From the NCBI GenBank assembly GCA_947446975.1, contig CANFHM010000001.1, positions 62,001 through 126,000 of the forward strand: 64,000 nt of DNA. Direction: 5' to 3'. The translations under genes were made by a program, and so were the position numbers. Numbering within the stretch: position 1 is the first letter of the stretch; each line of letters begins with the position of its first letter. This document shows, piece by piece, positions 1 through 64,000 of this stretch. Under the pieces are notes generated by a model that saw only the letters and a list, made by a program, of their open reading frames with translations, was not told the origin of the DNA and did not search any database. The DNA is from Microthrixaceae bacterium. Lineage in GTDB: Bacteria; Actinomycetota; Acidimicrobiia; Acidimicrobiales; Acidimicrobilacustridaceae.

Positions 1-2
1 CG

Positions 3-965
3 CTGTTCGAGATGAAGAAGGTCATCGTCGGGCAGGACCGTGCGATCGAGCGCCTGTTCGTGGGTCTGCTCGCCCGCGGCCATGTGCTGCTCGAGGGTGT
101 GCCCGGCCTGGCCAAGACCCTCGCGGTCGAGACCCTCTCGCGGGTCATCGGCGGCACGTTCAACCGCCTCCAGTTCACCCCCGATCTCCTGCCCGCCGAT
201 CTCGTGGGCACCCGGATCTTCCGTTCCTCCAGCGAGACCTTCGACATCGAGTGGGGCCCGGTGTTCGCCAACATCGTGCTCGCCGACGAGATCAACCGCG
301 CCCCGGCGAAGGTGCAGTCGGCCCTGCTCGAGGTCATGGCTGAGCACCAGGTGTCGATCGCCGGCACCACCCGCAGCGTCCCCGAGCCGTTCCTCGTGCT
401 GGCCACGCAGAACCCGATCGAGAGCGAGGGTGTCTACCCGCTGCCCGAGGCCCAACGCGACCGCTTCCTGATGAAGGTCGTCGTCGGGTATCCCACCGCC
501 GCCGAGGAGGCCCAGATCGTCTCGCGGATGGGAGTGCGCCCACCCCGGGCCGAGCAGGTGCTGTCGCTCGAGGATCTCGTGTCGCTGCAGGAGGCCGCCG
601 ACGCCGTGCACGTCGCACCGGCCGTGGCCGACTACGCCGTGCGTCTGGTGCTCGCCACCCGCGAACCGGCCGCCAACGGCCTGCCCGAACTCGCCGAACT
701 CATCCAGTGGGGCGCCAGCCCCCGGGCCACGCTCGGGCTCGTCGCCGCTGGTCGGGCCCTCGCCCTCATGCGGGGCCGCACCTACGTCCTGCCCCAGGAC
801 ATCTTCGATGTCGCACCCGATGTGCTGCGCCACCGGGTCGTGCCCTCCTACGAGGCGCTGGCCCAGGGTCTGGCGGTGGAGCAGCTCCTCGCCCGCCTCC
901 TCTCCACGATCCATGCACCGGTCGTGGCGCCCTCCCAGGATCCGACCGCAGTCCTGTCCCGGTGA
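3..965 (+). CDS. MoxR family AAA+ ATPase (5' end outside window)
   Basis: AAA+ ATPase of the MoxR/RavA group, which usually acts as a chaperone for VWA-domain partners. The reading frame is open to the left edge and residues before the first visible ATG (position 12) continue the family pattern, so the gene begins upstream. Counted from that ATG, Walker A GVPGLAKT is at residues 29-36, Walker B LADEINRA near 90-97, and the LATQNPIESEG sensor segment near 130. The C-terminal part is the usual helical lid. Its stop overlaps the GTG start of the DUF58 gene (GTGA), so the two are translationally coupled, and a VWA gene follows. This MoxR-DUF58-VWA order is a common bacterial module whose substrate is generally unknown. 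Confidence 0.95.
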   Translation: MFEMKKVIVGQDRAIERLFVGLLARGHVLLEGVPGLAKTLAVETLSRVIGGTFNRLQFTPDLLPADLVGTRIFRSSSETFDIEWGPVFANIVLADEINRAPAKVQSALLEVMAEHQVSIAGTTRSVPEPFLVLATQNPIESEGVYPLPEAQRDRFLMKVVVGYPTAAEEAQIVSRMGVRPPRAEQVLSLEDLVSLQEAADAVHVAPAVADYAVRLVLATREPAANGLPELAELIQWGASPRATLGLVAAGRALALMRGRTYVLPQDIFDVAPDVLRHRVVPSYEALAQGLAVEQLLARLLSTIHAPVVAPSQDPTAVLSR

Positions 966-1960
966 GCCAGCGGACCCCCACCGCCCCACGCATCACCGGC
1001 ACGCCCGCGGCCGAGGTGCTGCGGCGTCTCGAGCTCAGCGTCACCCGCCGGCTGGACGGTCTGCTCCAGGGCGATCACCGGGGCCTCACCCCCGGTCACG
1101 GCACCGAGCCGGGCGATATCCGGGCCTATCAACCGGGCGACGACGTGCGCCGCATCGACTGGAACGTCACCGCACGGCTCCGCGAGCCCCATGTCCGCGA
1201 CACCATCGCCGATCGGGAGCTCGAGACCTGGATGCTCGTCGACACCTCCTCCACGATGGCCTTCGGCACCGCGCGGTGCGAGAAGCGCGATCTCGCCCTG
1301 GCCGCCGTGGCCGCCACCGGCTTCCTCACCAGCCGCACCGGCAACCGCGTCGGCGCCATGACCATCGGCTCGGCCGGTGCCTCGACACCCATCCCCGCCC
1401 GCTCGGGTCGGGTGCAGCTGCAGGCACTCACCCGCCAGGTGCTCACCGCACTGCACCACCCGGCCGAGGGACGAGCCGATCTCGCGCTCGGCCTGCGCCG
1501 CATCGCCGCCACGGCGACGCGTCGCGGTCTCGTCGTCGTGATCTCCGATTTCCTCGGTCCCGACGACTGGAGCCATGCGCTGCGCTCGCTGGCCCTGCGC
1601 CATGACGTGCTGTGTGTGGAGGTCCTCGACCCTCTCGAGATCGCGCTCCCCGATGTCGGCATGCTCACGGTCCGTGATGTCGCAACCGGCGGCGAGCTCG
1701 ACATCCCCACCGGCAACGCGCAGCTGCGTCAGCAGTACGCCGACGCCGCCGCCGCCCAGCGCGCCACGATCGCCGCCAGCATCCGCCGGGCCGGCGCCGA
1801 CCATCTCCAGCTGCGCACCGATCGCGACTGGCTGCTCGACCTCGCCGCATTCGTCTCCGGTCGACGCGACCGCATCGACGCCCAGTCCCGTGCCGCCGCG
1901 CACCGCTCCGGCGATGCCGGCCCCACCGGCACCGCCCCCTCAGCAGGAGTCCCCCGATGA
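962..1960 (+). CDS. DUF58 domain-containing protein
   Basis: A 332-residue protein of the DUF58 family, the usual partner of MoxR ATPases. The GTG at 962 was chosen because it overlaps the MoxR stop and removes a long out-of-family extension. The conserved block PGDDVRRIDWNVTAR lies near residues 59-73 and is the DUF58 signature. A VWA-like fold follows with DTSSTMAFG near residue 93, resembling a MIDAS strand, and VVVISDFLG further on. There is no clear signal peptide or membrane segment, so it is probably cytosolic. It sits between the MoxR and VWA genes with overlaps on both sides. Exact role unknown; the module is thought to handle folding or activation of envelope proteins. Confidence 0.93.
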   Translation: MSQRTPTAPRITGTPAAEVLRRLELSVTRRLDGLLQGDHRGLTPGHGTEPGDIRAYQPGDDVRRIDWNVTARLREPHVRDTIADRELETWMLVDTSSTMAFGTARCEKRDLALAAVAATGFLTSRTGNRVGAMTIGSAGASTPIPARSGRVQLQALTRQVLTALHHPAEGRADLALGLRRIAATATRRGLVVVISDFLGPDDWSHALRSLALRHDVLCVEVLDPLEIALPDVGMLTVRDVATGGELDIPTGNAQLRQQYADAAAAQRATIAASIRRAGADHLQLRTDRDWLLDLAAFVSGRRDRIDAQSRAAAHRSGDAGPTGTAPSAGVPR

Positions 1961-2919
1961 ACGGTCTCACCTTCCTGTCGCCATGGCGTCTGCTCGCGCT
2001 GCTGGCGGTGCTCGCCCTGGCGATCACCTACGTTGTCTTCCAGCGCCGTCGCTCGCAGTACGCCGTGCGGTTCACCAACCTCGACCTGCTGTCCTCGGTG
2101 ATGCCCAAACGTCCCGGCTGGCGACGCCATCTCGCCGCCGGCGCCCAGCTGCTGGCGCTCACGGCCCTCGTCCTCGCCTTCGCCCAACCCGCCCATGAGG
2201 TGAAGGTCCCCCGGGAGCGGGCCACCGTCATGCTGGCCATCGACGTCTCGCTCTCGATGGAGGCCACCGATGTGAAGCCCAGTCGGATCGAGGCCGCCAA
2301 GGCGGCCGCGACCTCCTTCCTCGATGATGTGCCGCCGAAGGTCAACGTGGGGCTGGTCACCTTCGCCGGCAGCTCCAGGATCGCCGTCGCCCCCACCACC
2401 GATCGACAGGCCGTGGCCGATGCCATCGCCAAGGTCCAGCTCGACGACGGCACCGCCATCGGCAACGCCATCGAGAGCAGCCTCGACGCCCTGAACTCCA
2501 TGCCGCCGGCTCCCGACGGGGCCGAGGTCCCGGCGGCCATCGTGCTGATGTCCGACGGCACCACCACCATGGGCGTGCCCAACCAACGAGCCGTGCAGGA
2601 CGCCATCGCCGCCCATGTGCCGGTGTCCACCATCGCCTTCGGCACCGAGGGCGGCACCGTCACGATCCCCGACACCGGCGAGACCGTGTCGGTACCGGTC
2701 GATGCGCCCTCACTGGCCCGGATCGCCAGCGCCACCGGCGGTCAGGCCTACGAGGCCGCCACCCAGGGCCAGCTGTCCGATGTGTACTCGAAGATCGGAT
2801 CGTCCATCGGCTACGACACCGCGGTCTCGGCGCTCACCCAGTGGTTCGTGGCCGCTGCGCTGCTCGGGTTCCTCGTGGCCGGCGCCCTGGCACTGGCCTG
2901 GTCGAACCGCCTGCCGTGA
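1957..2919 (+). CDS. VWA domain membrane protein (BatA-like)
   Basis: A 320-residue membrane-anchored von Willebrand factor A protein. It begins with the BatA-type segment FLSPWRLLALLAVLALAI as the first membrane helix, has a second helix near residues 60-75, the MIDAS-like DVSLSMEATD near residue 92, a later LMSDGTTTMG strand, and a C-terminal helix near 297-317. The ATG overlaps the DUF58 stop (ATGA). This arrangement places the metal-ion-binding VWA domain between membrane helices, as in BatA/BatB of aerotolerance-type operons. No BatB, BatC or BatD follows; the next gene, smc, is convergent, so this is a minimal three-gene module. Confidence 0.92.
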   Translation: MNGLTFLSPWRLLALLAVLALAITYVVFQRRRSQYAVRFTNLDLLSSVMPKRPGWRRHLAAGAQLLALTALVLAFAQPAHEVKVPRERATVMLAIDVSLSMEATDVKPSRIEAAKAAATSFLDDVPPKVNVGLVTFAGSSRIAVAPTTDRQAVADAIAKVQLDDGTAIGNAIESSLDALNSMPPAPDGAEVPAAIVLMSDGTTTMGVPNQRAVQDAIAAHVPVSTIAFGTEGGTVTIPDTGETVSVPVDAPSLARIASATGGQAYEAATQGQLSDVYSKIGSSIGYDTAVSALTQWFVAAALLGFLVAGALALAWSNRLP

Positions 2920-2964
2920 TGGTCTGATGGCCCGATGGCCCGCTGGCCCGATGCCCTGATGCCA
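2917..2964. repeat. Degenerate octamer tandem repeat at a stop codon
   Basis: Starting with the TGA stop of the VWA gene there are six consecutive 8-bp units of the form YGATGGCC (for example TGATGGTC, TGATGGCC, CGATGGCC). It fills most of the space before the convergent smc gene. It belongs to a recurring class of short repeats at stop codons in this window. Confidence 0.6.
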
Positions 2965-2969
2965 CGGGA

Positions 2970-2986
2970 CCCCGGCGATCACGGGG
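2970..2986. terminator. Possible weak hairpin between convergent genes
   Basis: CCCCG (2970-2974) can pair with CGGGG (2982-2986) around a 7-nt loop, just outside the smc stop. There is no T-run. It is short, so confidence as a terminator is low. Confidence 0.25.
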
Positions 2987-2989
2987 CGA

Positions 2990-5900
2990 TCAGCTGCTGC
3001 TGACCTTCTCGCTGACCACCTTGGAGGAACCGCCGGGCTGCATCGAGACACCGTAGAGACAGTCGGCCGCCTCCATCGTGCGCTTCTGATGGCTCACGAT
3101 CACCAGCTGCGCCTCGTTGCGGAACTCGGCCACGAGACCGAGGAACCGGTGCAGGTTCACATCGTCGAGCGCAGCCTCGACCTCGTCCATCACGTAGAAG
3201 GGTGAGGGTCGGCTGCGGAACACGGCGAAGAGGTAGGCCAGCGCGGTGAGCGACCGCTCGCCACCCGAGAGCAGCGAGAGCTTCCGCACGTTCTTGCCCG
3301 AGGGCTTGGCCTCCACCTCGATGCCGGTGGCCAGCAGGTCGTCGGGATCGGTGAGCTTGAGTCGACCCTCGCCGCCGGGGAACAACGTGGAGAACAGCGC
3401 CGTGAAGTTGGTGGCCACATCGGCGAATGCCGCGGCGAAGACGTTGATGATCTCCCCGTCGATCGCCCGGATGACCTTGGCGAGTTCGCGTCGGCTCTCC
3501 TTGACGTCCTCGAGCTGCTTCTCGAGGAACTCATGGCGCTCCTGCAGGGCCTCGAACTCCTCGAGGGCGAGCGGGTTGATCGGCCCCATGATCCGGAGAT
3601 CACGTTCGAGTTCGCGCATGCGGGCGGCGGCGGTGACCCCTTCGGCCAGCTCCGGACACTCGGCGGCGAGCGCGACATCGGGTTCGCAGTCCAGGTCGCG
3701 ACGCAGCGCCTCGACCGCGGCTTCGAGACGCATCTCGGTCTCGGCCAGCTCGATCTCGGAACGCTGGAGCCGCTCGCGCTGCTCGGCGAGCGCACGCTCC
3801 TCCTCGGCCCGGCGTCGGCGCAGGGCATCGAGCGTGGAGGCGACTTGACGGGCGGCCTCCGACTGCCGGCGACGACGCTCGCGGAAATCGGTGAGCCGCG
3901 ACTCGATGATCTCCGAACGCGCTGCGACCAGTGCGGCCAGGCGATCGAGGGCGATCTGGGTGCGATCCAGTTCGAGTCGACGGGTCTCGGCCGCCGCCCG
4001 TTCCGCCGCAGCTCCCTCCAGGCGGGACTCGACCTCCCGGAGTCGACCGGCGAGGAACAGGCGCCGCTCGGTGACCGCCACCGTGCGCACCTCGAGATCG
4101 CTGCGACGAGACCCGACATCGGAGGCCTGGGCCTCGAGACGACTGCGGGCCTCGGACATGCGTCGGGCCGATTCGGCCAGCTCGCTCTCGGCGGCCTCGA
4201 GCTCGGGGAGCTGCTGCTCCAGTTCGGTGATGCGGCTCGCCTCCCGGGCCACCCGCTCGGTGAGCTCGGCCAGATGACTCTGGAGCGCATCGATCTCGGT
4301 GGCGGCATCGCGACGCTCGGTCTCGACCCGCTGGAGACGGTCGCCGGCGGCGGTGAGACGGGCATCGTTCTCGTCGAGCTGGCGGATGAGCGACTGCTCG
4401 GCGGCGCGGGCGTCGGCGAGCGCCACCCGGGCAGCGTCGAGTTCGAGGGCGCTGGCGGCGGAGACCGCGGCGGTGGCATCGGCTCGTTGCTCGGCCTCGG
4501 CGAGCGCCGCACCGGTGGCGCCGGAGCCCGAGGCACCGACCCGCCAGCCGCTCACACCGAAGCGATCGCCGGTGGTGGTGACCACGATGGCCGAGGGATG
4601 GGCGAGGGAGACGTCGACGGCCTCGACCCAGCCACCCTCCACGACGACGGCGGCGCCGACGAGTGCGTCGAGCAGCGGTTCGACGTCGGCACGACGGGCC
4701 CGCACATGCGGACGCACCGGTGCACCCTGCGAGGGCAGCGACGGCGAGGAGTGGGCGGCGCCGAGCGCCAGCACCGCACCGCTGAGCTGCTCACCATGGA
4801 GCGCCTCGAGGGCACGACGACCGGCATCGACACCATCGACGACCACCGCTGCCAGAGCCTCACCGGCGGCCGCTTCGAACGCTGATTCCCAGCCCGGATC
4901 CACGTCGACGAGATCGAGCAGGGTGCCCAGCACCCCACGGACACCCGTGAGTCGCTCGGTGCCGGCGGCGGATCGTGCCTCGTCGAGGGCGAGGGCGAGG
5001 GCCTCGGCCCGCGCCTGCCACGCGTGATGGTCGCTCTCGGCGCTGCGATGTTCCGCCTCGGCGGCCTCGACGGCGGCGACTGCGGCAGCCACCCGGGCCT
5101 CCGCCTCCTCCATGGCCTCGACCAGCGGCTCCTCGGCCGCTTCGGCCTCGGTGAGTTCGGTGCGAAGCCGGGCGGCCTCCACCGCCCGCTCCTCGGCCTT
5201 GGTGGCCAGCGAGGCAGCTCGCGAGGCCACGCGCTCACGTTCCTCGCGCCCCCGGGCCGAGGCGGCCCGGAGCGCGCCGAGCTCACCACGGGTCTCGGCG
5301 GCGGCGCCGGTGGGGGCCGAGACCCCCGCCGACCATTCGGCCTCGAAGGCGAGACGCTCGGCGGCCAGCGCCGATTCGGCGGCGGCCAGCTCGAGGGTCA
5401 TGGGTTCGAACTGCTCGGCCTCGGCCTCGACGGCGGCGAGCTCGCCGGCCAGACGGGCAGATTCCGATTCCAGCGAGGCCACCACACCCTGATCCACCGA
5501 GGCACCCCGGGCGCGCTCGACCCCGCGGCGTCGCTCGGCGAGCACGGCACTGAGACCACGGGCCTGCTGGAACAGCGATTCGTACTGGGCCAGCCCATCG
5601 CCGACGTCGTCGCCACCCATGGCGGTGAGCTGCGCCTCGGTGGCCATCACCTGGGTGTCGAGCTCGGCGAGGGCGCGTCGCAGACGGTCGTCGGTGGCCA
5701 TGAGTTCAGCCCGGCCGCGGGTGCCCTGCTCGAGACGGGAGCGCAGGGCGTGGAGTTCGCGTCCGGCGGTGAAGATCCGCAGCGCCGTCAGCTCCGAGAC
5801 CACCGCACCGTGACGACGAGCGGCATCGGCCTGCCGTTCGAGCGGGCGGAGCTGACGTCGGACCTCGCGCAGCAGATCCTGCAGGCGGGTGAGGTTGCCC

Positions 5901-6454
5901 TCGGTGGCGGCGAGACGGCGCTCGGACTTCTCCTTGCGGCGGCGGTACTTGAGGATGCCGGCGGCCTCCTCGATGACGGCGCGGCGATCCTCGGGTCGGG
6001 CGTTGAGCACGGCGTCGATCTGACCCTGCGAGATGATCACGTGCTGCTGACGACCGACACCGGAGTCCGACAGGAGGTCCTGGATGTCAAGCAGACGGCA
6101 GGGCGCACCGTTGATGGCGTACTCGCTGTCGCCGTTGCGGAACAGCGTGCGGGTGATGGTGACCTCGGTGAACTCGATCGGCAGCATGCCCGAGGCGTTG
6201 TCGATGGTGAGGCTCACCTCGGCGCGACCGAGCGCCGTGCGCTTCGAGGTGCCGGCGAAGATGACGTCGTCCATCTTCTGGGAGCGCACGGCCGAGGGCG
6301 CCTGTGCGCCGAGCACCCAGGCGATGGCGTCGACCACATTGGATTTCCCCGACCCGTTGGGGCCGACCACCACGGTGACGCCCGCCTCGAGATCCAGATT
6401 CGTCGCGTCGGCGAAGGACTTGAAGCCCTTCATCGACAGTCGTTTCAGATACAT
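2990..6454 (-). CDS. smc: Chromosome segregation protein SMC
   Basis: A 1154-residue SMC ATPase, the usual family length, which compacts and segregates the chromosome with ScpA/ScpB. Walker A GPNGSGKSN is near residues 32-40, two long coiled-coil arms (very Ala/Glu/Arg-rich) flank a central hinge around residues 500-660, and the C-terminal head carries the signature LSGGERSLTALAYL and Walker B FYVMDEVEAALDD. The start overlaps the mutM stop (ATGA), which places smc as the last gene of the rsmD-to-smc run. scpA/scpB are not in the window. The gene is complete and ordinary. Confidence 0.98.
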   Translation of the reverse strand: MYLKRLSMKGFKSFADATNLDLEAGVTVVVGPNGSGKSNVVDAIAWVLGAQAPSAVRSQKMDDVIFAGTSKRTALGRAEVSLTIDNASGMLPIEFTEVTITRTLFRNGDSEYAINGAPCRLLDIQDLLSDSGVGRQQHVIISQGQIDAVLNARPEDRRAVIEEAAGILKYRRRKEKSERRLAATEGNLTRLQDLLREVRRQLRPLERQADAARRHGAVVSELTALRIFTAGRELHALRSRLEQGTRGRAELMATDDRLRRALAELDTQVMATEAQLTAMGGDDVGDGLAQYESLFQQARGLSAVLAERRRGVERARGASVDQGVVASLESESARLAGELAAVEAEAEQFEPMTLELAAAESALAAERLAFEAEWSAGVSAPTGAAAETRGELGALRAASARGREERERVASRAASLATKAEERAVEAARLRTELTEAEAAEEPLVEAMEEAEARVAAAVAAVEAAEAEHRSAESDHHAWQARAEALALALDEARSAAGTERLTGVRGVLGTLLDLVDVDPGWESAFEAAAGEALAAVVVDGVDAGRRALEALHGEQLSGAVLALGAAHSSPSLPSQGAPVRPHVRARRADVEPLLDALVGAAVVVEGGWVEAVDVSLAHPSAIVVTTTGDRFGVSGWRVGASGSGATGAALAEAEQRADATAAVSAASALELDAARVALADARAAEQSLIRQLDENDARLTAAGDRLQRVETERRDAATEIDALQSHLAELTERVAREASRITELEQQLPELEAAESELAESARRMSEARSRLEAQASDVGSRRSDLEVRTVAVTERRLFLAGRLREVESRLEGAAAERAAAETRRLELDRTQIALDRLAALVAARSEIIESRLTDFRERRRRQSEAARQVASTLDALRRRRAEEERALAEQRERLQRSEIELAETEMRLEAAVEALRRDLDCEPDVALAAECPELAEGVTAAARMRELERDLRIMGPINPLALEEFEALQERHEFLEKQLEDVKESRRELAKVIRAIDGEIINVFAAAFADVATNFTALFSTLFPGGEGRLKLTDPDDLLATGIEVEAKPSGKNVRKLSLLSGGERSLTALAYLFAVFRSRPSPFYVMDEVEAALDDVNLHRFLGLVAEFRNEAQLVIVSHQKRTMEAADCLYGVSMQPGGSSKVVSEKVSSS

Positions 6455-7290
6455 CAGACCTGACAGACCTCGCAGTAGAAGGTGGACCGGGTGGCGAACT
6501 TCACCTTCTGGATGTCACCCCGACGGCAGCGACGGCAGGGCTGCTTGTCGCGGTCGTAGACCTGATGATGTTCCTGATAGGTGCCGGCCTTGCCGAAGAT
6601 GTCGACGTACTGTGCGTCGGAGAGCGTGGAGCCGTTGTACTTGCAGGCCTCATGGAGGATCTCGACGAGCGAGCGGTAGAGACGGCGGATCTCCTGGGTG
6701 GTGAGCGAGGAGGTCTCACGGTCGAAGCGCAGCCCGGCGTCGAAGAGGATCTCGTCGCTGTAGATGTTGCCGATGCCGGCGATCATGCTCTGGTCGGTGA
6801 GGAACGTCTTCAGCTTCATGTTCTTCGACCGCAGCAGATGGCCGAAATCGACCCAGGACATGGGGTTCTCGACCGGGTCGACGCCGAGCGTGGAGAGCTC
6901 CTCGATCTCGGTGGTGATCTCATCGGGCGTGGCGAGGAACATCTCGCCGAAGGTGCGGGGATCGACGAAGCGCAGCAGTCCACCCTGGGTGAAGGTGATG
7001 GTGACATGGGTGTGCTTGGGCACCGGATCCTTCGGCACCGCCCGCAGCAGCTGACCCGACATGCGCAGATGGATGACGAGCACCGACCCCGTGTCGAGGG
7101 CGAGCAGCAGGTACTTGCCCCGCCGCTGGGAGCCGGTGATCTTGGCGCCCTCGAGTCCGGCGATGAACTCCGCCGGCTTCTGTCGGCGGATCGTGCGCTT
7201 CCCGGTGACCTCGACGGTCTTGATCTTCTTGCCCACGACCTCCTTCTCGAGCTCTCGGCGGATGGTTTCAACCTCGGGGAGTTCAGGCAT
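6454..7290 (-). CDS. mutM: Formamidopyrimidine-DNA glycosylase (Fpg/MutM)
   Basis: A 278-residue bifunctional glycosylase/AP lyase that removes 8-oxoguanine and formamidopyrimidines. The start is fixed by the N-terminal PELPEVETI, in which Pro2 and Glu3 are catalytic after Met removal. The C-terminal zinc finger is intact: CRRC and CEVC lie in the last 25 residues. It overlaps the 3' end of rnc by 8 nt and the start of smc by 4 nt, so it is translationally coupled on both sides. The rnc-mutM-smc order is conserved in actinobacteria. Confidence 0.97.
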   Translation of the reverse strand: MPELPEVETIRRELEKEVVGKKIKTVEVTGKRTIRRQKPAEFIAGLEGAKITGSQRRGKYLLLALDTGSVLVIHLRMSGQLLRAVPKDPVPKHTHVTITFTQGGLLRFVDPRTFGEMFLATPDEITTEIEELSTLGVDPVENPMSWVDFGHLLRSKNMKLKTFLTDQSMIAGIGNIYSDEILFDAGLRFDRETSSLTTQEIRRLYRSLVEILHEACKYNGSTLSDAQYVDIFGKAGTYQEHHQVYDRDKQPCRRCRRGDIQKVKFATRSTFYCEVCQV

Positions 7291-8026
7291 GTCGCTGCTC
7301 ATTCTGCTTGTGGTCGGTGCTGGCGGCGCCGGAGGCGCCCACCAGCGTGAGCCGGGCGAAGGCCGCCTGTGCGGCGGCCTGCTCGGCCAGTTTCTTGGAT
7401 CGTCCCTCGCCCTCGCCGATGACGGCGCCGTCCACCCGGACCCGGGCGAAGAACCGCTTGTCATGGTCGGGACCCTCATCGCTGAGCTCGTACTCGGGCG
7501 CACCCGAGGAGCGCCGGGCGAGGATCTCCTGCAGCTGGGACTTGAAGTCGGCCGAGCCGGGGCCCACGGCTTCGAGATCGATGCGATCGGCGAGGAGGTC
7601 GACGACGAGACGTCGGGCGGCCTCGAGGCCACCGTCGACGAACACGGCACCGATGATCGCCTCCATCGCGTCGGAGAGGATCGAGGCCTTCTCCCGGCCG
7701 CCGCTCGAGGACTCACCCTTGCCGAGACGCAGGCAGGCGCCCACGCCGAGCTCAGCCGCCACGGCGGCCAGCGTGGGTTCGCTCACGACGGCGGCGCGCA
7801 GCTTGGCCAGCGAGCCCTCGGGCATCTCGGGATGGGCGGTGAAGATGTGATCGGTGACGATGAGTCCGAGCACGGCGTCACCGAGGAATTCGAGCCGTTC
7901 GTTGGATCGGCTGCCGGCATGCTCGGCGCACCATGAACGGTGGGTGAGCGCGAGGAGCAGCGGCGCGGGGTCGGTGAACCGGTGACCCAGCTGCTCGAGC
8001 AGCGCGGAGAGCGGGTCGGGAGTCAG
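7283..8026 (-). CDS. rnc: Ribonuclease III
   Basis: Double-strand-specific endoribonuclease for rRNA and mRNA processing. The catalytic signature NERLEFLGDAV is intact, with downstream acidic residues in the SDAMEAIIGAVFVDGG segment, followed by a C-terminal dsRNA-binding domain ending in KKLAEQAAAQAAF. The start is a problem: the reading frame has no ATG, GTG or TTG between position 8128 and the conserved core. The 8128 start lies about 100 nt inside acp and would add a 34-residue Ser/Thr-rich tail unlike the family. The coordinates given use a CTG at 8026, 4 nt after the acp stop, giving 247 residues. The longer form 7283-8128 remains possible. Confidence 0.88.
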   Translation of the reverse strand: MTPDPLSALLEQLGHRFTDPAPLLLALTHRSWCAEHAGSRSNERLEFLGDAVLGLIVTDHIFTAHPEMPEGSLAKLRAAVVSEPTLAAVAAELGVGACLRLGKGESSSGGREKASILSDAMEAIIGAVFVDGGLEAARRLVVDLLADRIDLEAVGPGSADFKSQLQEILARRSSGAPEYELSDEGPDHDKRFFARVRVDGAVIGEGEGRSKKLAEQAAAQAAFARLTLVGASGAASTDHKQNEQRHA

Positions 8027-8030
8027 CGAG

Positions 8031-8321
8031 TCAGCCCAGCTTGGCGACGACGTAGTCCACGGCGTCTCGGACGGTCTTGAGGTCTTCGAGGTCCTCGTCC
8101 TCGATGCGGAAGCCCACGGTGCGCTCACCGATGTCCTCCTCGAGGGCCTCGACGAGTTCGATCAGCGCCAGGCTGTCGGCATCGAGGTCGTCGGCGAAGG
8201 AATCGCCCTCATGGACGGCGGAGGGTTCGATCTCGAGGATGTCGGCGAGACGGTCCTGGATCAGCGCCAGCACGGCGGCTCGGTCCATCGGGGGCTGCTC
8301 GACATGGGTCTCTGCGGGCAC
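8031..8321 (-). CDS. acpP: Acyl carrier protein
   Basis: A 96-residue acyl carrier protein for fatty acid synthesis. The phosphopantetheine attachment motif DADSLALIELVEALEE is present and the C-terminal helix ends at AVDYVVAKLG. A GTG at 8321 was chosen because GAGGAG lies 7 nt upstream; an internal ATG at 8288 would give an 85-residue form closer to the typical length. The gene sits between plsX and rnc, a common fatty-acid/phospholipid gene order. It is the only obvious ACP in the window. Confidence 0.93.
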   Translation of the reverse strand: MPAETHVEQPPMDRAAVLALIQDRLADILEIEPSAVHEGDSFADDLDADSLALIELVEALEEDIGERTVGFRIEDEDLEDLKTVRDAVDYVVAKLG

Positions 8322-8410
8322 GGATGCTCTCCTCGGGAAGGCGACGACGGCGGGATGGTAGCCCCCCATGAGGTTGTGCGCTTGTGAATCGGCGGATGGG
8401 GCGCCGATCG

Positions 8411-9406
8411 TCAGGCGTCGGCGGGGCGCACGGCGGCCCGCAGATGGTCGACCACACCGCCGGTGACCATGTCGGCGGCCACCCGGATGGCATTGACCAT
8501 GGCCACCGAGGAGGAGGACCCGTGGCTGATGATGCACACCCCGTCGACACCCAGGAGCATGGCCCCGCCGGTGTTCTCGGGATCGAGCTGGGCGTAGAGC
8601 GGCAGCAGGGCCGGCCACAGCACCGAGGAGGCCTCACGGGTGGCCTCGCTGGCGTCGAAGGCGCCGAGCAGGTTGGCCACGATCGTCTTGAGGGCGCCCT
8701 CGAGTGTCTTGAGGGCCACGTTCCCGGTGAAGCCGTCGGTGACCACGACATCGGCCTCATCGGTCATGAGGTCGCGACCCTCGACGTTGCCGATGAACCG
8801 TGCCCCGGTGGAGCCGATCCAGTCGCCCTCCGCGAGGAGCTTGTGGGTCTCCTTCACCAGCGGGCTGCCCTTGGTGGGCTCCTCGCCGATGGACAGCAGC
8901 GCCACCTTCGGGTTCTCGATGCCGTAGCGGGTGCGGGCGAACACGGCGCCCATCTGGGCGAACTGCACGAGCCAGTCGGCGCTGCACTCGGCATTGGCAC
9001 CGGCGTCGAGGAGCACGGTGGGCGTGCCACCGGGCACCGGGATGGGCGTGGCGATGGCGGGACGGGAGACACCCTTGATACGCCCCATGCGCAGCAGGGC
9101 GCTGGCCATCGTGGCACCGGTGTTGCCGGCGCTCACCATGGCCGAGGCGCGTCCGTCGCGGACCGCCTCTGCGCAGCGCACGAGCGAGGAGTCCTTCATG
9201 GTGCGCACACTGGAGGCCGGATCGGCATCCATGGCGATGACCTCGGAGGCCTCGATGACCTCGAGCCCACCGGTGTCGCCGAGTTCGTCGCGACGACCGA
9301 CGAGCACGACCGGCACGTCGAGTTCCTCGGCGGCGCGGATGGCACCGGCCACGATCTCACCGGGTGCGTTGTCGCCACCCATTGCGTCGACTGCGATGGG
9401 CAGCAT
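8411..9406 (-). CDS. plsX: Phosphate acyltransferase PlsX
   Basis: A 331-residue enzyme that converts acyl-ACP to acyl-phosphate, the first step toward phosphatidic acid with PlsY. The start is set by the characteristic N-terminus LPIAVDAMGGDNAP. Other family segments are visible, including VSAGNTGATMAS, VVTDGFTGNVALKT and GGAMLLGVDGV. It lies between rpmF (22 nt upstream) and acp (89 nt downstream), the classical rpmF-plsX-acp arrangement. Confidence 0.97.
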   Translation of the reverse strand: MLPIAVDAMGGDNAPGEIVAGAIRAAEELDVPVVLVGRRDELGDTGGLEVIEASEVIAMDADPASSVRTMKDSSLVRCAEAVRDGRASAMVSAGNTGATMASALLRMGRIKGVSRPAIATPIPVPGGTPTVLLDAGANAECSADWLVQFAQMGAVFARTRYGIENPKVALLSIGEEPTKGSPLVKETHKLLAEGDWIGSTGARFIGNVEGRDLMTDEADVVVTDGFTGNVALKTLEGALKTIVANLLGAFDASEATREASSVLWPALLPLYAQLDPENTGGAMLLGVDGVCIISHGSSSSVAMVNAIRVAADMVTGGVVDHLRAAVRPADA

Positions 9407-9428
9407 CGTCAACTGCTCCGCTGATCGA

Positions 9429-9608
9429 TCAGTCGACGTCGATGGCCTGGCGGCCGTTGTACCAGCCGCAGTTGCCGCACACGACATGCGGACGCTTGAC
9501 CGCGCCACAGCGCGAGCAGGTGCTGCGAGCCGGCGTGGTGATGCGCCATGCGGAGGCCCGACGGCTGCGGCTCTTGGCTTTGGAGGTCTTCTTCTTGGGG
9601 ACGGCCAT
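9429..9608 (-). CDS. rpmF: 50S ribosomal protein L32
   Basis: A 59-residue L32, easily missed because of its size. It starts MAVPKKKTSKAKSRSRRA, the usual L32 N-terminus, and carries two CxxC pairs (CSRC and CGNC), so it is the zinc-binding form. AGGA lies 7 nt before the ATG. It is followed by plsX on the same strand and preceded by the DUF177 gene, as in many bacteria where DUF177 and rpmF are neighbours. Confidence 0.96.
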   Translation of the reverse strand: MAVPKKKTSKAKSRSRRASAWRITTPARSTCSRCGAVKRPHVVCGNCGWYNGRQAIDVD

Positions 9609-9692
9609 GGTCGTTCCTGAGGCTGAGGGGCACCGCGGCCCGGTTCGAGCGGAGGTCCGAGGCGCGGTGGTCCTCGGGACGGAGATGAGACT

Positions 9693-10223
9693 CTAGCCCT
9701 CGTCGCCGGGGGAATCGAAGTTGAGATCGGCGAGTGCCGCCCACCGGGGGTCGGCGGGTGCCTCCGCGGTGTCGGGTTCCTCGTCGGCGACCACCCCGGT
9801 GGGGAAGAGATCGGGTGCCGGCCCGAGACAATCGGGACCGCACAGGGGGGCGAGCGGCAGGGCCAGCAGCACTGCATCGCGGATCATCGGCTCAAGGTCG
9901 ACGAGATCCTCGCCGAGCGGATAGGTCTCGCCCTCGATCGGGCGGGGATCGAAGATCTCGCGCACCTCGACGATGGATTCGGCCCGCACCGGGGTGAGGC
10001 AGCGTCGGCACTCCCCCTCCCACGGCACCGTGATGGTGCCGCTGGCGACGAGGCCCGGGAGCATGGTCTCGAGGATGAGGTCGACGCCGATCTCGGCACC
10101 GACCGGGACTGCCGCGGTGGTGATGCCGAGTCCGGCGAGTTCGACCGAACGTTCGAGATGACGTCGGGTGCCCGGTGATCGGCGGAGATCGGCGATACCG
10201 ATCACGAGTGGCTTGGCCGTCAT
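9693..10223 (-). CDS. DUF177 (YceD-like) protein
   Basis: A 176-residue DUF177/YceD family protein, normally encoded just before rpmF and in plants and bacteria linked to 23S rRNA accumulation. The CRRCL motif near residue 74 and a second pair (CGPDC) near residue 127 match the family's conserved cysteines. The ATG is 4 nt after the stop of the SepIVA-like gene. The acidic C-terminal end is also usual. The function is inferred from the family and its position. Confidence 0.9.
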   Translation of the reverse strand: MTAKPLVIGIADLRRSPGTRRHLERSVELAGLGITTAAVPVGAEIGVDLILETMLPGLVASGTITVPWEGECRRCLTPVRAESIVEVREIFDPRPIEGETYPLGEDLVDLEPMIRDAVLLALPLAPLCGPDCLGPAPDLFPTGVVADEEPDTAEAPADPRWAALADLNFDSPGDEG

Positions 10224-10227
10224 GGGC

Positions 10228-11148
10228 TCAGGCGAGATCCTGGTCGAAGAAGGTGGCCGCGGCGTCGCGGATGGTGGGCGTGGTGTCCGGGGGCGGCGGC
10301 AGATCGGCGTAGCGATCCCGCACCACGCTGAGTCGACCGGTGCCCGACTGGCGATCGCCGAACGGATCGGCCTCATCGAAGGGCAGCGACCCCTCGAGCG
10401 GACCAGCGGTGGCGGATGCGTCCTGCAGCTGCTCGGCATCGAGCACCGCCGGGCTGAGATCGGCGTACTCGTCGTAGACACCGCTCGACGGCGCGGGCGA
10501 ACCCCAGGAATCGTCGTCGTAGGAGGAATCGCGCTCGGCAGCGGCGAACTGCTGCCCGGCGGCATCGACGTCCTGCTCGACGGCGGTGTCGGCGACGGCG
10601 GCAGCAGCGGCCTCGGCCAGCAGGTTCGTGCCCTGCAGCTTGGCCCGACCGGCGGTGACCAGCTTCTGGGTGCGCTCGAGCACGATCTCGAAGCTGGCGA
10701 GCTTCTGATCGCAGAAGTCCTCGACCTCATGACGGAGTCGACGGGCATCGGACTGTGCAGCATCGACGATCTCGTAGGCGCGCTGCTCGGCGGCGGCCAC
10801 CACCTCGGTGCGCTGCACCATGGTCTCGGCCCGGGCGCGGGCCCGGGCGACGATCTCCTCGGCCTCGTGCTGATAGCTGCTGATGAACTCGGCGCGCTCC
10901 TTCAGCAACCAGCGGGCGGCACGGAGCTCCTCGGGCAGCTTCTCGAGCACATCGTCGATGAGATCGAGGACCTCATCCTTGGAGATCATCGAGGAGGCCG
11001 ACAGCGGCACGGGGCGGGCACCGGCGATGACATCACGCAGATGCACCAGCAGACGCTCGGCCTCGGCCGGGTGGTACTGGGCGCCGACCGCCGGCGGTGT
11101 GAGGTCGAGCTCGACGTCGTCGTCCTCGTGGTCGTAGATGTCGCTCAT
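10228..11148 (-). CDS. SepIVA-like DivIVA-family septation protein
   Basis: A 306-residue coiled-coil protein. Residues about 44-150 (VPLSASSMISKDEVLDLIDD..., then EVVAAAEQRAYEIVDAAQSD and LRHEVEDFCDQKLASFE) follow the pattern of mycobacterial SepIVA, a DivIVA-type regulator of septum and envelope growth encoded beside DUF177-rnc-mutM-smc. From memory, the mycobacterial protein has a longer central Ala/Glu repeat, which is shortened here, while this protein has an extra acidic, disordered C-terminal tail of about 140 residues. The start overlaps the coaD stop (ATGA). It is cytosolic, likely recruited to the membrane. Family assignment is by recognition of motifs and gene order, not by a search. 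Confidence 0.72.
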   Translation of the reverse strand: MSDIYDHEDDDVELDLTPPAVGAQYHPAEAERLLVHLRDVIAGARPVPLSASSMISKDEVLDLIDDVLEKLPEELRAARWLLKERAEFISSYQHEAEEIVARARARAETMVQRTEVVAAAEQRAYEIVDAAQSDARRLRHEVEDFCDQKLASFEIVLERTQKLVTAGRAKLQGTNLLAEAAAAAVADTAVEQDVDAAGQQFAAAERDSSYDDDSWGSPAPSSGVYDEYADLSPAVLDAEQLQDASATAGPLEGSLPFDEADPFGDRQSGTGRLSVVRDRYADLPPPPDTTPTIRDAAATFFDQDLA

Positions 11149-11624
11149 GCGCCGTACTTCTCCTGGAGTCGCCGGGACACGGGGCCGGGCACCATCTCGC
11201 TCACATCGCCGCCGAACTTGGTGATCTCGCGCAGCAGCTTCGAGGCGAGGAAGGAGTTGCCCGAGGCCGAGGGGATGAACAGGGTGTCGACCCCCGAGAC
11301 CCGCTTGTTCATCTGCGCCATCTGGAGCTCGCTCTCGAAGTCCGAGACCGCCCGCAGACCCTTGACGATGAAGTCGGCCTCGAGTTCGCGGGCGAGATCG
11401 ACGACCAGCGAGGCGAACATGGTGACGGTGACATTGCCGAACGGCGCCACGGACTCCTCGAGCATCTCGCGTCGTTCCTCGAGGGTGAACAGGGGCTCGC
11501 CCTTCTGCGGATTGCGCATCGCCGCGACGACCACATGATCGAACAGGCGCGACGCGGTCGCGATGATCTCGAGATGGCCGTTGTGGATCGGATCGAACGA
11601 TCCTGGGTAGAGCACTCGGGTCAC
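11145..11624 (-). CDS. coaD: Phosphopantetheine adenylyltransferase (CoaD)
   Basis: A 159-residue nucleotidyltransferase for the penultimate step of CoA synthesis. The N-terminal LYPGSFDPIHNGHLEI contains the HxGH motif (HNGH), and the C-terminal part includes SGNSFLASKLLREI as in the family. The start is GTG. It lies 10 nt after rsmD and overlaps the SepIVA-like gene by 4 nt. The rsmD-coaD pairing is very widely conserved. Confidence 0.97.
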   Translation of the reverse strand: MTRVLYPGSFDPIHNGHLEIIATASRLFDHVVVAAMRNPQKGEPLFTLEERREMLEESVAPFGNVTVTMFASLVVDLARELEADFIVKGLRAVSDFESELQMAQMNKRVSGVDTLFIPSASGNSFLASKLLREITKFGGDVSEMVPGPVSRRLQEKYGA

Positions 11625-11634
11625 GACAACTCCG

Positions 11635-12201
11635 TCAGGGTTTCGGAAATGGGGGGTTCGAAGGCGTGAAGATGCTGAGGAGCGTACCCCCGTACCACTT
11701 CTGCCTCACGGCATCCCATCGATCGGGGACGGCGATCTCCCGACTGGATTCGATCACCACGAACTCGATGCCGGAACGTCCGTCGAGGGCCTCGAGCACC
11801 GCGGTCCACGACTCGTCGCTGAATCCGTAGGGAGGGTCGAGCAGCACCAACGACGGCGGCTGCGCCCCGGGCGCGGTGCGGGCCAGATGGGCCTCCGCAG
11901 TGGCGGCCACCACATCGGCCCGATCGGCGCAGCCGGTGCTGGCCAGGTTCGCCTCGACGGCACGACGGGCATTGCGATCGGAGTCGACGAAGGTGACGTG
12001 GGCGGCACCACGGGAGAGCGCCTCGATACCGAGGGCCCCCGACCCGGCGAACAGGTCGAGCACCCGCGCCCCGTCGATGGCGTCGAGGCTGCCCAGCGCG
12101 TTGAACATCGACTCGCGCACACGATCGAGGGTGGGTCGGGTGTCGCGGCCCTCCGGGGCGACGAGTCTGCGCCCCCTTGCGTCACCGGCCACGACTCTCA
12201 C
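11635..12201 (-). CDS. rsmD: 16S rRNA (guanine(966)-N2)-methyltransferase RsmD
   Basis: A 188-residue SAM-dependent methyltransferase of small-subunit rRNA. Motif I is VLDLFAGSGALGIEALSRGA, and the catalytic DPPY is present (LVLLDPPYGF). The start GTG at 12201 gives the normal N-terminus VRVVAGDARGRRL. It is probably leaderless: a TACGGT box on the minus strand (12209-12214) is 7 nt before the GTG. It heads the ten-gene minus-strand run ending with smc. Confidence 0.95.
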   Translation of the reverse strand: MRVVAGDARGRRLVAPEGRDTRPTLDRVRESMFNALGSLDAIDGARVLDLFAGSGALGIEALSRGAAHVTFVDSDRNARRAVEANLASTGCADRADVVAATAEAHLARTAPGAQPPSLVLLDPPYGFSDESWTAVLEALDGRSGIEFVVIESSREIAVPDRWDAVRQKWYGGTLLSIFTPSNPPFPKP

Positions 12202-12208
12202 GGATGCG

Positions 12209-12218
12209 ACCGTACCCT
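12209..12218. promoter_or_regulatory. Overlapping divergent -10 boxes (rsmD / zinc-ribbon gene)
   Basis: The 23-bp gap between the divergent starts at 12201 and 12225 contains TACGGT reading left (12209-12214) and TACCCT reading right (12213-12218). Each is 6-7 nt from its start codon, which fits leaderless transcripts in both directions. The two boxes overlap by 2 bp. Confidence 0.5.
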
Positions 12219-12224
12219 GTGGCG

Positions 12225-12413
12225 ATGGACGCTGAACTCGGAATGACCTGTGTCGACTGCGGGGGCACCCTGCATCCGCTGTCGTACCCGCCCGAGGAGG
12301 GCTGGGAGCCCGGTGATGTGGTCGCCTACCGGTGTCCGGACTGCAACGAGCGGTTCGACATCGTGCTGCCGGACCCCGACGAGGAGGGCACCGGCGACTG
12401 GGCCGGCCAGTGA
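12225..12413 (+). CDS. Small zinc-ribbon protein
   Basis: A 62-residue acidic protein with two cysteine pairs, CVDC near residue 9 and CPDC near residue 42, spaced as a zinc ribbon, and an acidic tail rich in Asp/Glu. I do not recognise a named family. The ATG at 12225 is preferred over an upstream one because TACCCT lies 6 nt before it, suggesting a leaderless message, and because the cysteine-bearing part begins there. It is divergent from rsmD. The size and charge would fit a nucleic-acid- or RNA-polymerase-binding accessory protein, but that is a guess. Confidence 0.7.
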   Translation: MDAELGMTCVDCGGTLHPLSYPPEEGWEPGDVVAYRCPDCNERFDIVLPDPDEEGTGDWAGQ

Positions 12414-12455
12414 GTCGGCCTGTCGGTGAGTCGGCCTGCCAGTGAGTCGGCCTGT
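12408..12455. repeat. Three 16-bp tandem repeats over a stop codon
   Basis: Three near-identical 16-bp units (CAGTGAGTCGGCCTGT, with two changes in the middle copy) begin in the last codon of the zinc-ribbon gene; its TGA is inside the first unit. The period is not a multiple of three, so the repeated TGAs fall in different frames. Confidence 0.8.
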
Positions 12456-12481
12456 CGGACAGTGCTGCGCGGGATCGCGGT

Positions 12482-13156
12482 TCAGTCGGTGGTCCCCATG
12501 ATCCCGATAAGCATCGTGGCGAGCTCGGCGGGTCGACACACCATCGGTGAATGATCTCCGGGGATCTCGCGCACATCGGTGGTGACCCGGGCCGCCAGTG
12601 CGCGCTGGGCATCGGGCAGCACGATCGGATCGTCGGCGCACACGATGTAGGTGGTGGGTCGTGAACGCCAGGCCGCGTCGGTGAGCAGGACCGCACCACC
12701 GGTGTTCCCGGGACGCAGCAACGTGGCCCAACGCGCCGCATCGGCGGGATCGGAGTCGGGATAGAACACCGCTGCCGCGAGCTCGGGATCCACCGAGGTC
12801 ACGCCCTCGTCGGAGAACCGCAGCGCGGCCATGAACCCGGCACCGATGTCGACAGGACCACCGCTGGCGTTCTCGCCGGCATCAGGAGCGAGCGCCGCGA
12901 GCAGCACGAGACGCTCGACGAGCGGATGTGTGCCTGCCGCGGTGACGACGGCACCGCCGTAGGAATGACCGAGCAGCGTGACCGGCCCTTCGCATGCGTC
13001 GAGCACGGCGTGCACCGCGGCGACGTCCTCGTCGAGGTCGGTGAGCGGGAGTTCCGGCGTGAGGCAGGTGACGCCGCGCTGCTCGAGCTCGGCGATCAGC
13101 GGGTCGAAGCACCATCCGCCGTGGAAGGCGCCGTGGGTGAGGACGATCGTCGACAT
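12482..13156 (-). CDS. Alpha/beta hydrolase (esterase-like)
   Basis: A 224-residue alpha/beta hydrolase. VLTHGAFHGGWCF supplies the oxyanion-hole HG segment, GHSYGG near residue 66 holds the nucleophile Ser, and GDHSPM near the C-terminus the catalytic His. It resembles the small EstC/salicylate-esterase type hydrolases that act on esters. The substrate is unknown. TACTGT on the minus strand at 13164-13169 is 7 nt before the ATG, so the mRNA is likely leaderless. It is convergent with the zinc-ribbon gene and 21 bp downstream of the recG stop. Confidence 0.88.
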   Translation of the reverse strand: MSTIVLTHGAFHGGWCFDPLIAELEQRGVTCLTPELPLTDLDEDVAAVHAVLDACEGPVTLLGHSYGGAVVTAAGTHPLVERLVLLAALAPDAGENASGGPVDIGAGFMAALRFSDEGVTSVDPELAAAVFYPDSDPADAARWATLLRPGNTGGAVLLTDAAWRSRPTTYIVCADDPIVLPDAQRALAARVTTDVREIPGDHSPMVCRPAELATMLIGIMGTTD

Positions 13157-13163
13157 GGGTCGA

Positions 13164-13169
13164 ACAGTA
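13164..13169 (-). promoter_or_regulatory. -10 box of the hydrolase gene (leaderless)
   Basis: TACTGT on the minus strand is separated by 7 nt from the ATG at 13156, placing transcription start at or beside the start codon. Confidence 0.45.
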
Positions 13170-13177
13170 GGAGGATC

Positions 13178-15325
13178 TCAGCCCTTGAGCAGGAAATCCG
13201 TGTCGTCGTCGCGCAGCAGGAGCTCGACCTCCTCGGCCAGCAACCAGTTGGCGTCGAGCATGGGATCGGCATCGAGGATGGCGATGGCGGTCTCACGAGC
13301 GGCGACGACCCACTCGCGGTCCCGACGCAGGGAGGCCAGCTTGAGATCGTTCTGCCCCTTCTGCCGCTCCCCCATGATCGTGCCCTCGCCACGCAGGTCC
13401 AGATCGATCTCAGCCAGTTCGAACCCGTCGGTGGAATGCACGAGCGCCTCGAGACGGGCTTCGCCGTCGGCCGTGGTGGGTTCGCCCACCAGCCAGCAGT
13501 GCGACTCCGCGGCGCCACGACCCACGCGGCCCCGCAACTGGTGGAGCTGGGCGATCCCGAACCGGGCCGCGTCGAGGATCACCATGACGGTGGCGTTGGG
13601 GACGTCGACACCCACCTCGATGACCGTGGTGGCCACGAGCACGTCGAGCTCCGCGCGCCGGAACGCCCCCATGACCGCCTCCTTGTCGGCGGCGGGGAGG
13701 CGTCCGTGCAGCAGCCCCACCCGCAGACCGGAGAGCTCGCCGGCGGTGAGCTCCTCGAAGGTCTCATTGGCGGAGTGCACCTCGAGCTTCTCGCTCTCAT
13801 CGATGAGCGGACACACGACATAGGCCTGCCGACCGGCCGCCACCTCATCGCGGACCTGCTGCCACACATCGGCCTCATCGAGTTCCGAGCGGGCCCATCG
13901 GGTGACGATCGGGGTGCGTCCCGGCGGGAGCTCGTCGAGCACCGAGACATCGAGATCCCCGTAGACGGTCATCGCCGCGGTGCGCGGGATCGGTGTGGCG
14001 GTCATGACGAGCACATCGGGGATGGCCCGACCGCTGCCCTTGTCGCGGAGTGCGGCTCGCTGCTCGACGCCGAATCGATGCTGCTCGTCGATGACGACCA
14101 CACCGAGGGAACCGAACTCGATCCCCTCCGAGATGAGCGAATGCGTGCCGATCGCGATGTCGATCGAACCGTCGGCGAGATCGGCGAGGATGCGTCGTCG
14201 TTCGCCCGCCGGGGTGCGGTTGGTGAGCAGCACCACCCGCAGGTGCCGTTCGAGACCGGCGCCCCCGAAGAGGTTGTCCTCGTCGGCGTCGGGGACCATG
14301 AAGCCGTCGAGCAGGGCGCGGATGCCGAGATGGTGCTGCTCGGCGAGGACCTCGGTGGGCGCCATGAGCGCCCCCTGATGCCCGCCCTGCACCGCCACCA
14401 GCAGCGCGGCGACGGCCACGAGGGTCTTGCCCGCACCCACATCGCCCTGCAGCAGTCGATGCATCGGATGCCCCCTGCCGAGATCGGTGACGATCTCGGC
14501 GATCGAACGGCGCTGGGCGCCGGTGAGCTCGTAGGGCAGCTGCTCGATGAAGCGCTCGACGAGCCGACCACCGGTTCCGTCGCCCACCGCATGGGCGATG
14601 CCGACGGCGGTGCGCTCGAGTTCGCGTTTGCGCCGCACGAGCTCGACCTGCACCCGCAGCAGCTCGTCGAAGGCCAGTCGTCGACGAGCCGCGGCGGCCT
14701 CCCGCATCGACTCGGGCGCGTGGATCCCCGCGAAGGCGGTGCTGCGATCGACGAGATCGAGCCGATCGACGAGCGCCGGATCGAGCGGGTCGGCGAACTC
14801 CCCGGAGCGGCGGAGGGTCTCGGCGCAGAACCGGGACATGTCCCAGCTCATGATCCCCGCCTTCTCCGACTGCGGGTAGATCGGCACGATGCGAGCGGTC
14901 TGGTCCCCGATGCGGTCCACCACGGGATTGGTCATCTGCCGCTGCCCCTGGAACAGCTCGAGGCGGCCGAACAGCACCACCTCGGTGCCCTCGGCGAGCT
15001 GCTTCTGCCGATAGGGCTGGTTGAAGAACGTGAGCTTCAGGTACGAGGAGCCGTCGGTGACATCCACGACCACCATGGATCGACCGCTGCGCACCTGACG
15101 CTTCTCGGAGCGCACGACCCGCACGAGGATCGTGGCCTCCTCCCCCACCTCGAGATCCGCGATGCGGGCCTCACGGGAGCGGTCGATGTACCGGCGCGGG
15201 TAGTACATCAGCACATCGAGCACCGTGTGCACGCCGAGTTTCGCCAGGGACTTCGCGGTGGCGTCACCGACCCCCTTGAGCTCGGTGACGGGGAGCTGCG
15301 CCAGCTGCGAGAGCCGTCGTGACAC
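13178..15325 (-). CDS. recG: ATP-dependent DNA helicase RecG
   Basis: A 715-residue superfamily 2 helicase that remodels stalled forks and Holliday junctions. It has the N-terminal OB-fold wedge domain (VKLTELKGVGDA-type entry, YYPRRYIDRS), Walker A GDVGAGKTLVAVAALL, the DEQHRFGV box II typical of RecG, motif III MTATPIPRT and the C-terminal helicase motif QLRGRVGRG. The start is GTG at 15325. It follows the DAK2 gene by 8 nt on the same strand, as in many actinobacteria and firmicutes. Confidence 0.97.
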   Translation of the reverse strand: MSRRLSQLAQLPVTELKGVGDATAKSLAKLGVHTVLDVLMYYPRRYIDRSREARIADLEVGEEATILVRVVRSEKRQVRSGRSMVVVDVTDGSSYLKLTFFNQPYRQKQLAEGTEVVLFGRLELFQGQRQMTNPVVDRIGDQTARIVPIYPQSEKAGIMSWDMSRFCAETLRRSGEFADPLDPALVDRLDLVDRSTAFAGIHAPESMREAAAARRRLAFDELLRVQVELVRRKRELERTAVGIAHAVGDGTGGRLVERFIEQLPYELTGAQRRSIAEIVTDLGRGHPMHRLLQGDVGAGKTLVAVAALLVAVQGGHQGALMAPTEVLAEQHHLGIRALLDGFMVPDADEDNLFGGAGLERHLRVVLLTNRTPAGERRRILADLADGSIDIAIGTHSLISEGIEFGSLGVVVIDEQHRFGVEQRAALRDKGSGRAIPDVLVMTATPIPRTAAMTVYGDLDVSVLDELPPGRTPIVTRWARSELDEADVWQQVRDEVAAGRQAYVVCPLIDESEKLEVHSANETFEELTAGELSGLRVGLLHGRLPAADKEAVMGAFRRAELDVLVATTVIEVGVDVPNATVMVILDAARFGIAQLHQLRGRVGRGAAESHCWLVGEPTTADGEARLEALVHSTDGFELAEIDLDLRGEGTIMGERQKGQNDLKLASLRRDREWVVAARETAIAILDADPMLDANWLLAEEVELLLRDDDTDFLLKG

Positions 15326-15333
15326 CGGCGCGC

Positions 15334-16998
15334 CTATTCGATGCCGAAGAGGTACGGGTACAGCGGCTGACCACCGTGGTGGATCTCGACATCACAACCG
15401 GGTCGGTTGTCGTGCAGCCACACCTCGAGATGTCGGGTGATGGACTGGGCGGCACCGTCGCCCTCGATGATCGTGACGATCTCGTGGTCGTCGGTGACGA
15501 GTTCGGCGAGCAGTGCGGTGGCTGAGTCGGAGAGATCGGGATCCACGGCGAGGATGCCGTCGCGGGCGATGCCCAGCCAGTCGCCCTCGTTGATGGGCCC
15601 GCGCTCGGTGCTGGAGTCGCGCACCGCCCGGGTGACCTCACCGGCGACCACATGCGAGGCGGCCGCCGCCATGTCGATGGCGTTGGACTCCGCGGTGGAG
15701 GCCGGGTCGTAGGCCAGTAGCGAGGCGAACCCCTCGGCCACGCCACGGGTGGGCACCACCCGGACCGACTTGGTGGTCATGGCGTCGACCTGCTGGGCGA
15801 CCGGGATGATGTTCTTGTTGTTCGGCAGGATGACGACATCATCGGCCGGTGCGGCCTCGACGGCCTCGAGCAGCTGCGCCGTGGAGGGGTTCATGGTCTG
15901 CCCGCCGGTGACGATGACCTGCACCCCGAGGGACTGGAAGATCCGACGGATGCCATCGCCCACCGACACCGCCACCACCGCGCACGGCACCGGCTCCCGG
16001 GCCGCAGCGGGCTCGGGCACCATCGGTTCGGCCTCGCGCACCCAGCGCTCCTCCTCGACCTCGTCGAGCAGATCGGTGACGCGGATGCCCCGGGGTCGAC
16101 CGACCTCGATGGCCGCCTCGATGGTGGCGCCGATGTCGTCGGTGTGGATGTGGCAGTTCCAGATGCCGTCGCCCCCGACGACCACGATGGAGTCGCCGAG
16201 CGTGGCCCAGACATCCTTGAACCCGGCGATGCGATCGTCGGCGGCCTCGAGGAAGTACATGACCTCGTAGCGCAGACCGGCGAGGGTGCCCTCGTGCCCG
16301 CCACCACCATGGGCGGCGTCGAAGGCGGCGAGGAACTCCGCCGACGCCCCCTCGGCGTCCTCATCGGGCAGCGGCAGATCGCGGCCGTCGACGAGATGGA
16401 GGGCCACATCGAGCAGCAGCAGCAGACCGGTGCCCCCGGCGTCGACGACCCCGGCGTCGGCGAGCACCTGCAGCATCGTGGGCGTGGCGGCGAGCGCCCC
16501 ACCTCCGCCGACGCGGGCGGCCTCGAGCACACCGAGCAGATCGGCACCGGCGTCGGCGGCGGCCCGCCCGCTCTCGGCGGCCACGCGCACCACGGTGAGG
16601 ATGGTGCCCTCGACCGGACGCATCACGGCCCCGTAGGCGGCGGTGGCGGCGGCATCGAACGCATCGGCCACGCAGCCGGCGTCGATGACCTCATGGTCGC
16701 GGAACCCACCGGCGAGACCCCGCAGGATCTGCGACATGATCACGCCCGAGTTGCCCCGGGCCCCCATGAGCGAACCATGGGAGATGGCGGCGCAGGTGGC
16801 GGCCATGTCGGGTTCCGCCCCCTCGAGCTCGGCCACGACCGAGGCGAGGGTGAGGGCCATGTTGGTGCCGGTGTCGCCATCGGGCACCGGATACACGTTG
16901 AGCCGGTTGATCGACTCACGATGGAGCGCCAGGGCATCGGCGAACCCGGCGACGAGCGCACGGATGTCGGCAGCGGTGAGGGTCTCCTTGATGGACAT
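15334..16998 (-). CDS. DAK2 domain kinase, FakA/YloV-like
   Basis: A 554-residue protein with an N-terminal DAK2 kinase domain ([17 protein letters not shown] near residues 30-46 binds ATP/Mg, [17 protein letters not shown] near 80-96) and the long C-terminal region of YloV/FakA proteins. In firmicutes FakA phosphorylates fatty acids presented by FakB; the actinobacterial role is less clear. ATG at 16998 is preferred to a GTG at 17010 because that GTG lies inside a TAGTGT -10 box. It forms the rpmB / DAK2-recG arrangement, divergent from rpmB. No DegV/FakB gene is in the window. Confidence 0.92.
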
Positions 16999-17006
16999 CG
17001 GCGCAG

Positions 17007-17012
17007 ACACTA
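17007..17012 (-). promoter_or_regulatory. -10 box of the DAK2-recG operon (leaderless)
   Basis: TAGTGT on the minus strand, 8 nt before the ATG at 16998. It also argues against the alternative GTG start, which would sit within the box. Confidence 0.45.
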
Positions 17013-17078
17013 CTTAGATGTGCACCCGGGGGTCAGATGGACAGCGGGATGTCATGTCTCCGCTGCGCACCGTCCGAA

Positions 17079-17107
17079 TTGGGCGCCGACGACCCCACTG
17101 CTACTGT
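17079..17107 (+). promoter_or_regulatory. Promoter of rpmB
   Basis: TTGGGC (17079-17084) and TACTGT (17102-17107) are separated by 17 bp, a good housekeeping sigma-factor layout. It leaves a 5' leader of about 40 nt before the ATG. Confidence 0.5.
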
Positions 17108-17151
17108 TCGGGACCCGATTCATCCGATGTCTTCTCCCGAGGTGTTCAGTC

Positions 17152-17346
17152 ATGGCAGCTGTCTGCGAAGTGTGCGGCAAGCACCCATCATTCGGTATGG
17201 CAGTGAGCCACTCCCACCGCCGCACCAAGCGTCGTTGGAACCCGAACATCCAGCGCGTGCGCACCGTCGTCAACGGCGGCACCAAGCGCGTCGACGTCTG
17301 CACCTCCTGCCTCAAGGCGGGCAAGGTCGTCAAGGCGACCCGCTAG
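17152..17346 (+). CDS. rpmB: 50S ribosomal protein L28
   Basis: A 64-residue L28. It starts [14 protein letters not shown] and ends [13 protein letters not shown], so it carries the CxxC pairs of the zinc-binding form. [16 protein letters not shown]-type basic core (here [16 protein letters not shown]) is typical. It is divergent from the DAK2-recG operon and followed after 2 nt by a small cold-shock-like gene. Confidence 0.97.
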
Positions 17347-17348
17347 TC

Positions 17349-17639
17349 GTGATCGCCACCTCGTTGCAGGGCGTGGTCAAGGCCTACGACCCCATCTCCG
17401 GCGATGGCACCATCATCTGTGATTCGAATCTGATCGAGTACGAACTGTCGCGCACGGCGCTGCACGGCTCGGTCTTCCGCATGTTGCGCCAGGGTCAGCG
17501 TGTCGTGTTCGACGTGGACGGGGAATCCTTCGCCACGCGTCTGCGGATGGGCTCCGAGGTCGACATGGGAACCCCGGGTTTCCCGCAGCAGAACCCCGGC
17601 GACACGCAGCATCCGCAGGGCGGCACACCCGCGTCCTGA
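17349..17639 (+). CDS. Divergent cold-shock-like protein
   Basis: A 96-residue protein starting with GTG 2 nt after the rpmB stop. The segment LQGVVKAYDPISGDGTIICD (residues 6-25) follows the GxVKxxxxxxGxGxI pattern of cold-shock OB folds, followed by a hydrophobic strand-rich part (GQRVVFDVDG) and a disordered Gln/Pro/Gly tail. The aromatic RNA-binding residues of classical CspA (FGFI, VFVH) are mostly absent, so nucleic-acid binding is uncertain. It is presumably co-transcribed with rpmB, suggesting a translation-related role. Family assignment is by pattern only. Confidence 0.65.
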   Translation: MIATSLQGVVKAYDPISGDGTIICDSNLIEYELSRTALHGSVFRMLRQGQRVVFDVDGESFATRLRMGSEVDMGTPGFPQQNPGDTQHPQGGTPAS

Positions 17640-17664
17640 CCCAGCACCGCAAGCACACCTTTCA

Positions 17665-17670
17665 TATCCT
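17665..17670 (+). promoter_or_regulatory. -10 box of pckG
   Basis: TATCCT lies about 43 nt before the pckG ATG; GGAGG follows at 17705-17709 as the ribosome binding site. No convincing -35 element was identified. Confidence 0.35.
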
Positions 17671-17713
17671 CTGACACGCGTGCGCCCCGGCGCATTCCCC
17701 CACGGGAGGTCCC

Positions 17714-19507
17714 ATGTCCGGAAACACCACCAACCAGAAGCTCATCGCCTGGGTCGAGCAGTGGCGCGAGATCCTGCAGCCCGATGACGTCTACTGGTGC
17801 GATGGTTCGGCCGAGGAGTACGAGCGTCTCTGCAACGAGCTCGTCGCCGCCGGCACCTTCCGCACGCTGAACGAGGCCAAGCGCCCCAACAGCTACCTGG
17901 CCCTCTCCGATCCGGGCGACGTCGCCCGCGTCGAGGACCGCACCTACATCTGCTCCGAGCGCGAGATCGATGCCGGCCCGACCAACAACTGGCGGGAGCC
18001 CGCCGAGATGCGCGCCGAGCTCACCGGGCTCTACACCGGCGCCATGAAGGGCCGCACCATGTATGTGGTGCCGTTCTCGATGGGTCCGCTCGGCTCCCCC
18101 ATCGCCCACATCGGCGTGCAGCTCTCGGACTCCGCCTACGTGGCGGTCAACATGCGCATCATGACCCGCATGGGTCAGGGCGCGCTCGACGTGCTCGGCG
18201 ACGACGACTGGGTGCCCTGCGTGCACTCGGTCGGCATGCCGCTCGCCGAGGGTCAGGCCGATGTGCCGTGGCCCTGCGACGCCGAGAACAAGTACATCGT
18301 GCACTTCCCCGAGACCAGCGAGATCTGGTCCTACGGCTCGGGCTACGGCGGCAACGCCCTGCTCGGCAAGAAGTGCTTCGCCCTGCGCATCGCCTCCACC
18401 ATGGCCCGCGACAACGGCTGGATGGCCGAGCACATGCTCATCCTCGGTCTCACCTCGCCCGAGGGTGTCAAGAAGTACGTGGCCGCCGCCTTCCCCTCGG
18501 CCTGTGGCAAGACCAACATGGCCATGCTCATCCCCGCCCTTCCGGGCTGGAAGGTCGAGACCGTCGGTGACGACATCGCCTGGATGAAGTTCGGCGCTGA
18601 TGGTCGTCTGTACGCCATCAACCCGGAGGCCGGCTTCTTCGGCGTGGCTCCGGGCACCTCGGCCTCGTCCAACCTCAACGCCCTGCACTCGGTGGACGGC
18701 AACTCCATCTTCACCAACTGCGCCCTCACCGACGACGGCGATGTGTGGTGGGAGGATCTCACCGACGAGCCGCCGGCGCATCTCATCGACTGGAAGGGTC
18801 AGGACTGGACCCCTGCCTCCGGCACCCCCGCCGCCCATCCCAACGCCCGCTTCACCGCTCCGGCCGCGCAGTGCCCGTCCATCGCCCCCGAGTGGCAGGA
18901 CCCGGCCGGCGTGCCGATCTCGGCCATCCTCTTCGGCGGCCGCCGCGCCACCAACGTGCCGCTGGTGACCGAGGCCTACGACTGGCGCCAGGGTGTGTTC
19001 CTCGGCTCCATCATGAGCTCCGAGAAGACCGCCGCCGCCGCCGGCGTGGTCGGCGAACTCCGCTTCGATCCCTTCGCCATGCTCCCGTTCTGTGGCTACA
19101 ACATGGGCGACTACTTCAAGCACTGGCTCGAGATCGGTGAGGCCACCGACGCCGCCAACCTGCCCAAGCTGTTCTGGGTCAACTGGTTCCGCAAGAGCGA
19201 TGAGGGCAAGTTCCTGTGGCCGGGCTTCGGCGACAACTCCCGCGTGCTCAAGTGGATCGTCGATCGCCTCGAGGGCACGGCCGATGCCGTCGACACCGCC
19301 ATCGGCCGTGTGCCGGCCGCCGGTGCGCTCGACGTGAGCGGACTCGACATCGACGAGGCCACCATGGCCACGCTGCTGTCGGTCGACAACGCCGCCTGGG
19401 CCGCCGAGCTCCCGCAGATCGAGGCGCACTACGACTCGATCGGCACGCAGCTCCCGGCCGAGCTGCGCGACGAACTGCGCGAGCTCGAGAAGCGCCTCAC
19501 CGCCTGA
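17714..19507 (+). CDS. pckG: Phosphoenolpyruvate carboxykinase (GTP)
   Basis: A 597-residue GTP-dependent PEPCK, close to the usual 600, converting oxaloacetate to PEP for gluconeogenesis or anaplerosis. The kinase P-loop region [13 protein letters not shown] near residue 260 contains the reactive cysteine of GTP-type enzymes. Other family blocks are [20 protein letters not shown] and WVNWFRK. A GGAGG sits 4 nt before the ATG. The gene uses the strongest codon bias of the region, consistent with high expression. A strong hairpin follows its stop. Confidence 0.98.
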
Positions 19508-19535
19508 ACCGACGCGGGTGATCTGAACTGATCGG

Positions 19536-19557
19536 GGGCGGGGCTCCGGCCCCGCCC
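19536..19557 (+). terminator. Strong GC hairpin after pckG
   Basis: GGGCGGGGC (19536-19544) and GCCCCGCCC (19549-19557) form a perfect 9-bp stem with a 4-nt loop between the convergent pckG and the membrane-protein gene. There is no long T-run, but this is usual in high-GC actinobacteria. Confidence 0.65.
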
Positions 19558-19600
19558 TCATCGCGCTCGGCCCCGACGCGTGCGGCCGGAAAGTGTCCCG

Positions 19601-19966
19601 TCAGACCCGACTGGCCACGAGCATGGCGCGGATGCCGAGGCCCATGATGAACAGACTGCCGAGTCCGTAGAGCAGGTACTTGTGCTTCTCCATCTGCTGT
19701 CGGTAGCTGTAGATCAGACCGACGGTGATGATGGCGACGAAGCCGTAGAACATGTGGAACTTGGGCGCAGCCAGGCCCTGACCGGCCACCATGCCCACAC
19801 CGAGCGCGACCTGCACGAAGATCGTGAGCTCGGCCGCCACGATGAACCACCACAGTGCGCGGGTGCGCAAGGGAGTGAGCCAGTTGGCCGCCAGTGCCCA
19901 GCACCCGGCGATGGCGTTGCTGAAGATGACGAACCAGGCCCAGGACTGGTGGAGCTCGAGCAGCAC
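19601..19966 (-). CDS. Four-helix membrane protein of unknown function
   Basis: A 121-residue integral membrane protein with four predicted helices: WAWFVIFSNAIAGCWALAAN, the ALWWFIVAAELTIF region, the FHMFYGFVAIITVGL region and the YLLYGLGSLFIMGLG region. A GTG at 19966 was chosen, 4 nt after the stop of the MhuD-like gene. Histidines occur near the membrane (LELHQSW, KFHMFYG) but no named family is recognised. Tight coupling to the heme-degrading-type monooxygenase gene suggests a shared role, perhaps in heme or redox chemistry, which is inference. Confidence 0.72.
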   Translation of the reverse strand: MLLELHQSWAWFVIFSNAIAGCWALAANWLTPLRTRALWWFIVAAELTIFVQVALGVGMVAGQGLAAPKFHMFYGFVAIITVGLIYSYRQQMEKHKYLLYGLGSLFIMGLGIRAMLVASRV

Positions 19967-19970
19967 GGGA

Positions 19971-20363
19971 TCAGTGCTTCGGGTCGGCGCTGACCACGGG
20001 CTCGTAGGACCAGATCTCGCTGGCCACACTCATCGGTCGCTGCGCACCCTCGCCCCCCGGATGACCGCCCGGATGACCACCGGGGTGACCGCCCGGATGA
20101 CCGCCCTGCGCCCCCGCTGCACCGGCAGTGCCGCGATGACCGTCGGCGAAGGCGGGCGAGGACACCCATGCGTCGAAGGCGGCCTCATCGCGCCAACGGG
20201 TGATGACCAGCCACTGGTCGCGGCCGTCGGTGGGCTTCAGCAGTTCGAAGCCCTCGAAGCCGTCCTGACCGTCGACGGCGCCGGCCCGCGCCGCGAAGCG
20301 ATGGGCGAGTTCGTCGCCGGCCTCGGCCGGCACGGTGATGGCGTTGATACGGATGATCGACAT
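19971..20363 (-). CDS. MhuD-like antibiotic biosynthesis monooxygenase-fold protein with His-rich insert
   Basis: A 130-residue ABM-fold protein. Its N-terminal part (MSIIRINAITVPAEAGDELA, then FAARAGAV, GFEGFELLKP, WLVITRW, AAFDAWVSSPAF) follows mycobacterial MhuD, which degrades heme. Asn7 and Trp66 fall at the same positions as in MhuD; the heme-ligand His75 may correspond to His76. Between the last helix and the final strand is an insert with four GGHP units (residues 87-102), absent from MhuD as I know it. Start ATG at 20363 chosen by that alignment; an ATG 9 nt upstream is possible. It precedes a small membrane protein gene. Confidence 0.75.
   Translation of the reverse strand: MSIIRINAITVPAEAGDELAHRFAARAGAVDGQDGFEGFELLKPTDGRDQWLVITRWRDEAAFDAWVSSPAFADGHRGTAGAAGAQGGHPGGHPGGHPGGHPGGEGAQRPMSVASEIWSYEPVVSADPKH
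20055..20104 (-). repeat. GGHP-coding tandem repeat
   Basis: Four 12-bp units encode Gly-Gly-His-Pro on the minus strand, with synonymous differences among the copies. They form a flexible His-containing insert in the MhuD-like protein. Confidence 0.7.
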
Positions 20364-20413
20364 GGGCAGCATCGTTGCCGCCCCATCACGACCGCGCCAG
20401 TCCGATGCCCTCG

Positions 20414-20419
20414 TAGACT
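20414..20419 (+). promoter_or_regulatory. -10 box of map (leaderless)
   Basis: TAGACT lies 9 nt before the ATG at 20429, which places the transcript start at about the start codon. Confidence 0.4.
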
Positions 20420-20428
20420 CCGGCCACC

Positions 20429-21355
20429 ATGTTGAAGGCCAACGATCCCTGCTGGTGCGGCAGCGGCACCAAGTACAAGCGCTGCCATCGCTCCCGTGAG
20501 CATCAGCTCGAGCCGGGCAACCTCAGCCCGTGGCGCACGGTACCGGCCGACATCCCCCGTCCCGATTACGCCGAGACCGGCGATCCGGTGCGTCGTCCCG
20601 AGTCCCGGGTGAAGTCCGCCGATGTGATCGAGCGCATGCGCCGGGCCGGTCGGGCCGCCGCCGAGGTGCTCGAGCTCGGTGCGGCCGCCATCGCCCCCGG
20701 AGTCACCACCGACGCCATCGATGCGATCGTGCATCAGGCCTACATCGATCGCGGTGGCTATCCGAGCACGCTCAACTACCGCGGCTATCCGAAGTCGCTG
20801 TGCACCTCGGTCAACGAGGTGATCTGTCACGGCATCCCCGACGACCGACCGCTGCGCGACGGCGACATCGTGAACCTCGATGTCACGATCTTCCTCGACG
20901 GCGTGCACGGCGACACCAACGCCACGTATCTCGTGGGTGCCGTCGACGACGCCTCGAAGCGACTCGTGGAGGTCACCCGCGAGTGCCTGGCCCGCGGCAT
21001 CGCCGCCGTGAAGCCCGGACGGCCGTTCTCCGACATCGGCCTGGCCATCGAGGAGCACGCCACCGCCAACCACTACGAGGTCGTGCGAGCGTTCGTGGGC
21101 CATGGCATCGGCGAGCAGTTCCACACCGATCTGCAGATCCCCCACTACTTCGAGCCCCGGTTCACCGCAGTGATGGAGACCGGCATGATCTTCACGATCG
21201 AGCCGATGATCTCGATGGGCACCGGTCAGCACCGGATCTGGTCCGATGACTGGACCGCCGTCACCGCCGACGGCAGCCGCACCGCCCAGTTCGAGCACAC
21301 CGTGCTGGTCACCGAGGACGGCGTCGAGATCCTCACCACCACCGGCCGCGACTGA
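20429..21355 (+). CDS. map: Type I methionine aminopeptidase with N-terminal SEC-C motif
   Basis: A 308-residue methionine aminopeptidase that removes initiator Met. The N-terminus carries a SEC-C zinc motif (CWCGSGTKYKRCH, residues 8-20), as in the longer bacterial MetAP that docks at the ribosome. The metal ligands are visible: two Asp in VNLDVTIFLDGVHGDTNATY, His in FVGHGIGEQFH, Glu in FTIEPM and Glu in FEHTVLV. A conserved substrate His precedes them in NEVICHGIP. It is upstream of a small hypothetical gene and an ABC exporter on the same strand. Confidence 0.97.
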   Translation: MLKANDPCWCGSGTKYKRCHRSREHQLEPGNLSPWRTVPADIPRPDYAETGDPVRRPESRVKSADVIERMRRAGRAAAEVLELGAAAIAPGVTTDAIDAIVHQAYIDRGGYPSTLNYRGYPKSLCTSVNEVICHGIPDDRPLRDGDIVNLDVTIFLDGVHGDTNATYLVGAVDDASKRLVEVTRECLARGIAAVKPGRPFSDIGLAIEEHATANHYEVVRAFVGHGIGEQFHTDLQIPHYFEPRFTAVMETGMIFTIEPMISMGTGQHRIWSDDWTAVTADGSRTAQFEHTVLVTEDGVEILTTTGRD

Positions 21356-21387
21356 CGCGCACCCGGCCCCCGACCACGAACCCGCCG

Positions 21388-21699
21388 ATGCGCCACGCCT
21401 CCTTCACCCTCGCCACGCTCGAGGTGGACGACCAGCCCCTGCGGCTGCTCACCGCCAGCCTCATGGTGGTGCGACGCCCCGATGTCGCCGCCCTCGACTG
21501 GGAGGTCGTGGCCACCACGCTGCCCGGCACCGCACTCGAACAGCGTCCGGTGGCACTGGTGATGACCGAGCTGCTCGACGGTCGACTCTTCCGCGGCGAT
21601 GCATTCGTCGTACGATCCGACGAGCAGCGCCATGTGTTCCGCGGCGGCGGAGGACTCCAGGGCCTGATCCCCACCGATGATCTCGAGGAACGACCATGA
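21388..21699 (+). CDS. Hypothetical protein upstream of an ABC exporter
   Basis: A 103-residue protein without recognised family, signal peptide or membrane helix. It alternates hydrophobic and charged residues as a small beta-rich domain (FTLATLEVDD, LRLLTASLMVV, EVVATTLPG, VALVMTELLDGRLFRGDA). Its stop overlaps the ATG of the ABC ATPase gene (ATGA), so it is translationally coupled to the exporter. No Shine-Dalgarno is seen and the start is uncertain. The gene may encode an accessory or sensor of the transporter, but nothing in the sequence shows this. Confidence 0.6.
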   Translation: MRHASFTLATLEVDDQPLRLLTASLMVVRRPDVAALDWEVVATTLPGTALEQRPVALVMTELLDGRLFRGDAFVVRSDEQRHVFRGGGGLQGLIPTDDLEERP

Positions 21700-22703
21700 C
21701 AGCGACCAGCGCGACCTCCCCCGCCGGCTCCGCCGATGAGGTGATCCGCACCGAGGGACTCACCAAGCGCTATCCGGGCGATGTGCTCGCCGTCGACGGG
21801 CTCGACCTCAGCGTGCAGCGCGGCGAGATCTTCGGCCTGCTCGGTCCGAACGGAGCCGGCAAGAGCACCACCGCCGGCATGCTCACCACACGGGTGATGC
21901 CCACGAGCGGCCGGGCATTCGTCGGAGGTGTCGATGTCGTCGCCCACCCCGCTCGGGCCAAGAAGCTCATCGGCGTGGTTCCGCAGACCAACACGCTCGA
22001 TCGCTCGCTGAACGTGTGGGAGAACCTCTACTACCACGGGCGGTTCTTCGGGATGTCGTCCCGGGACGCGAAGGCGGAGTCCACCCGGCTGCTCGAGCAG
22101 TTCCGTCTCTCGGAGCGGGCCAAGGCACCGGTGCTGGCCCTGTCGGGCGGCATGGCCCAGCGACTCATGGTGGCCCGTGCGGTCATGCATCGCCCGTCCA
22201 TCCTGTTCCTCGACGAACCCACTGCAGGGCTCGACCCGCAGAGCCGCATCGCCCTGTGGGAGATCCTCGGCGAACTGCACGGCGATGGTCAGACCATCCT
22301 GCTCACCACGCACTACATGGAGGAGGCCGACCAGCTCTGCAGTCGCCTCGCCATCATCGACCATGGCCGCATGCTGGCCCTCGACACCCCTGAGCAGCTG
22401 AAGCGTTCGGTCGGGGCCGACACCATCGTCACCATCAGCACCGGTGGGTCCACCGGCGGCGGCGATGCCGATCTCGATGCGTTCGGTGCCCGCCTCATGA
22501 CCAACATCGCCGGTGCCACGAGTGTGGCCAGCAGCGCCGGCTCGAGCACGGTCATCCTCGAGGTGCAGGGCGCCCGCGGCGTGCTGCCCGCGGTGGTCAC
22601 CCAGGCCGAGGACGCCGGGATCATCGTCACCGATCTGCGTCTCGAGGAACCCAGCCTCGAGACCGTCTTCATCAATCTCACCGGAAAGGACCTGCGCGAA
22701 TGA
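21696..22703 (+). CDS. ABC transporter ATP-binding protein (DrrA-like)
   Basis: A 335-residue ATPase of the daunorubicin-resistance/ABC-2 exporter type. Walker A GPNGAGKSTT is near residue 50, the signature reads LSGGMAQR, Walker B is ILFLDEPTAGLD, and the switch His follows in LLTTHYMEEAD. The C-terminal extension of about 90 residues matches DrrA-type proteins. It overlaps the permease start by 4 nt. Substrate unknown; family members export drugs, lipids or polysaccharides. Confidence 0.95.
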   Translation: MTATSATSPAGSADEVIRTEGLTKRYPGDVLAVDGLDLSVQRGEIFGLLGPNGAGKSTTAGMLTTRVMPTSGRAFVGGVDVVAHPARAKKLIGVVPQTNTLDRSLNVWENLYYHGRFFGMSSRDAKAESTRLLEQFRLSERAKAPVLALSGGMAQRLMVARAVMHRPSILFLDEPTAGLDPQSRIALWEILGELHGDGQTILLTTHYMEEADQLCSRLAIIDHGRMLALDTPEQLKRSVGADTIVTISTGGSTGGGDADLDAFGARLMTNIAGATSVASSAGSSTVILEVQGARGVLPAVVTQAEDAGIIVTDLRLEEPSLETVFINLTGKDLRE

Positions 22704-23539
22704 CCACCATCGATCAGGCCGCAGTCACCGCCGACCGAACCTCCACCCGCTCGGCCGCCGTCACGGCGTTCGGCGCGCTGCTGGCCCGCGATCTCCATGT
22801 GCTGCGCCTCAACCTGCGCGAGTTCCTCCCCCGGACGCTGCTGCAGCCGCTGCTGCTGGTGTTCGTGTTCGCCTACGTGTTCCCGAAGATCGGGCAGGGC
22901 GTCGGCGGCAGTGGCGCAGCCGCCTCCAACTTCTCCACCCTGCTCGTGGCCGGCGTGGTCGGTCTGGCCGTGCTGTTCCAGGGCATCCAGTCGGTGGCCC
23001 TGCCCCTCGTCACCGAGTTCGGCATCACCCGGGAGATCGAGGATCGCGTCCTCGCCCCGCTGCCCATCGAACTCGTCGCCATCGAGAAGATCGTGTCGGG
23101 CGCACTGCAGAGCCTCTTCTCGGCGATCATCGTGTTCCCGATCGCCCTGTTCGTGCCGGCCACCCCGGTGCATCTCGACGTGCACTGGCTCGTGCTGCTC
23201 ACGCTCACGCCGCTGGCCTGCATCATGTGCGGGGCGCTCGGGCTCATGTTCGGCACCGTGTTCAACCCGCGCACCATCCCCATGCTCTTCGGTGTGGTCG
23301 TGCTGCCCATCACGTTCCTCGGCTGCATCTACTACCCGTGGGCGGCGCTGGCCCCCATCCGTTGGCTGCAGATCGGCGTGCTGGCCAACCCGCTCGTGTA
23401 CGTCACCGAAGGGTTCCGGGCGGCGCTCACCAATGCGCCCACGATGTCGCTGTGGGCCGTCTACCCGATGCTCGTGGTGCTCACCGCCCTGTTCACCACC
23501 ATCGCCCTGCGCAACTTCCGCAAGCGAGTCATCGCCTAG
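22700..23539 (+). CDS. ABC-2 type transporter permease
   Basis: A 279-residue permease with six membrane segments, including LLQPLLLVFVFAYVFP, the LLVAGVVGLAVLFQGI region, the AIIVFPIALFV region, the LLTLTPLACIMCGALGLMFG region and YPMLVVLTALFTTIAL at the C-terminus. NFREFLPR-type amphipathic entry (LNLREFLPRTLLQP) is typical of the ABC-2 family. It is coupled to the ATPase gene and forms a complete exporter as a dimer of each subunit. The next gene starts 24 bp downstream and may be in the same transcript. Confidence 0.93.
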   Translation: MTTIDQAAVTADRTSTRSAAVTAFGALLARDLHVLRLNLREFLPRTLLQPLLLVFVFAYVFPKIGQGVGGSGAAASNFSTLLVAGVVGLAVLFQGIQSVALPLVTEFGITREIEDRVLAPLPIELVAIEKIVSGALQSLFSAIIVFPIALFVPATPVHLDVHWLVLLTLTPLACIMCGALGLMFGTVFNPRTIPMLFGVVVLPITFLGCIYYPWAALAPIRWLQIGVLANPLVYVTEGFRAALTNAPTMSLWAVYPMLVVLTALFTTIALRNFRKRVIA

Positions 23540-23563
23540 TCCCCACGAAGCGGAGAACGAGTC

Positions 23564-24769
23564 GTGCGGATCCTCATCACCAACAATCGACTCGCCACGA
23601 GGGCTGGCACGGAGAGCTACGTCGAGACGGTGATGGTCGCGCTCCGTCGACTCGGTCACGATGTCCTCGCGTACTCCCCCGGGTTGGGCGATGTCGCCCG
23701 CTCGTTGCGACACAACGGATTCGTGGTGCACGACGACCCATCGGAGTTGCCCCCGGGGATCGATGTCATCCACGGTCAGCACACGAACGCCGTCGCCATG
23801 GTGCGCCGATATCTGCCCTCGGTACCGCTCGTGTTCGTCTCGCATTCCTGGTTCATCCCGGCGGAGGATCCGTGCATCGACATCGGTCCGGCAGCACTCG
23901 TCGCGCTCAACGACAGGATCGAGGCACGCCTTCGGTCGATGGCGATGGCAACGTCGGTACCGGTCCATCGACTCCGGCAACCGATCGAGATCGGGTTCTT
24001 CGACGGTCAACGTCGACCACCTGCGGCCAGGCCCGAGACAGCGCTGCTCGTGTCTCGCAAGATCGCCGGCAGATTGGACTCGATCCGAATGGCATGCGAC
24101 CGCGCCGGCATCGAGCTGCGGACGCTGCGGGGGGAATCGGCTGACCCCCGACTCGAGATGGCGGCCGCCGACATCGTCATGGCCTCCGGCCGATCGGCGC
24201 TCGAGGCGATGTCGATGGCGAGACCGACGCTGCTCATCGACCAGACCGTCTGCGCCGGCTGGATCACCGAGGGCTCCTGGGCGCAGATCGAGGGGGACGG
24301 ATTCGGAACGGGGAATCCCGTCGATGCCGTCACCGATCTCGACGCCCTGCTGGCGATGTACTCGCCCGAGCTCGGAGTGCAGGCGAGGACGCTCGCGGTT
24401 CATCAGCACGCCGCCCAGGATCACGCCAGCGCGCTCGTCGAGATCTATCGCTCGGTGGCGCCGGCGCCACCCATCGAGGTGGTCGATCCACGGCTGCCGG
24501 GTCTCATCGGGGAGAACTGGTCCCAGGCCCTGGGCATGCAGCTGCTCCGTCGGTCGAACGCAGAGCTCCGGGCCGAGAACTGGGCCCTGCAGCGCCAGCT
24601 CGATCGACTCGATGACACCGTCGGCCGCAGCCCTCGGGTGGTCAGGAGCGGCTCGAATCGGCTCCGTTCGCGATTCTGGTCACGACTCGAGACCTCGCGG
24701 CCGGTGATGCGCATCATCTCCCTCGCGATGGCACTGCGCAGCGCGGCGGGCACGAGCCGCGGAACGTGA
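23564..24769 (+). CDS. GT-B glycosyltransferase-like protein with C-terminal coiled coil
   Basis: A 401-residue protein. Its N-terminus (ILITNNRLATRAGTESYVET) is the nucleotide-sugar/acceptor Rossmann entry of family-4-like glycosyltransferases, and GRSALEAMSMARPTLLID near residue 210 resembles the donor-binding motif of GT-B enzymes. The usual E-x7-E motif is degenerate, so activity is uncertain. Residues 330-365 form a charged coiled coil and the last 30 residues an amphipathic helix. GTG start, with GGAG 8 nt upstream. Codon choice looks less biased than in the flanking housekeeping genes, a possible sign of transfer. A repeat-peptide gene follows 57 bp later. Confidence 0.68.
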   Translation: MRILITNNRLATRAGTESYVETVMVALRRLGHDVLAYSPGLGDVARSLRHNGFVVHDDPSELPPGIDVIHGQHTNAVAMVRRYLPSVPLVFVSHSWFIPAEDPCIDIGPAALVALNDRIEARLRSMAMATSVPVHRLRQPIEIGFFDGQRRPPAARPETALLVSRKIAGRLDSIRMACDRAGIELRTLRGESADPRLEMAAADIVMASGRSALEAMSMARPTLLIDQTVCAGWITEGSWAQIEGDGFGTGNPVDAVTDLDALLAMYSPELGVQARTLAVHQHAAQDHASALVEIYRSVAPAPPIEVVDPRLPGLIGENWSQALGMQLLRRSNAELRAENWALQRQLDRLDDTVGRSPRVVRSGSNRLRSRFWSRLETSRPVMRIISLAMALRSAAGTSRGT

Positions 24770-24826
24770 CATCGTCGGGAGCACCGGGGCTAGCGTCTCC
24801 ATGTCCGAACTCCAAGGAGGCACATC

Positions 24827-24994
24827 ATGACTGGTCCCACCACCCCGCCCCGTATCGCCGGCCCGACCACGCCGCCGCGCATGGCGATCCCCGACACGCC
24901 CCCGCGCATGGCGATCCCCGTCACGCCGCCCCGCGTGGCCGGCCCGGCCGTACCGCCCCGCATGGCGATCCCCGTCACGCCACCGCGGATCTGA
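24827..24994 (+). CDS. Six-repeat Pro/Arg peptide (55 aa), possible peptide precursor
   Basis: A short gene with an excellent ribosome binding site (AAGGAGG, 24814-24820, about 6 nt from ATG). After a one-residue start it consists of six consecutive 9-residue units of the form (A/T)(G/I)Px(T/V)PPR(I/M/V), such as AGPTTPPRM and AIPVTPPRM. The PPR core is invariant in all six units while its codons differ at third positions (CCG/CCC/CCA, CGT/CGC/CGG), so selection has acted on the protein. No signal peptide or membrane helix. It lies between a glycosyltransferase-like gene and a convergent MurC-like ligase. I know no family of this kind. It could be a peptide precursor, a proline-rich antimicrobial or a structural repeat. 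Confidence 0.72.
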   Translation: MTGPTTPPRIAGPTTPPRMAIPDTPPRMAIPVTPPRVAGPAVPPRMAIPVTPPRI

Positions 24995-25001
24995 GTCGTT
25001 C

Positions 25002-25034
25002 GGTGCTCGGGCGGCTCAGAGCCGCTCGAGCACC
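25002..25034. terminator. Bidirectional hairpin terminator inside the Mur ligase 3' end
   Basis: GGTGCTCG (25002-25009) pairs with CGAGCACC (25027-25034) and GCGGCTC (25011-25017) with GAGCCGC (25019-25025), with one G-T wobble between. This near-perfect 33-nt palindrome encodes the last residues and stop of the Mur ligase and follows the repeat-peptide stop by 7 nt, so it probably terminates both. Confidence 0.7.
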
Positions 25035-26467
25035 CACGCCGACACCTCGGCGAGATCATCGACACATCCGGCGATGAGCACGCTGTCTCCCGGAGCGGCC
25101 AGAGCGCTCACTGCATCGGCGGCCTCGGTCCGTGTCTCGATGTACAGCAGTCGCTCCCCCAGCGGTGCGGCCCACTCCCTCGGTGACCGTCGCGGCACGG
25201 GGAATGACTGACGGAGCTCCACCGGCAGGACGATCACCATGTCAGCCTGAGCGAGCGCCTCGATCCATCGACTCCGCCACCGCAGCAGATCAGCGTGGAG
25301 GAACGGCTCGAACACCACGAGCAGGCGTCCGCTGGTCCGGTTCCGCAGTTCGCCCACCACGGCCTCGAGTGCAGCGGGATGCTTGCCGAGGTCGTCGTAG
25401 ACGCAGACCCCGGAAGACTCCCCGACGAACTCGAGTCGACGACTGATCCCGGAGAGCTCGGCGAGTGAGGACGCGGCCTGCTCGCCACTGAGTCCGAACG
25501 CCCGCAGCGACATGAACGCGATCGCGACATCGTCGGCCAGATTCCCGGCGAGGATGTTCGTCTCCACAAGATGACGGGTCCCATCAGCATCGGTCACGCG
25601 CACGACCTCGCCCGACCTGCTGACCGTGTGGGTCCGCCCATCGAAGTCGCGTCCCAGTGCGAGCACCGGTGCCTGCGCGCCCCGAGCCATGGCGCGGAGC
25701 TCCCTCTGCCGACCGAGGATCACCGTCCCCGAACGAGGCGTGTTCTCGAGGAACACCGAGATGTCCCGCCGGTTCTCCGAAAGGCTGCGCCCGAAGATCG
25801 GATGATCGGACCAGGAGTTCGTCAGGACCGCCACATCAGCGGTGACGCGGGCGAGCGATCCATCAGAGTCGTCGACCTCGGCGACGACCGGTCCCGCACC
25901 GAGGCGCACGCCCCCGGCGAAGTTCCTCACCGTCGCACCGATGATCGCCAGGGGGTCGTGGCCGCTGCGGGCCGACGCTGCGGCGATGAGTGCGGCCACG
26001 GTCCCCTTCCCGTGCGACCCCGTGACCCCGATGGCGGGACGCGACGCCATCACCGCTGCGAGCAGGTCGGCCCGGTGATGCAGGCGATCATCGGCGAGTG
26101 CTGCCGCCACCTCGGGGAGTTCCCGCGGAACTGCAGAGCTCGTCACCAGATGTGGCTCGTCGATCCGTCCACCCGACGCATGGTCCTCGCCATGCCCGGC
26201 CAGGACCGTGATGCCCGCATCGACCAGTTCGCGATGGGCGATGTCTCCGTAGAGGTCACACCCGTCCACCCGGGATCCGAGGTGGTCGGCGACGATCGCC
26301 AGCGGGCGCAGCCCCCGGCCACGGATCCCGACCATGTGGAGGTGGAGGCCAGCGAGCGGAGGGAGCGGGTTGACGGGTGGAACGAACATGTCGTCACGCA
26401 GCGGCACGGATGGAGCCTCCCACATGCTCCGGGTTCGATCGGCCGATGGATCTCCGGATCTGACCAT
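25016..26467 (-). CDS. Divergent Mur ligase family protein (MurC-like)
   Basis: An up to 483-residue ATP-dependent ligase of the Mur family. LHMVGIRGRGLRPLA near residue 43 matches the N-terminal Rossmann motif of MurC (HFVGIGGxGM). The P-loop is GSHGKGT (150-156) in place of the MurC GTHGKTT, EVDDSDGS (197-204) matches the EADESDGS block, and YDDLGKHP replaces the MurC YDDYGHHP. These substitutions in conserved positions argue against it being the housekeeping MurC. The start is uncertain: ATGs at 26467, 26425 and 26389 are possible, the last giving a normal 457 residues. It is convergent to the repeat-peptide gene. Substrate unknown. Confidence 0.82.
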   Translation of the reverse strand: MVRSGDPSADRTRSMWEAPSVPLRDDMFVPPVNPLPPLAGLHLHMVGIRGRGLRPLAIVADHLGSRVDGCDLYGDIAHRELVDAGITVLAGHGEDHASGGRIDEPHLVTSSAVPRELPEVAAALADDRLHHRADLLAAVMASRPAIGVTGSHGKGTVAALIAAASARSGHDPLAIIGATVRNFAGGVRLGAGPVVAEVDDSDGSLARVTADVAVLTNSWSDHPIFGRSLSENRRDISVFLENTPRSGTVILGRQRELRAMARGAQAPVLALGRDFDGRTHTVSRSGEVVRVTDADGTRHLVETNILAGNLADDVAIAFMSLRAFGLSGEQAASSLAELSGISRRLEFVGESSGVCVYDDLGKHPAALEAVVGELRNRTSGRLLVVFEPFLHADLLRWRSRWIEALAQADMVIVLPVELRQSFPVPRRSPREWAAPLGERLLYIETRTEAADAVSALAAPGDSVLIAGCVDDLAEVSAWVLERL

Positions 26468-26505
26468 CTGGAACCGGCGAGAGCAGCACCAGCGACCTCG
26501 TCTGG

Positions 26506-26518
26506 TTTACGGTGTTCA
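26506..26518. promoter_or_regulatory. 13-bp inverted-repeat operator candidate (Rieske / Mur intergenic)
   Basis: TTTAC-GGT-GTTCA, an imperfect copy of the TGAAC-N3-GTTCA motif also found upstream of four other catabolic or transport genes. It lies 27 nt before the Rieske ATG, between that gene and the divergent Mur ligase. Confidence 0.5.
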
Positions 26519-26545
26519 GCCACAGGCACCGGGTCGAGGGGGACC

Positions 26546-27760
26546 ATGGACGCAACGCTGGAATCCACCATCAGGCAGCGCATCGAGACGGAGAAGTCGC
26601 GCACCGCGCCGCCACCGGAGGCCATCGCCGTCCCGCTCATCCCCACCGGGAGATACACCGATCCCGCATTCCATGAACTCGAGAAGGAGCGGGTGTTCGC
26701 CCGCAGCTGGCTCTTCGTCGGTCATGAATCGGAGTGGGCGGGCGCCGGCGCCTATCGCCTGATGACCCGATCGGGCGCTCCCATCGTCGTGGTGCGCGGT
26801 GAGGACGACGTGCTCCGGGCGTTCTACAACTCCTGTCGACATCGCGGCGCCCCTGTCACCCGCGACACCTGCGGCACCGCCCGGCGTCTCACCTGCCAGT
26901 ACCACTCGTGGTCCTACGGACTCGACGGTGGCCTCCGCGCTGTTCCGGATGCACGCAGCTTCGCCGGGCTCGACACGGAGGCGCTGGCGCTCGTGCCGGT
27001 GCGCTGCGAGGTCTGGGACGGCTGGGTGTTCATCAACGAGGACATCGATGCCCGACCGCTCGTCGAGTTCCTCGGTCCGCTCGCCGAGCAGATGAGCGAA
27101 CTCGACGGCCCCGTCATGCGCGCTGTCGGCAGCCAGGTGCACCATCTGGCCTGTAACTGGAAGCTCATGGTGGACGCCTTCCTCGAGGTGTATCACGTGC
27201 GAACCGTGCATCCCGACAACGCCGCGCTGCTCTACAACGACCAATCGGTCACCGTCTCGATGCTGCCCAACGGCCACAGTCGTCTCTCGGTCGAGAAGCA
27301 CGACATGTTCCGCGACATGCCTCTCGTGTCCGAGGAGAACGACAACCCGGCGGTGCCGCTGCTGTGGCGCCAGACCTCCACGTCCTACGGCATCTTCCCC
27401 AATCTCGTCGTCCCGATGGACACCGGGGCGTTCACGTTCCTGTGCATGTGGCCCACCAGCGACACCACCACGGACCTCGAACTGCGGTGGTACGCCCCGG
27501 CGTGGGCGGGCGAGGAGATCCCCCAGGAGCATCTCGATCGCATGGCGCTGTTCGACACCGTGATGGCGCAGGACACCGCCAACATGGCGCCCATCCAGGC
27601 CTCGATCTCCTCGCCGGGTGCTCGTCCTTTCCAGATCGGCTGGCACGAACGTCTCATCCACCATTTCCAGCGAGCGGTCGATCTCGCGATCGGGCCCGAT
27701 CGTCTGCCCGCGGGCACTGCGGTGTCCGATGCCCTCGACGGCTTCGTCGAGACCGCCTGA
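26546..27760 (+). CDS. Rieske non-heme iron oxygenase, alpha subunit
   Basis: A 404-residue ring-hydroxylating or related oxygenase. The Rieske [2Fe-2S] ligands are exact: Cys97, His99, Cys117 and His120 (CxH-x17-CxxH). The mononuclear iron His pair is His217 and His222 (EVYHVRTVH), and a distal Asp is expected near the C-terminal helix. ATG at 26546 was chosen for its GAGGGGG site 4 nt upstream. No small subunit, ferredoxin or reductase gene is next to it. A lipoprotein gene follows 20 nt later. Its substrate is unknown; the operator and the surrounding CoA ligases, SDRs and P450 suggest an aromatic, steroid or terpenoid compound. Confidence 0.92.
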   Translation: MDATLESTIRQRIETEKSRTAPPPEAIAVPLIPTGRYTDPAFHELEKERVFARSWLFVGHESEWAGAGAYRLMTRSGAPIVVVRGEDDVLRAFYNSCRHRGAPVTRDTCGTARRLTCQYHSWSYGLDGGLRAVPDARSFAGLDTEALALVPVRCEVWDGWVFINEDIDARPLVEFLGPLAEQMSELDGPVMRAVGSQVHHLACNWKLMVDAFLEVYHVRTVHPDNAALLYNDQSVTVSMLPNGHSRLSVEKHDMFRDMPLVSEENDNPAVPLLWRQTSTSYGIFPNLVVPMDTGAFTFLCMWPTSDTTTDLELRWYAPAWAGEEIPQEHLDRMALFDTVMAQDTANMAPIQASISSPGARPFQIGWHERLIHHFQRAVDLAIGPDRLPAGTAVSDALDGFVETA

Positions 27761-27780
27761 TCGAACGAACGGAGTCACCA

Positions 27781-28656
27781 ATGCACCTGCTCCCAGCATC
27801 AGCATCAGCATCAGCATCAGACCCGACAACACGATCGAGTGACGGCCGATCTCGCCGATCGCGGATGCTCCGGGCCACGGCGCTGGTGCTCACCGGTGCC
27901 GGCATGGTCGCACTGAGCGGCTGCGGATCGAGCAGCGGTTCCACCGCGGGCGGGCTGCCGGCCGGTGCCGACACGCTCGTCGGGCGCTACGCCCACTTCG
28001 ACGTGGTCGCGTATCAGGACCCCACGATGAAGACCCTCATCATCAGCACCGGATTCTCCGATCTGTCGATCCGCGACGGGCGGATGTGGAACCAGATGAC
28101 CTTCTGCCACGCCGACACCCCCACGGATCAGAAGCTGGAGGTCTCGATCTCCGATGCCGCAACGCGGGCCATCACGCCGATCGCCACCCCGGTCGAGGTC
28201 ACGAAGGTCGACGGGCGCTTCCACATCGTCCGACCGGCCACGCCCACCGCCATCGGCATCAATCTCGATGATCCGGCGAACGAATCACTCCCCACCGACC
28301 CGAACGATCCCCGGATCTTCGATGCCGACGGCGACGGCCATCCCGGCGTGACCTCGAAGGTGCGGATCAGCGATGCCCTCCAGGGCGAGGTGTACATCGC
28401 CCGGCGCGAGATCTTCGCCTACACGCTCACCCAGCAGAACGAGGATCGCTTCGCCGGGTTCGTCACCGATCACTCCGAACAGCTGGTGGTCGGGGCCAGT
28501 GATCCGATCTTCATGGCTGCCGGGCAGTGGAAGCAGATCGACGACACCTCCCGGAATCCGGCGATCTGGCAGCGGATCGATCCGAGCTGGGACTGCGAGA
28601 AGTTGGCGACCGAACGCGCCTCGCTGTTCCCGCCGAATCCGACGATCGACTGGTGA
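27781..28656 (+). CDS. Secreted lipoprotein with Ca-binding-like loop
   Basis: A 291-residue predicted lipoprotein. A long basic n-region with SRRSRMLR (Tat-like) precedes the hydrophobic LVLTGAGMVALSGC, with the lipobox Cys at residue 48. The mature part is beta-rich with DADGDGHPG (Asp181, 183, 185), similar to an EF-hand/dockerin calcium loop. The start ATG has GGAG 7 nt upstream and is followed by a hexamer repeat encoding Ala-Ser. No family is recognised. It is 20 nt downstream of the Rieske gene and is probably co-transcribed; the cargo or partner is unknown. A hairpin terminator follows the stop. Confidence 0.75.
   Translation: MHLLPASASASASDPTTRSSDGRSRRSRMLRATALVLTGAGMVALSGCGSSSGSTAGGLPAGADTLVGRYAHFDVVAYQDPTMKTLIISTGFSDLSIRDGRMWNQMTFCHADTPTDQKLEVSISDAATRAITPIATPVEVTKVDGRFHIVRPATPTAIGINLDDPANESLPTDPNDPRIFDADGDGHPGVTSKVRISDALQGEVYIARREIFAYTLTQQNEDRFAGFVTDHSEQLVVGASDPIFMAAGQWKQIDDTSRNPAIWQRIDPSWDCEKLATERASLFPPNPTIDW
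27794..27820 (+). repeat. CAGCAT hexanucleotide repeat
   Basis: Four and a half copies of CAGCAT encode Ala-Ser repeats in the n-region of the lipoprotein. The 6-bp period keeps the frame, so slippage would only change the length. Confidence 0.85.
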
Positions 28657-28658
28657 GT

Positions 28659-28688
28659 CATCGGCGTCGCTCGCGAGCGGCGCCGATG
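28659..28688. terminator. 30-nt perfect hairpin after the lipoprotein gene
   Basis: CATCGGCG (28659-28666) pairs with CGCCGATG (28681-28688), continuing inward through a T-G wobble and CGCTC/GAGCG. It starts 2 nt after the lipoprotein stop and is likely the terminator of the Rieske-lipoprotein unit. Confidence 0.7.
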
Positions 28689-28705
28689 GGCCTGATCGGT
28701 CGGCA

Positions 28706-28750
28706 GATGTCAGATGGCCCGATGTCAGTTGGCCCGGTGTCAGATGGCCC
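28706..28750. repeat. Three 15-bp tandem repeats over a stop codon
   Basis: Three near-identical 15-bp units (GATGTCAGATGGCCC with one or two changes) run into the 3' end of the minus-strand acyl-CoA ligase gene; its stop (complement of TCA, 28740-28742) lies in the third unit. Confidence 0.8.
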
Positions 28751-30311
28751 GGTCGATCCCGGCCCACCAGGGATCGCGGAGTTCACGTTTGGTGAGCTTG
28801 CCGGCGGCACTGCGAGGCAGTTCCTCGTGCACCTCGAAACTGCGGGGCACCTTGAACCCGGCCAGTCGTTCACGACAGAACACCGTGAGCTGTGCAGCGA
28901 AGGGTTCGGACCACTCGACGCCGGGACGCAGGGTGAGCGCCGCATGCACGGACTCCCCCATCTCCTCGTTCGGGATGCCGAACACGGCGGCGTCGATGAT
29001 GTCGGGGTGTTCGACGAGGACACCCTCGATCTCGGCCGGGTAGATGTTCACACCGCCGGACACGATCATGTCGATGCGGCGATCGCTCAGATAGAGGTAG
29101 CCGTCGTCGTCGAAGAAGCCGACATCGCCGAGGGTGGCGAACCCCTCGCCCCGATGGGCGGCGGCGGTCTTCTCCGGGGCGTTGTGGTATTCGAACCGTG
29201 ACCCCATGCGGCTGCGGAACCAGATCTGCCCGGGTCGGTTGGCCGGGAGGGCTGCGCCGTCATCGTCGAAGATCTCGATCTCCATGATCTCGAGGGGTCG
29301 GCCCACGCTGCCGGGCCGGGTGAGCCAGTCCTCGGCCTCGATCATCGACAGGAAGCCACCCTCGGTGCCGCCGTAGTACTCGGCCACGACCGGGCCGACC
29401 CAGTCGATCATGCGTCGCTTCACCGAGGGCGGGCAGGGAGCGGCGCCGTGCACGATGCGTGTGAGCGACGCCCCGCTGAAACCCTCGCGAATCTCGTCGG
29501 GCAGTTCGAGCATGCGCACCATCTGTGTGGGCACGAGATGCACACCGGTGACCTGATGCTCATCGATGAGAGCGAGCACCTGCGCCGCGTCGAACCGATG
29601 CTGCAGGACCACAGTGGCGCCGCAGCACAGGGCACCGGCCCCGAACACCCACTGGGCCGAGTGGTAGATGGGACCGCACACCAGCTGCACATCACGGCCG
29701 CCGGGGGTGACCCCGATCATGGGCGCCATCGAATGGGCGATGAGCGTGAGCATCTCGGGAGGACCGCCCACGGTGCTGAGTGTGGAGCGCACACCCTTGG
29801 GGAACCCCGTGGTGCCCGAGGTGTAGAACATCGGACCGCCGCGCTGGGCGTCGTCGATCTCGTCGTCGTGAGTGGCGGCGAGCACATCCTCGTAGGCCTC
29901 GAACCCGGCGGGCACCGCCGCGGCGTCGATCACGAACCGGGCCCGCACCGAGGACGCATCGGCGAGCTCCAGGGCATCGAGCACGACCGGCAGCCAGCGG
30001 GTGTCGGTGATGACCGCCGCCGCCGAGGAATCGTCGATGACATACGCGACCTCACGGGCCACGAGATGCCAGTTGACCGGCACCAGCAACCAGCCGCCGT
30101 GCGCGCAGGCGAGCGAGGCCTCGATGAACTCGGCCTGGTTGCCGAGCATGGTGAGCACGGTGTCGCCGACGGCGAGTCCGCGCGACCGCAGCGCATGGAC
30201 CAGACGGGTCACCCGCGAGTCGAGCTCGGTCCAGGACGTGACACCGCGCTCGTCGATGATCGCCGGTTCGTCACCTCGTTCCGCCACGATCGGCCCCAGC
30301 ACAGCTGTCAT
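28740..30311 (-). CDS. AMP-binding acyl-CoA ligase
   Basis: A 523-residue ANL-superfamily acyl-CoA synthetase. The AMP-binding motif FYTSGTTGFPKGV is near residue 177, YYGGTEGG near 317, the adenylation hinge SDRRID and the C-terminal catalytic Lys in SAAGKLTKREL are present. It activates a carboxylic acid to its CoA thioester; the family includes medium- and long-chain fatty acid and steroid side-chain ligases, and the substrate cannot be told here. GGGGGGA precedes the ATG. It is divergent from a TetR gene, a frequent arrangement when the regulator controls acyl-CoA metabolism. Confidence 0.93.
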   Translation of the reverse strand: MTAVLGPIVAERGDEPAIIDERGVTSWTELDSRVTRLVHALRSRGLAVGDTVLTMLGNQAEFIEASLACAHGGWLLVPVNWHLVAREVAYVIDDSSAAAVITDTRWLPVVLDALELADASSVRARFVIDAAAVPAGFEAYEDVLAATHDDEIDDAQRGGPMFYTSGTTGFPKGVRSTLSTVGGPPEMLTLIAHSMAPMIGVTPGGRDVQLVCGPIYHSAQWVFGAGALCCGATVVLQHRFDAAQVLALIDEHQVTGVHLVPTQMVRMLELPDEIREGFSGASLTRIVHGAAPCPPSVKRRMIDWVGPVVAEYYGGTEGGFLSMIEAEDWLTRPGSVGRPLEIMEIEIFDDDGAALPANRPGQIWFRSRMGSRFEYHNAPEKTAAAHRGEGFATLGDVGFFDDDGYLYLSDRRIDMIVSGGVNIYPAEIEGVLVEHPDIIDAAVFGIPNEEMGESVHAALTLRPGVEWSEPFAAQLTVFCRERLAGFKVPRSFEVHEELPRSAAGKLTKRELRDPWWAGIDRAI

Positions 30312-30407
30312 CGTCGTCCCCCCAACATGGCGGGCAACCTACCAACGTGGCCGTGGCGCCGCTCGGGCACTGCGCAGCGACAGGCCCGATGCGCCGGGAG
30401 CGACCGA

Positions 30408-30413
30408 TAGTGT
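30408..30413 (+). promoter_or_regulatory. -10 box of the TetR gene (leaderless)
   Basis: TAGTGT lies 6 nt before the GTG at 30420. No copy of the TGAAC-N3-GTTCA motif is present in this intergenic region. Confidence 0.4.
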
Positions 30414-30419
30414 CCCGAT

Positions 30420-31022
30420 GTGGCCCCTCCCGCTGATCGTCCCGCTCTGCAACGGAGCGCCATCATCGATGCCGCCCGCGAGATGATCATCACCGGCGGG
30501 CTCGAGGCCCTGTCGTTGCGACGGCTCGCCCGACAGCTCGGTGTCACCGCTCCGGCGCTCTATGGGTACGTGAAGAGCAAGCAGGATCTGCTCGGGGCGA
30601 TCGCCGAGACCGAGATCGGGCGCCTGGCGGCCGGGTTCGCCGAGGTCGATGACGCCGACCCCATCGATCGCATCCGGGCCCACAGCCGGGCCTACATCAC
30701 CTACGCCCGCGAGAACCCGGAGCTGTTCCAGGTGATGCTGCTCGCCCCGCCCGCGCTGCCCGATTCGGGGCTCCCCGAGGAGTCGGTGGCACCGTCGACC
30801 ACCATGGCCTTCGCCACCGCGGCGGGCGCCATCACCGATGCCATCGCCGCCGGTGCGCTCACCGCCACCGATCCCCAGATGATGGCGCTCATGCTCTGGA
30901 GCGGGGCCCATGGTGTGGCCACCGTGCTGCAGCTCGGATTCGATCTCCCGGTCGAGCTCGAGGACGCCATGATCGACGAGATGACGGATCGACTGCTGGC
31001 CGGGTACGGGTACCGGCCCTGA
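30420..31022 (+). CDS. TetR family transcriptional regulator
   Basis: A 200-residue TetR-type repressor. The N-terminal helix-turn-helix is standard: IIDAAREMIITGGLEALSLR followed by LARQLGVTAPALYGYVKSKQ. The C-terminal ligand domain is of the TetR_C_33/FadR-like helical type with many Ala and Leu. It lies between a divergent acyl-CoA ligase and the downstream liv-type transporter, and is the only regulator gene in the 26-50-kb catabolic region. It is therefore the best candidate to bind the repeated 13-bp palindrome, although its own promoter lacks one. The effector might be an acyl-CoA or the imported compound. Confidence 0.93.
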   Translation: MAPPADRPALQRSAIIDAAREMIITGGLEALSLRRLARQLGVTAPALYGYVKSKQDLLGAIAETEIGRLAAGFAEVDDADPIDRIRAHSRAYITYARENPELFQVMLLAPPALPDSGLPEESVAPSTTMAFATAAGAITDAIAAGALTATDPQMMALMLWSGAHGVATVLQLGFDLPVELEDAMIDEMTDRLLAGYGYRP

Positions 31023-31070
31023 TCGACACCTCCGCCGCGGAACTTCCCGCGCCGGAGCCCCCGACTGGGG

Positions 31071-31083
31071 TAAACAGTGTTAG
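31071..31083. promoter_or_regulatory. 13-bp inverted-repeat operator candidate (liv operon)
   Basis: TAAAC-AGT-GTTAG, a degenerate copy of the shared motif, 72 nt upstream of the substrate-binding protein start and 48 nt after the TetR stop. Confidence 0.42.
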
Positions 31084-31155
31084 GTGCCAGCGTCGGATCG
31101 CTCCTCGGGCGGTCACCGCAGGGGAAGCGCACCACGATCAGGGGGAGAACACACC

Positions 31156-32517
31156 GTGAGTCGCACCGCGAACCACATCGCGAACAACACCGCGAACAAC
31201 GCCGCGGACCGCACCGGCCGCAGGCGCCGCATCGCCGTCGTCGCGATGATCGCGACCGCCGCCATCATGGCGCTCTCCGCCACGGCCTGCAGCGAGAGCG
31301 GGTCGCAGGAGAGCTCCTCCACCACCCTGCCCAGCACGTGCGCTCCCACGGCGCTGCTCGACTGCGCCCGGCAGTCCGTGCTGGCGCCGTACACGCCGGC
31401 CTCGGCCACGGTGGCCACCGGCACCCCGATCAGTCTCGGCATGATCAACCAGGAGAACACGGTCGCTGGTTCCTTCCCCGAACTGAGCCTCGCCGTGAAG
31501 GCCGGGATCGAGTTCATCAACAAGGAGATGGGCGGGGTCAAGGGTCGCCCGCTCTCCCTCGAGGTCTGCAACACCGAGTTCTCGGCCGAGGGTTCCACCA
31601 ACTGCGCCCAGAAGTTCGTGCAGCAGAAGGTCCCCGCCGTCCTCGGCGGGATCGATGTGTTCGGCAACGGCATCGACACGCTCGCCCAGAACGGCATCCC
31701 CTACGTCGGCGGCATCCCGGTCAGCTCGCAGTCGTTCAGCGCACCCAACTCGTTCCAGTGGAGCGGCGGGAGCCAGTCGGCCGCAGTCGCGTTCGCCTGG
31801 TACGCCGCCGAGCAGCTCCATGCCAAGAAGGTCTCGATCGTCTACGGGGAGTTCGGTTCCATCGCCGCGAGCGCCGAGATGGGCAGGAAGGTCCTCGACG
31901 ACAGGGGCGTCTCGGTGCAGATGGTGCCGTACCCCGTGATGTCCACCGATCTCAGTCCGGCCATCAACGCCGCGGCATCGAGCGGCCCTGATGCCATCTT
32001 CATCCTCGCCGCCGACAGCGGCTGCAAGGGTGGCTTCGACGGCATCGCGTCGCTCGGCATCGAGGTCGCATCGTTCTACGTGGGCGCCTGCGCCGCCCCG
32101 GGGATCATCAGCCAGGTCGACGCCAGCAGGACCAACGGTGCCTACTTCAACGTCGAGGGTCCGATCATGGGCGATCCGCCCATCCCCGACAACCAGCTCT
32201 ACTCGGGGGTCATCTCCAAGTACGGCAACGGTCTCGATCCCGTGGGGGCCGGCACCGTCACGTTCCGGGCGCTCATGAATCTCTACGCGATCCTCGAGCA
32301 GATCAACGGTGACATCACACCGGCGGCGATCACCGCGGCGCTCGAGGCCACCGTCGACGCACCGAACTTCGCCGGCCATCCCTACACCTGCAACCACCGG
32401 CAGTTCGAGGGGCTCCCGGCCGTGTGCTCCCCGCAGCAGATCCTCGCCCGGATCGAGGACCGCAAGCTGAGTCAGATCACCGACTGGATCGACGTCGGCG
32501 CGATCTACAAGGGCTGA
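31156..32517 (+). CDS. livK: Branched-chain-amino-acid-type ABC transporter substrate-binding lipoprotein
   Basis: A 453-residue periplasmic-binding-protein-like lipoprotein of the LivK/Leu-Ile-Val type. GTG at 31156 has GGGGGAG about 8 nt upstream. The signal has an Asn/Ala-rich n-region, then RRRRIAVVAMIATAAIMALS with the lipobox Cys at residue 45 (ATAC). The mature domain starts with the typical NQENTVAGSFPELSLAVKAG pattern and contains FIKKE-like helices (EFINKEMGG). In actinobacterial catabolic loci such proteins carry aromatic or carboxylic compounds as often as amino acids. It starts a four-gene transport operon. Confidence 0.93.
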   Translation: MSRTANHIANNTANNAADRTGRRRRIAVVAMIATAAIMALSATACSESGSQESSSTTLPSTCAPTALLDCARQSVLAPYTPASATVATGTPISLGMINQENTVAGSFPELSLAVKAGIEFINKEMGGVKGRPLSLEVCNTEFSAEGSTNCAQKFVQQKVPAVLGGIDVFGNGIDTLAQNGIPYVGGIPVSSQSFSAPNSFQWSGGSQSAAVAFAWYAAEQLHAKKVSIVYGEFGSIAASAEMGRKVLDDRGVSVQMVPYPVMSTDLSPAINAAASSGPDAIFILAADSGCKGGFDGIASLGIEVASFYVGACAAPGIISQVDASRTNGAYFNVEGPIMGDPPIPDNQLYSGVISKYGNGLDPVGAGTVTFRALMNLYAILEQINGDITPAAITAALEATVDAPNFAGHPYTCNHRQFEGLPAVCSPQQILARIEDRKLSQITDWIDVGAIYKG

Positions 32518-32539
32518 TCCAGAGGCCCCGGAGGATCCC

Positions 32540-34576
32540 ATCAGCACCTACGTCGGCTACCTGCTCGCCGGACTCGGCGGCGGGGCGGTCATCGCCTCGC
32601 TCGCCCTCGGCCTGATCCTGACCCACCGGTCCTCGGGGGTCATCAACTTCGCGCACGCCGCCATGGGCGTCTACGTGGCGTTCGCCTATTTCGAGTTCCG
32701 TGAGACCGGCGACTGGGTGCTCCCGATCATCGGCCTGCCCGAACGGGTGCATCTGCTGAGTCGGCCCACCCTGGGAACGGCGCTCACGTTCGCCATCCTG
32801 CTCGCCGCCCTGCTCGGCGTCCTCGTGCATCTGCTGGTCTTCCGACCCCTGCGTCGATCCTCGGCGCTGGCCCGTGTGGTGGCGGCGCTCGGCCTGATGC
32901 TCTACCTGCAGGAGATCGTGCGCCTGCGGTTCCCGGTCAGCGGCGCAGCGGTGGTGGCCCATCGCCCGGTGCTGCCCGATGCCCCGGTGCGCGTGTTCGG
33001 CACCGCGGTCACCGAGAACCGGCTCCTGCTGGCCGCATTCGCCATCGTGGTCGCCGCTGCGCTCACCGCGGTGTTCCGCTTCACCCGGTTCGGTCTGGCC
33101 ACCCGGGCCGCGGAGGGCAACGAGAAGGGTGCGCTGCTGCTCGGCATCGCCCCCGACCGGCTGGCCGGGGTGTGCTGGGCCATCGCCTCGGTGCTCGCCG
33201 GTCTCGCCGTCATCCTCATCGAACCCATCGCCGGGCTGAGCCCCACCACCTCCCTGCTCGTCATCCCTGCGCTGGCCGCCGCCATGATCGCCAGCCTGCA
33301 TTCCTTCGCCCTCGCCACGATCGCCGGGCTCGCCATCGGCATGGCCCAGTCGCTGCTGCTCGGATGGGCGGTGCGACCCGACACCCATGTCATCCCCGGA
33401 TGGCTGCCCACCACCGGGCTCCAGCAGCTCATCCCCGCCATCGTCATCATCGTGGTGCTGATCCGCAACGGCGATGCACTTCCCGATCGATCAGCAGTGG
33501 CATCCCGACGTCTCCCGCCCTCACCCCGACCCCGCCATGTCACGCCATGGACGATCGGGCTCGTCGCCGTGGTCTCCATCGCGCTCGTCACGGTGGGCGC
33601 CGGATACCGCCATGCACTCATCGTGTCGATGATCTTCGGGCTGCTGGCGCTGTCGGTGGTGGTGCTCACCGGCTACAGCGGACAGATCTCCCTCGCCCAG
33701 CTGGCCTTCGCCGGGGTGGCCGGATTCGCGGCCATCAGACTCACCGAGCATCACATCCCGTTCCCGATCGCCCTCGTGCTGGCCTCGGTGCTCGCCACGA
33801 TCATCGGCGTGCTGGTCGGCTGGCCGGCCACCCGGGTGCGGGGCATGAGTCTCGCCATCGCCACGCTGGCTCTGGCCGTCGCCATCGAGGGGCTGGTGCT
33901 CGCCAGCACGGCGCTGTCCAACGGTCAGGCCGGGTCCGCCGCACCGCGTCCGTACCTGTTCGGCATCGATGTCGGCATCGGTGCCGCCGGCGACGCCAAC
34001 TTCCGGCCGGCCTTCGGCTTCCTGTGCCTCGGTGTGCTCACCCTCGCCTGTCTCGCTGTGGCGAACCTGCGCCGCAACCGCACCGGACTGCGCTGGCTGG
34101 CGGTGCGGGCCAACGAACGTGCGGCGGCCGCCGCCGGCATCGACGTCACGAGGGCCAAGCTCGGCGCCTTCGCCGTTTCCTCGTTCCTGGCCGGTCTGTG
34201 CGGTGTGCTGATGGCCTTCTCGGTCACCACGTTGTCGCCCACCTCGTTCGTGGTGATCGGCTCACTCGTCGCCGTGGCCATGACCTACCTCGCAGGCGTG
34301 TCCAGCGTGGGCGGCGCCCTGCTGGCCGGCGTGCTGGCCCAGTCCGGCATCCTCGTCACCACGATCAACGAGGCGAGCGGCTCGGACTCCTCGAGGTCGG
34401 TCTTCGCCATCAGCGGCCTGGCGCTCATCCTCGCCGCCATCTGGGCGCCGGAGGGCATCACCGGCCTGGTGCGGGCACGACTCACCCGCCCCGCCGCAGC
34501 GAGCACACCGCCCACAGCACCGATCACGGCAGCCGCCATCCCGGATGGCACGACCGCACCGGCGGGTGAGTCATGA
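32540..34576 (+). CDS. Fused LivH-LivM permease with apparent AUC start
   Basis: A 678-residue permease joining the two membrane subunits of the Liv transporter. LivH-type features come first: [35 protein letters not shown], then eight membrane segments; the LivM half begins near residue 335 with [20 protein letters not shown]. The family N-terminus extends upstream of the first ATG (32663) and reaches ATC at 32540, which has a perfect GGAGG 5 nt upstream and lies 22 nt after the livK stop. No ATG, GTG or TTG exists in between. So the start appears to be a non-canonical AUC unless the base is an error. The ATGA overlap with livG is normal. Confidence 0.88.
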
Positions 34577-35334
34577 CCCTCCTCGACGTCGACCGACTCA
34601 GTGTGCGCCATGGGGTGATGCTGGCCCTCGACGGTGTCCGGCTGCAGGTCGACGAGGGACGGATCGTCGGGCTGATCGGACCGAACGGCGCCGGCAAGAC
34701 CACGTTCATCGACACCCTCACCGGCTTCACCCGCGCGGCCGACGGTCGGATCACCTTCGACGGTCGGGACCTCACCCGGGCGCCCGCCCATCAACGCTCG
34801 CGGGCCGGTCTCGTGCGCACGTTCCAGTCGCTCGAACTGTTCGACGACATGACCGTGCTCGACAACCTTGCCGTGAGCACCCGCACCCCATCGCTGTGGG
34901 GCACGATCACCGACGCGCTGTGGCCGAGATCGGACGATCTCACCGACGCCCATCGCGTCCTCGACCTGCTCGAGCTGTGGCCGGTGGCTGATCGACTCCC
35001 CGGTGAGCTCTCCAACGGCCAGCGGCACATGGTGGCGCTCGGCCGGGCGCTGGCCTCTCGCCCCCGCCTCCTCCTGCTCGACGAACCGGCAGCCGGACTC
35101 GACCCTGCCGAGACCCGGGAACTCGCCGACACCCTGCGCCGACTCCCGTCGATCGGCACCACGGTGCTCGTGGTGGATCACGACATGTCGCTCATCATGG
35201 GCGTCTGCGACATCGTGCATGTGCTCGACTTCGGCAAGGTCGTGGCCAGCGGTACACCCGAGCAGGTGCGTCACAACCCGAAGGTGATCGCCGCCTATCT
35301 CGGCCGACCACCGGCACCCGGGGAGCGACCATGA
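34573..35334 (+). CDS. livG: ABC transporter ATP-binding protein (LivG-type)
   Basis: A 253-residue ATPase. Walker [11 protein letters not shown] is near residue 36, the signature is [15 protein letters not shown] (SNGQ variant common in LivG), Walker [14 protein letters not shown], and the switch His is in [11 protein letters not shown]. It overlaps the permease gene and livF by 4 nt each. It energises uptake together with LivF and the fused permease. Confidence 0.95.
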
Positions 35335-36062
35335 GCGCCGAGGAGCTGCTCCGACTCGACGGCGTCAGCGCCGGTCATGACGGCACCGCAGTGGTGCACG
35401 AGGTGGATCTCGTCGTGCGAACGGGGCAGATCGTCGCGCTGATCGGTTCCAACGGCGCCGGCAAGAGCACGACCCTGCTCACCATCTCCGGGATCCTGCC
35501 GCTCATGGGCGGCTCGATCACCCTGTTCGGCACCCGCAGTGCGCCCCGGCGCCGCAGCTCCAACGCCGAGGTGTGGCGGCGGGCCCGACTCGGTCTTGCC
35601 CATGTGCCCGAGGACCGGGGTCTGTTCAACGAGCTGACCGCCATGGAGAACCTGCGCCTCGGTCAGCCCCGTCGCGGCGGGGGCCGTTCACTGGAGCAGG
35701 TCCTCGAGTGGTTCCCCCAGCTCACCGGGGTGCTCGGCCGGCGCGCCGGACTGCTCTCGGGCGGGGAGCAGCAGATGCTCGCCATGGCCCGGGCCCTGCT
35801 GAGCGATCCCCCGCTGCTGCTGGTCGATGAGCTGAGCCTCGGCCTCGCCCCGATGGTGGTCGAGCAGCTGCTGGAGGTGCTGCGCACGATCGCCTCCGAG
35901 ACCGGCACCGGGATCCTCGTGGTGGAACAGCATGTGCAGCTCGTGCTCGACATCGCCGACCGGGCGGCGCTCATGCGGCAGGGCCGGATCCTGTTCGACG
36001 GCACCGCCGCCGAGCTGAAACAGCGTCCCGAGCTGCTGGAGTCCGGCTACCTCGGCGACTAG
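35331..36062 (+). CDS. livF: ABC transporter ATP-binding protein (LivF-type)
   Basis: A 243-residue second ATPase of the Liv-type importer. Walker A GSNGAGKSTT near residue 40, signature LSGGEQQMLAMARAL, Walker B LLLVDELSLGLAP and the VVEQHVQLVLDIAD switch are all as in LivF. Residues 62-75 hold an extra Arg/Ser-rich stretch (TRSAPRRRSSNAEV) not typical of the short family. Its TAG stop overlaps the stop of the convergent SDR gene (CTAG), so the two transcripts overlap tail to tail. Confidence 0.95.
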   Translation: MSAEELLRLDGVSAGHDGTAVVHEVDLVVRTGQIVALIGSNGAGKSTTLLTISGILPLMGGSITLFGTRSAPRRRSSNAEVWRRARLGLAHVPEDRGLFNELTAMENLRLGQPRRGGGRSLEQVLEWFPQLTGVLGRRAGLLSGGEQQMLAMARALLSDPPLLLVDELSLGLAPMVVEQLLEVLRTIASETGTGILVVEQHVQLVLDIADRAALMRQGRILFDGTAAELKQRPELLESGYLGD

Positions 36063-36805
36063 ATCAGGCCGCGGGCGGCACCGCCGTCCACCAGCAACGA
36101 CGTGCCGGTGATGAACCGGGCCTGTTCGCTGCACAGGAACGCCGCCGCCGCACCGAAGTCGGCGGGATCGCCCACGATGCCGGCGGGGATGTCGGCGGCG
36201 AGCGCATCGAGCTGATCGGCGTGGAGACTGCGGAGCCGATCGGTGAGGTGGCTGCCGGGCTGGATGGAGTTCACCGTGACGCCGTCGGCGGCGATCTCGG
36301 TGGCGAGGGTCTTGAGGAATCCGGTGACCCCGGTGCGGGCCGTGACCGACGCCGCCAGGAACGGGATGGGCTGGCGCACGCCGATCGATGTGATGGCGAG
36401 GATGCGACCCCAGCGCTGCTCGCGCATCGACGGCACGACGGCGAGACTCATGGCGATGGTGGAGAGCAGGTTCAGCTCGATGGCCGAGCGGTAGTCATCG
36501 AGCGAGGCCGAGGTGGCGGTGCCCCCGGGTGGCCCGCCGGCGTTGGCGACGAGGATGTCGATGCCACCGAGTCGTTCCATGGCCTCGGTCACGAACCCGC
36601 TGGCCCCATCGGCGCTGCTCACGTCGGCGCGGATGGCGACCACCCCGGGGCCGAGCAGCGCTGCGGCCTGCGCCAATCGCTCGGGATCCCGACCGCAGAT
36701 CGCCACCTGCACACCCTCGTCGACCAACGCCCTCGCCGTGGCCAGGCCGAGGCCAGCGGTGGCCGCCGCGACGGCCGCTCGTCGGTTTCGCAGTCCGAGA
36801 TCCAT
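36059..36805 (-). CDS. Short-chain dehydrogenase/reductase
   Basis: A 248-residue SDR. The start ATG at 36805 gives the standard DLGLRNRRAAVAAATAGLGL entry with the Rossmann TxxxGxG-type motif (here AATAGLGLATA); NAGGPPGG replaces the usual NNAG and a Ser-Tyr-Lys triad in the classical YxxxK form is not seen (the helix reads VTARTGVTGFLKTLATE), a feature of the BacC/3-oxoacyl-reductase-like subgroup in which Tyr is lost. Cofactor and substrate unknown. It is convergent with livF and divergent from the carotenoid-oxygenase gene, sharing the intergenic region with a copy of the palindrome. Confidence 0.88.
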   Translation of the reverse strand: MDLGLRNRRAAVAAATAGLGLATARALVDEGVQVAICGRDPERLAQAAALLGPGVVAIRADVSSADGASGFVTEAMERLGGIDILVANAGGPPGGTATSASLDDYRSAIELNLLSTIAMSLAVVPSMREQRWGRILAITSIGVRQPIPFLAASVTARTGVTGFLKTLATEIAADGVTVNSIQPGSHLTDRLRSLHADQLDALAADIPAGIVGDPADFGAAAAFLCSEQARFITGTSLLVDGGAARGLI

Positions 36806-36879
36806 GGACAGGTGTCTACCCCAGGATGCGGCCCGCCGCAGGGAACAGACGCCCGGACGACGCACCGGCATGCTGATGC

Positions 36880-36892
36880 TGAACGGTGTTAA
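36880..36892. promoter_or_regulatory. 13-bp inverted-repeat operator candidate (carotenoid oxygenase 1 / SDR)
   Basis: TGAAC-GGT-GTTAA, one mismatch from a perfect palindrome, 32 nt before the ATG at 36925, in the divergent promoter region with the SDR gene. Confidence 0.58.
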
Positions 36893-36924
36893 CCTCGGCG
36901 TTCCCGACAGCGCGGAGGAGCATC

Positions 36925-38346
36925 ATGAGTCAGACCGATCTCTACACCGGACATGTCGTCGCCATCGATGACCAGCCCGATCTCGCCGGCAACCTGTTCC
37001 CCGTCGCCACCGAGAACGACATCGCCGGACTCCGCATCACCGGCGCGCTCCCGGCGGGTCTGCGCGGTTCGTTCGTGCGCAACGGCCCGAACCCCATGTT
37101 CGACCCCATCGGTCGCTACCACATGTTCGACGGCGACGGCATGCTGCACCGCATCGAGTTCGCCGACGGCACCGCCTCGTATCGCAACCGTTGGATCCGC
37201 TCCCGGGGGCTGCGCGCCGAGGTCGGTCTCGGTCGGGCGGTGTATCCCGGCCTGAGCGATGTCATGAACATGCCCGACGCCTCGCTGGTCGGCGACGCCG
37301 GTCCGGTGAAGAACCCCGCCAACACCCACATCATCCGCCATGCCGGCAAGCACCTGGCGCTCTGGGAGGGTGGTCTGCCCACCGAGGTCACCGCCGAGCT
37401 CGACACCATCGGCGAGTACACCTTCGACGGAAGGCTGCGCGGTGCCATGACCGCCCACCCCCGCCTCGACGCCCGCACCGGCGAGATGTTCTTCTTCGCC
37501 TACTCGGTGTTCGAACCGGTCATCCGCTACTACGTCGTCGACGCCTCCGGTGCGCTCGTGCATCAGGCGGTGCTCGACATCCCCGCCCCGGTGATGATGC
37601 ACGACTTCGTCATCACCGAGCATCACGCCGTGTTCCTCGACTCACCCCTCGTGTTCGATCTCGAGAACCTCGGCAAGGGTTCGCTGGTCAGCTGGAAGCG
37701 CGAGAACGGCACCCGCATCGGGGTGCTCCCCCGCTACGGCACCGCCGAGGAGATCCGCTGGTTCGAGATCGACCCGGGCCACGTGCAGCATTTCTGGAAC
37801 GGCTGGGCCGACGGCGATCGCATCGAGTTCTCCGGCACCCGGTTCGCCCGTCCCGACTTCGGGCTCGAGGGCACCGAGGAGACCGCCGACCGGAACGTCC
37901 CGCCCTATCCCACCCGGTTCTGGGTGGATCTCGCCGCCGGCACCGCCGGTTGGGAGCAGTTCGATGACCTCGGTGGCGACTTCGCCCGGGTCAACGACGA
38001 CCTCACCGGCCTGCGAACCCGCCATCACTACATGGCCGCCGCCGTGCATCCCGACCGTCGTCTCGGTGATTTCGACAGCATCGTGGCCTACGACGATGTC
38101 ACCGGTGCCCGGGCGGTGTGGAACGCCGGCACCACGGGCCATGTCGGCGAGAGCGTGTTCGCCCCCGATCCCGATGGCAGCGCCGAGAACGACGGCTGGC
38201 TCATCAACGCCGTGTATGACTCCGACACCGACGCCACCGACATCTGCGTGCTCGACGCCCGCGATGTCGCCGCCGGACCGATCGCCCGCGTGCATCTGCC
38301 CACCCGCATGCCGTTCGGGTTCCACGCCAACTGGTTCGGCGCCTGA
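36925..38346 (+). CDS. Carotenoid cleavage oxygenase family protein (RPE65-like)
   Basis: A 473-residue seven-bladed propeller iron oxygenase that cleaves a double bond of carotenoids, apocarotenoids or stilbenes. ATG at 36925 has GGAGGAG 4 nt upstream. The N-terminal signature GSFVRNGPNPMFDP is textbook. The four iron-binding His are present: His178 (TAHPRLD), His226 (MMHDFVITEHH), His289 (VQHFWNGW) and His467 (FGFHANW). LGxG-type WEGGLPTEV also fits. The gene is complete. It is convergent with a second, divergent family member. Confidence 0.96.
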   Translation: MSQTDLYTGHVVAIDDQPDLAGNLFPVATENDIAGLRITGALPAGLRGSFVRNGPNPMFDPIGRYHMFDGDGMLHRIEFADGTASYRNRWIRSRGLRAEVGLGRAVYPGLSDVMNMPDASLVGDAGPVKNPANTHIIRHAGKHLALWEGGLPTEVTAELDTIGEYTFDGRLRGAMTAHPRLDARTGEMFFFAYSVFEPVIRYYVVDASGALVHQAVLDIPAPVMMHDFVITEHHAVFLDSPLVFDLENLGKGSLVSWKRENGTRIGVLPRYGTAEEIRWFEIDPGHVQHFWNGWADGDRIEFSGTRFARPDFGLEGTEETADRNVPPYPTRFWVDLAAGTAGWEQFDDLGGDFARVNDDLTGLRTRHHYMAAAVHPDRRLGDFDSIVAYDDVTGARAVWNAGTTGHVGESVFAPDPDGSAENDGWLINAVYDSDTDATDICVLDARDVAAGPIARVHLPTRMPFGFHANWFGA

Positions 38347-38380
38347 CCCCACCCGGTCAGCGCCGACCCCGCCCGATCAG
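38341..38380. repeat. Two 20-bp repeats spanning convergent stops
   Basis: The sequences 38341-38360 and 38361-38380 match at about 16 of 20 bases. The first contains the TGA of carotenoid oxygenase 1 and the second the stop (TCA on the + strand) of carotenoid oxygenase 2. Confidence 0.55.
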
Positions 38381-40098
38381 AACAGTTCGTCGCACTCCCG
38401 GGCCACCTCGCGGATGGCGCCGTGGAACTCCTCGGGCACGCTGGCCATGACCTCATCGGAGAGCTCGTCGGAGAATCGCAGGCGTTCGGCATCGACCAGG
38501 TCGTGATGGGCGGGCATCCAGGCCGAGTGCAGCAGCAGCGGCACACATTCGCGATCGGTGCCCCTGAGCACGGCGATGGGCCCGTTGCCCACGGCTGCGG
38601 CGTCGAACAGTTCCACCCGGAAGCCGTCGTCGGACAGCACCGGCTGCACCACATAGCCGTCGTGCCCACCGGGTTCGCCACCGGCGTAGGCGCTGTGCGA
38701 GGCATTGGTGCCGCAGTCGCGCGGAGCGAACGTGGGTGAGGTGATGTGGTCGCCGAGGTCGGTGTAGTCCCAGCGCGCCTTCAACGCCATGGAGCCGCGC
38801 TCGAAGGTGGCCAGCGAGCCGGGTGTCTCCTCGCGGAGCTGATCGAGATCGATCCGCCCCTCGTAGAGCTTCGCCGCCCGCTGCGAGATGTTGCCGGGCC
38901 GACAGCCCTGATAGGTCACGTGATGGAGCGTGGGACGGGACATGCCCTCGGTGGACCAGTCCATCGCCGAGAGCTGCAGGTTGAAGTTCCAGTCCTCACG
39001 ATGCACACCGCGCTCGATGGCCCGACCGGTGTCGGGGTCGAACAGCACCTCGACGATCGATTCCGGCGCCATCGCCATGTTGTAGAGACCGACGGCCGCC
39101 GGATCGATGGGCCGGCCATGCACATCGAGATCATCGGGCTTGAGGTAGAGGGCGAGATCCATGAGGTCCATGCCCTCCCACACCACCGAGATGCCATCGG
39201 AGTCGTCCCACCGGCCATAGAAGTGACCGCTGGGCGGGGCCATCATGATGGTGATCGGCGCCACCGGCGAGCCGCTGGGCAGCCCGTCGAGCTGCTCCTT
39301 GCGGATGAGCCACACCGGCACCTCGTGGTCGATGGTGAGCTCGCGGTCGCCGCCGAACATCTCGGCGGGGTCGGGCTTGAAGTTGCCGGAGTCGGCGAGG
39401 ATGAGCCAGTCGCGGGTCTGGCTCACTGTGTGGGTCGAACCCCCGAAGACCACGCCGTCGAGCGGCCAGTACCGCACCTGTGTGCCATCGGCGGCGTCGT
39501 AGCGCACCACGGCGGGGCGCATCCCGAAGGTGGGTTCGAAGACGAAGTCGAGCTTGACGCTCCACATGCAGTCGCGATCGGGGTCGGCCACGGGATGGGC
39601 CGAGGAGAGCAGGAACGGCAGCACGCCGCCCATCGGCATCGACCCACCACCCCAGCTGTCGCGATGACCGACCTCGGCCACGAACTCGAGCGTGCCCGGA
39701 TGCAGTTCGATCGGACGACCGGCGTCCCAGGTGGTGTAGAGCCGTCCGCCCCACGGCAGTGGTGCGGTGTTGGAGGCGTTGGCCGGACCGAGCACCGACT
39801 GATAGCCGGTGCCGCTGGTGGTGAACTGCTCGGGCAGACGGTCCCAGAGCCGCTTGCCCGGCGACTGGATGGAGCGCGACTGCCAGGCGAACCGACCCGG
39901 CGCAGCACCACGGGTGCCCGGTTCGAGCGACAGCCGACAGATCGCACCCCAGTCGAAGATGGCGTACTCCATCGGCGTGCAGCGCTGGGGGCTCGAGAAC
40001 ACCATCTCGCCGCTGATATCGGTGGGCCATGTGCCGGCCACCACCTCGAGCTCGAAATCGGCGTGTGGTGCCGTGGTCAGACTGCGCGGCGTCGGCAT
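38377..40098 (-). CDS. Divergent carotenoid cleavage oxygenase family protein
   Basis: A 573-residue, longer relative of the carotenoid oxygenases. ATG at 40098 has GGAGGGG about 3 nt upstream. The fold markers are NTAPLPWGGRLYTTWDAGRP near residue 110 and putative iron ligands His168 (SSAHPVAD), His223 (GGSTHTVSQ), His292 (PSGHFYGRW) and His531/532 (MPAHHDL). The spacing matches the family's four-His pattern, but the N-terminal PNP signature is changed (VFSSPQRCTPMEY). Its substrate probably differs from that of its neighbour. Divergent from the Dabb gene; the intergenic region contains the perfect palindrome. Confidence 0.83.
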   Translation of the reverse strand: MPTPRSLTTAPHADFELEVVAGTWPTDISGEMVFSSPQRCTPMEYAIFDWGAICRLSLEPGTRGAAPGRFAWQSRSIQSPGKRLWDRLPEQFTTSGTGYQSVLGPANASNTAPLPWGGRLYTTWDAGRPIELHPGTLEFVAEVGHRDSWGGGSMPMGGVLPFLLSSAHPVADPDRDCMWSVKLDFVFEPTFGMRPAVVRYDAADGTQVRYWPLDGVVFGGSTHTVSQTRDWLILADSGNFKPDPAEMFGGDRELTIDHEVPVWLIRKEQLDGLPSGSPVAPITIMMAPPSGHFYGRWDDSDGISVVWEGMDLMDLALYLKPDDLDVHGRPIDPAAVGLYNMAMAPESIVEVLFDPDTGRAIERGVHREDWNFNLQLSAMDWSTEGMSRPTLHHVTYQGCRPGNISQRAAKLYEGRIDLDQLREETPGSLATFERGSMALKARWDYTDLGDHITSPTFAPRDCGTNASHSAYAGGEPGGHDGYVVQPVLSDDGFRVELFDAAAVGNGPIAVLRGTDRECVPLLLHSAWMPAHHDLVDAERLRFSDELSDEVMASVPEEFHGAIREVARECDELF

Positions 40099-40135
40099 GG
40101 TCCCCTCCTGCCATGATCCCGTGTCCAGCAGTTGC

Positions 40136-40148
40136 TGAACGGCGTTCA
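40136..40148. promoter_or_regulatory. 13-bp perfect palindromic operator candidate (carotenoid oxygenase 2 / Dabb)
   Basis: TGAAC-GGC-GTTCA, a perfect inverted repeat with 3-nt spacer and the best copy in the window, 38 nt upstream of carotenoid oxygenase 2 and 51 nt upstream of the Dabb gene. Confidence 0.62.
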
Positions 40149-40187
40149 CCACCGTATCGGAAGAACACTGCGCCGTCCGGCGCCCGC

Positions 40188-40193
40188 TACCGT
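40188..40193 (+). promoter_or_regulatory. -10 box of the Dabb gene (leaderless)
   Basis: TACCGT lies 6 nt before the ATG at 40200. Confidence 0.42.
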
Positions 40194-40199
40194 GGCCCG

Positions 40200-40499
40200 A
40201 TGTTCCGTCACACCGTGATGTTCCGCTGGTCCACCGCATCGACCCCCGAGCAGCGCTCGGCGCTCACCGCCGCACTGGCCCAGCTCCCGGCCGGCATCCC
40301 CACCATCCGCCGCTATCACGTCGGCCCCGATGCGGGCATCAACGACGGGAACTTCGACTTCGCGGTGGTCGCCGATTTCGACGATGTCGACGGCTATCTC
40401 GTGTACCGCGACCATCCCGAGCACCAGCGGGTGATCGTCGAACTGATCGCGCCGTTCGTCGAGACACGCGCTGCGGTGCAGTACGACCTCGGCGACTGA
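40200..40499 (+). CDS. Dabb (stress-responsive A/B barrel) protein
   Basis: A 99-residue dimeric alpha/beta-barrel protein (Dabb family). It starts FRHTVMFRW, contains the conserved HVGPDAG segment near residue 40 and FDFAVVADFDDVDGYLVYRDHPEHQRV. Members include plant polyketide cyclases and many bacterial proteins of unknown function near oxygenases. A role in binding or cyclising a product of the neighbouring carotenoid oxygenase is possible but only inferred. It shares a divergent promoter with that gene. Confidence 0.9.
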   Translation: MFRHTVMFRWSTASTPEQRSALTAALAQLPAGIPTIRRYHVGPDAGINDGNFDFAVVADFDDVDGYLVYRDHPEHQRVIVELIAPFVETRAAVQYDLGD

Positions 40500-40521
40500 C
40501 CATGTGCGTTCCGCGCCCCGC

Positions 40522-41526
40522 TCAGCGGCGGTCGGAGCGGTCCAGACGCAGCAGACGCCGGGCGTTGGCATCGAGTGCGGCGGCCAGGTCGGCGTCCCCC
40601 CAGGACGGATCGCGGGACTGATCCCACCCCGCCATGTTGGTGCCGGCCACGAGTCGGTCCCGGCCGAAGGTGGCCAGCAGGGCCGAGAGCGCACGGGGCC
40701 CTCCCACATGGGCGTCCCACCAGATCCGGCGCAGCCGCTGCTCGACCGCACCGGGTTCACGCAGTTCGGCGGGGCCCCATGGTCGGGTGCGGGCGGCATG
40801 CTCCATGCGTTCGGCCAGCCAGGAGGTGGCGCCACCACCATGGCTCACGCAGATGTCGAGCTGCGGATGCCGATCGAGCACACCGCCCAGCACCAGTGAC
40901 GTGACCGCGATGGTCTCCTCGTAGAGGAAGCCGAGCCAGAGATCGCCGTCGAAGCGTTCGAGCCGCGCATCTCGACGGGGTCGATCGATGCCGTCGGGCG
41001 CCGGATGCAGGAACACCGGGACATCGAGCTCGACGCAGGTGGCCCAGAACTCGTCGAATCCCGGATCATCGAGCGGACGACCGAGATCGGTGCCGAGATA
41101 GGGACCCACCAGTCCGAGCTCGCGCACCGATCGGACGAGTTCCGCACAGGCCCGGGCGGGATCCTGCATCGGCAGCTGGGCGAACCCGCGGATTCGATCG
41201 GGAGCGCGGGAGACGAGCGATGCCAGCTCATCGTTGTGGCGACGACAGAACTGGCCGGCCCAGTCGGCGTCCACATGGGAGAAGTACGTGAGGGGATTCG
41301 GTGAGAGCACCTGCAGGTCGATCCCCGCGGCATCCATGGCCCCGATCCGCAGATCCAGATCCATGAACGCGCTCCCGCGGTACCGGACACCGATCAGGTT
41401 GTAGCTCCCCACCCGGAAGCAGGTCGGCCGACCGGTGGCCGGATCACCGTCGTCGAGTTCGGGACCGAGCTCGCCGGCGGCGCCGAGCACGGACTCGAGC
41501 ACCACATGGGCATGGATGTCGATCAT
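40522..41526 (-). CDS. ACMSD-like amidohydrolase / decarboxylase
   Basis: A 334-residue metal-dependent hydrolase of the amidohydrolase_2 family, which includes ACMSD and resorcylate decarboxylases. DIHAHVV supplies the metal-binding HxH, VFLHPAPDG the next His near residue 170, VCVSHGGG near 226, and a terminal Asp is at GTNMAGWDQS. The loop insert (DGDPATGRPTCFRVG) is unusual. It is the last gene of the six-gene minus-strand operon, 32 nt after the acyl-CoA synthetase, and may decarboxylate or hydrolyse an intermediate. Confidence 0.9.
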   Translation of the reverse strand: MIDIHAHVVLESVLGAAGELGPELDDGDPATGRPTCFRVGSYNLIGVRYRGSAFMDLDLRIGAMDAAGIDLQVLSPNPLTYFSHVDADWAGQFCRRHNDELASLVSRAPDRIRGFAQLPMQDPARACAELVRSVRELGLVGPYLGTDLGRPLDDPGFDEFWATCVELDVPVFLHPAPDGIDRPRRDARLERFDGDLWLGFLYEETIAVTSLVLGGVLDRHPQLDICVSHGGGATSWLAERMEHAARTRPWGPAELREPGAVEQRLRRIWWDAHVGGPRALSALLATFGRDRLVAGTNMAGWDQSRDPSWGDADLAAALDANARRLLRLDRSDRR

Positions 41527-41535
41527 GGGGCCCCT

Positions 41536-41568
41536 CTCATGCGGATCTCATCGGGATCTCATGCGAAC
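41536..41568. repeat. Three 11-bp tandem repeats at a stop codon
   Basis: Units CTCATGCGGAT, CTCATCGGGAT and CTCATGCGAAC are adjacent. The stop of the acyl-CoA synthetase gene (TCA on the + strand at 41559) is inside the third unit. Confidence 0.6.
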
Positions 41569-43463
41569 GTCACCGGCTCGATGGCGTCGAGGACCGCGGG
41601 ATCCTCGAGCGTGGACAGATCGCCGGGATCGGCACCGATGGCGCGGGCGCGCACGGCGCGGCGCATGATCTTGCCCGAACGGGTCTGGGGCAGGGAGCGC
41701 ACGAGGGCGAGGTGTGCGGGTCGGAACGCCGGACCGAACGCCGCCTCCACCGACGCAGCGACGGCGCCGGCCAACCGCTCGGTGTCGGCGGGTTCGCCCG
41801 GGGCGACGCACCACAGACCGATGACCTCGCCCTTGACCGGATGCGGCAGACCCACCGCTGCGGCCATCACGACACCGTCGACGGCGGTGGCCGCCGATTC
41901 GATCTCCGCCGGACCGATCCGTTTCCCGGCGATGTTGAGGGTGTCATCGCTGCGACCATGCAGGAACCAGAACCCGTCGGCATCCACCTGGGCCCAGTCG
42001 CCGTGCCACCACATGCCGGGGTACCGCGACCAGTAGCTCTCGATGTAGCGGTCGTCGTCACCCCAGATGCTCCGGGTCATGCCCGGCCACGCCCGGCGGA
42101 CGACGAGTTCACCGACCGAGCCCGTCCCCCGCACCGACCGACCCTCGTCGTCGACGACATCGACATCCACCCCGAGCGCCGGGCCACCGACCGAGCAGGG
42201 TGCGCAACCCTGCAGCTGCTCCACCGACAGCAGGCAGGCGCCGATCTCGGTGCCGCCCGAGAGGTTGATGATGGGACGCGACCGACCGCCGACCGTGTCG
42301 AACAGCCACCACCAGCCCGCGGGGTTCCAGGGTTCACCGGTGGATCCGAACGCCAGCAGCGAGGAGAGATCATGGGCGGCCGGATGGTGATCACCGGCGC
42401 CGGCGAGGGCGCGGATGAGTGTCGGTGAGACACCGAGGAACGTGAGCGCATGGCGCTCGACGAGGGACCACACCCGGCCGGCATCTGGCCAGTCGGGCGC
42501 ACCGTCGTAGGTGACCAGCGTGGCGCCGTTGGCCAGTGCCGCCACGGTGATCCACGGACCCATGATCCATCCCATGTCGGTCAACCAGCAGGCCCGATCG
42601 CCCGGGCGCAGGTCCGCCTGGAACGCTCCCTCCTGGGCCAGTTTCACGGTGAGCCCCCCGTGCACGTGCACGGCTCCCTTCGGACGCCCGGTCGTGCCCG
42701 AGGTGTAGGCCAGCAGCACCGGGGTCTCGGCCCCGGTGATGGCTGCATCGGCCGGTGCCGCCCCGCTCGTCCGCAGCTCGTCGACCAGCACCACCTCGCA
42801 GTCGACTCCGCTGTCCTGCGCCGCCCGGCAGGCCGCATCGGCCACGGCCCGGAGATCGACCCGACGACCGCGGCGGGTGGTCGCCGGCGTGGTGACCAGC
42901 GCACGGCACCCGGCATCGATGAGTCGCACCTGCACCGCACCAGCACCGAACCCCGAGAAGATCGGCACGGCGATCGCCCCGAGACGGGCGACGGCGAGGA
43001 ACACCCGCACGGCATCGTCGAGACCGAGCAGCAGGGCCACGCGGTCGCCGGATCGCACGCCGCGGGCCGCCAGGGCTCCGGCGAGGCGGGCCACCTCGTC
43101 GCGCAGCTCGGCGAAGGTGGACTCCACGAACCGACCGTCCTCGCCCTCGCCGATGAGCGCCACTCGGTCCGCATGGTCGGGATCGTCGGCCCAGCGGTCG
43201 AGGCAGACGGCGGAGAGGTTGATCGCACCATCATCGAACCATGTGGTCCGCGGCAGGCCCTGCGAGTCGTCGAGGACCCGGGTGTGACGCCGCTGGAAGG
43301 GAAGTCCGAGGAAGTCGATCACGGCGTCCCAGAACCATTCCGGCTCGCTGATCGAACGATCCACCAGCGCGCTGTGGGCATCGATGCCGTGCCGGGCCAT
43401 GAACGCAGCAGTGCGCGACCGAGCACGCACTGCGTCATCGGGCAGCCACACCGCCGCCGTCAC
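41559..43463 (-). CDS. Acetyl-CoA-synthetase-like acyl-CoA synthetase
   Basis: A 634-residue ANL enzyme of the acetyl-/acetoacetyl-CoA synthetase group. The AMP motif YTSGTTGRPKGAVH is near residue 250, SGGTEIGACLL near 395, HGRSDDTLNIAGKRIGPAEI carries the hinge, and LPQTRSGKIMRRAVRA the catalytic Lys. The N-terminal ACAS-like part (about 60 residues) is also present, so it acts on a small or branched acid. The GTG start overlaps the P450 stop (GTGA). The substrate is not known. Confidence 0.93.
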   Translation of the reverse strand: MTAAVWLPDDAVRARSRTAAFMARHGIDAHSALVDRSISEPEWFWDAVIDFLGLPFQRRHTRVLDDSQGLPRTTWFDDGAINLSAVCLDRWADDPDHADRVALIGEGEDGRFVESTFAELRDEVARLAGALAARGVRSGDRVALLLGLDDAVRVFLAVARLGAIAVPIFSGFGAGAVQVRLIDAGCRALVTTPATTRRGRRVDLRAVADAACRAAQDSGVDCEVVLVDELRTSGAAPADAAITGAETPVLLAYTSGTTGRPKGAVHVHGGLTVKLAQEGAFQADLRPGDRACWLTDMGWIMGPWITVAALANGATLVTYDGAPDWPDAGRVWSLVERHALTFLGVSPTLIRALAGAGDHHPAAHDLSSLLAFGSTGEPWNPAGWWWLFDTVGGRSRPIINLSGGTEIGACLLSVEQLQGCAPCSVGGPALGVDVDVVDDEGRSVRGTGSVGELVVRRAWPGMTRSIWGDDDRYIESYWSRYPGMWWHGDWAQVDADGFWFLHGRSDDTLNIAGKRIGPAEIESAATAVDGVVMAAAVGLPHPVKGEVIGLWCVAPGEPADTERLAGAVAASVEAAFGPAFRPAHLALVRSLPQTRSGKIMRRAVRARAIGADPGDLSTLEDPAVLDAIEPVTFA

Positions 43464-44680
43464 CCGCGGAACACCACCGGATAGCGAGCCCAGTAGCCCC
43501 GCTCCGAGGCCGGATCACGTTCGGCGGGATCACCGGGATCGGGACGAGCGCCGGCGGCCAGTACGGCCTGCACCGCCACGGGCACCAGGCCGTGGAGCTG
43601 ATCCCCGGTGTCGGGACCGCCGAGGGCGTCGGTGCCGGCGGCCAGCTCCTGTCCGATGCAGGCATGCATCCCGAGGCCGAAACTGAGACCCCACGGCGCC
43701 ACGCCCGGGGCGAGCGTTCGATGCGGATCATGGAGCTGCGCCGTCCCGCCGAAGGCTGCGGGATCGCGGTTGGCCGCCATGAGGTCGATCACCACCTTGT
43801 CTCCGGGAGCGATCCGTCGACCACCGGAGAGCTCGATCTCCTCGACCGCCCAGCGCATCGCCACCGGACTGGAGGGTTGGAGACGGATGGTCTCGTGCAC
43901 GCAGCGCTGCAGGAACCCGATGTCGTGCCGGGCCCGCTCTGCATCGGAAGGGGCGGAACCGGCCATCTCGAAGATGACGTCAAGCGTGCGCACGAACGCC
44001 GTGGCCGAGGTGTGCGCACCGGCCAACAGGTAGAAGCAGGTCTCGCGCAGCACGACATCGTCGGGCAGTTCGAGATCGTCGCGGTTGCGCAGCAGCACGG
44101 TGAGCACATCTCGCGGGAGGTCCTCGGCAGGGAGATCACCCCGCTCGAACCGGGCGATCGCCTCGTGGCGCCGGAGGATCGAGGGCTGCAGGAACTCGGC
44201 GTCGAACGCAGCGAGCGCCGCAGCCACCTCGGCCCGCTTCGCCTCCCGATCGCCGGAGTAGTGCGCCAGCGTGGCCCCCTCGATGAACAGCATCAGGTAC
44301 GAGTAGAGACGGAAGGTCTCCTCGGGGGTGCCGAGCGGACGATCCACCCCGGAGGTGAACGCTGCGAGGTTCATCATCATCTGATGACTGAGCCCGACCA
44401 GTTCGGCACGACCGTCGGCGATATGGGGGGCGAGCGTGTCGGCCACGATCGGCGGGAAGAGTTCACGCTCGTAGAGGGTCTGCGAATCGCGTCGGAACAG
44501 CCGGTTCTCGAGACGACGGCGCGCCCGATGGTCGTCGCCGTGGAGGTTCACGAGGACATCGGCCATGACGACATCGCCGGCGTCGTAGAGCGCCTGGCGC
44601 AGATGCTTCTGCCGGAACGCCTCGCGGGCGTCCTCGTAGGTCGAGAGAGTGATGACCGTGGGTGCGTCCCGGTCGCTCAT
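43460..44680 (-). CDS. Cytochrome P450
   Basis: A 406-residue class I bacterial P450. Heme-binding FGLGMHACIG (Cys341), I-helix AGAHT (220-224) for oxygen activation, and the ExxR pair Glu263/Arg266 in HETIRLQPS are intact. No ferredoxin or reductase gene is beside it. The N-terminus lacks a membrane anchor, so it is soluble. It overlaps the ThuA-like and synthetase genes by 4 nt each. It likely hydroxylates an intermediate of the pathway encoded by the operon. Confidence 0.96.
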   Translation of the reverse strand: MSDRDAPTVITLSTYEDAREAFRQKHLRQALYDAGDVVMADVLVNLHGDDHRARRRLENRLFRRDSQTLYERELFPPIVADTLAPHIADGRAELVGLSHQMMMNLAAFTSGVDRPLGTPEETFRLYSYLMLFIEGATLAHYSGDREAKRAEVAAALAAFDAEFLQPSILRRHEAIARFERGDLPAEDLPRDVLTVLLRNRDDLELPDDVVLRETCFYLLAGAHTSATAFVRTLDVIFEMAGSAPSDAERARHDIGFLQRCVHETIRLQPSSPVAMRWAVEEIELSGGRRIAPGDKVVIDLMAANRDPAAFGGTAQLHDPHRTLAPGVAPWGLSFGLGMHACIGQELAAGTDALGGPDTGDQLHGLVPVAVQAVLAAGARPDPGDPAERDPASERGYWARYPVVFRG

Positions 44681-45420
44681 CGGGGTGCCTCCGTCATGGT
44701 GTCGGTCGCATCGGCGAGCTCGTCATCACGCCGGGCGGCCCACAGCGCTGATCGGCGCAGCACCGTGCGGTGTGCCGGATGGTCGATGGATCCGACCCCG
44801 TGACCGAGCAGATCGGTGACGACACGACCGGCGCCGATGTCACGGGCCCACAGGAGTGGATGCGACCGTCCGCCATGGGAACCCTCGAGCAGCGACACGA
44901 GGTCCGGGTCCTCGTCGAGGAATCCGTAGACCTCGTCATCGATCGTGAAGTCGGTGAGACCCGCAGTGATGGGATGGGCCCGACCATCGGCGGTGATGGC
45001 CACTCCCGCCTCCCCCACCGGCGGATGCCCCGAGTGGTCCCAGCGCCAGGCCGCCCCGCACAACGATCGCCAGGTGGGTTCGGCGTCGAAGCAGACCACG
45101 GCGCCGTGCATGGCGATGAGCCCGCCACCGTTCGCCACGAAGTCCCCGATCACTGCGGCCCCGGCTGCGTCCATCGAATAGCCGTGGTCGTCGCGGAGAT
45201 GGGCGTACTTCTCGGCCTCCATCTCCCAGTGCAGCGCGTGCACGGTGAGCAGATCGTGGGCGGGTGCGGTGTGCGGATCGAGCAGCGCGAGCATCTCGTC
45301 AGGGTGGGTGACCACCGTGGTCACGATGCCGACCTCGGCGAACACCGCGACGAGCGCCTCGGCGATGCCATCGAAATCATGACTGGGAGGACCACCGACG
45401 AGCAGGAGGTTGCGGGTCAT
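44677..45420 (-). CDS. ThuA-like domain protein
   Basis: A 247-residue protein of the ThuA (trehalose-utilisation-like, class I glutamine-amidotransferase-fold) family. LLLVGGPPSHDF starts the fold and GGGLIAMHGAVVCF near residue 106 is the nucleophile-elbow region; WDHSGHPPV and LLGHGVGSIDHPAHR, a His-rich end, match other members. Families of this kind occur with sugar and other catabolic dehydrogenases but the catalytic role is unclear. Overlaps with both neighbours indicate co-translation with the P450 and SDR. Confidence 0.85.
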   Translation of the reverse strand: MTRNLLLVGGPPSHDFDGIAEALVAVFAEVGIVTTVVTHPDEMLALLDPHTAPAHDLLTVHALHWEMEAEKYAHLRDDHGYSMDAAGAAVIGDFVANGGGLIAMHGAVVCFDAEPTWRSLCGAAWRWDHSGHPPVGEAGVAITADGRAHPITAGLTDFTIDDEVYGFLDEDPDLVSLLEGSHGGRSHPLLWARDIGAGRVVTDLLGHGVGSIDHPAHRTVLRRSALWAARRDDELADATDTMTEAPR

Positions 45421-46238
45421 CGGTCGGCACCGTCGTCGGCCCGGCCCCCGGGTCCGACCGAATCCACCGACCGTGGACGGGGCAGGGTGCTGATGACCGA
45501 ACCGGTGACGCCGCCGTCCACGAGCAGTTCGGTGCCGCTGACGTAGGCTGCCTCATCCGAGAGCAGGAACAGCACCACCGATGCCACATCGGCGCCGGTG
45601 CCGAGCCTGCCGATCGGCACCCGCTCGGATCGCAGGCGGCGGATCTCGGCGTCGGCGTAGATGGGCCCGGACATCCCTGCATCGATGAGGCCCGGGGCCA
45701 CGGCGTTGGCGCGGATGCCGAGCGGCCCCCATTCGAGCGCCAGCTGGGTGGTGAGCAGCGCGACACCCGCCTTCGTGGCGCCATAGGCACCGGCGTTCGG
45801 TCCGGCGGCCACGCCGTTCATGGAGGTGAGGGTGACGATCGCACCGGATCGCCCGGCATCGACGACCCGTCGGGCGAAGGAGCGGGCGGTGATGAACGTG
45901 CCGGTCAGATTGACGTCGACCACACGACGCCAGTCGTCGACATCGAGGTCGAGCAACGGACCGAACCGGACGATGCCCGCATTGGCCACGAGCCCATCGG
46001 GAGCCGGGTGTCCGGTGCGGGCCGCGAACTCGTCGAACGCCGCCCCGACCTGCGCCTCGTCGGTGGTGTCAGCCCCGAGGGCGATGGCCTCTGCTCCGAT
46101 CGATGCCGCCGTGCGCGCCGCTGCCTCGAGGTCACGGTCGAGCACGCCGACGATCCACCCGGCCGCAGCCGCCGCTCGGGCGATCTCGGCGCCGAGACCA
46201 TTGCCGGCGCCGGTGATGAGCACGCTCCGATCGCTCAC
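45417..46238 (-). CDS. Short-chain dehydrogenase/reductase
   Basis: A 273-residue classical SDR. Start GTG at 46238 overlaps the amidohydrolase stop. It has the nucleotide motif TGAGNGLGAEIA, Asp of DRD, the NAG motif (VANAGIV), and the catalytic YGATK (Tyr-x3-Lys) following a Ser-containing strand (TLTSMNGVAAGPNAGAYGATK begins the region). It ends with SGTELLVDGG, a family hallmark. NAD(H) preference is suggested by the acidic residue after the second strand. It is the second gene of the operon. Confidence 0.95.
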   Translation of the reverse strand: MSDRSVLITGAGNGLGAEIARAAAAAGWIVGVLDRDLEAAARTAASIGAEAIALGADTTDEAQVGAAFDEFAARTGHPAPDGLVANAGIVRFGPLLDLDVDDWRRVVDVNLTGTFITARSFARRVVDAGRSGAIVTLTSMNGVAAGPNAGAYGATKAGVALLTTQLALEWGPLGIRANAVAPGLIDAGMSGPIYADAEIRRLRSERVPIGRLGTGADVASVVLFLLSDEAAYVSGTELLVDGGVTGSVISTLPRPRSVDSVGPGGRADDGADR

Positions 46239-47566
46239 GGGTCGACCAGATCCCGGGTGAGCGGACGCATCGCCCACTGCCCGACCTTCTCACCGGGGAG
46301 CGGACGACGCTCCGGCCAGGGTCGGGCGAGATCGACGTCGCGACCACGCGAGAACACATGACGGAACCGTCGACGATCCCCCAGCACCGCGACATCGATG
46401 GAGGGATCCCCCTCGACCACGAGGAGATCGGCCGCCGCCCCGACAGCGACGACCCCGATGGAGTCGAGCGGACGCCGCAGGGCGATCGCACCGTTGCGCG
46501 TGGCGCAGGAGATCGCCTCCAGCGGCGTGAGTCCCATCGTGTCGACGAGCAGCTCCAGCTCTCGCGCGTGCCAGTGGCCGTAGGGCGTGAGCGCGAATCC
46601 GCTCTCCGAGCCGCACAGGATGGGCACACCGGCGTCGAAGGCGGTGCGCAGCATCGCGGCGGTGGCGTCGATCTCGCCGCGGAACAGATCGACCTGCGAG
46701 GTCGCCGAACCGACGAGATGGCCATGGTCGATGAGGTTGGCCAGGAACGTGAACGTGGGGGCGATCGCCGCGCCGGCTGCGACCACGGCGTCGAGGGCGT
46801 GCTCGTCGAGGAAGGAGGCGTGCAGGATGAGATCGACCCCCGCCAGCGCGGCGAGACGGGTGGACTCCGCGCTCCGACAATGCGCGATGGTCGGGGTGCC
46901 GAGGGCGTGGGCGGTGTCGGTGACCGCCCGGAGCTCATCGAGCGACCACACCGTGAGCTCACCGCTGGAGTTCGGCAATGAACCGGTGACATGGATCTTG
47001 ATCCAGTCGGCGCCGAACTTGATCTGCTGCCGGGTGGTGCGGATCATCTCGTCGCGATCACCCATCACATGGGCGTAGCCGAGCTGTCCGGTGTCGGGGA
47101 TGAGCCGCCCGGCGGTGCCACCGGCGGCGGTGAGCAGGGCGTTGAGTCCGGCGGCCATGCGCGGCCCCTCGACGATGCCGGCCTCGATGGCCTCGCGCAG
47201 CGCCGGACCGAGATCGAAGATGCAATCGGCGTCGAGGAAGCCGGTGACACCGGCGAGCAGGAGCTTCTGCACGTTGAACGCCGCCAGCAGCATCGAGGTG
47301 GACTGCGGGCGATGGAAGAACAGTTCGTCGTTGCTGGCCGGCTCACCGAAGGTGATGTGGCAGTGCGAATCGATGAGACCGGGCATCACCGTGCAGCCGG
47401 AGACATCGATGATGCGGGCATCGGCCGCCGCCTCCGCGATGGCGCCGGGCCCGACCGCGAGGATGCGATCCTGCTCGAACAGCACGGCGGTGTCGCTGCG
47501 CGGGCGAGCACCGGTGCCATCGATCACCGAACCACCGGTGAGCAGCACCTGTTCAGCTGACGACAT
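46235..47566 (-). CDS. Amidohydrolase (imidazolonepropionase-like)
   Basis: A 443-residue metal-dependent hydrolase of the amidohydrolase_1 type. GLIDSHCHITFGEP supplies the HxH metal site, TIAHCRS near residue 230, LIMHASFLDEH (here DLILHASFLDEH) and the C-terminal CGSESGFALTPYG metal Asp/Ser area. The typical flanking beta-barrel (LLTGGSVIDGTG, GAAADLLVVEGDPS) is complete. ATG at 47566 was chosen over a GTG 6 nt earlier. It heads the operon, 61 nt after the palindromic motif. Similar enzymes hydrolyse cyclic amides or lactam-like rings; the substrate here is unknown. Confidence 0.92.
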   Translation of the reverse strand: MSSAEQVLLTGGSVIDGTGARPRSDTAVLFEQDRILAVGPGAIAEAAADARIIDVSGCTVMPGLIDSHCHITFGEPASNDELFFHRPQSTSMLLAAFNVQKLLLAGVTGFLDADCIFDLGPALREAIEAGIVEGPRMAAGLNALLTAAGGTAGRLIPDTGQLGYAHVMGDRDEMIRTTRQQIKFGADWIKIHVTGSLPNSSGELTVWSLDELRAVTDTAHALGTPTIAHCRSAESTRLAALAGVDLILHASFLDEHALDAVVAAGAAIAPTFTFLANLIDHGHLVGSATSQVDLFRGEIDATAAMLRTAFDAGVPILCGSESGFALTPYGHWHARELELLVDTMGLTPLEAISCATRNGAIALRRPLDSIGVVAVGAAADLLVVEGDPSIDVAVLGDRRRFRHVFSRGRDVDLARPWPERRPLPGEKVGQWAMRPLTRDLVDP

Positions 47567-47626
47567 GGACACCCCCGTGCATCGCCCACCCCACCGCGGG
47601 CGGGAGCCGCCGGAGCCCCCTCCGGC

Positions 47627-47639
47627 TGAACGACGTTAA
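47627..47639. promoter_or_regulatory. 13-bp inverted-repeat operator candidate (six-gene operon)
   Basis: TGAAC-GAC-GTTAA, one mismatch from a perfect palindrome, 61 nt upstream of the first gene of the amidohydrolase-to-ACMSD operon. Confidence 0.55.
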
Positions 47640-47671
47640 CCGACCGCTGGTGTCGGGTGCGGTGGGTTCGG

Positions 47672-48517
47672 TCAGCCGGGGAGGATGGACCCGATGAAGG
47701 GCGCATCGGCGGCACGGGTGCCGTCGAGTTCGATGAACCATTCGGTGCCGAACGCCGCGGTGAACACCTCGGTGGGCATCTTGAAGAAGAAGGAGTCGGG
47801 TCCGATCTGCGAGCGATGGGCGGCCATGGCGGCCCGTTTGGTGTCGATCGCCGAGGACACGTCGACGGCATGGGTGATGAGCGCCTCGGGCGAACCGAAC
47901 TCGCCGCGCTCGGCGGCCTCGGCCCGGCGCTTCATCTGCTCGATGGTCTCGCCCTCGAGCTCGGCCTCCACATCCTCGGCGAACTCGGCGGCCATCTCGG
48001 CGTTCTCCGACATCTGCCGCAGGATGCGGTCCCGGTTCATCGTCGACTGGAAGACCTGATCGACCCCGGCCAGCTCGGCGGCGCGACGCCCCACGCGATG
48101 GACCTGGATGTGATCGGGATGGCCGTACCCGCCATGGGAGTCGTAGATGGTGAGCACATCGGCATCGAACCGCCGAAGGATCTCGGCGAGTCGTTGCGAG
48201 GCCTCCTCGACATCGGCCTGCCAGAAGCAGGCGGGGTTGTCGTTGGAGGGTTCGCCGATCATCCCGCTGTCCTCGTAGCCGAGGAACTCCACCTGGTGCA
48301 GACCGAGGATCTCGGCGGCCCGATGGGTCTCGACCACGCGCCGCTCCCAGAGCTGCTCGCCCTCGGCCAGGACGCCGGGCTGGGGTTCGCCCTTCTCGCC
48401 GCGGGTGGCGGTGACCAGCACCACCCGATGTCCCGCGGCGGCGGCGAGGGCCATCGTGCCGCCGGTGGCGATGGCCTCATCATCGGGATGGGCATGGAAG
48501 CACACGAGCGTGGTCAT
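47672..48517 (-). CDS. PIG-L family deacetylase (Mca/MshB-like)
   Basis: A 281-residue zinc-dependent LmbE/PIG-L deacetylase. HAHPDDEAIATGG (residues 8-20) and YGHPDHIQVH near residue 132 supply the metal ligands. It resembles mycothiol-S-conjugate amidase Mca and the mycothiol biosynthesis deacetylase MshB, so detoxification through mycothiol conjugates is plausible. ATG at 48517 overlaps the CoA-transferase stop by one base (TGATG). Its family alone does not separate the two activities. Confidence 0.9.
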   Translation of the reverse strand: MTTLVCFHAHPDDEAIATGGTMALAAAAGHRVVLVTATRGEKGEPQPGVLAEGEQLWERRVVETHRAAEILGLHQVEFLGYEDSGMIGEPSNDNPACFWQADVEEASQRLAEILRRFDADVLTIYDSHGGYGHPDHIQVHRVGRRAAELAGVDQVFQSTMNRDRILRQMSENAEMAAEFAEDVEAELEGETIEQMKRRAEAAERGEFGSPEALITHAVDVSSAIDTKRAAMAAHRSQIGPDSFFFKMPTEVFTAAFGTEWFIELDGTRAADAPFIGSILPG

Positions 48518-49665
48518 CAGGCGATGGCACCTTCCGCACGGAGTGCAGCGAGTCGGTCGGCGTCGGCGACACCCCATTCGGCGAGCACCTCATCGGTGTG
48601 CTGCCCGGGATGCGACGGCGGGCGCTGGATGCCCTCGGTGGTACGTGAGAACCGCGGGGCCGGCGCGGGCTGCACCACACCCCCGACCTCCACGAACGCC
48701 TCGCGGGCGACCATATGAGGATGCTTCGGCGCTTCACCGAGCGACAGGATCGGGGCGACGCAGGCATCAGAACCGTCGAAGATCTCGGCCCATTCGTCGC
48801 GGGTCCTCGTGATGATGACCGCTGCGAGTCGCTCCTTCAGATGCGGCCACATCGAGCGGTCGTTCTGCCGGGCGAACTCCTCATCGCCGGCGAGACCGGT
48901 CTTCTCGAGCAGTTCGGCGTAGAACTGCGGCTCGATCGCACCGACGGACAGGAACTTCCCATCGGCGCACTCGTAGACCTCGTAGTAGTGGGCTCCGGTG
49001 TCGAGCATGTTGACCCCGCGCTCGTCGCTCCAGAGGCCCATGGCCATGAAGCCGTGCATGAAGGTGGTGAGCACGGCGGTGCCGTCGACCATGGCGGCGT
49101 CGACGACCTGACCCTTCCCGGAGGTGCGGGCCTCGATGATGCCGCAGGCGATGCCGAAGGCCAGCAGCATGCCGCCACCGCCGAAATCACCCACGAGGTT
49201 GAGCGGCGGCTGCGGACGCTCATCGGGACGACCGATGGCACCGAGCGCGCCGCCGATGGCGATGTAGTTCATGTCGTGGCCGGCCATCTGGGCCATGGGA
49301 CCGGTCTGACCCCACCCGGTCATGCGGCCGTAGACGAGTTTCGGGTTGCGGGCGAGACAGGCGTCGGGACCGATGCCGAGACGTTCGGTGACGCCCGGCC
49401 GGAAGCCCTCGATGAGCGCGTCGGCGTTCTCGACGAGCGACAGCACGGTCTCGACCCCGGCGGGGTGCTTGAGGTCGACGCCGATGGATCGGCGCCCGCG
49501 GTTCATGACGTCCTTGGGCGGCGTGGCAGGATCGCCGCCGTACACCTGACCCGCCCGATCCACACGGATGACGTCGGCGCCCATGTCGGCCAGCATCATC
49601 GCGGCGAACGGACCCGGCCCGATCCCTGCGATCTCGACGACTCGTACTCCAGCAAGCGGTCCCAT
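48517..49665 (-). CDS. CaiB/BaiF (alpha-methylacyl-CoA racemase-like) CoA transferase
   Basis: A 382-residue class III CoA transferase. [20 protein letters not shown] starts the fold and [16 protein letters not shown] carries the family's typical segment; the active-site Asp is in MVAREAFVE-like region and the [15 protein letters not shown] block is near residue 130. AMACR-type enzymes racemise 2-methylacyl-CoA in steroid or branched-chain degradation. AAGGAG lies 6 nt before the ATG. Coupled to the PIG-L gene downstream. Confidence 0.95.
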
Positions 49666-49721
49666 GGGGGTCTCCTTCGATCAGAACCGGGCAAGCGTAT
49701 TCCACCCGCTCCGAACGGGGA

Positions 49722-50510
49722 TCAGCGCAGCGCCGACCGGACCGATGTGGGGATCATCCGCTTCATCGGGGCCGGCAGCACCGAGGCGAGGGCCCCACGC
49801 AGCCCCCGAGGCGCATCGGCGTCGTCGATCCACCGGGTGCTGCGGCGATCGACCGCTTCGGGACGGCCGTTGGAGTAGTAGTAGAGCGCCACCGACCGGC
49901 GGGTGACGCCAGCGGGGGTGCGCAGCGGTTCCGGGTGGCCGTGGAAGGAATCGGCGAGTGTCGAGAACACGACCATCCTCCCGAGGATCGGATCGATCCG
50001 TTCGACACATGCGCTGCGATCCCGGGACCACAGCTCGAGCTGGCCGGCCCAGGCCGGATCCCAGTCCTCGTTGAGGTACACGAGGACGTTCAGACGCCGA
50101 TCGAGTCCGTTCGGATGATGGGTGAAGTCCGCGTGCACGTCGAGCTTCCCGCCGGCCACGATCTGATGCATCCCGCCACCCTCGAGCCCGGCATCCACGA
50201 TGAGCCCGTCGATCCCGGTGAGCATGCCGAGACTCTCGACGAAGGCCCCGGAGTTGAGTTCGCCGATGAGTCGCCGGGTCGCCGGGCCGAACCGGTTCCA
50301 ATCGTTCTCGGCCGACTTGAACTCATGGGCGGATCGGAACTGCGTGGACATCGACGGCGCATCGGGGAACTCGGCGAGCACGGCCCGCAGCAGCTCCACC
50401 GGGAGCAGATCATCGAACACCGCATGGGGGAAGGGTGACGCTGCTGCGTAGGCGGCGGCGGTGTCGGTGAATCGAGACCGGATGGCGGCCTGATCGACCG
50501 GCCCGATCAT
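49722..50510 (-). CDS. 2-oxoglutarate/Fe(II)-dependent oxygenase
   Basis: A 262-residue prolyl-4-hydroxylase-like oxygenase. The metal motif is HxD...H: VHADFTHHP (near residue 140) and HGHPEPLR near residue 205, with the 2OG-binding Arg following. Start ATG at 50510, 7 nt after the stop of the hydrolase gene upstream. No signal peptide. It probably hydroxylates a protein or small molecule of unknown identity. Confidence 0.9.
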   Translation of the reverse strand: MIGPVDQAAIRSRFTDTAAAYAAASPFPHAVFDDLLPVELLRAVLAEFPDAPSMSTQFRSAHEFKSAENDWNRFGPATRRLIGELNSGAFVESLGMLTGIDGLIVDAGLEGGGMHQIVAGGKLDVHADFTHHPNGLDRRLNVLVYLNEDWDPAWAGQLELWSRDRSACVERIDPILGRMVVFSTLADSFHGHPEPLRTPAGVTRRSVALYYYSNGRPEAVDRRSTRWIDDADAPRGLRGALASVLPAPMKRMIPTSVRSALR

Positions 50511-50517
50511 CGAGGGG

Positions 50518-51390
50518 TCAGGCGGCACGGGCGGCCATGGCGGTCACATGTTCGATGATCGTGGCCCAGTAGTACCGGGGGATGTCGTGGCCCATGCCGT
50601 CGAGCCGCAGGAACTCGCAGCCCCGCAGACACTCCGCGGTGCGTTCGCCGCCGCTGATGGTGACCAGCGGGTCGAGTTCGCCGTGCACCACGAGCGCCGG
50701 GAGATCGAGACCCCGGAGCCCCTCGGAGCGCGACGGCGAGGTGACGATGGCGATGAGCTGGGCGGTGACGCCATCGGGGTGGAAGCACCGATCGAAGGAG
50801 CGGGCGTTGCGCTCGAGGATCCAGTCCTCATCGCAGTGCTCGGGACCGGCGAGGAGACGACCGGCGACGATGGAGTTCTCCAGGTAGGCAGCCCGCTCGG
50901 TGGGGGCCGGCTCGAGCAGCACCGCCACCGCTTCGGGGGTGGGCTGACCGACATCGGGATCGCCGGTGGTGGACATCACCGAGGTGAGCGTGAGCACCCG
51001 TTCGGGCGCATCGATCGCCATCTGCTGGACGATCATCCCGCCCATCGAGCCACCGAGCAGATGTGCCCGCTCCACGCCGATGGCGTCGAGCAGACCCCAG
51101 GCATCGGCGGCCATGTCGGCGATCTGGTAGGGCGCCTCGATCGGCTCACCCTGGAGGTAGCCCGCCACAGCGGCCATCAGATCGATGTGGGTGTCGATCT
51201 TGGTGGAGAGCCCGACATCGCGGTTGTCGAAGATGACCACATGGAACCCGCGGTCGACGAACGCCTGCACGAAGTCGGGTGACCACCAGGTGAGCTGGCA
51301 TCCCAGACCCATCACCAGCAGCAGGGCGGGATCCTCCGGGTCGCCGAAGGTCTCGTACTCGATCTCGATGCCGTTCGATTCAGCGCGCAT
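50518..51390 (-). CDS. Alpha/beta hydrolase
   Basis: A 290-residue alpha/beta-hydrolase fold protein. LLLVMGLGCQLTWW supplies the oxyanion region, GGSMGGMIVQQ near residue 100 the nucleophile elbow (Ser), VHGELDPLV the Asp, and DGMGHDIP the His. Such GMGH ends recall the 3-oxoadipate enol-lactonase/epoxide-hydrolase type. ATG at 51390; AAGGA lies 9 nt upstream. It is divergent from galT. Confidence 0.93.
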   Translation of the reverse strand: MRAESNGIEIEYETFGDPEDPALLLVMGLGCQLTWWSPDFVQAFVDRGFHVVIFDNRDVGLSTKIDTHIDLMAAVAGYLQGEPIEAPYQIADMAADAWGLLDAIGVERAHLLGGSMGGMIVQQMAIDAPERVLTLTSVMSTTGDPDVGQPTPEAVAVLLEPAPTERAAYLENSIVAGRLLAGPEHCDEDWILERNARSFDRCFHPDGVTAQLIAIVTSPSRSEGLRGLDLPALVVHGELDPLVTISGGERTAECLRGCEFLRLDGMGHDIPRYYWATIIEHVTAMAARAA

Positions 51391-51435
51391 GGCTGAATCC
51401 TTCCCGTCACCCGGGAACCGGTCAAGCGACCGGAG

Positions 51436-51441
51436 TACCGT
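51436..51441 (+). promoter_or_regulatory. -10 box of galT-galK (leaderless)
   Basis: TACCGT is 8 nt before the GTG at 51450. Confidence 0.42.
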
Positions 51442-51449
51442 CGTGCCCC

Positions 51450-52310
51450 GTGACGGAACTGCACATCGATCCGCTCTCGGGGACGCCCACCCGGATCGTG
51501 CCCTCGCGCCAGCGCCGGCCCAACCTCCCCGATGGCAGCTGCCCGTTCTGCCCGGGTGGGCTCGAGGCCCCCGATCCCTACGACGTGCTGTCGTTCCCGA
51601 ACCGCTGGCCACCGATCGACGGCGACCGGGCCGAGATCATCCTCTACTCCCCCGACCACGACACCGATCTCGGACGACTCGACCCCGCCCAGGGGCGCCG
51701 GCTCGTCGACCTGTGGGCCGATCGCTCGGCGACGCTCGGTGCCCGTTCCGATGTCTCCTACGTCCTGATCTTCGAGAACCGCGGGGCCGAGGTGGGGGCC
51801 ACCATCGCCCACCCACATGGCCAGCTCTACGCCTTCGACACCGTGCCGCCCGCGGCGGCGCGCGAACTGAACGACCCGCTCGCCGCCCGCACCTTCGATG
51901 CCGATGCCCATGTCGAGCGCGTGGTGATCACCTCGGCGCACTGGTCGGCGTGGATCCCCGCCGCCGCCGGCTGGCCCTATGAACTGCTCGTCGCACCATC
52001 GCGGGCCGTCGCCGATCTCCCATCGCTCAGCCCGGAGGAACGCGACGGCCTCGGCCGCACATTGATCGATCTGGTCAGCAGACTCGATGCGCTCTTCGAT
52101 GAGCAGATGCCGTACATGCTGTGGATCCACCAGCGCCCCTTCGACGGCGGCGCGTGGCCCGATGCACGGGTGCATGTCCATATCGCCCCGCTGCTGCGCG
52201 CCCCGGCCACCCGACGATTCATGGCCGCCGGCGAACTCGGCAGCGGTGTGCTGTTCAACCCGGTGGACCCCATCGATGCCGCTGCGGCCCTGCGGGATCT
52301 CGCGGGATGA
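51450..52310 (+). CDS. galT: Galactose-1-phosphate uridylyltransferase
   Basis: A 286-residue GalT of the HIT superfamily. CPFCPGGLEAPDPYDV near residue 30 holds the zinc cysteines, and IAHPHGQLYAF has the catalytic His-Pro-His with the covalent uridylyl His. It is on the short side of the family (about 320-350), lacking part of the C-terminal end. GTG start. Its stop overlaps galK (ATGA). Together with GalK it forms the Leloir pair; galE and galM are not in the window. Confidence 0.93.
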   Translation: MTELHIDPLSGTPTRIVPSRQRRPNLPDGSCPFCPGGLEAPDPYDVLSFPNRWPPIDGDRAEIILYSPDHDTDLGRLDPAQGRRLVDLWADRSATLGARSDVSYVLIFENRGAEVGATIAHPHGQLYAFDTVPPAAARELNDPLAARTFDADAHVERVVITSAHWSAWIPAAAGWPYELLVAPSRAVADLPSLSPEERDGLGRTLIDLVSRLDALFDEQMPYMLWIHQRPFDGGAWPDARVHVHIAPLLRAPATRRFMAAGELGSGVLFNPVDPIDAAAALRDLAG

Positions 52311-53344
52311 CCGCCTCGCCGACCCTCGGGGTCGCACAGGCCCCGGGCCGGGTCAACCTCATCGGCGACCACACTGATCACGCCGGTGGTCTGGCCCTGC
52401 CCATGGCCATCGATCTCGGCACCACCATCGAGGGCCGGCGCGGGGGCGATCGCCTGCAGCTGCGATCGGCGCAGTTCCCATCGGCGCTGTCGGTGTCCCT
52501 GCCGCTCCGCGATGCGCGTATCGAACCCGACTGGGCGCGCTATGTGGCTGCGGTGGCCGTCGAACTGCAGCCCCAGCAGGGCTTCACCGGCACCATCACC
52601 TCCACACTGCCGCTCGGCGCCGGACTGTCATCGAGCGCATCGCTCGAGATCGCCGCCGCACTGGCCCTCGGATTCACCGGCTCCGACATGGAGCTCGCAC
52701 TGCTGGCCCAGCGCAGCGAGTTCGCCGCCGTCGGCGTGCCCTGCGGTCTGCTCGACCAGCTCTCCTGCGTGTTCGCCCGGGAGGGACACGCGCTGTGCAT
52801 CGATTTCGGATCGCTGGAGATCGAGACCGTGCCGATGCCGGTCGGGCTCGACATCGTCGTGGTGCACTCCGGGGTGGAGCGGACCCTCGCCGGCTCCGCC
52901 TACGCCGAGCGACGGGCGGCCTGTGAGCGGGCGGCCTCGATCATCGGGCCGCTCGCGACCAGCTCGATCGAGGACCTCCCCGCCATCGCCGATCCGATCA
53001 TCCGGCGACGGGCGCGACACGTCATCACCGAATGCTCCCGGGTCGTCGAAGCCACCGCGGCGCTGCGCTCCGGCGATGTCGTCAGCTTCGGCGAGCACAT
53101 GACCGACAGCCATCGGAGCCTGCGCGATGACTTCGAGGTCTCGACCCCGGAGGTGGATGCGCTGGTGGAGGTGCTCACCGCGATGCCGGGCGTGCACGGT
53201 GCCCGCATCACCGGGGCGGGATTCGGCGGCTGTGTCGTGGCGGCATGCGAGCCCGGGGCGATCGCCGATCCGACGACGTTCAGCGGTCGGGGTTGGATCG
53301 TGCGGGCCGCTGGTCCGGCGAGCATGCAGCTGATCGACGACTGA
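52307..53344 (+). CDS. galK: Galactokinase
   Basis: A 345-residue GHMP kinase. APGRVNLIGDHTDHAGG (Asp replaces Glu of the usual GEHTDY) is the galactokinase signature, GAGLSSSASLEIA the ATP-binding motif, and GAGFGGCVV the third motif. The catalytic Asp lies in CGLLDQLSCVF. Coupled to galT. Confidence 0.96.
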   Translation: MTASPTLGVAQAPGRVNLIGDHTDHAGGLALPMAIDLGTTIEGRRGGDRLQLRSAQFPSALSVSLPLRDARIEPDWARYVAAVAVELQPQQGFTGTITSTLPLGAGLSSSASLEIAAALALGFTGSDMELALLAQRSEFAAVGVPCGLLDQLSCVFAREGHALCIDFGSLEIETVPMPVGLDIVVVHSGVERTLAGSAYAERRAACERAASIIGPLATSSIEDLPAIADPIIRRRARHVITECSRVVEATAALRSGDVVSFGEHMTDSHRSLRDDFEVSTPEVDALVEVLTAMPGVHGARITGAGFGGCVVAACEPGAIADPTTFSGRGWIVRAAGPASMQLIDD

Positions 53345-53390
53345 GCGGATACGACTGAGAAACTGCGGAGGACCGGCAGCGACGGACCGG

Positions 53391-54023
53391 CTACATCCGA
53401 CCGAGCAGCTCCGCCTTCTTCGTCTGGAACTCGGCCTCGGTGAGCACGCCCTGATCGCGCAGGGCACTGAGCTTGGCGATCTGATCGGGGATGGACTCCC
53501 CGCCGGCATGGACGCGGTTGATGCCGCCGGAGATGCGATCGGCCTGCTTGTTCGCGTTGCGCTCCATCTGCTGATAGATCTCGTTCTGCACGGCGCTCGG
53601 GTTGCGGATGTCGTCGAAGCGCTGGGCGCCGTCCTTCGAGGCCGACTCGATGTCGAGGTCGCCGAGACCGAGCATGCGTTCGAAGATCCGCTGATGGAAG
53701 AAGATCGTGTTGATGCGTTCGAGCGGGATCTCGATGCCGTGCTTGGCGATGATCCCGCTGCGGAAGATGACCCGATCCGAGGTGAGCACGAAATGGGTGC
53801 TGATCCAGGCGATGTAGCGCTGCACGAACCACAGCAGCGTGAGCAGCAGACCGCCCCCGGCGATGATCTTCACGACATCGGGCCAGTCGTTCAGCTGTGC
53901 CACCACCGAGAGCACGAACACCACCGTCAGCACGCCGGCCGACTTGGCGAAGAACCACCAGTGCGGATGGAGATCGAGCACCAGTTCCTCGGAGGGATGC
54001 AGTTCGTCCTGGGGATAGGGCAT
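53391..54023 (-). CDS. PH-domain membrane protein with SHOCT tail
   Basis: A 210-residue protein with two membrane helices (FFAKSAGVLTVVFVLSVVAQ and IIAGGGLLLTLLWFVQRYIA), then a bacterial PH-like domain (HFVLTSDRVIFRSGIIAKHG, IPLERINTIFF) and a C-terminal SHOCT helix pair (IAKLSALRDQGVLTEAEFQT). Proteins of this kind are widespread envelope proteins of unknown function. ATG at 54023 was chosen since TACCGT is 5 nt upstream on this strand, rather than a GTG at 54044. It is divergent from uvrD2. Confidence 0.9.
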   Translation of the reverse strand: MPYPQDELHPSEELVLDLHPHWWFFAKSAGVLTVVFVLSVVAQLNDWPDVVKIIAGGGLLLTLLWFVQRYIAWISTHFVLTSDRVIFRSGIIAKHGIEIPLERINTIFFHQRIFERMLGLGDLDIESASKDGAQRFDDIRNPSAVQNEIYQQMERNANKQADRISGGINRVHAGGESIPDQIAKLSALRDQGVLTEAEFQTKKAELLGRM

Positions 54024-54028
54024 GGGAA

Positions 54029-54034
54029 ACGGTA
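54029..54034 (-). promoter_or_regulatory. -10 box of the PH/SHOCT gene (leaderless)
   Basis: TACCGT on the minus strand, 5 nt before the ATG at 54023. Confidence 0.4.
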
Positions 54035-54063
54035 CCCCCGACACGACTGTCGCGGGTGGTGAG

Positions 54064-54069
54064 TACCGT
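54064..54069 (+). promoter_or_regulatory. -10 box of uvrD2 (leaderless)
   Basis: TACCGT, 7 nt before the GTG at 54077; it supports that start over an upstream GTG. Confidence 0.42.
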
Positions 54070-54076
54070 CTCCCCG

Positions 54077-56272
54077 GTGAATCCCGACGACCTGCTCCAC
54101 GGCCTCAACCCGGCGCAGCGCGATGCCGTCACCGCCACCACATCGCCGCTGTGCATCCTCGCCGGTGCCGGTTCCGGCAAGACCCGCGTGCTCACCCGTC
54201 GGGTGGCCTGGCGGGCCGCCACCGGCGATCTCGATCCCCGCCATGTGCTCTCGCTCACCTTCACCCGCAAGGCGGCCGCCGAGCTCACCAGTCGCCTGCG
54301 GGCACTGGGCCTGCGCGATTCCGTCGCCGCCGGCACGTTCCATTCGGTGGCGTACGCCCAGCTCCGGGGCCGCTGGGCCGAGCGGGGCATCACTCCCCCC
54401 ACCCTGCTCGACCGCAAGGTCGGATTCGTCATCCGTCTGCTGGGTCAGTTCCCGAAGAACGTCTCGGCCATCCCCGCCATCGACTTCATCTCCGAGATCG
54501 AATGGGCCAAGGCCCGCATGATCGAACCCGGCCAGTACGCCGAGGCCGCCGAGCGGGCCGGCCGTCGTCCCCCCACCGCACCATCCATCGTCGCTGATGT
54601 CTTCGATCGCTACGAGTCCGTCCGGCGCGACCAGCGCCTCGTCGACTTCGACGATCTCCTGCGGGTCTGCGAGCGCGATCTCCGCAACGATCCCGAGTTC
54701 GCCGCTGCGCAGCGCTGGCGGTTCCAGCATCTGTTCGTCGACGAGTTCCAGGACGTCAACCCGCTGCAGGCGGCGCTGCTCGACGCCTGGCGCGGCGATC
54801 GCCTCGACCTGTGCGTCGTCGGCGATCCCAACCAGGCGATCTACGCATGGAACGGCGCCGACCCCGAACTCCTGCGTCGTTTCCCGGCGCAGTTCCCCAC
54901 GGCGCAGGTGGTGCGTCTCACCGAGAACTACCGCTCCACACCGCAGATCCTCGGCGTGGCCAATGCCGTGCTCATCGGCGGCGGACGCGGCGTCGACCGC
55001 GCCGGCGCACTGCAGGCCACCCGCTCCGACGGTCGCGTTCCGAGCATCGTCAGCTACGCCACCGATCGCGAGGAGGCCACCGGGATCGCCCGCTCCGTGC
55101 GTGATCATCACGGCCCCGGCGCTCGCTGGTCGGCGCAGGCCGTGCTCGTGCGCACCAACGCCCAGATCCCCGCCATCGAGGAGGCGCTCAGCGCCGCTCG
55201 AATCCCCTTCCGGGTGCGCGGTGCGGCGCCACTGCTCGAGCAGCCCGAGGTCAAGGCGGCGCTCGGCCGGATCCGTCAGTCCACCGGCACCTTCGGCGAT
55301 GCCCTCGCCGATCTCGCCACCTCCGTCGACGACGCCGAGGTCGAGGGGGAGGGCGCCGCCGAGCGGCAGGCCAACGTCGATGCCCTCGTGCAGCTCGGCC
55401 GCGACTACCTCGCCGTCGAGCCCGGCCCCACCACCCCGGGCTTCCTGGCCTGGCTGACCACCACCACGCGGGCCGATCAACCCGATCGCAACGGCGATGC
55501 CGTCGAACTCTGCACGTTCCACGCCGCCAAGGGGCTGGAATGGCCCATCGTGCATCTCGCCGGCATCGAATCCGGGCTCGTGCCCATCGCCCATGCGAAG
55601 ACCAACGAATCGCTCTCCGAGGAGCTCCGGCTGTTCTATGTGGCCATCACCCGGGCCGAGCGGGAACTGCGCTGCACCTGGGCCCAGCAGCGCCGGTACG
55701 GCACCCGCGACATGCACCGCGAGCCATCGCCGTACCTCGACACCGTCTCGGCCGCCTGCGCGGCGCTCAGCGCAGGGCTCGCCCCCGATGCTGTGGGGCG
55801 GGGCGAGGTCCTCCCCGACACGCCCGGGTCACCGGGAGGCCCGCGCCGGGGGTCGGCCCGCAGCGGTGGCTCGCGATCAGCCGGGGGCCGAAGCTCCACA
55901 GCACGCACCGCCACTTCACGCACCGCCCAATCGCGCACCAACGGCATCCGCACCGCCGACGAGCTCGACGAGGCCGGTCAGGAGCTGCTCGAGGAACTCC
56001 GGTCCTGGCGCCTCACCCGGGCCCGGGCCGCGGCCACACCGGCGTTCGTCATCTGCAACGACCGCACGCTCATCGAGATCGCCCTCACCCGCCCCCGGTC
56101 CAACGCCGAACTGCTCGCCGTGCACGGGTTCGGCGAGGTCAAGGCCGCCCGGTTCGGCCCCGAACTCCTCGCCATCGTCGCCGCTGCTACGACCTCCATC
56201 TCCGGCTCGATCTCCGGCTCCGGCTCCGAGGACCCGGCTCAGGATCCCGCAGGGGGATCAGCCGGCGGCTGA
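54077..56272 (+). CDS. uvrD2: ATP-dependent DNA helicase UvrD2-like (UvrD/Rep with HRDC)
   Basis: A 731-residue superfamily 1A helicase. Walker A AGAGSGKTRVLTRR near residue 32, DEFQDVNPLQAAL (motif II), QAIYAWNGADP (motif III), and TFHAAKGLEW (motif V-like) are intact. A C-terminal HRDC domain (TLIEIALTRPRSNAELLAVHG) follows a basic Arg/Ser/Thr linker, the arrangement of mycobacterial UvrD2. Start GTG at 54077. Role in DNA repair. The 3' end overlaps that of the convergent thioesterase by 15 nt. Confidence 0.94.
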   Translation: MNPDDLLHGLNPAQRDAVTATTSPLCILAGAGSGKTRVLTRRVAWRAATGDLDPRHVLSLTFTRKAAAELTSRLRALGLRDSVAAGTFHSVAYAQLRGRWAERGITPPTLLDRKVGFVIRLLGQFPKNVSAIPAIDFISEIEWAKARMIEPGQYAEAAERAGRRPPTAPSIVADVFDRYESVRRDQRLVDFDDLLRVCERDLRNDPEFAAAQRWRFQHLFVDEFQDVNPLQAALLDAWRGDRLDLCVVGDPNQAIYAWNGADPELLRRFPAQFPTAQVVRLTENYRSTPQILGVANAVLIGGGRGVDRAGALQATRSDGRVPSIVSYATDREEATGIARSVRDHHGPGARWSAQAVLVRTNAQIPAIEEALSAARIPFRVRGAAPLLEQPEVKAALGRIRQSTGTFGDALADLATSVDDAEVEGEGAAERQANVDALVQLGRDYLAVEPGPTTPGFLAWLTTTTRADQPDRNGDAVELCTFHAAKGLEWPIVHLAGIESGLVPIAHAKTNESLSEELRLFYVAITRAERELRCTWAQQRRYGTRDMHREPSPYLDTVSAACAALSAGLAPDAVGRGEVLPDTPGSPGGPRRGSARSGGSRSAGGRSSTARTATSRTAQSRTNGIRTADELDEAGQELLEELRSWRLTRARAAATPAFVICNDRTLIEIALTRPRSNAELLAVHGFGEVKAARFGPELLAIVAAATTSISGSISGSGSEDPAQDPAGGSAGG

Positions 56273-57001
56273 GCCGCCACCGGCCTCGAGCATCGAACGC
56301 ACCCGTTCGGGATCAATCGTCACGAACAATCCCTCCGCCTCGGCACACAGTCGCTCGCCGGCGTGCAGGGTCGCGGTGCACAGGATCTTGCGTCCCTCCG
56401 CCCGCACCAGCCGGGCCGCCAGCAGCAACTCCTGATCGAGCGGGGTGGGGCTGCGATAGTGCACCGTCAGCCGGCCGGTCATCCCCGCCCGGCCCGAATG
56501 CACCTGGGCCGCACCGAGCACCTCATCGAACAGGGCGGCGACGAACCCGCCGTGCACGCATCCGGGCGGTCCCTCGTACAGCGACCCGAGGGTCACTCTG
56601 GCCTCGATGGCGTCCTCGGTGAAGACCACCTGCATCGGCGGAGCCACCGGGTTGGCCTGCCCGATGAACGGCGAACGCTCCCGCAGTCGATGCGACTGGC
56701 GGATGGCGGTGGCGCTGATCACCGAGAAGTCCCCCGGCACGACGAGCGCATCAGGAGTTCCCCCGGGCACCTCCCCGGCGATGGCATCGACCGCATCGGC
56801 GATCCGATCCAGTTCCTCGATCGAGGCCGAGGTGGCCGACAGCGCCACGATGAGGCGACGGACCGCAGCAGCGGTGCGGCGGGCCGCCTCCTCCTCGACG
56901 GTGACATCGAGGACCGCATCCACCCCGAAGGCGTTGGCGGTGGCACCCACGCCGAACACGTTGCCGTCGACGAACCCCGGTGTCGTGCTCTCGGCCGCCA
57001 T
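56258..57001 (-). CDS. Hotdog-fold thioesterase (PaaI-type) with N-terminal extension
   Basis: A 247-residue protein. The C-terminal half contains the hotdog thioesterase motif GCVHGGFVAALFDEVLG near residue 153, with the HGG and D/E catalytic positions, and a strand-rich remainder (LTVHYRSPTPLDQELL). The first about 110 residues are a helical extension not usual for PaaI, with Ala/Val-rich stretches and no known domain. ATG at 57001 overlaps the xth stop by one base. Such enzymes hydrolyse acyl-CoA or aromatic-CoA thioesters. Confidence 0.85.
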   Translation of the reverse strand: MAAESTTPGFVDGNVFGVGATANAFGVDAVLDVTVEEEAARRTAAAVRRLIVALSATSASIEELDRIADAVDAIAGEVPGGTPDALVVPGDFSVISATAIRQSHRLRERSPFIGQANPVAPPMQVVFTEDAIEARVTLGSLYEGPPGCVHGGFVAALFDEVLGAAQVHSGRAGMTGRLTVHYRSPTPLDQELLLAARLVRAEGRKILCTATLHAGERLCAEAEGLFVTIDPERVRSMLEAGGGSAAG

Positions 57002-57777
57002 CAGTCGGCCAGTTCCACGATGACCGGTGCATGGTCGCTGGGCTGCTTGCCCTTGCGAGCGTCGCGGTCGATGCTGCAGTCGGTGGCCCGGGCGGCGAGC
57101 GCCTCGGTGGCCATGATCAGGTCGATGCGCATGCCGCGTCCCTGATGGAAGTCGCCACCGCGGTAGTCCCACCACGAGTACACCCGGTCCTCGTCGTGGA
57201 ACCGGCGGAACACATCGGTGAGCCCCCACTGTTCGAGGGAGCGCAGCGCCTCCCGTTCCGGTTCGCTCACATGCGTGGCACCGGCGAAGGCCTCCATGCT
57301 CCAGACATCGCGATCCTCGGGGGCGATGTTGTAGTCGCCGAGCACCGCCACCTCGGCGGCCGCATCCTCGCGTCGCTCGAGCATCTCGCGCAGACGAGCC
57401 ATCCACGCCAGCTTGTAGGTGTAGTGGTCGTTGTCGAGCGACCGACCGTTGGGCACGTAGGCCGAGGCCAGCCGGACACCACCGCATGTGGCCCACAGCA
57501 GACGCGCCTCGGGATCCTCGGGGCCGTCGTCATCCCAGCCGGCCACCACATCGGTGAGACCCACCCGGGAGATGATGGCCACACCGTTCCACTGCCCCTG
57601 GCCGTAGTGGGCACTCTCGTAGCCCAGCTCGGCGAAGACCTCGGCGGGGAAGACCTCCTGCTTCATCTTGGTCTCCTGCATGCACAGGACATCCGGGGCG
57701 GTCTCGGCCACCCATTCGGTGACCCTCGGGAGCCGGGCCTTGAGCGAATTCACGTTCCACGTCGCCAGTCTGAGCAC
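57001..57777 (-). CDS. xth: Exodeoxyribonuclease III
   Basis: A 258-residue AP endonuclease/exonuclease. LATWNVNSLKARLPRV, MQETKMKQE, GDYNIAPEDRDV and SDHAPVIVEL are the family blocks with the metal Glu, Asp/Asn and Asp-His. The GTG at 57777 has TAGATT 8 nt upstream. It is divergent from kgd and followed by the coupled thioesterase. Confidence 0.96.
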   Translation of the reverse strand: MLRLATWNVNSLKARLPRVTEWVAETAPDVLCMQETKMKQEVFPAEVFAELGYESAHYGQGQWNGVAIISRVGLTDVVAGWDDDGPEDPEARLLWATCGGVRLASAYVPNGRSLDNDHYTYKLAWMARLREMLERREDAAAEVAVLGDYNIAPEDRDVWSMEAFAGATHVSEPEREALRSLEQWGLTDVFRRFHDEDRVYSWWDYRGGDFHQGRGMRIDLIMATEALAARATDCSIDRDARKGKQPSDHAPVIVELAD

Positions 57778-57785
57778 GATCGGGG

Positions 57786-57791
57786 AATCTA
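57786..57791 (-). promoter_or_regulatory. -10 box of xth (leaderless)
   Basis: TAGATT on the minus strand, 8 nt before the GTG at 57777. Confidence 0.4.
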
Positions 57792-57837
57792 TCGGTCGGG
57801 CTCGCCCCGGAGTCTCCGGTGCCCTCGCGGCCGCCGA

Positions 57838-57843
57838 TAGGCT
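57838..57843 (+). promoter_or_regulatory. -10 box of kgd (leaderless)
   Basis: TAGGCT, 8 nt before the GTG at 57852. With the xth box it forms a compact divergent promoter pair in a 74-bp gap. Confidence 0.4.
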
Positions 57844-57851
57844 GACTCCTC

Positions 57852-60800
57852 GTGGCTGACGACTCCTCCCCCCAGATCACGGGCCCCAATGCGTGGCTCG
57901 TCGACGAAATGTTCGAGCAGTACCGCACCAACCCGGATTCGGTGAGCGAGAGCTGGAAGGAGTTCTTCCACGGGTACCGGCCCACCGCTGCTCCCCGCAG
58001 CGTCGCCACGGGCACCACGGGCACCGCTCCCGCCGCAGCCCCGGCTCCTGCGACCGCCGCCGCGTCCAGCGCTGATCCCGCTGCCGAGACCGGCACGCCG
58101 CTGCGCGGGGCCGCCGCCCGCATCGTCGCCAACATGGAGTCCAGCCTCTCGGTCCCCACCGCCACGAGCTTCCGCGAGGTCCCCGCCAAGCTGCTCGAGG
58201 TCAACCGCAAGACCATCAACAGCTTCCTCACGCGCTCCCGCAGCGGCAAGGTGAGCTTCACCCACATCATCGGCTACGCCATCGTGCGCGCCATCACCGA
58301 GGCCGCACCCGTCATGAACTCGGCCTATCACGAGGGGGCCGATGGCAAGCCCTATGTGGTGAAGCACGAGCATCTCAACCTCGGTCTCGCCGTCGATCAG
58401 GAGAAGTCCGACGGCACCCGCTCGCTGCTCGTCCCCTGCATCAAGGCCGCCGACACCCTGGATTTCGCCGGGTTCCTCGACGCCTATGAGGAGATCATCC
58501 GCAAGGTCCGCTCCAACAAGCTGACCCCGGACGACTTCGCCGGCGTCACCGTCAGCCTCACCAACCCCGGCACCATCGGCACCGTGCAGTCGGTGCCCCG
58601 CCTCATGCCCGGTCAGGGTGTCATCGTCGGCGTCGGTTCGCTCGACTACCCGGCCGCCTACCAGGGCGCCGATCCCGCCACGCTCGCCGGTCTCGGCCTC
58701 TCGAAGGTCATGACCATCACGTCCACCTACGACCATCGCATCATCCAGGGCGCCGAGTCCGGACTGTTCCTGAAGCGCGTGCATGAACTGCTCATGGGCC
58801 AGCACGAGTTCTACGAGCATGTGTTCCGCTCGCTCGGCGTGCCCTATGAGGCGGTGGAATGGGGTCGTGACACCAATGCCTTCGGTCGTGAGGAGGCGAT
58901 GCTCGAGAAGCAGATGAACGTGCAGACCCTCATCAACATGCACCGGGTGCGCGGGCATCTCATCTCCGATCTCGATCCGCTCGAGGCCGAGGAGCCCTAT
59001 CTCCATCCCGAGCTCGATCCCGCCTCCTACGGCCTCACCATCTGGGATCTCGACCGCGTGTTCCTCACCGGGGGCATCGCCGGCCGCAAGCACATGAAGC
59101 TCGACGAGATCCTCGACGTCCTGCGCGACGCCTACTGCCGCACGATCGGCATCGAGTACATGCACATCCAGGATCCCGTCGAGAAGCGCTGGATCCAGCA
59201 GCAGGTCGAGGGCGTCACGTTCTCGCTCACCACCGAGGAGAAGCGTCACATCCTCGATCGTCTCAACGCCGCCGAGGCGCTCGAGAAGTTCCTCGCCACC
59301 AAGTACCTCGGGCAGAAGCGGTTCGGCATCGAGGGCGGCGAGTCCGCCATCCCGCTGCTCGACGCCGTGCTGAGCGAGGCCGCCGATGCCTCGATGCATT
59401 CCGCCGTGGTCGGCATGGCCCATCGTGGTCGCCTCAACGTGCTGGTCAACATCGTGGGCAAGAGCCATGAGCAGCTCTTCACCGAGTTCGAGGGCAACAT
59501 CGACCCCGAGAGCATCCAGGGCTCCGGCGACGTCAAGTACCACCTCGGTCAGACGGGCACCTTCACCAGTCCGGCCGGCAACACCATGCAGGTCGAACTT
59601 GCCGCCAACCCCTCCCATCTCGAGGCCGTCGACCCGGTCGTGGTCGGCATGGCCCGCGCCAAGATGGATCGCATCGAACCCCCGGGCAACTACCCGGTGC
59701 TGTCGGTGCTCGTGCACGGCGACGCCGCGTTCGCCGGTCAGGGTGTGGTGGCCGAGACCCTCAACCTGTCCGATATCCGCGGCTACCGCGTCGGCGGCAC
59801 CATCCACGTCATCATCAACAACCAACTCGGCTTCACCACCAACCCCACCGAGGCCCGCTCGTCGGAGTACCCGACCGATGTGGCCAAGATGATCCAGGCC
59901 CCGATCTTCCACGTGAACGGCGACGATCCCGAGGCCGTGGTGCGCGTCGCCCGTCTCGCCTTCGCCTATCGCCAGCAGTTCCACAAGGACGTCGTCATCG
60001 ACATGGTCTGCTATCGCCGCCATGGTCATAACGAGGGCGACGACCCCAGCTACACCCAGCCGCTCATGTACAAGCGCATCGAGGCCCGCCGTTCGGTCCG
60101 CAAGCTCTACACCGAGGCGCTGGTCCGCAAGGGCGACATCTCCCTCGAGGAGGCTGAAGCCGCGCTCGACGACTTCCAGACCCGCCTGCAGGCGGCGCTC
60201 GACGAGACCCGCTCCCACGATGCACCGGCACCGCTGGAATCAGCTCCCGAGCGTCATTACGAGGGCGTGCGTCCGCATGTCGACACCGGCGTGTCGCAGG
60301 AGACCCTCGACGCCGTGTTCGCCCAGCTCGAGTTCGTCCCGGAGGGATTCACCGTCCATCCGAAGCTGGCCAAGCAGTTCGAGGGTCGCCACACGATGTA
60401 CACCGTCGATGGCGAGGTCGACTGGGCCCTCGGCGAGGCGTTCGCCATCGGCTCGCTGCTCCATGAGGGCACGTCGGTCCGACTCACCGGCGAGGACTCC
60501 CGTCGGGGCACCTTCTCCCACCGTCACGCCGCCCTCATCGACTACGAGACCGGCCGGGACATCGTGCCGCTCGAGGGCACCGCACGCGACGGCGCCAAGT
60601 TCTGGATCTACGACTCCCTGCTGTCGGAGTTCGCCGCCCTCGGCTTCGAGTACGGCTACTCCGTCGACAACAAGGACGCCCTCGTCCTGTGGGAGGGGCA
60701 GTTCGGCGATTTCATGAACGGCGCCCAGGTCATCATCGACCAGTTCATCGTGGCGGCCGAGGACAAGTGGGGTCAGACCTCCGGCCTCGTCATGCTCCTC

Positions 60801-61445
60801 CCCCACGGCTACGAGGGTCAGGGTCCCGAGCATTCCTCGGCCCGCATCGAGCGCTTCCTCACGCTGTCGGCCGGCGACAACATCCAGGTGTGCAACGCCA
60901 CCACGGCGGCGCAGTTCTTCCATCTCCTGCGTCGTCAGGTGCGTCGCGAGATCCGCAAGCCGCTCATCGTGTTCACCCCGAAGTCGGGCCTTCGCGCCAA
61001 GACCTCGCGGTCGCCGGTGTCCGAGCTCATCCACGGCTCGTTCCAGGAGGTCCTCGACGACTCCGGCGTCACCGATCCGACCGCCGTGCGCCGTGTGGTG
61101 TTCGCCTCCGGCAAGGTCGGCGTCGAGGCCCAGGCCGAACGCGATCTCCGTGAGGCCCCCGTCGCCGTCGTCCGGGTCGAGCAGCTCTACCCGTGGCCCT
61201 ATGACGATGTGGCCGCCATCCTCGACAAGTACTCCAACGCCGATGAGATCGTCTGGCTGCAGGAGGAACCCGAGAACATGGGCGCCTGGAACCACATCAA
61301 GGGTCGCCTGTACGAGGCCCATGAGAACACCCACCACATCCGTCGGGTGAGCCGTCAGGAATCGGCCAGCCCGGCCACCGGGAACCTCTCGATCCACAAG
61401 GCCGAACTGCACGACCTCATGGAGAGCGCCCTCGGAGACATCTGA
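57852..61445 (+). CDS. kgd: Multifunctional 2-oxoglutarate decarboxylase/dehydrogenase (Kgd)
   Basis: A 1197-residue actinobacterial enzyme in which an E2-like domain is fused to the ThDP-dependent E1. Residues 1-35 are the E1 N-terminal segment (WLVDEMFEQYR); an Ala/Thr/Pro-rich linker near 45-80 follows. The E2-like acyltransferase domain (to about residue 330) has HRIIQGAESG; the E1 part contains GMAHRGRLNVLVN near residue 520 and the ThDP motif in GDDPEAVVRVARL to YRRHGHNEGDD. It catalyses 2-oxoglutarate decarboxylation, carboligation and, with partner E2/E3, dehydrogenation in the TCA cycle. GarA-type regulation is likely from the family. GTG start; a strong hairpin follows the repeat at the stop. 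Confidence 0.98.
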   Translation: MADDSSPQITGPNAWLVDEMFEQYRTNPDSVSESWKEFFHGYRPTAAPRSVATGTTGTAPAAAPAPATAAASSADPAAETGTPLRGAAARIVANMESSLSVPTATSFREVPAKLLEVNRKTINSFLTRSRSGKVSFTHIIGYAIVRAITEAAPVMNSAYHEGADGKPYVVKHEHLNLGLAVDQEKSDGTRSLLVPCIKAADTLDFAGFLDAYEEIIRKVRSNKLTPDDFAGVTVSLTNPGTIGTVQSVPRLMPGQGVIVGVGSLDYPAAYQGADPATLAGLGLSKVMTITSTYDHRIIQGAESGLFLKRVHELLMGQHEFYEHVFRSLGVPYEAVEWGRDTNAFGREEAMLEKQMNVQTLINMHRVRGHLISDLDPLEAEEPYLHPELDPASYGLTIWDLDRVFLTGGIAGRKHMKLDEILDVLRDAYCRTIGIEYMHIQDPVEKRWIQQQVEGVTFSLTTEEKRHILDRLNAAEALEKFLATKYLGQKRFGIEGGESAIPLLDAVLSEAADASMHSAVVGMAHRGRLNVLVNIVGKSHEQLFTEFEGNIDPESIQGSGDVKYHLGQTGTFTSPAGNTMQVELAANPSHLEAVDPVVVGMARAKMDRIEPPGNYPVLSVLVHGDAAFAGQGVVAETLNLSDIRGYRVGGTIHVIINNQLGFTTNPTEARSSEYPTDVAKMIQAPIFHVNGDDPEAVVRVARLAFAYRQQFHKDVVIDMVCYRRHGHNEGDDPSYTQPLMYKRIEARRSVRKLYTEALVRKGDISLEEAEAALDDFQTRLQAALDETRSHDAPAPLESAPERHYEGVRPHVDTGVSQETLDAVFAQLEFVPEGFTVHPKLAKQFEGRHTMYTVDGEVDWALGEAFAIGSLLHEGTSVRLTGEDSRRGTFSHRHAALIDYETGRDIVPLEGTARDGAKFWIYDSLLSEFAALGFEYGYSVDNKDALVLWEGQFGDFMNGAQVIIDQFIVAAEDKWGQTSGLVMLLPHGYEGQGPEHSSARIERFLTLSAGDNIQVCNATTAAQFFHLLRRQVRREIRKPLIVFTPKSGLRAKTSRSPVSELIHGSFQEVLDDSGVTDPTAVRRVVFASGKVGVEAQAERDLREAPVAVVRVEQLYPWPYDDVAAILDKYSNADEIVWLQEEPENMGAWNHIKGRLYEAHENTHHIRRVSRQESASPATGNLSIHKAELHDLMESALGDI

Positions 61446-61478
61446 TCCGGAGACATCTGATCCGGAGACATCTGATCC
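61434..61478. repeat. Three 15-bp tandem repeats over the kgd stop
   Basis: Three identical 15-bp units (GGAGACATCTGATCC) and a partial fourth run from the last codons of kgd; the TGA (61443) is in the first unit. The 15-bp period puts TGAs in the same frame at 61458 and 61473. Confidence 0.9.
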
Positions 61479-61493
61479 GGCGACATCTCCTGG

Positions 61494-61529
61494 GGCACCG
61501 AGTCCGCTGCGAGCAGCGGGAGCGGTGCC
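61494..61529. terminator. Bidirectional hairpin between kgd and the M20 peptidase
   Basis: GGCACCG (61494-61500) pairs with CGGTGCC (61523-61529), and inside it CCGCTG pairs with CAGCGG. It lies directly before the convergent peptidase stop (61530). Confidence 0.65.
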
Positions 61530-62882
61530 TCAGTCGCGTGCGGTGAGCAGATCCTCGGCGACGATCTCCCACAGATGGGTCGACAGCCCGAGCGACGCCG
61601 TGTCGATGCGCTCGTCGTCGCCATGGAACATCGAGCCGTAGTCCTCGAAGCTCATGTTCTGGCTGAACAGACCGAACCCGTAGGCGGTGCGACCCTGCCG
61701 GCGGAAGAAGCGCGAGTCGGTGGCCCCGACGGTGAGGAACGGCACCGTCTCCGAACCCGGGTACCAGCGCTGCGTGACCCGCGACAGCGTGTCCCACAGC
61801 GGCGTGTCGATCGGCGAGGCGCTCGAGGGGTCGTACTCCCCGGGATGGAACTCGACCCGCTCGGCGAGATCGCCGAGGGCGAGTCGCAGCTCGGCCATGA
61901 CATCGTCGATCGCGTCGCCGGGAAGGGTGCGGATGTCGATCTCGAGCGACACATGATCGGGGATGACGTTGATCTTCGTCCCCGCCTGCATCATGGTCGG
62001 GGCGTAGGTGTTGTGGGTGCAGGCGTGGAACTGCCGACCCATCCCGATGGGGAGCTCACCGAGCACCGTGTCGAGGGCATCCACCGACAGCAGCGGCTGG
62101 GTGATCTCATCGGGGTAGCCCATGGAACTGATGAAGCGGGTCCAGATCTCGTGGATCTTCGTGGCCGGCTCGAAGGCGTCGATGCGTCGCACCACCTCCG
62201 CCGCGGTGACGAGGGCGTTGTCGGTGCGATAGGGCTGCGAGCCGTGGCCGGCCGTGCCGCGGACGGTGAGGCGCATGTTGAACACACCCTTCTCACCGAC
62301 GATGACCGGGAGCTTGAGCCCACTCGGACTCGGCAGGGGGATGCCCCCGGATTCCGTGATCACGTAGTCGGCCATGACGGCATCGCGATGATGGGAGATG
62401 AGGTGCTGGGCGCCGTAGGTGCCGTGCGCCTCCTCGTCGGCCACCGCCAGGTAGATGAGCGTGCCCCGCGGTGCGAACCCCGAGCGGGCGAGGCGTCTCG
62501 TGGCCACCGCCATCGAGGCGGTGAGGTTGAGCATGTCGATCGCACCGCGCCCCCAGACCTCACCGTCGATCAGGTCGCCGCCGAAGGGATCGTGTCGCCA
62601 GTGGTCCGGGTTCACCGGCACCACATCGGTGTGCCCCATGAGCAGCAGGGTCGGCGCATCGGGGTCGGTGCCCTCGATGCGCCCGATGAGGCTCGTGCGA
62701 CCGGGCGCCGATTCGAAGGTCTCGAGATCGATGCCGGGACCCTCGAGATAGCTGCGCAGGAGATCGGTGCTGCGGATCTCGCCGCCGGAGGTCACCGACC
62801 CATCGTTCACACAGGCGTTGCGGATGAGCCCCTGCAGCACCTCGGTGCACTCGTGTTCGCGTGCCGGAGTGTCGTCGGACAT
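61530..62882 (-). CDS. M20 family metallopeptidase/deacylase
   Basis: A 450-residue M20/M28-type zinc hydrolase. MGHTDVVPVNPDHW near residue 80 and GAIDMLNLTA contain metal ligands; ADEEAHGTYG near residue 148 has the catalytic Glu pair, and an ATDSRFF region holds further His/Asp. The central dimerisation domain (residues about 195-330) is complete. Related enzymes are dipeptidases, succinyl-diaminopimelate desuccinylase and N-acyl-amino-acid amidohydrolases. ATG at 62882 has TACGCT 7 nt upstream. Substrate unknown. Confidence 0.92.
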   Translation of the reverse strand: MSDDTPAREHECTEVLQGLIRNACVNDGSVTSGGEIRSTDLLRSYLEGPGIDLETFESAPGRTSLIGRIEGTDPDAPTLLLMGHTDVVPVNPDHWRHDPFGGDLIDGEVWGRGAIDMLNLTASMAVATRRLARSGFAPRGTLIYLAVADEEAHGTYGAQHLISHHRDAVMADYVITESGGIPLPSPSGLKLPVIVGEKGVFNMRLTVRGTAGHGSQPYRTDNALVTAAEVVRRIDAFEPATKIHEIWTRFISSMGYPDEITQPLLSVDALDTVLGELPIGMGRQFHACTHNTYAPTMMQAGTKINVIPDHVSLEIDIRTLPGDAIDDVMAELRLALGDLAERVEFHPGEYDPSSASPIDTPLWDTLSRVTQRWYPGSETVPFLTVGATDSRFFRRQGRTAYGFGLFSQNMSFEDYGSMFHGDDERIDTASLGLSTHLWEIVAEDLLTARD

Positions 62883-62889
62883 GGGTTGC

Positions 62890-62895
62890 AGCGTA
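62890..62895 (-). promoter_or_regulatory. -10 box of the M20 gene (leaderless)
   Basis: TACGCT on the minus strand, 7 nt before the ATG at 62882. Confidence 0.4.
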
Positions 62896-63052
62896 GGCTC
62901 CTCCCTGTCAGAGAGGCATGGATACGCCCTGCATCCGAGGCCACTCCCGTTCGACCCATCCCGGGTTCGACGGCGAGGTGCCCGTTGCGAGCTCCCATCC
63001 TCACCCGGAACTGCCGACGGCATTCCCCCAAGCGAAAAGAACGTTCACCCCC

Positions 63053-64000
63053 ATGATCCGATCCCATGTGGTCGTCGATGGCTCCAACATCGCCACCGAG
63101 GGCCGCACCACCCCCAGCCTGCGTCAGCTCGATGACGCTGTCACCACCTTCATGGAGGAGCATCAGGTCGACACCATCACGGTCGTCGTCGATGCCACCT
63201 TCCCCAACCGCATCGATCAGTCCGAACGGGCCGAGTTCGAGGCGGCGCTGCTCGCCGGCGAACTCGTCACCCCACCGGCGGGCACCATCGGACGCGGCGA
63301 TGCCTTCATCCTGCAGGTGGCCGAGAAGGTCGATGCCACCGTGCTGTCGAACGACTCGTTCCAGGAACTCCATGCCACTCGTCCGTGGATCTTCGACGAG
63401 GGTCGCCTCATCGGCGGCAAGCCGGTGCCCGGCGTCGGCTGGGTGTTCTCGTTGCGCACCCCGGTGCGCGGTCCGGTCAGTCGCCGCACCACGCGCGAAG
63501 CGCGGTCGAAGGATCGGCCCCGTCCGCCGGTCGAGCGCGAGAGCGTCGAGCAGACCGACGGTCGGTCCGGCCGTCGTCGTGGAAGCAGGAGCAACGGCGC
63601 GGCCGACGCATCCACCGACACACGCGACCAACGGCGCGGCGCACAACGCAGCACCGACGCCACGCGGAACGCGAACAACACGAACAACACGAACAACACC
63701 GAGTCGCGTGGCGATCGTCGCGGTGCTTCGCGCAAACCTTCCGAACCGCTCAACGAACCGCTGCACTTCCTCGAGTTCGTGTCGGAGCATCCGATCGGGA
63801 GCACGCTGCAGGGAACGGTCGAGTCGTTCTCCTCGCATGGCGCCTACGTCCGTGTCGGCAACGCCAGGTGCTATTCACCCTTGAAACTTCTGGGTGATCC
63901 GGCACCGCGCACCGCTCGCGATGTGCTCCGCCTCGGCGACGAGCACACCTTCGCCGTGTTCTCGATCGACACACCGCGACGCGGCATCGACCTCGCACTC
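63053..64000 (+). CDS. NYN-type ribonuclease with C-terminal S1 domain (3' end outside window)
   Basis: An open frame of 316 residues to the right edge. The N-terminal domain (residues about 1-130) matches the Zc3h12a/NYN PIN-like RNase fold: VVVDGSNIATEG with the metal Asp, VVVDATFPNR, RGDAFILQVAE and ATVLSNDSF with further acidic residues. A basic, low-complexity linker (residues about 140-235, with Asn-Asn-Thr repeats) follows, and the C-terminal part (from LQGTVESFSSHGAYVRVGN) is an S1 RNA-binding fold. The combination suggests an RNA-processing or RNA-degrading enzyme. It is preceded by a 170-bp intergenic region. The gene ends beyond 64000. Confidence 0.82.
   Translation, partial: MIRSHVVVDGSNIATEGRTTPSLRQLDDAVTTFMEEHQVDTITVVVDATFPNRIDQSERAEFEAALLAGELVTPPAGTIGRGDAFILQVAEKVDATVLSNDSFQELHATRPWIFDEGRLIGGKPVPGVGWVFSLRTPVRGPVSRRTTREARSKDRPRPPVERESVEQTDGRSGRRRGSRSNGAADASTDTRDQRRGAQRSTDATRNANNTNNTNNTESRGDRRGASRKPSEPLNEPLHFLEFVSEHPIGSTLQGTVESFSSHGAYVRVGNARCYSPLKLLGDPAPRTARDVLRLGDEHTFAVFSIDTPRRGIDLAL

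Follow-up and report, generated by a model that had tools for sequence, protein, structure and literature searches.

Proline-rich antimicrobial peptides such as Bac7, oncocin, apidaecin and drosocin are made by animals as secreted precursors, and we know of no bacterial counterparts. The leaderless bacteriocins of Actinomycetota are aureocin A53-like globular helical peptides. Class II SH3 ligands follow the pattern PxxPxR; we know of no bacterial PxxP-binding SH3 partner. Taxon-restricted bacterial mini-proteins and tandem-repeat disordered proteins have been described (PMC2602986, PMC9879509), as have leaderless bacteriocins of Actinomycetota (PMC11580447).

The repeat ORF described here lies in a window of 64,000 nucleotides, the whole stretch of DNA that was analysed. 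It resembles the mini-proteins and repeat proteins of PMC2602986 and PMC9879509 in being short, lineage-restricted and disordered, with in-frame gain and loss of units; unlike those systems, its repeat makes up almost the whole protein, its composition is Pro/Arg, and it has a promoter-like box of its own. With Bac7, oncocin, apidaecin and drosocin it shares small size, positive charge, richness in Pro and Arg and an expected extended conformation, but it has no PRP motif and no evident secretion signal. Like the leaderless bacteriocins of PMC11580447, it encodes a short cationic peptide without a leader in an actinomycetote; unlike them it is a proline repeat, and no dedicated export or immunity gene was recognised beside it. 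All six units in the window fit PxxPPR and so resemble class II SH3 ligands, while some units of the orthologues deviate (PPVSPR).

The ORF encodes MTGPTTPPRIAGPTTPPRMAIPDTPPRMAIPVTPPRVAGPAVPPRMAIPVTPPRI, in which the repeat units begin at residue 4 (Table 1). An earlier note on this DNA had described a 55-codon frame with an AAGGAGG site and six units; coordinates, length and site are all correct, as is its count of five PPR spellings among the six units (CCGCCCCGT, CCGCCGCGC, CCCCCGCGC, CCGCCCCGC twice and CCACCGCGG). The array outscores every other tandem repeat in the window (Tandem Repeats Finder score 138, period 27). At 61433-61488 a 15-nt motif is repeated in tandem almost perfectly (3.7 copies, 97% matches). 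A single-sequence AlphaFold2 model of the peptide has neither helix nor strand (pTM 0.17). Among the peptides of the three species now known to carry the gene, net charge is +3 to +7 and proline content 33-36%, and no leader, signal or hydrophobic segment was evident when the three sequences were read by eye.

Table 1. Features at and around the repeat ORF (window coordinates)
Feature	Position	Strand	Basis
GT4-like glycosyltransferase	23564..24769	+	Pfam PF13439, E 2.4e-5, below curated cut-off
TAGCGT, promoter-like -10 box (TANNNT)	24791..24796	+	position -36; no other TANNNT in the 90 nt before the ATG
AAGGAGG ribosome-binding site	24814..24820	+	sequence; GGAG kept in 3/3 species
Pro/Arg repeat microprotein, 55 aa, six 9-residue units	24827..24994	+	ORF, codon analysis, orthologues
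15-bp hairpin after stop	25002..25034	.	z = -5.6; near-identical in three species
MurC-like ligase, convergent	25016..26467	-	Pfam, NCBIfam

Searching the genus and then comparing gene order turned up two orthologues with the same flanking neighbors, MAVPTTPPRMAVPGTPPRVSPPVSPRLSPLVPPRASVPVPPHVSPPVSPRLSPDTPPRLSPRVPPRA (genome G011) and MAIPTTPPRVSPPVSPRLSPPVSPRA (G008). The records are WLCQ01000120.1 (Actinomycetota bacterium UFOp-RE-14apr17-265) and CANFQA010000019.1 (Microthrixaceae bacterium Jr-14may18-219); the isolate names indicate that the carrier species are probably of freshwater origin. One orthologue has 67 aa in mixed 8- and 9-residue units, and the other has 26 aa in three units and consists of repeat units only, so that unit number is 3, 6 and about 8 across the three species. 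All three genes preserve the start codon, reading frame, stop and ribosome-binding site, and in each the stop falls one residue past an Arg. Neither orthologue has a frameshift or nonsense change, so the gene survives the refuting condition that the earlier note had set, and the proposal of a peptide-coding gene with orthologues is borne out. The PPR core that had been called invariant is so in this genome only: the core of the orthologues reads [P/S]-P-[R/H]-hydrophobic-[A/S], where Ser in place of Pro and His in place of Arg give SPR and PPH, and their units of 8 as well as 9 residues make the strict 9-residue PPR pattern a local property of this genome.

The sole TANNNT within 90 nt upstream of the ATG stands at -36 here and at -37 in both orthologues, in DNA that has otherwise diverged (15-19 of 70 bases match at -90 to -21, ungapped, among the three species). 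The motif is rare, with 33 copies on the two strands of the window (a frequency of 2.6e-4 per position per strand); it also precedes the gene starts at 26546, 36925 and 49665 by 34-39 nt. Boxes were noted for example at 26508, 36890 and 49699, several of them 34-39 nt ahead of gene starts. This suggests that the organism uses TANNNT as its main -10 element. The fixed distance, the rarity and the presence before other genes support a promoter belonging to the peptide gene itself, which would give a leader of about 24 nt. AGGAG at comparable closeness precedes only 0.7% of the ATGs in the window. The hairpin after the stop overlaps the stop of the convergent ligase gene and is a possible terminator, although it has no T run. 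A role as leader peptide for a downstream gene was rejected, the next same-strand gene, near 26546, having its own TANNNT box. Taken together, the kept start, frame, stop and ribosome-binding site despite the diverged upstream DNA, the TANNNT box and the hairpin point to a real gene with its own promoter, and a narrowly distributed orphan gene of this kind is the most likely identity of 24827-24994.

Selection on the sequence was examined by comparing the five complete units. In the sense frame 29 of 55 codon differences are synonymous (53%), against a mean synonymous fraction of 0.22 under column permutation (p = 0.001). The best antisense frame (frame 1) comes near this, with 22 of 48 (46%), so the synonymous test alone leaves the selected strand and frame ambiguous. 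On its own it falls short of proving the earlier argument that the peptide and not the DNA is conserved. Over the first 17 codons, amino-acid-changing and silent differences from the G011 orthologue are about equally frequent, and purifying selection is thus weak. An antisense ORF at 24790-25065 was also considered and rejected; its repeat sits in a different frame in the orthologues.

The search for relatives covered 61 genomes with the single sequence, 397 genomes of the order with a period-27 PPR pattern, and 395 genomes of the class with a three-row profile. The 61 genomes held no homologue beyond the genus. The order yielded four look-alikes, all rejected as intergenic, antisense or within another frame and lacking a ribosome-binding site, and none comparable. 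The class yielded weak matches, the closest in G612, and no comparable gene. Because order and class were each sampled with only some 400 genomes, distant copies could have escaped notice. The peptide matched nothing in plasmids, phages or viral contigs, and neither the literature searches nor Pfam, NCBIfam and PHROGs gave a matching family, in agreement with the earlier note; matches to circumsporozoite protein were set aside as a low-complexity artefact. The possibility of a scattered DNA repeat was likewise dropped: in 21 genomes only the syntenic locus matches at length, and with no scattered copies elsewhere in the genus the array is not a mobile DNA repeat. An intergenic 27-nt repeat reading PPRLVVPRDPPRVVVPRDPPR, without a ribosome-binding site, lies on the minus strand near contig position 150 of G276:C137 (locus L107); it shows that DNA repeats, too, can be a source of such peptides.

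The serious rival is a young, nearly neutral ORF: a GC-rich tandem repeat between convergent genes that acquired a promoter and a start codon and whose translation serves no selected function. Intergenic repeats of similar kind that lack a ribosome-binding site, as in G276 and G023, speak for it, as do the large changes in copy number and core; the rival stays serious because of the sequence drift and because only three species carry the gene. Set against it are the retention of start, frame, ribosome-binding site, stop and promoter-like box while the DNA between has diverged, in species whose neighbor proteins are 72-78% identical. On balance we consider it unlikely, yet well ahead of the alternatives that follow.

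That the locus acts as RNA, small or antisense to the convergent ligase gene, with the ORF incidental or a second function, is improbable. The promoter-like box and a unit some 230 nt long, whose terminal hairpin lies within the end of the ligase gene, would suit it; the reading frame is nevertheless kept, Rfam gave no meaningful match, and the repeat region shows no conserved folding, with z at -2.2 in this genome as against -0.35 and +0.15 in the two orthologues. We give slightly less credence to a leaderless proline-rich, ribosome-targeting antimicrobial peptide released against neighbors, an idea raised by the earlier note. The peptide is Pro/Arg-rich and cationic, one orthologue has PPRL and SPRL stretches, and an ABC-2 exporter lies upstream. 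The likeness is nonetheless one of composition: no secretion signal or leader is evident in the three sequences, no immunity gene was recognised, there is no PRP motif, a comparison with solved proline-rich peptides gave no match, and the exporter is common to seven congeners without the peptide. The other earlier idea, a multi-core RiPP precursor whose units are excised and modified, is the least credible of all, since despite the repeated units with Arg as a possible cut mark no leader is evident, the 26-aa orthologue is made of nothing but units, unit length is 8 or 9 residues, the neighbors scanned with Pfam include no RiPP maturation enzyme, dedicated peptidase or dedicated export gene, and the upstream M24 peptidase belongs to a flank common to congeners without the peptide.

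Domain matches confirmed both neighbors named earlier, the GT4-like glycosyltransferase and the MurC-like ligase, which in the two other peptide-carrying species are 72-75% and 76-78% identical, respectively. The ligase is a second, MurC-like one, and the ligase matches of most congeners share about 30% identity with it. The upstream ABC ATPase and permease genes are common to the seven further congeners that are without the peptide. In six of these seven, whose contigs are long enough, the permease is followed by a PIG-L relative, directly or after one short stretch, while here the PIG-L gene is at 47672; glycosyltransferase, peptide and ligase thus belong to a segment, about 24 kb long, which those genomes lack at this position. 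The segment (23540-47660), lying between permease and PIG-L genes that are adjacent in other species of the genus, also holds an oxygenase, a branched-chain amino acid transporter, two RPE65-family enzymes, a P450 and amidohydrolases. Of 21 genomes, the three that carry the peptide are also the only ones in which the glycosyltransferase and a close form of the ligase were found, but this co-occurrence spans the whole segment and by itself does not tie the peptide to its neighbors.

The reading that we favor, tentatively and at somewhat short of even chances, is that of a real orphan gene with a transcript of its own, whose product is a disordered, polycationic microprotein of polyproline-II type that has no leader and serves as a multivalent weak ligand in the cytosol. 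Units of the form P-x-x-[PS]-P-R-hydrophobic-[AS] would take up the polyproline-II conformation, and their number would change through in-frame gain and loss. The product would remain cytosolic, where each exposed PPR unit could dock on an acidic protein surface or nucleic acid; affinity would scale with unit number, and the exact number would be of little importance. It is improbable that such leaderless Pro/Arg repeat microproteins form a new bacterial family that binds the ribosome or another core machine in the manner of the animal proline-rich peptides, with a strength set by the number of units.

The peptide is new as a family, though of an ordinary kind. The gene is almost pure repeat, carries a promoter-like box and varies in copy number between sister species; as such it could help to explain the origin and maintenance of repeat microproteins. 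Should the peptide prove to have an intracellular target, bacteria would possess an equivalent of the proline-rich peptide ligands.
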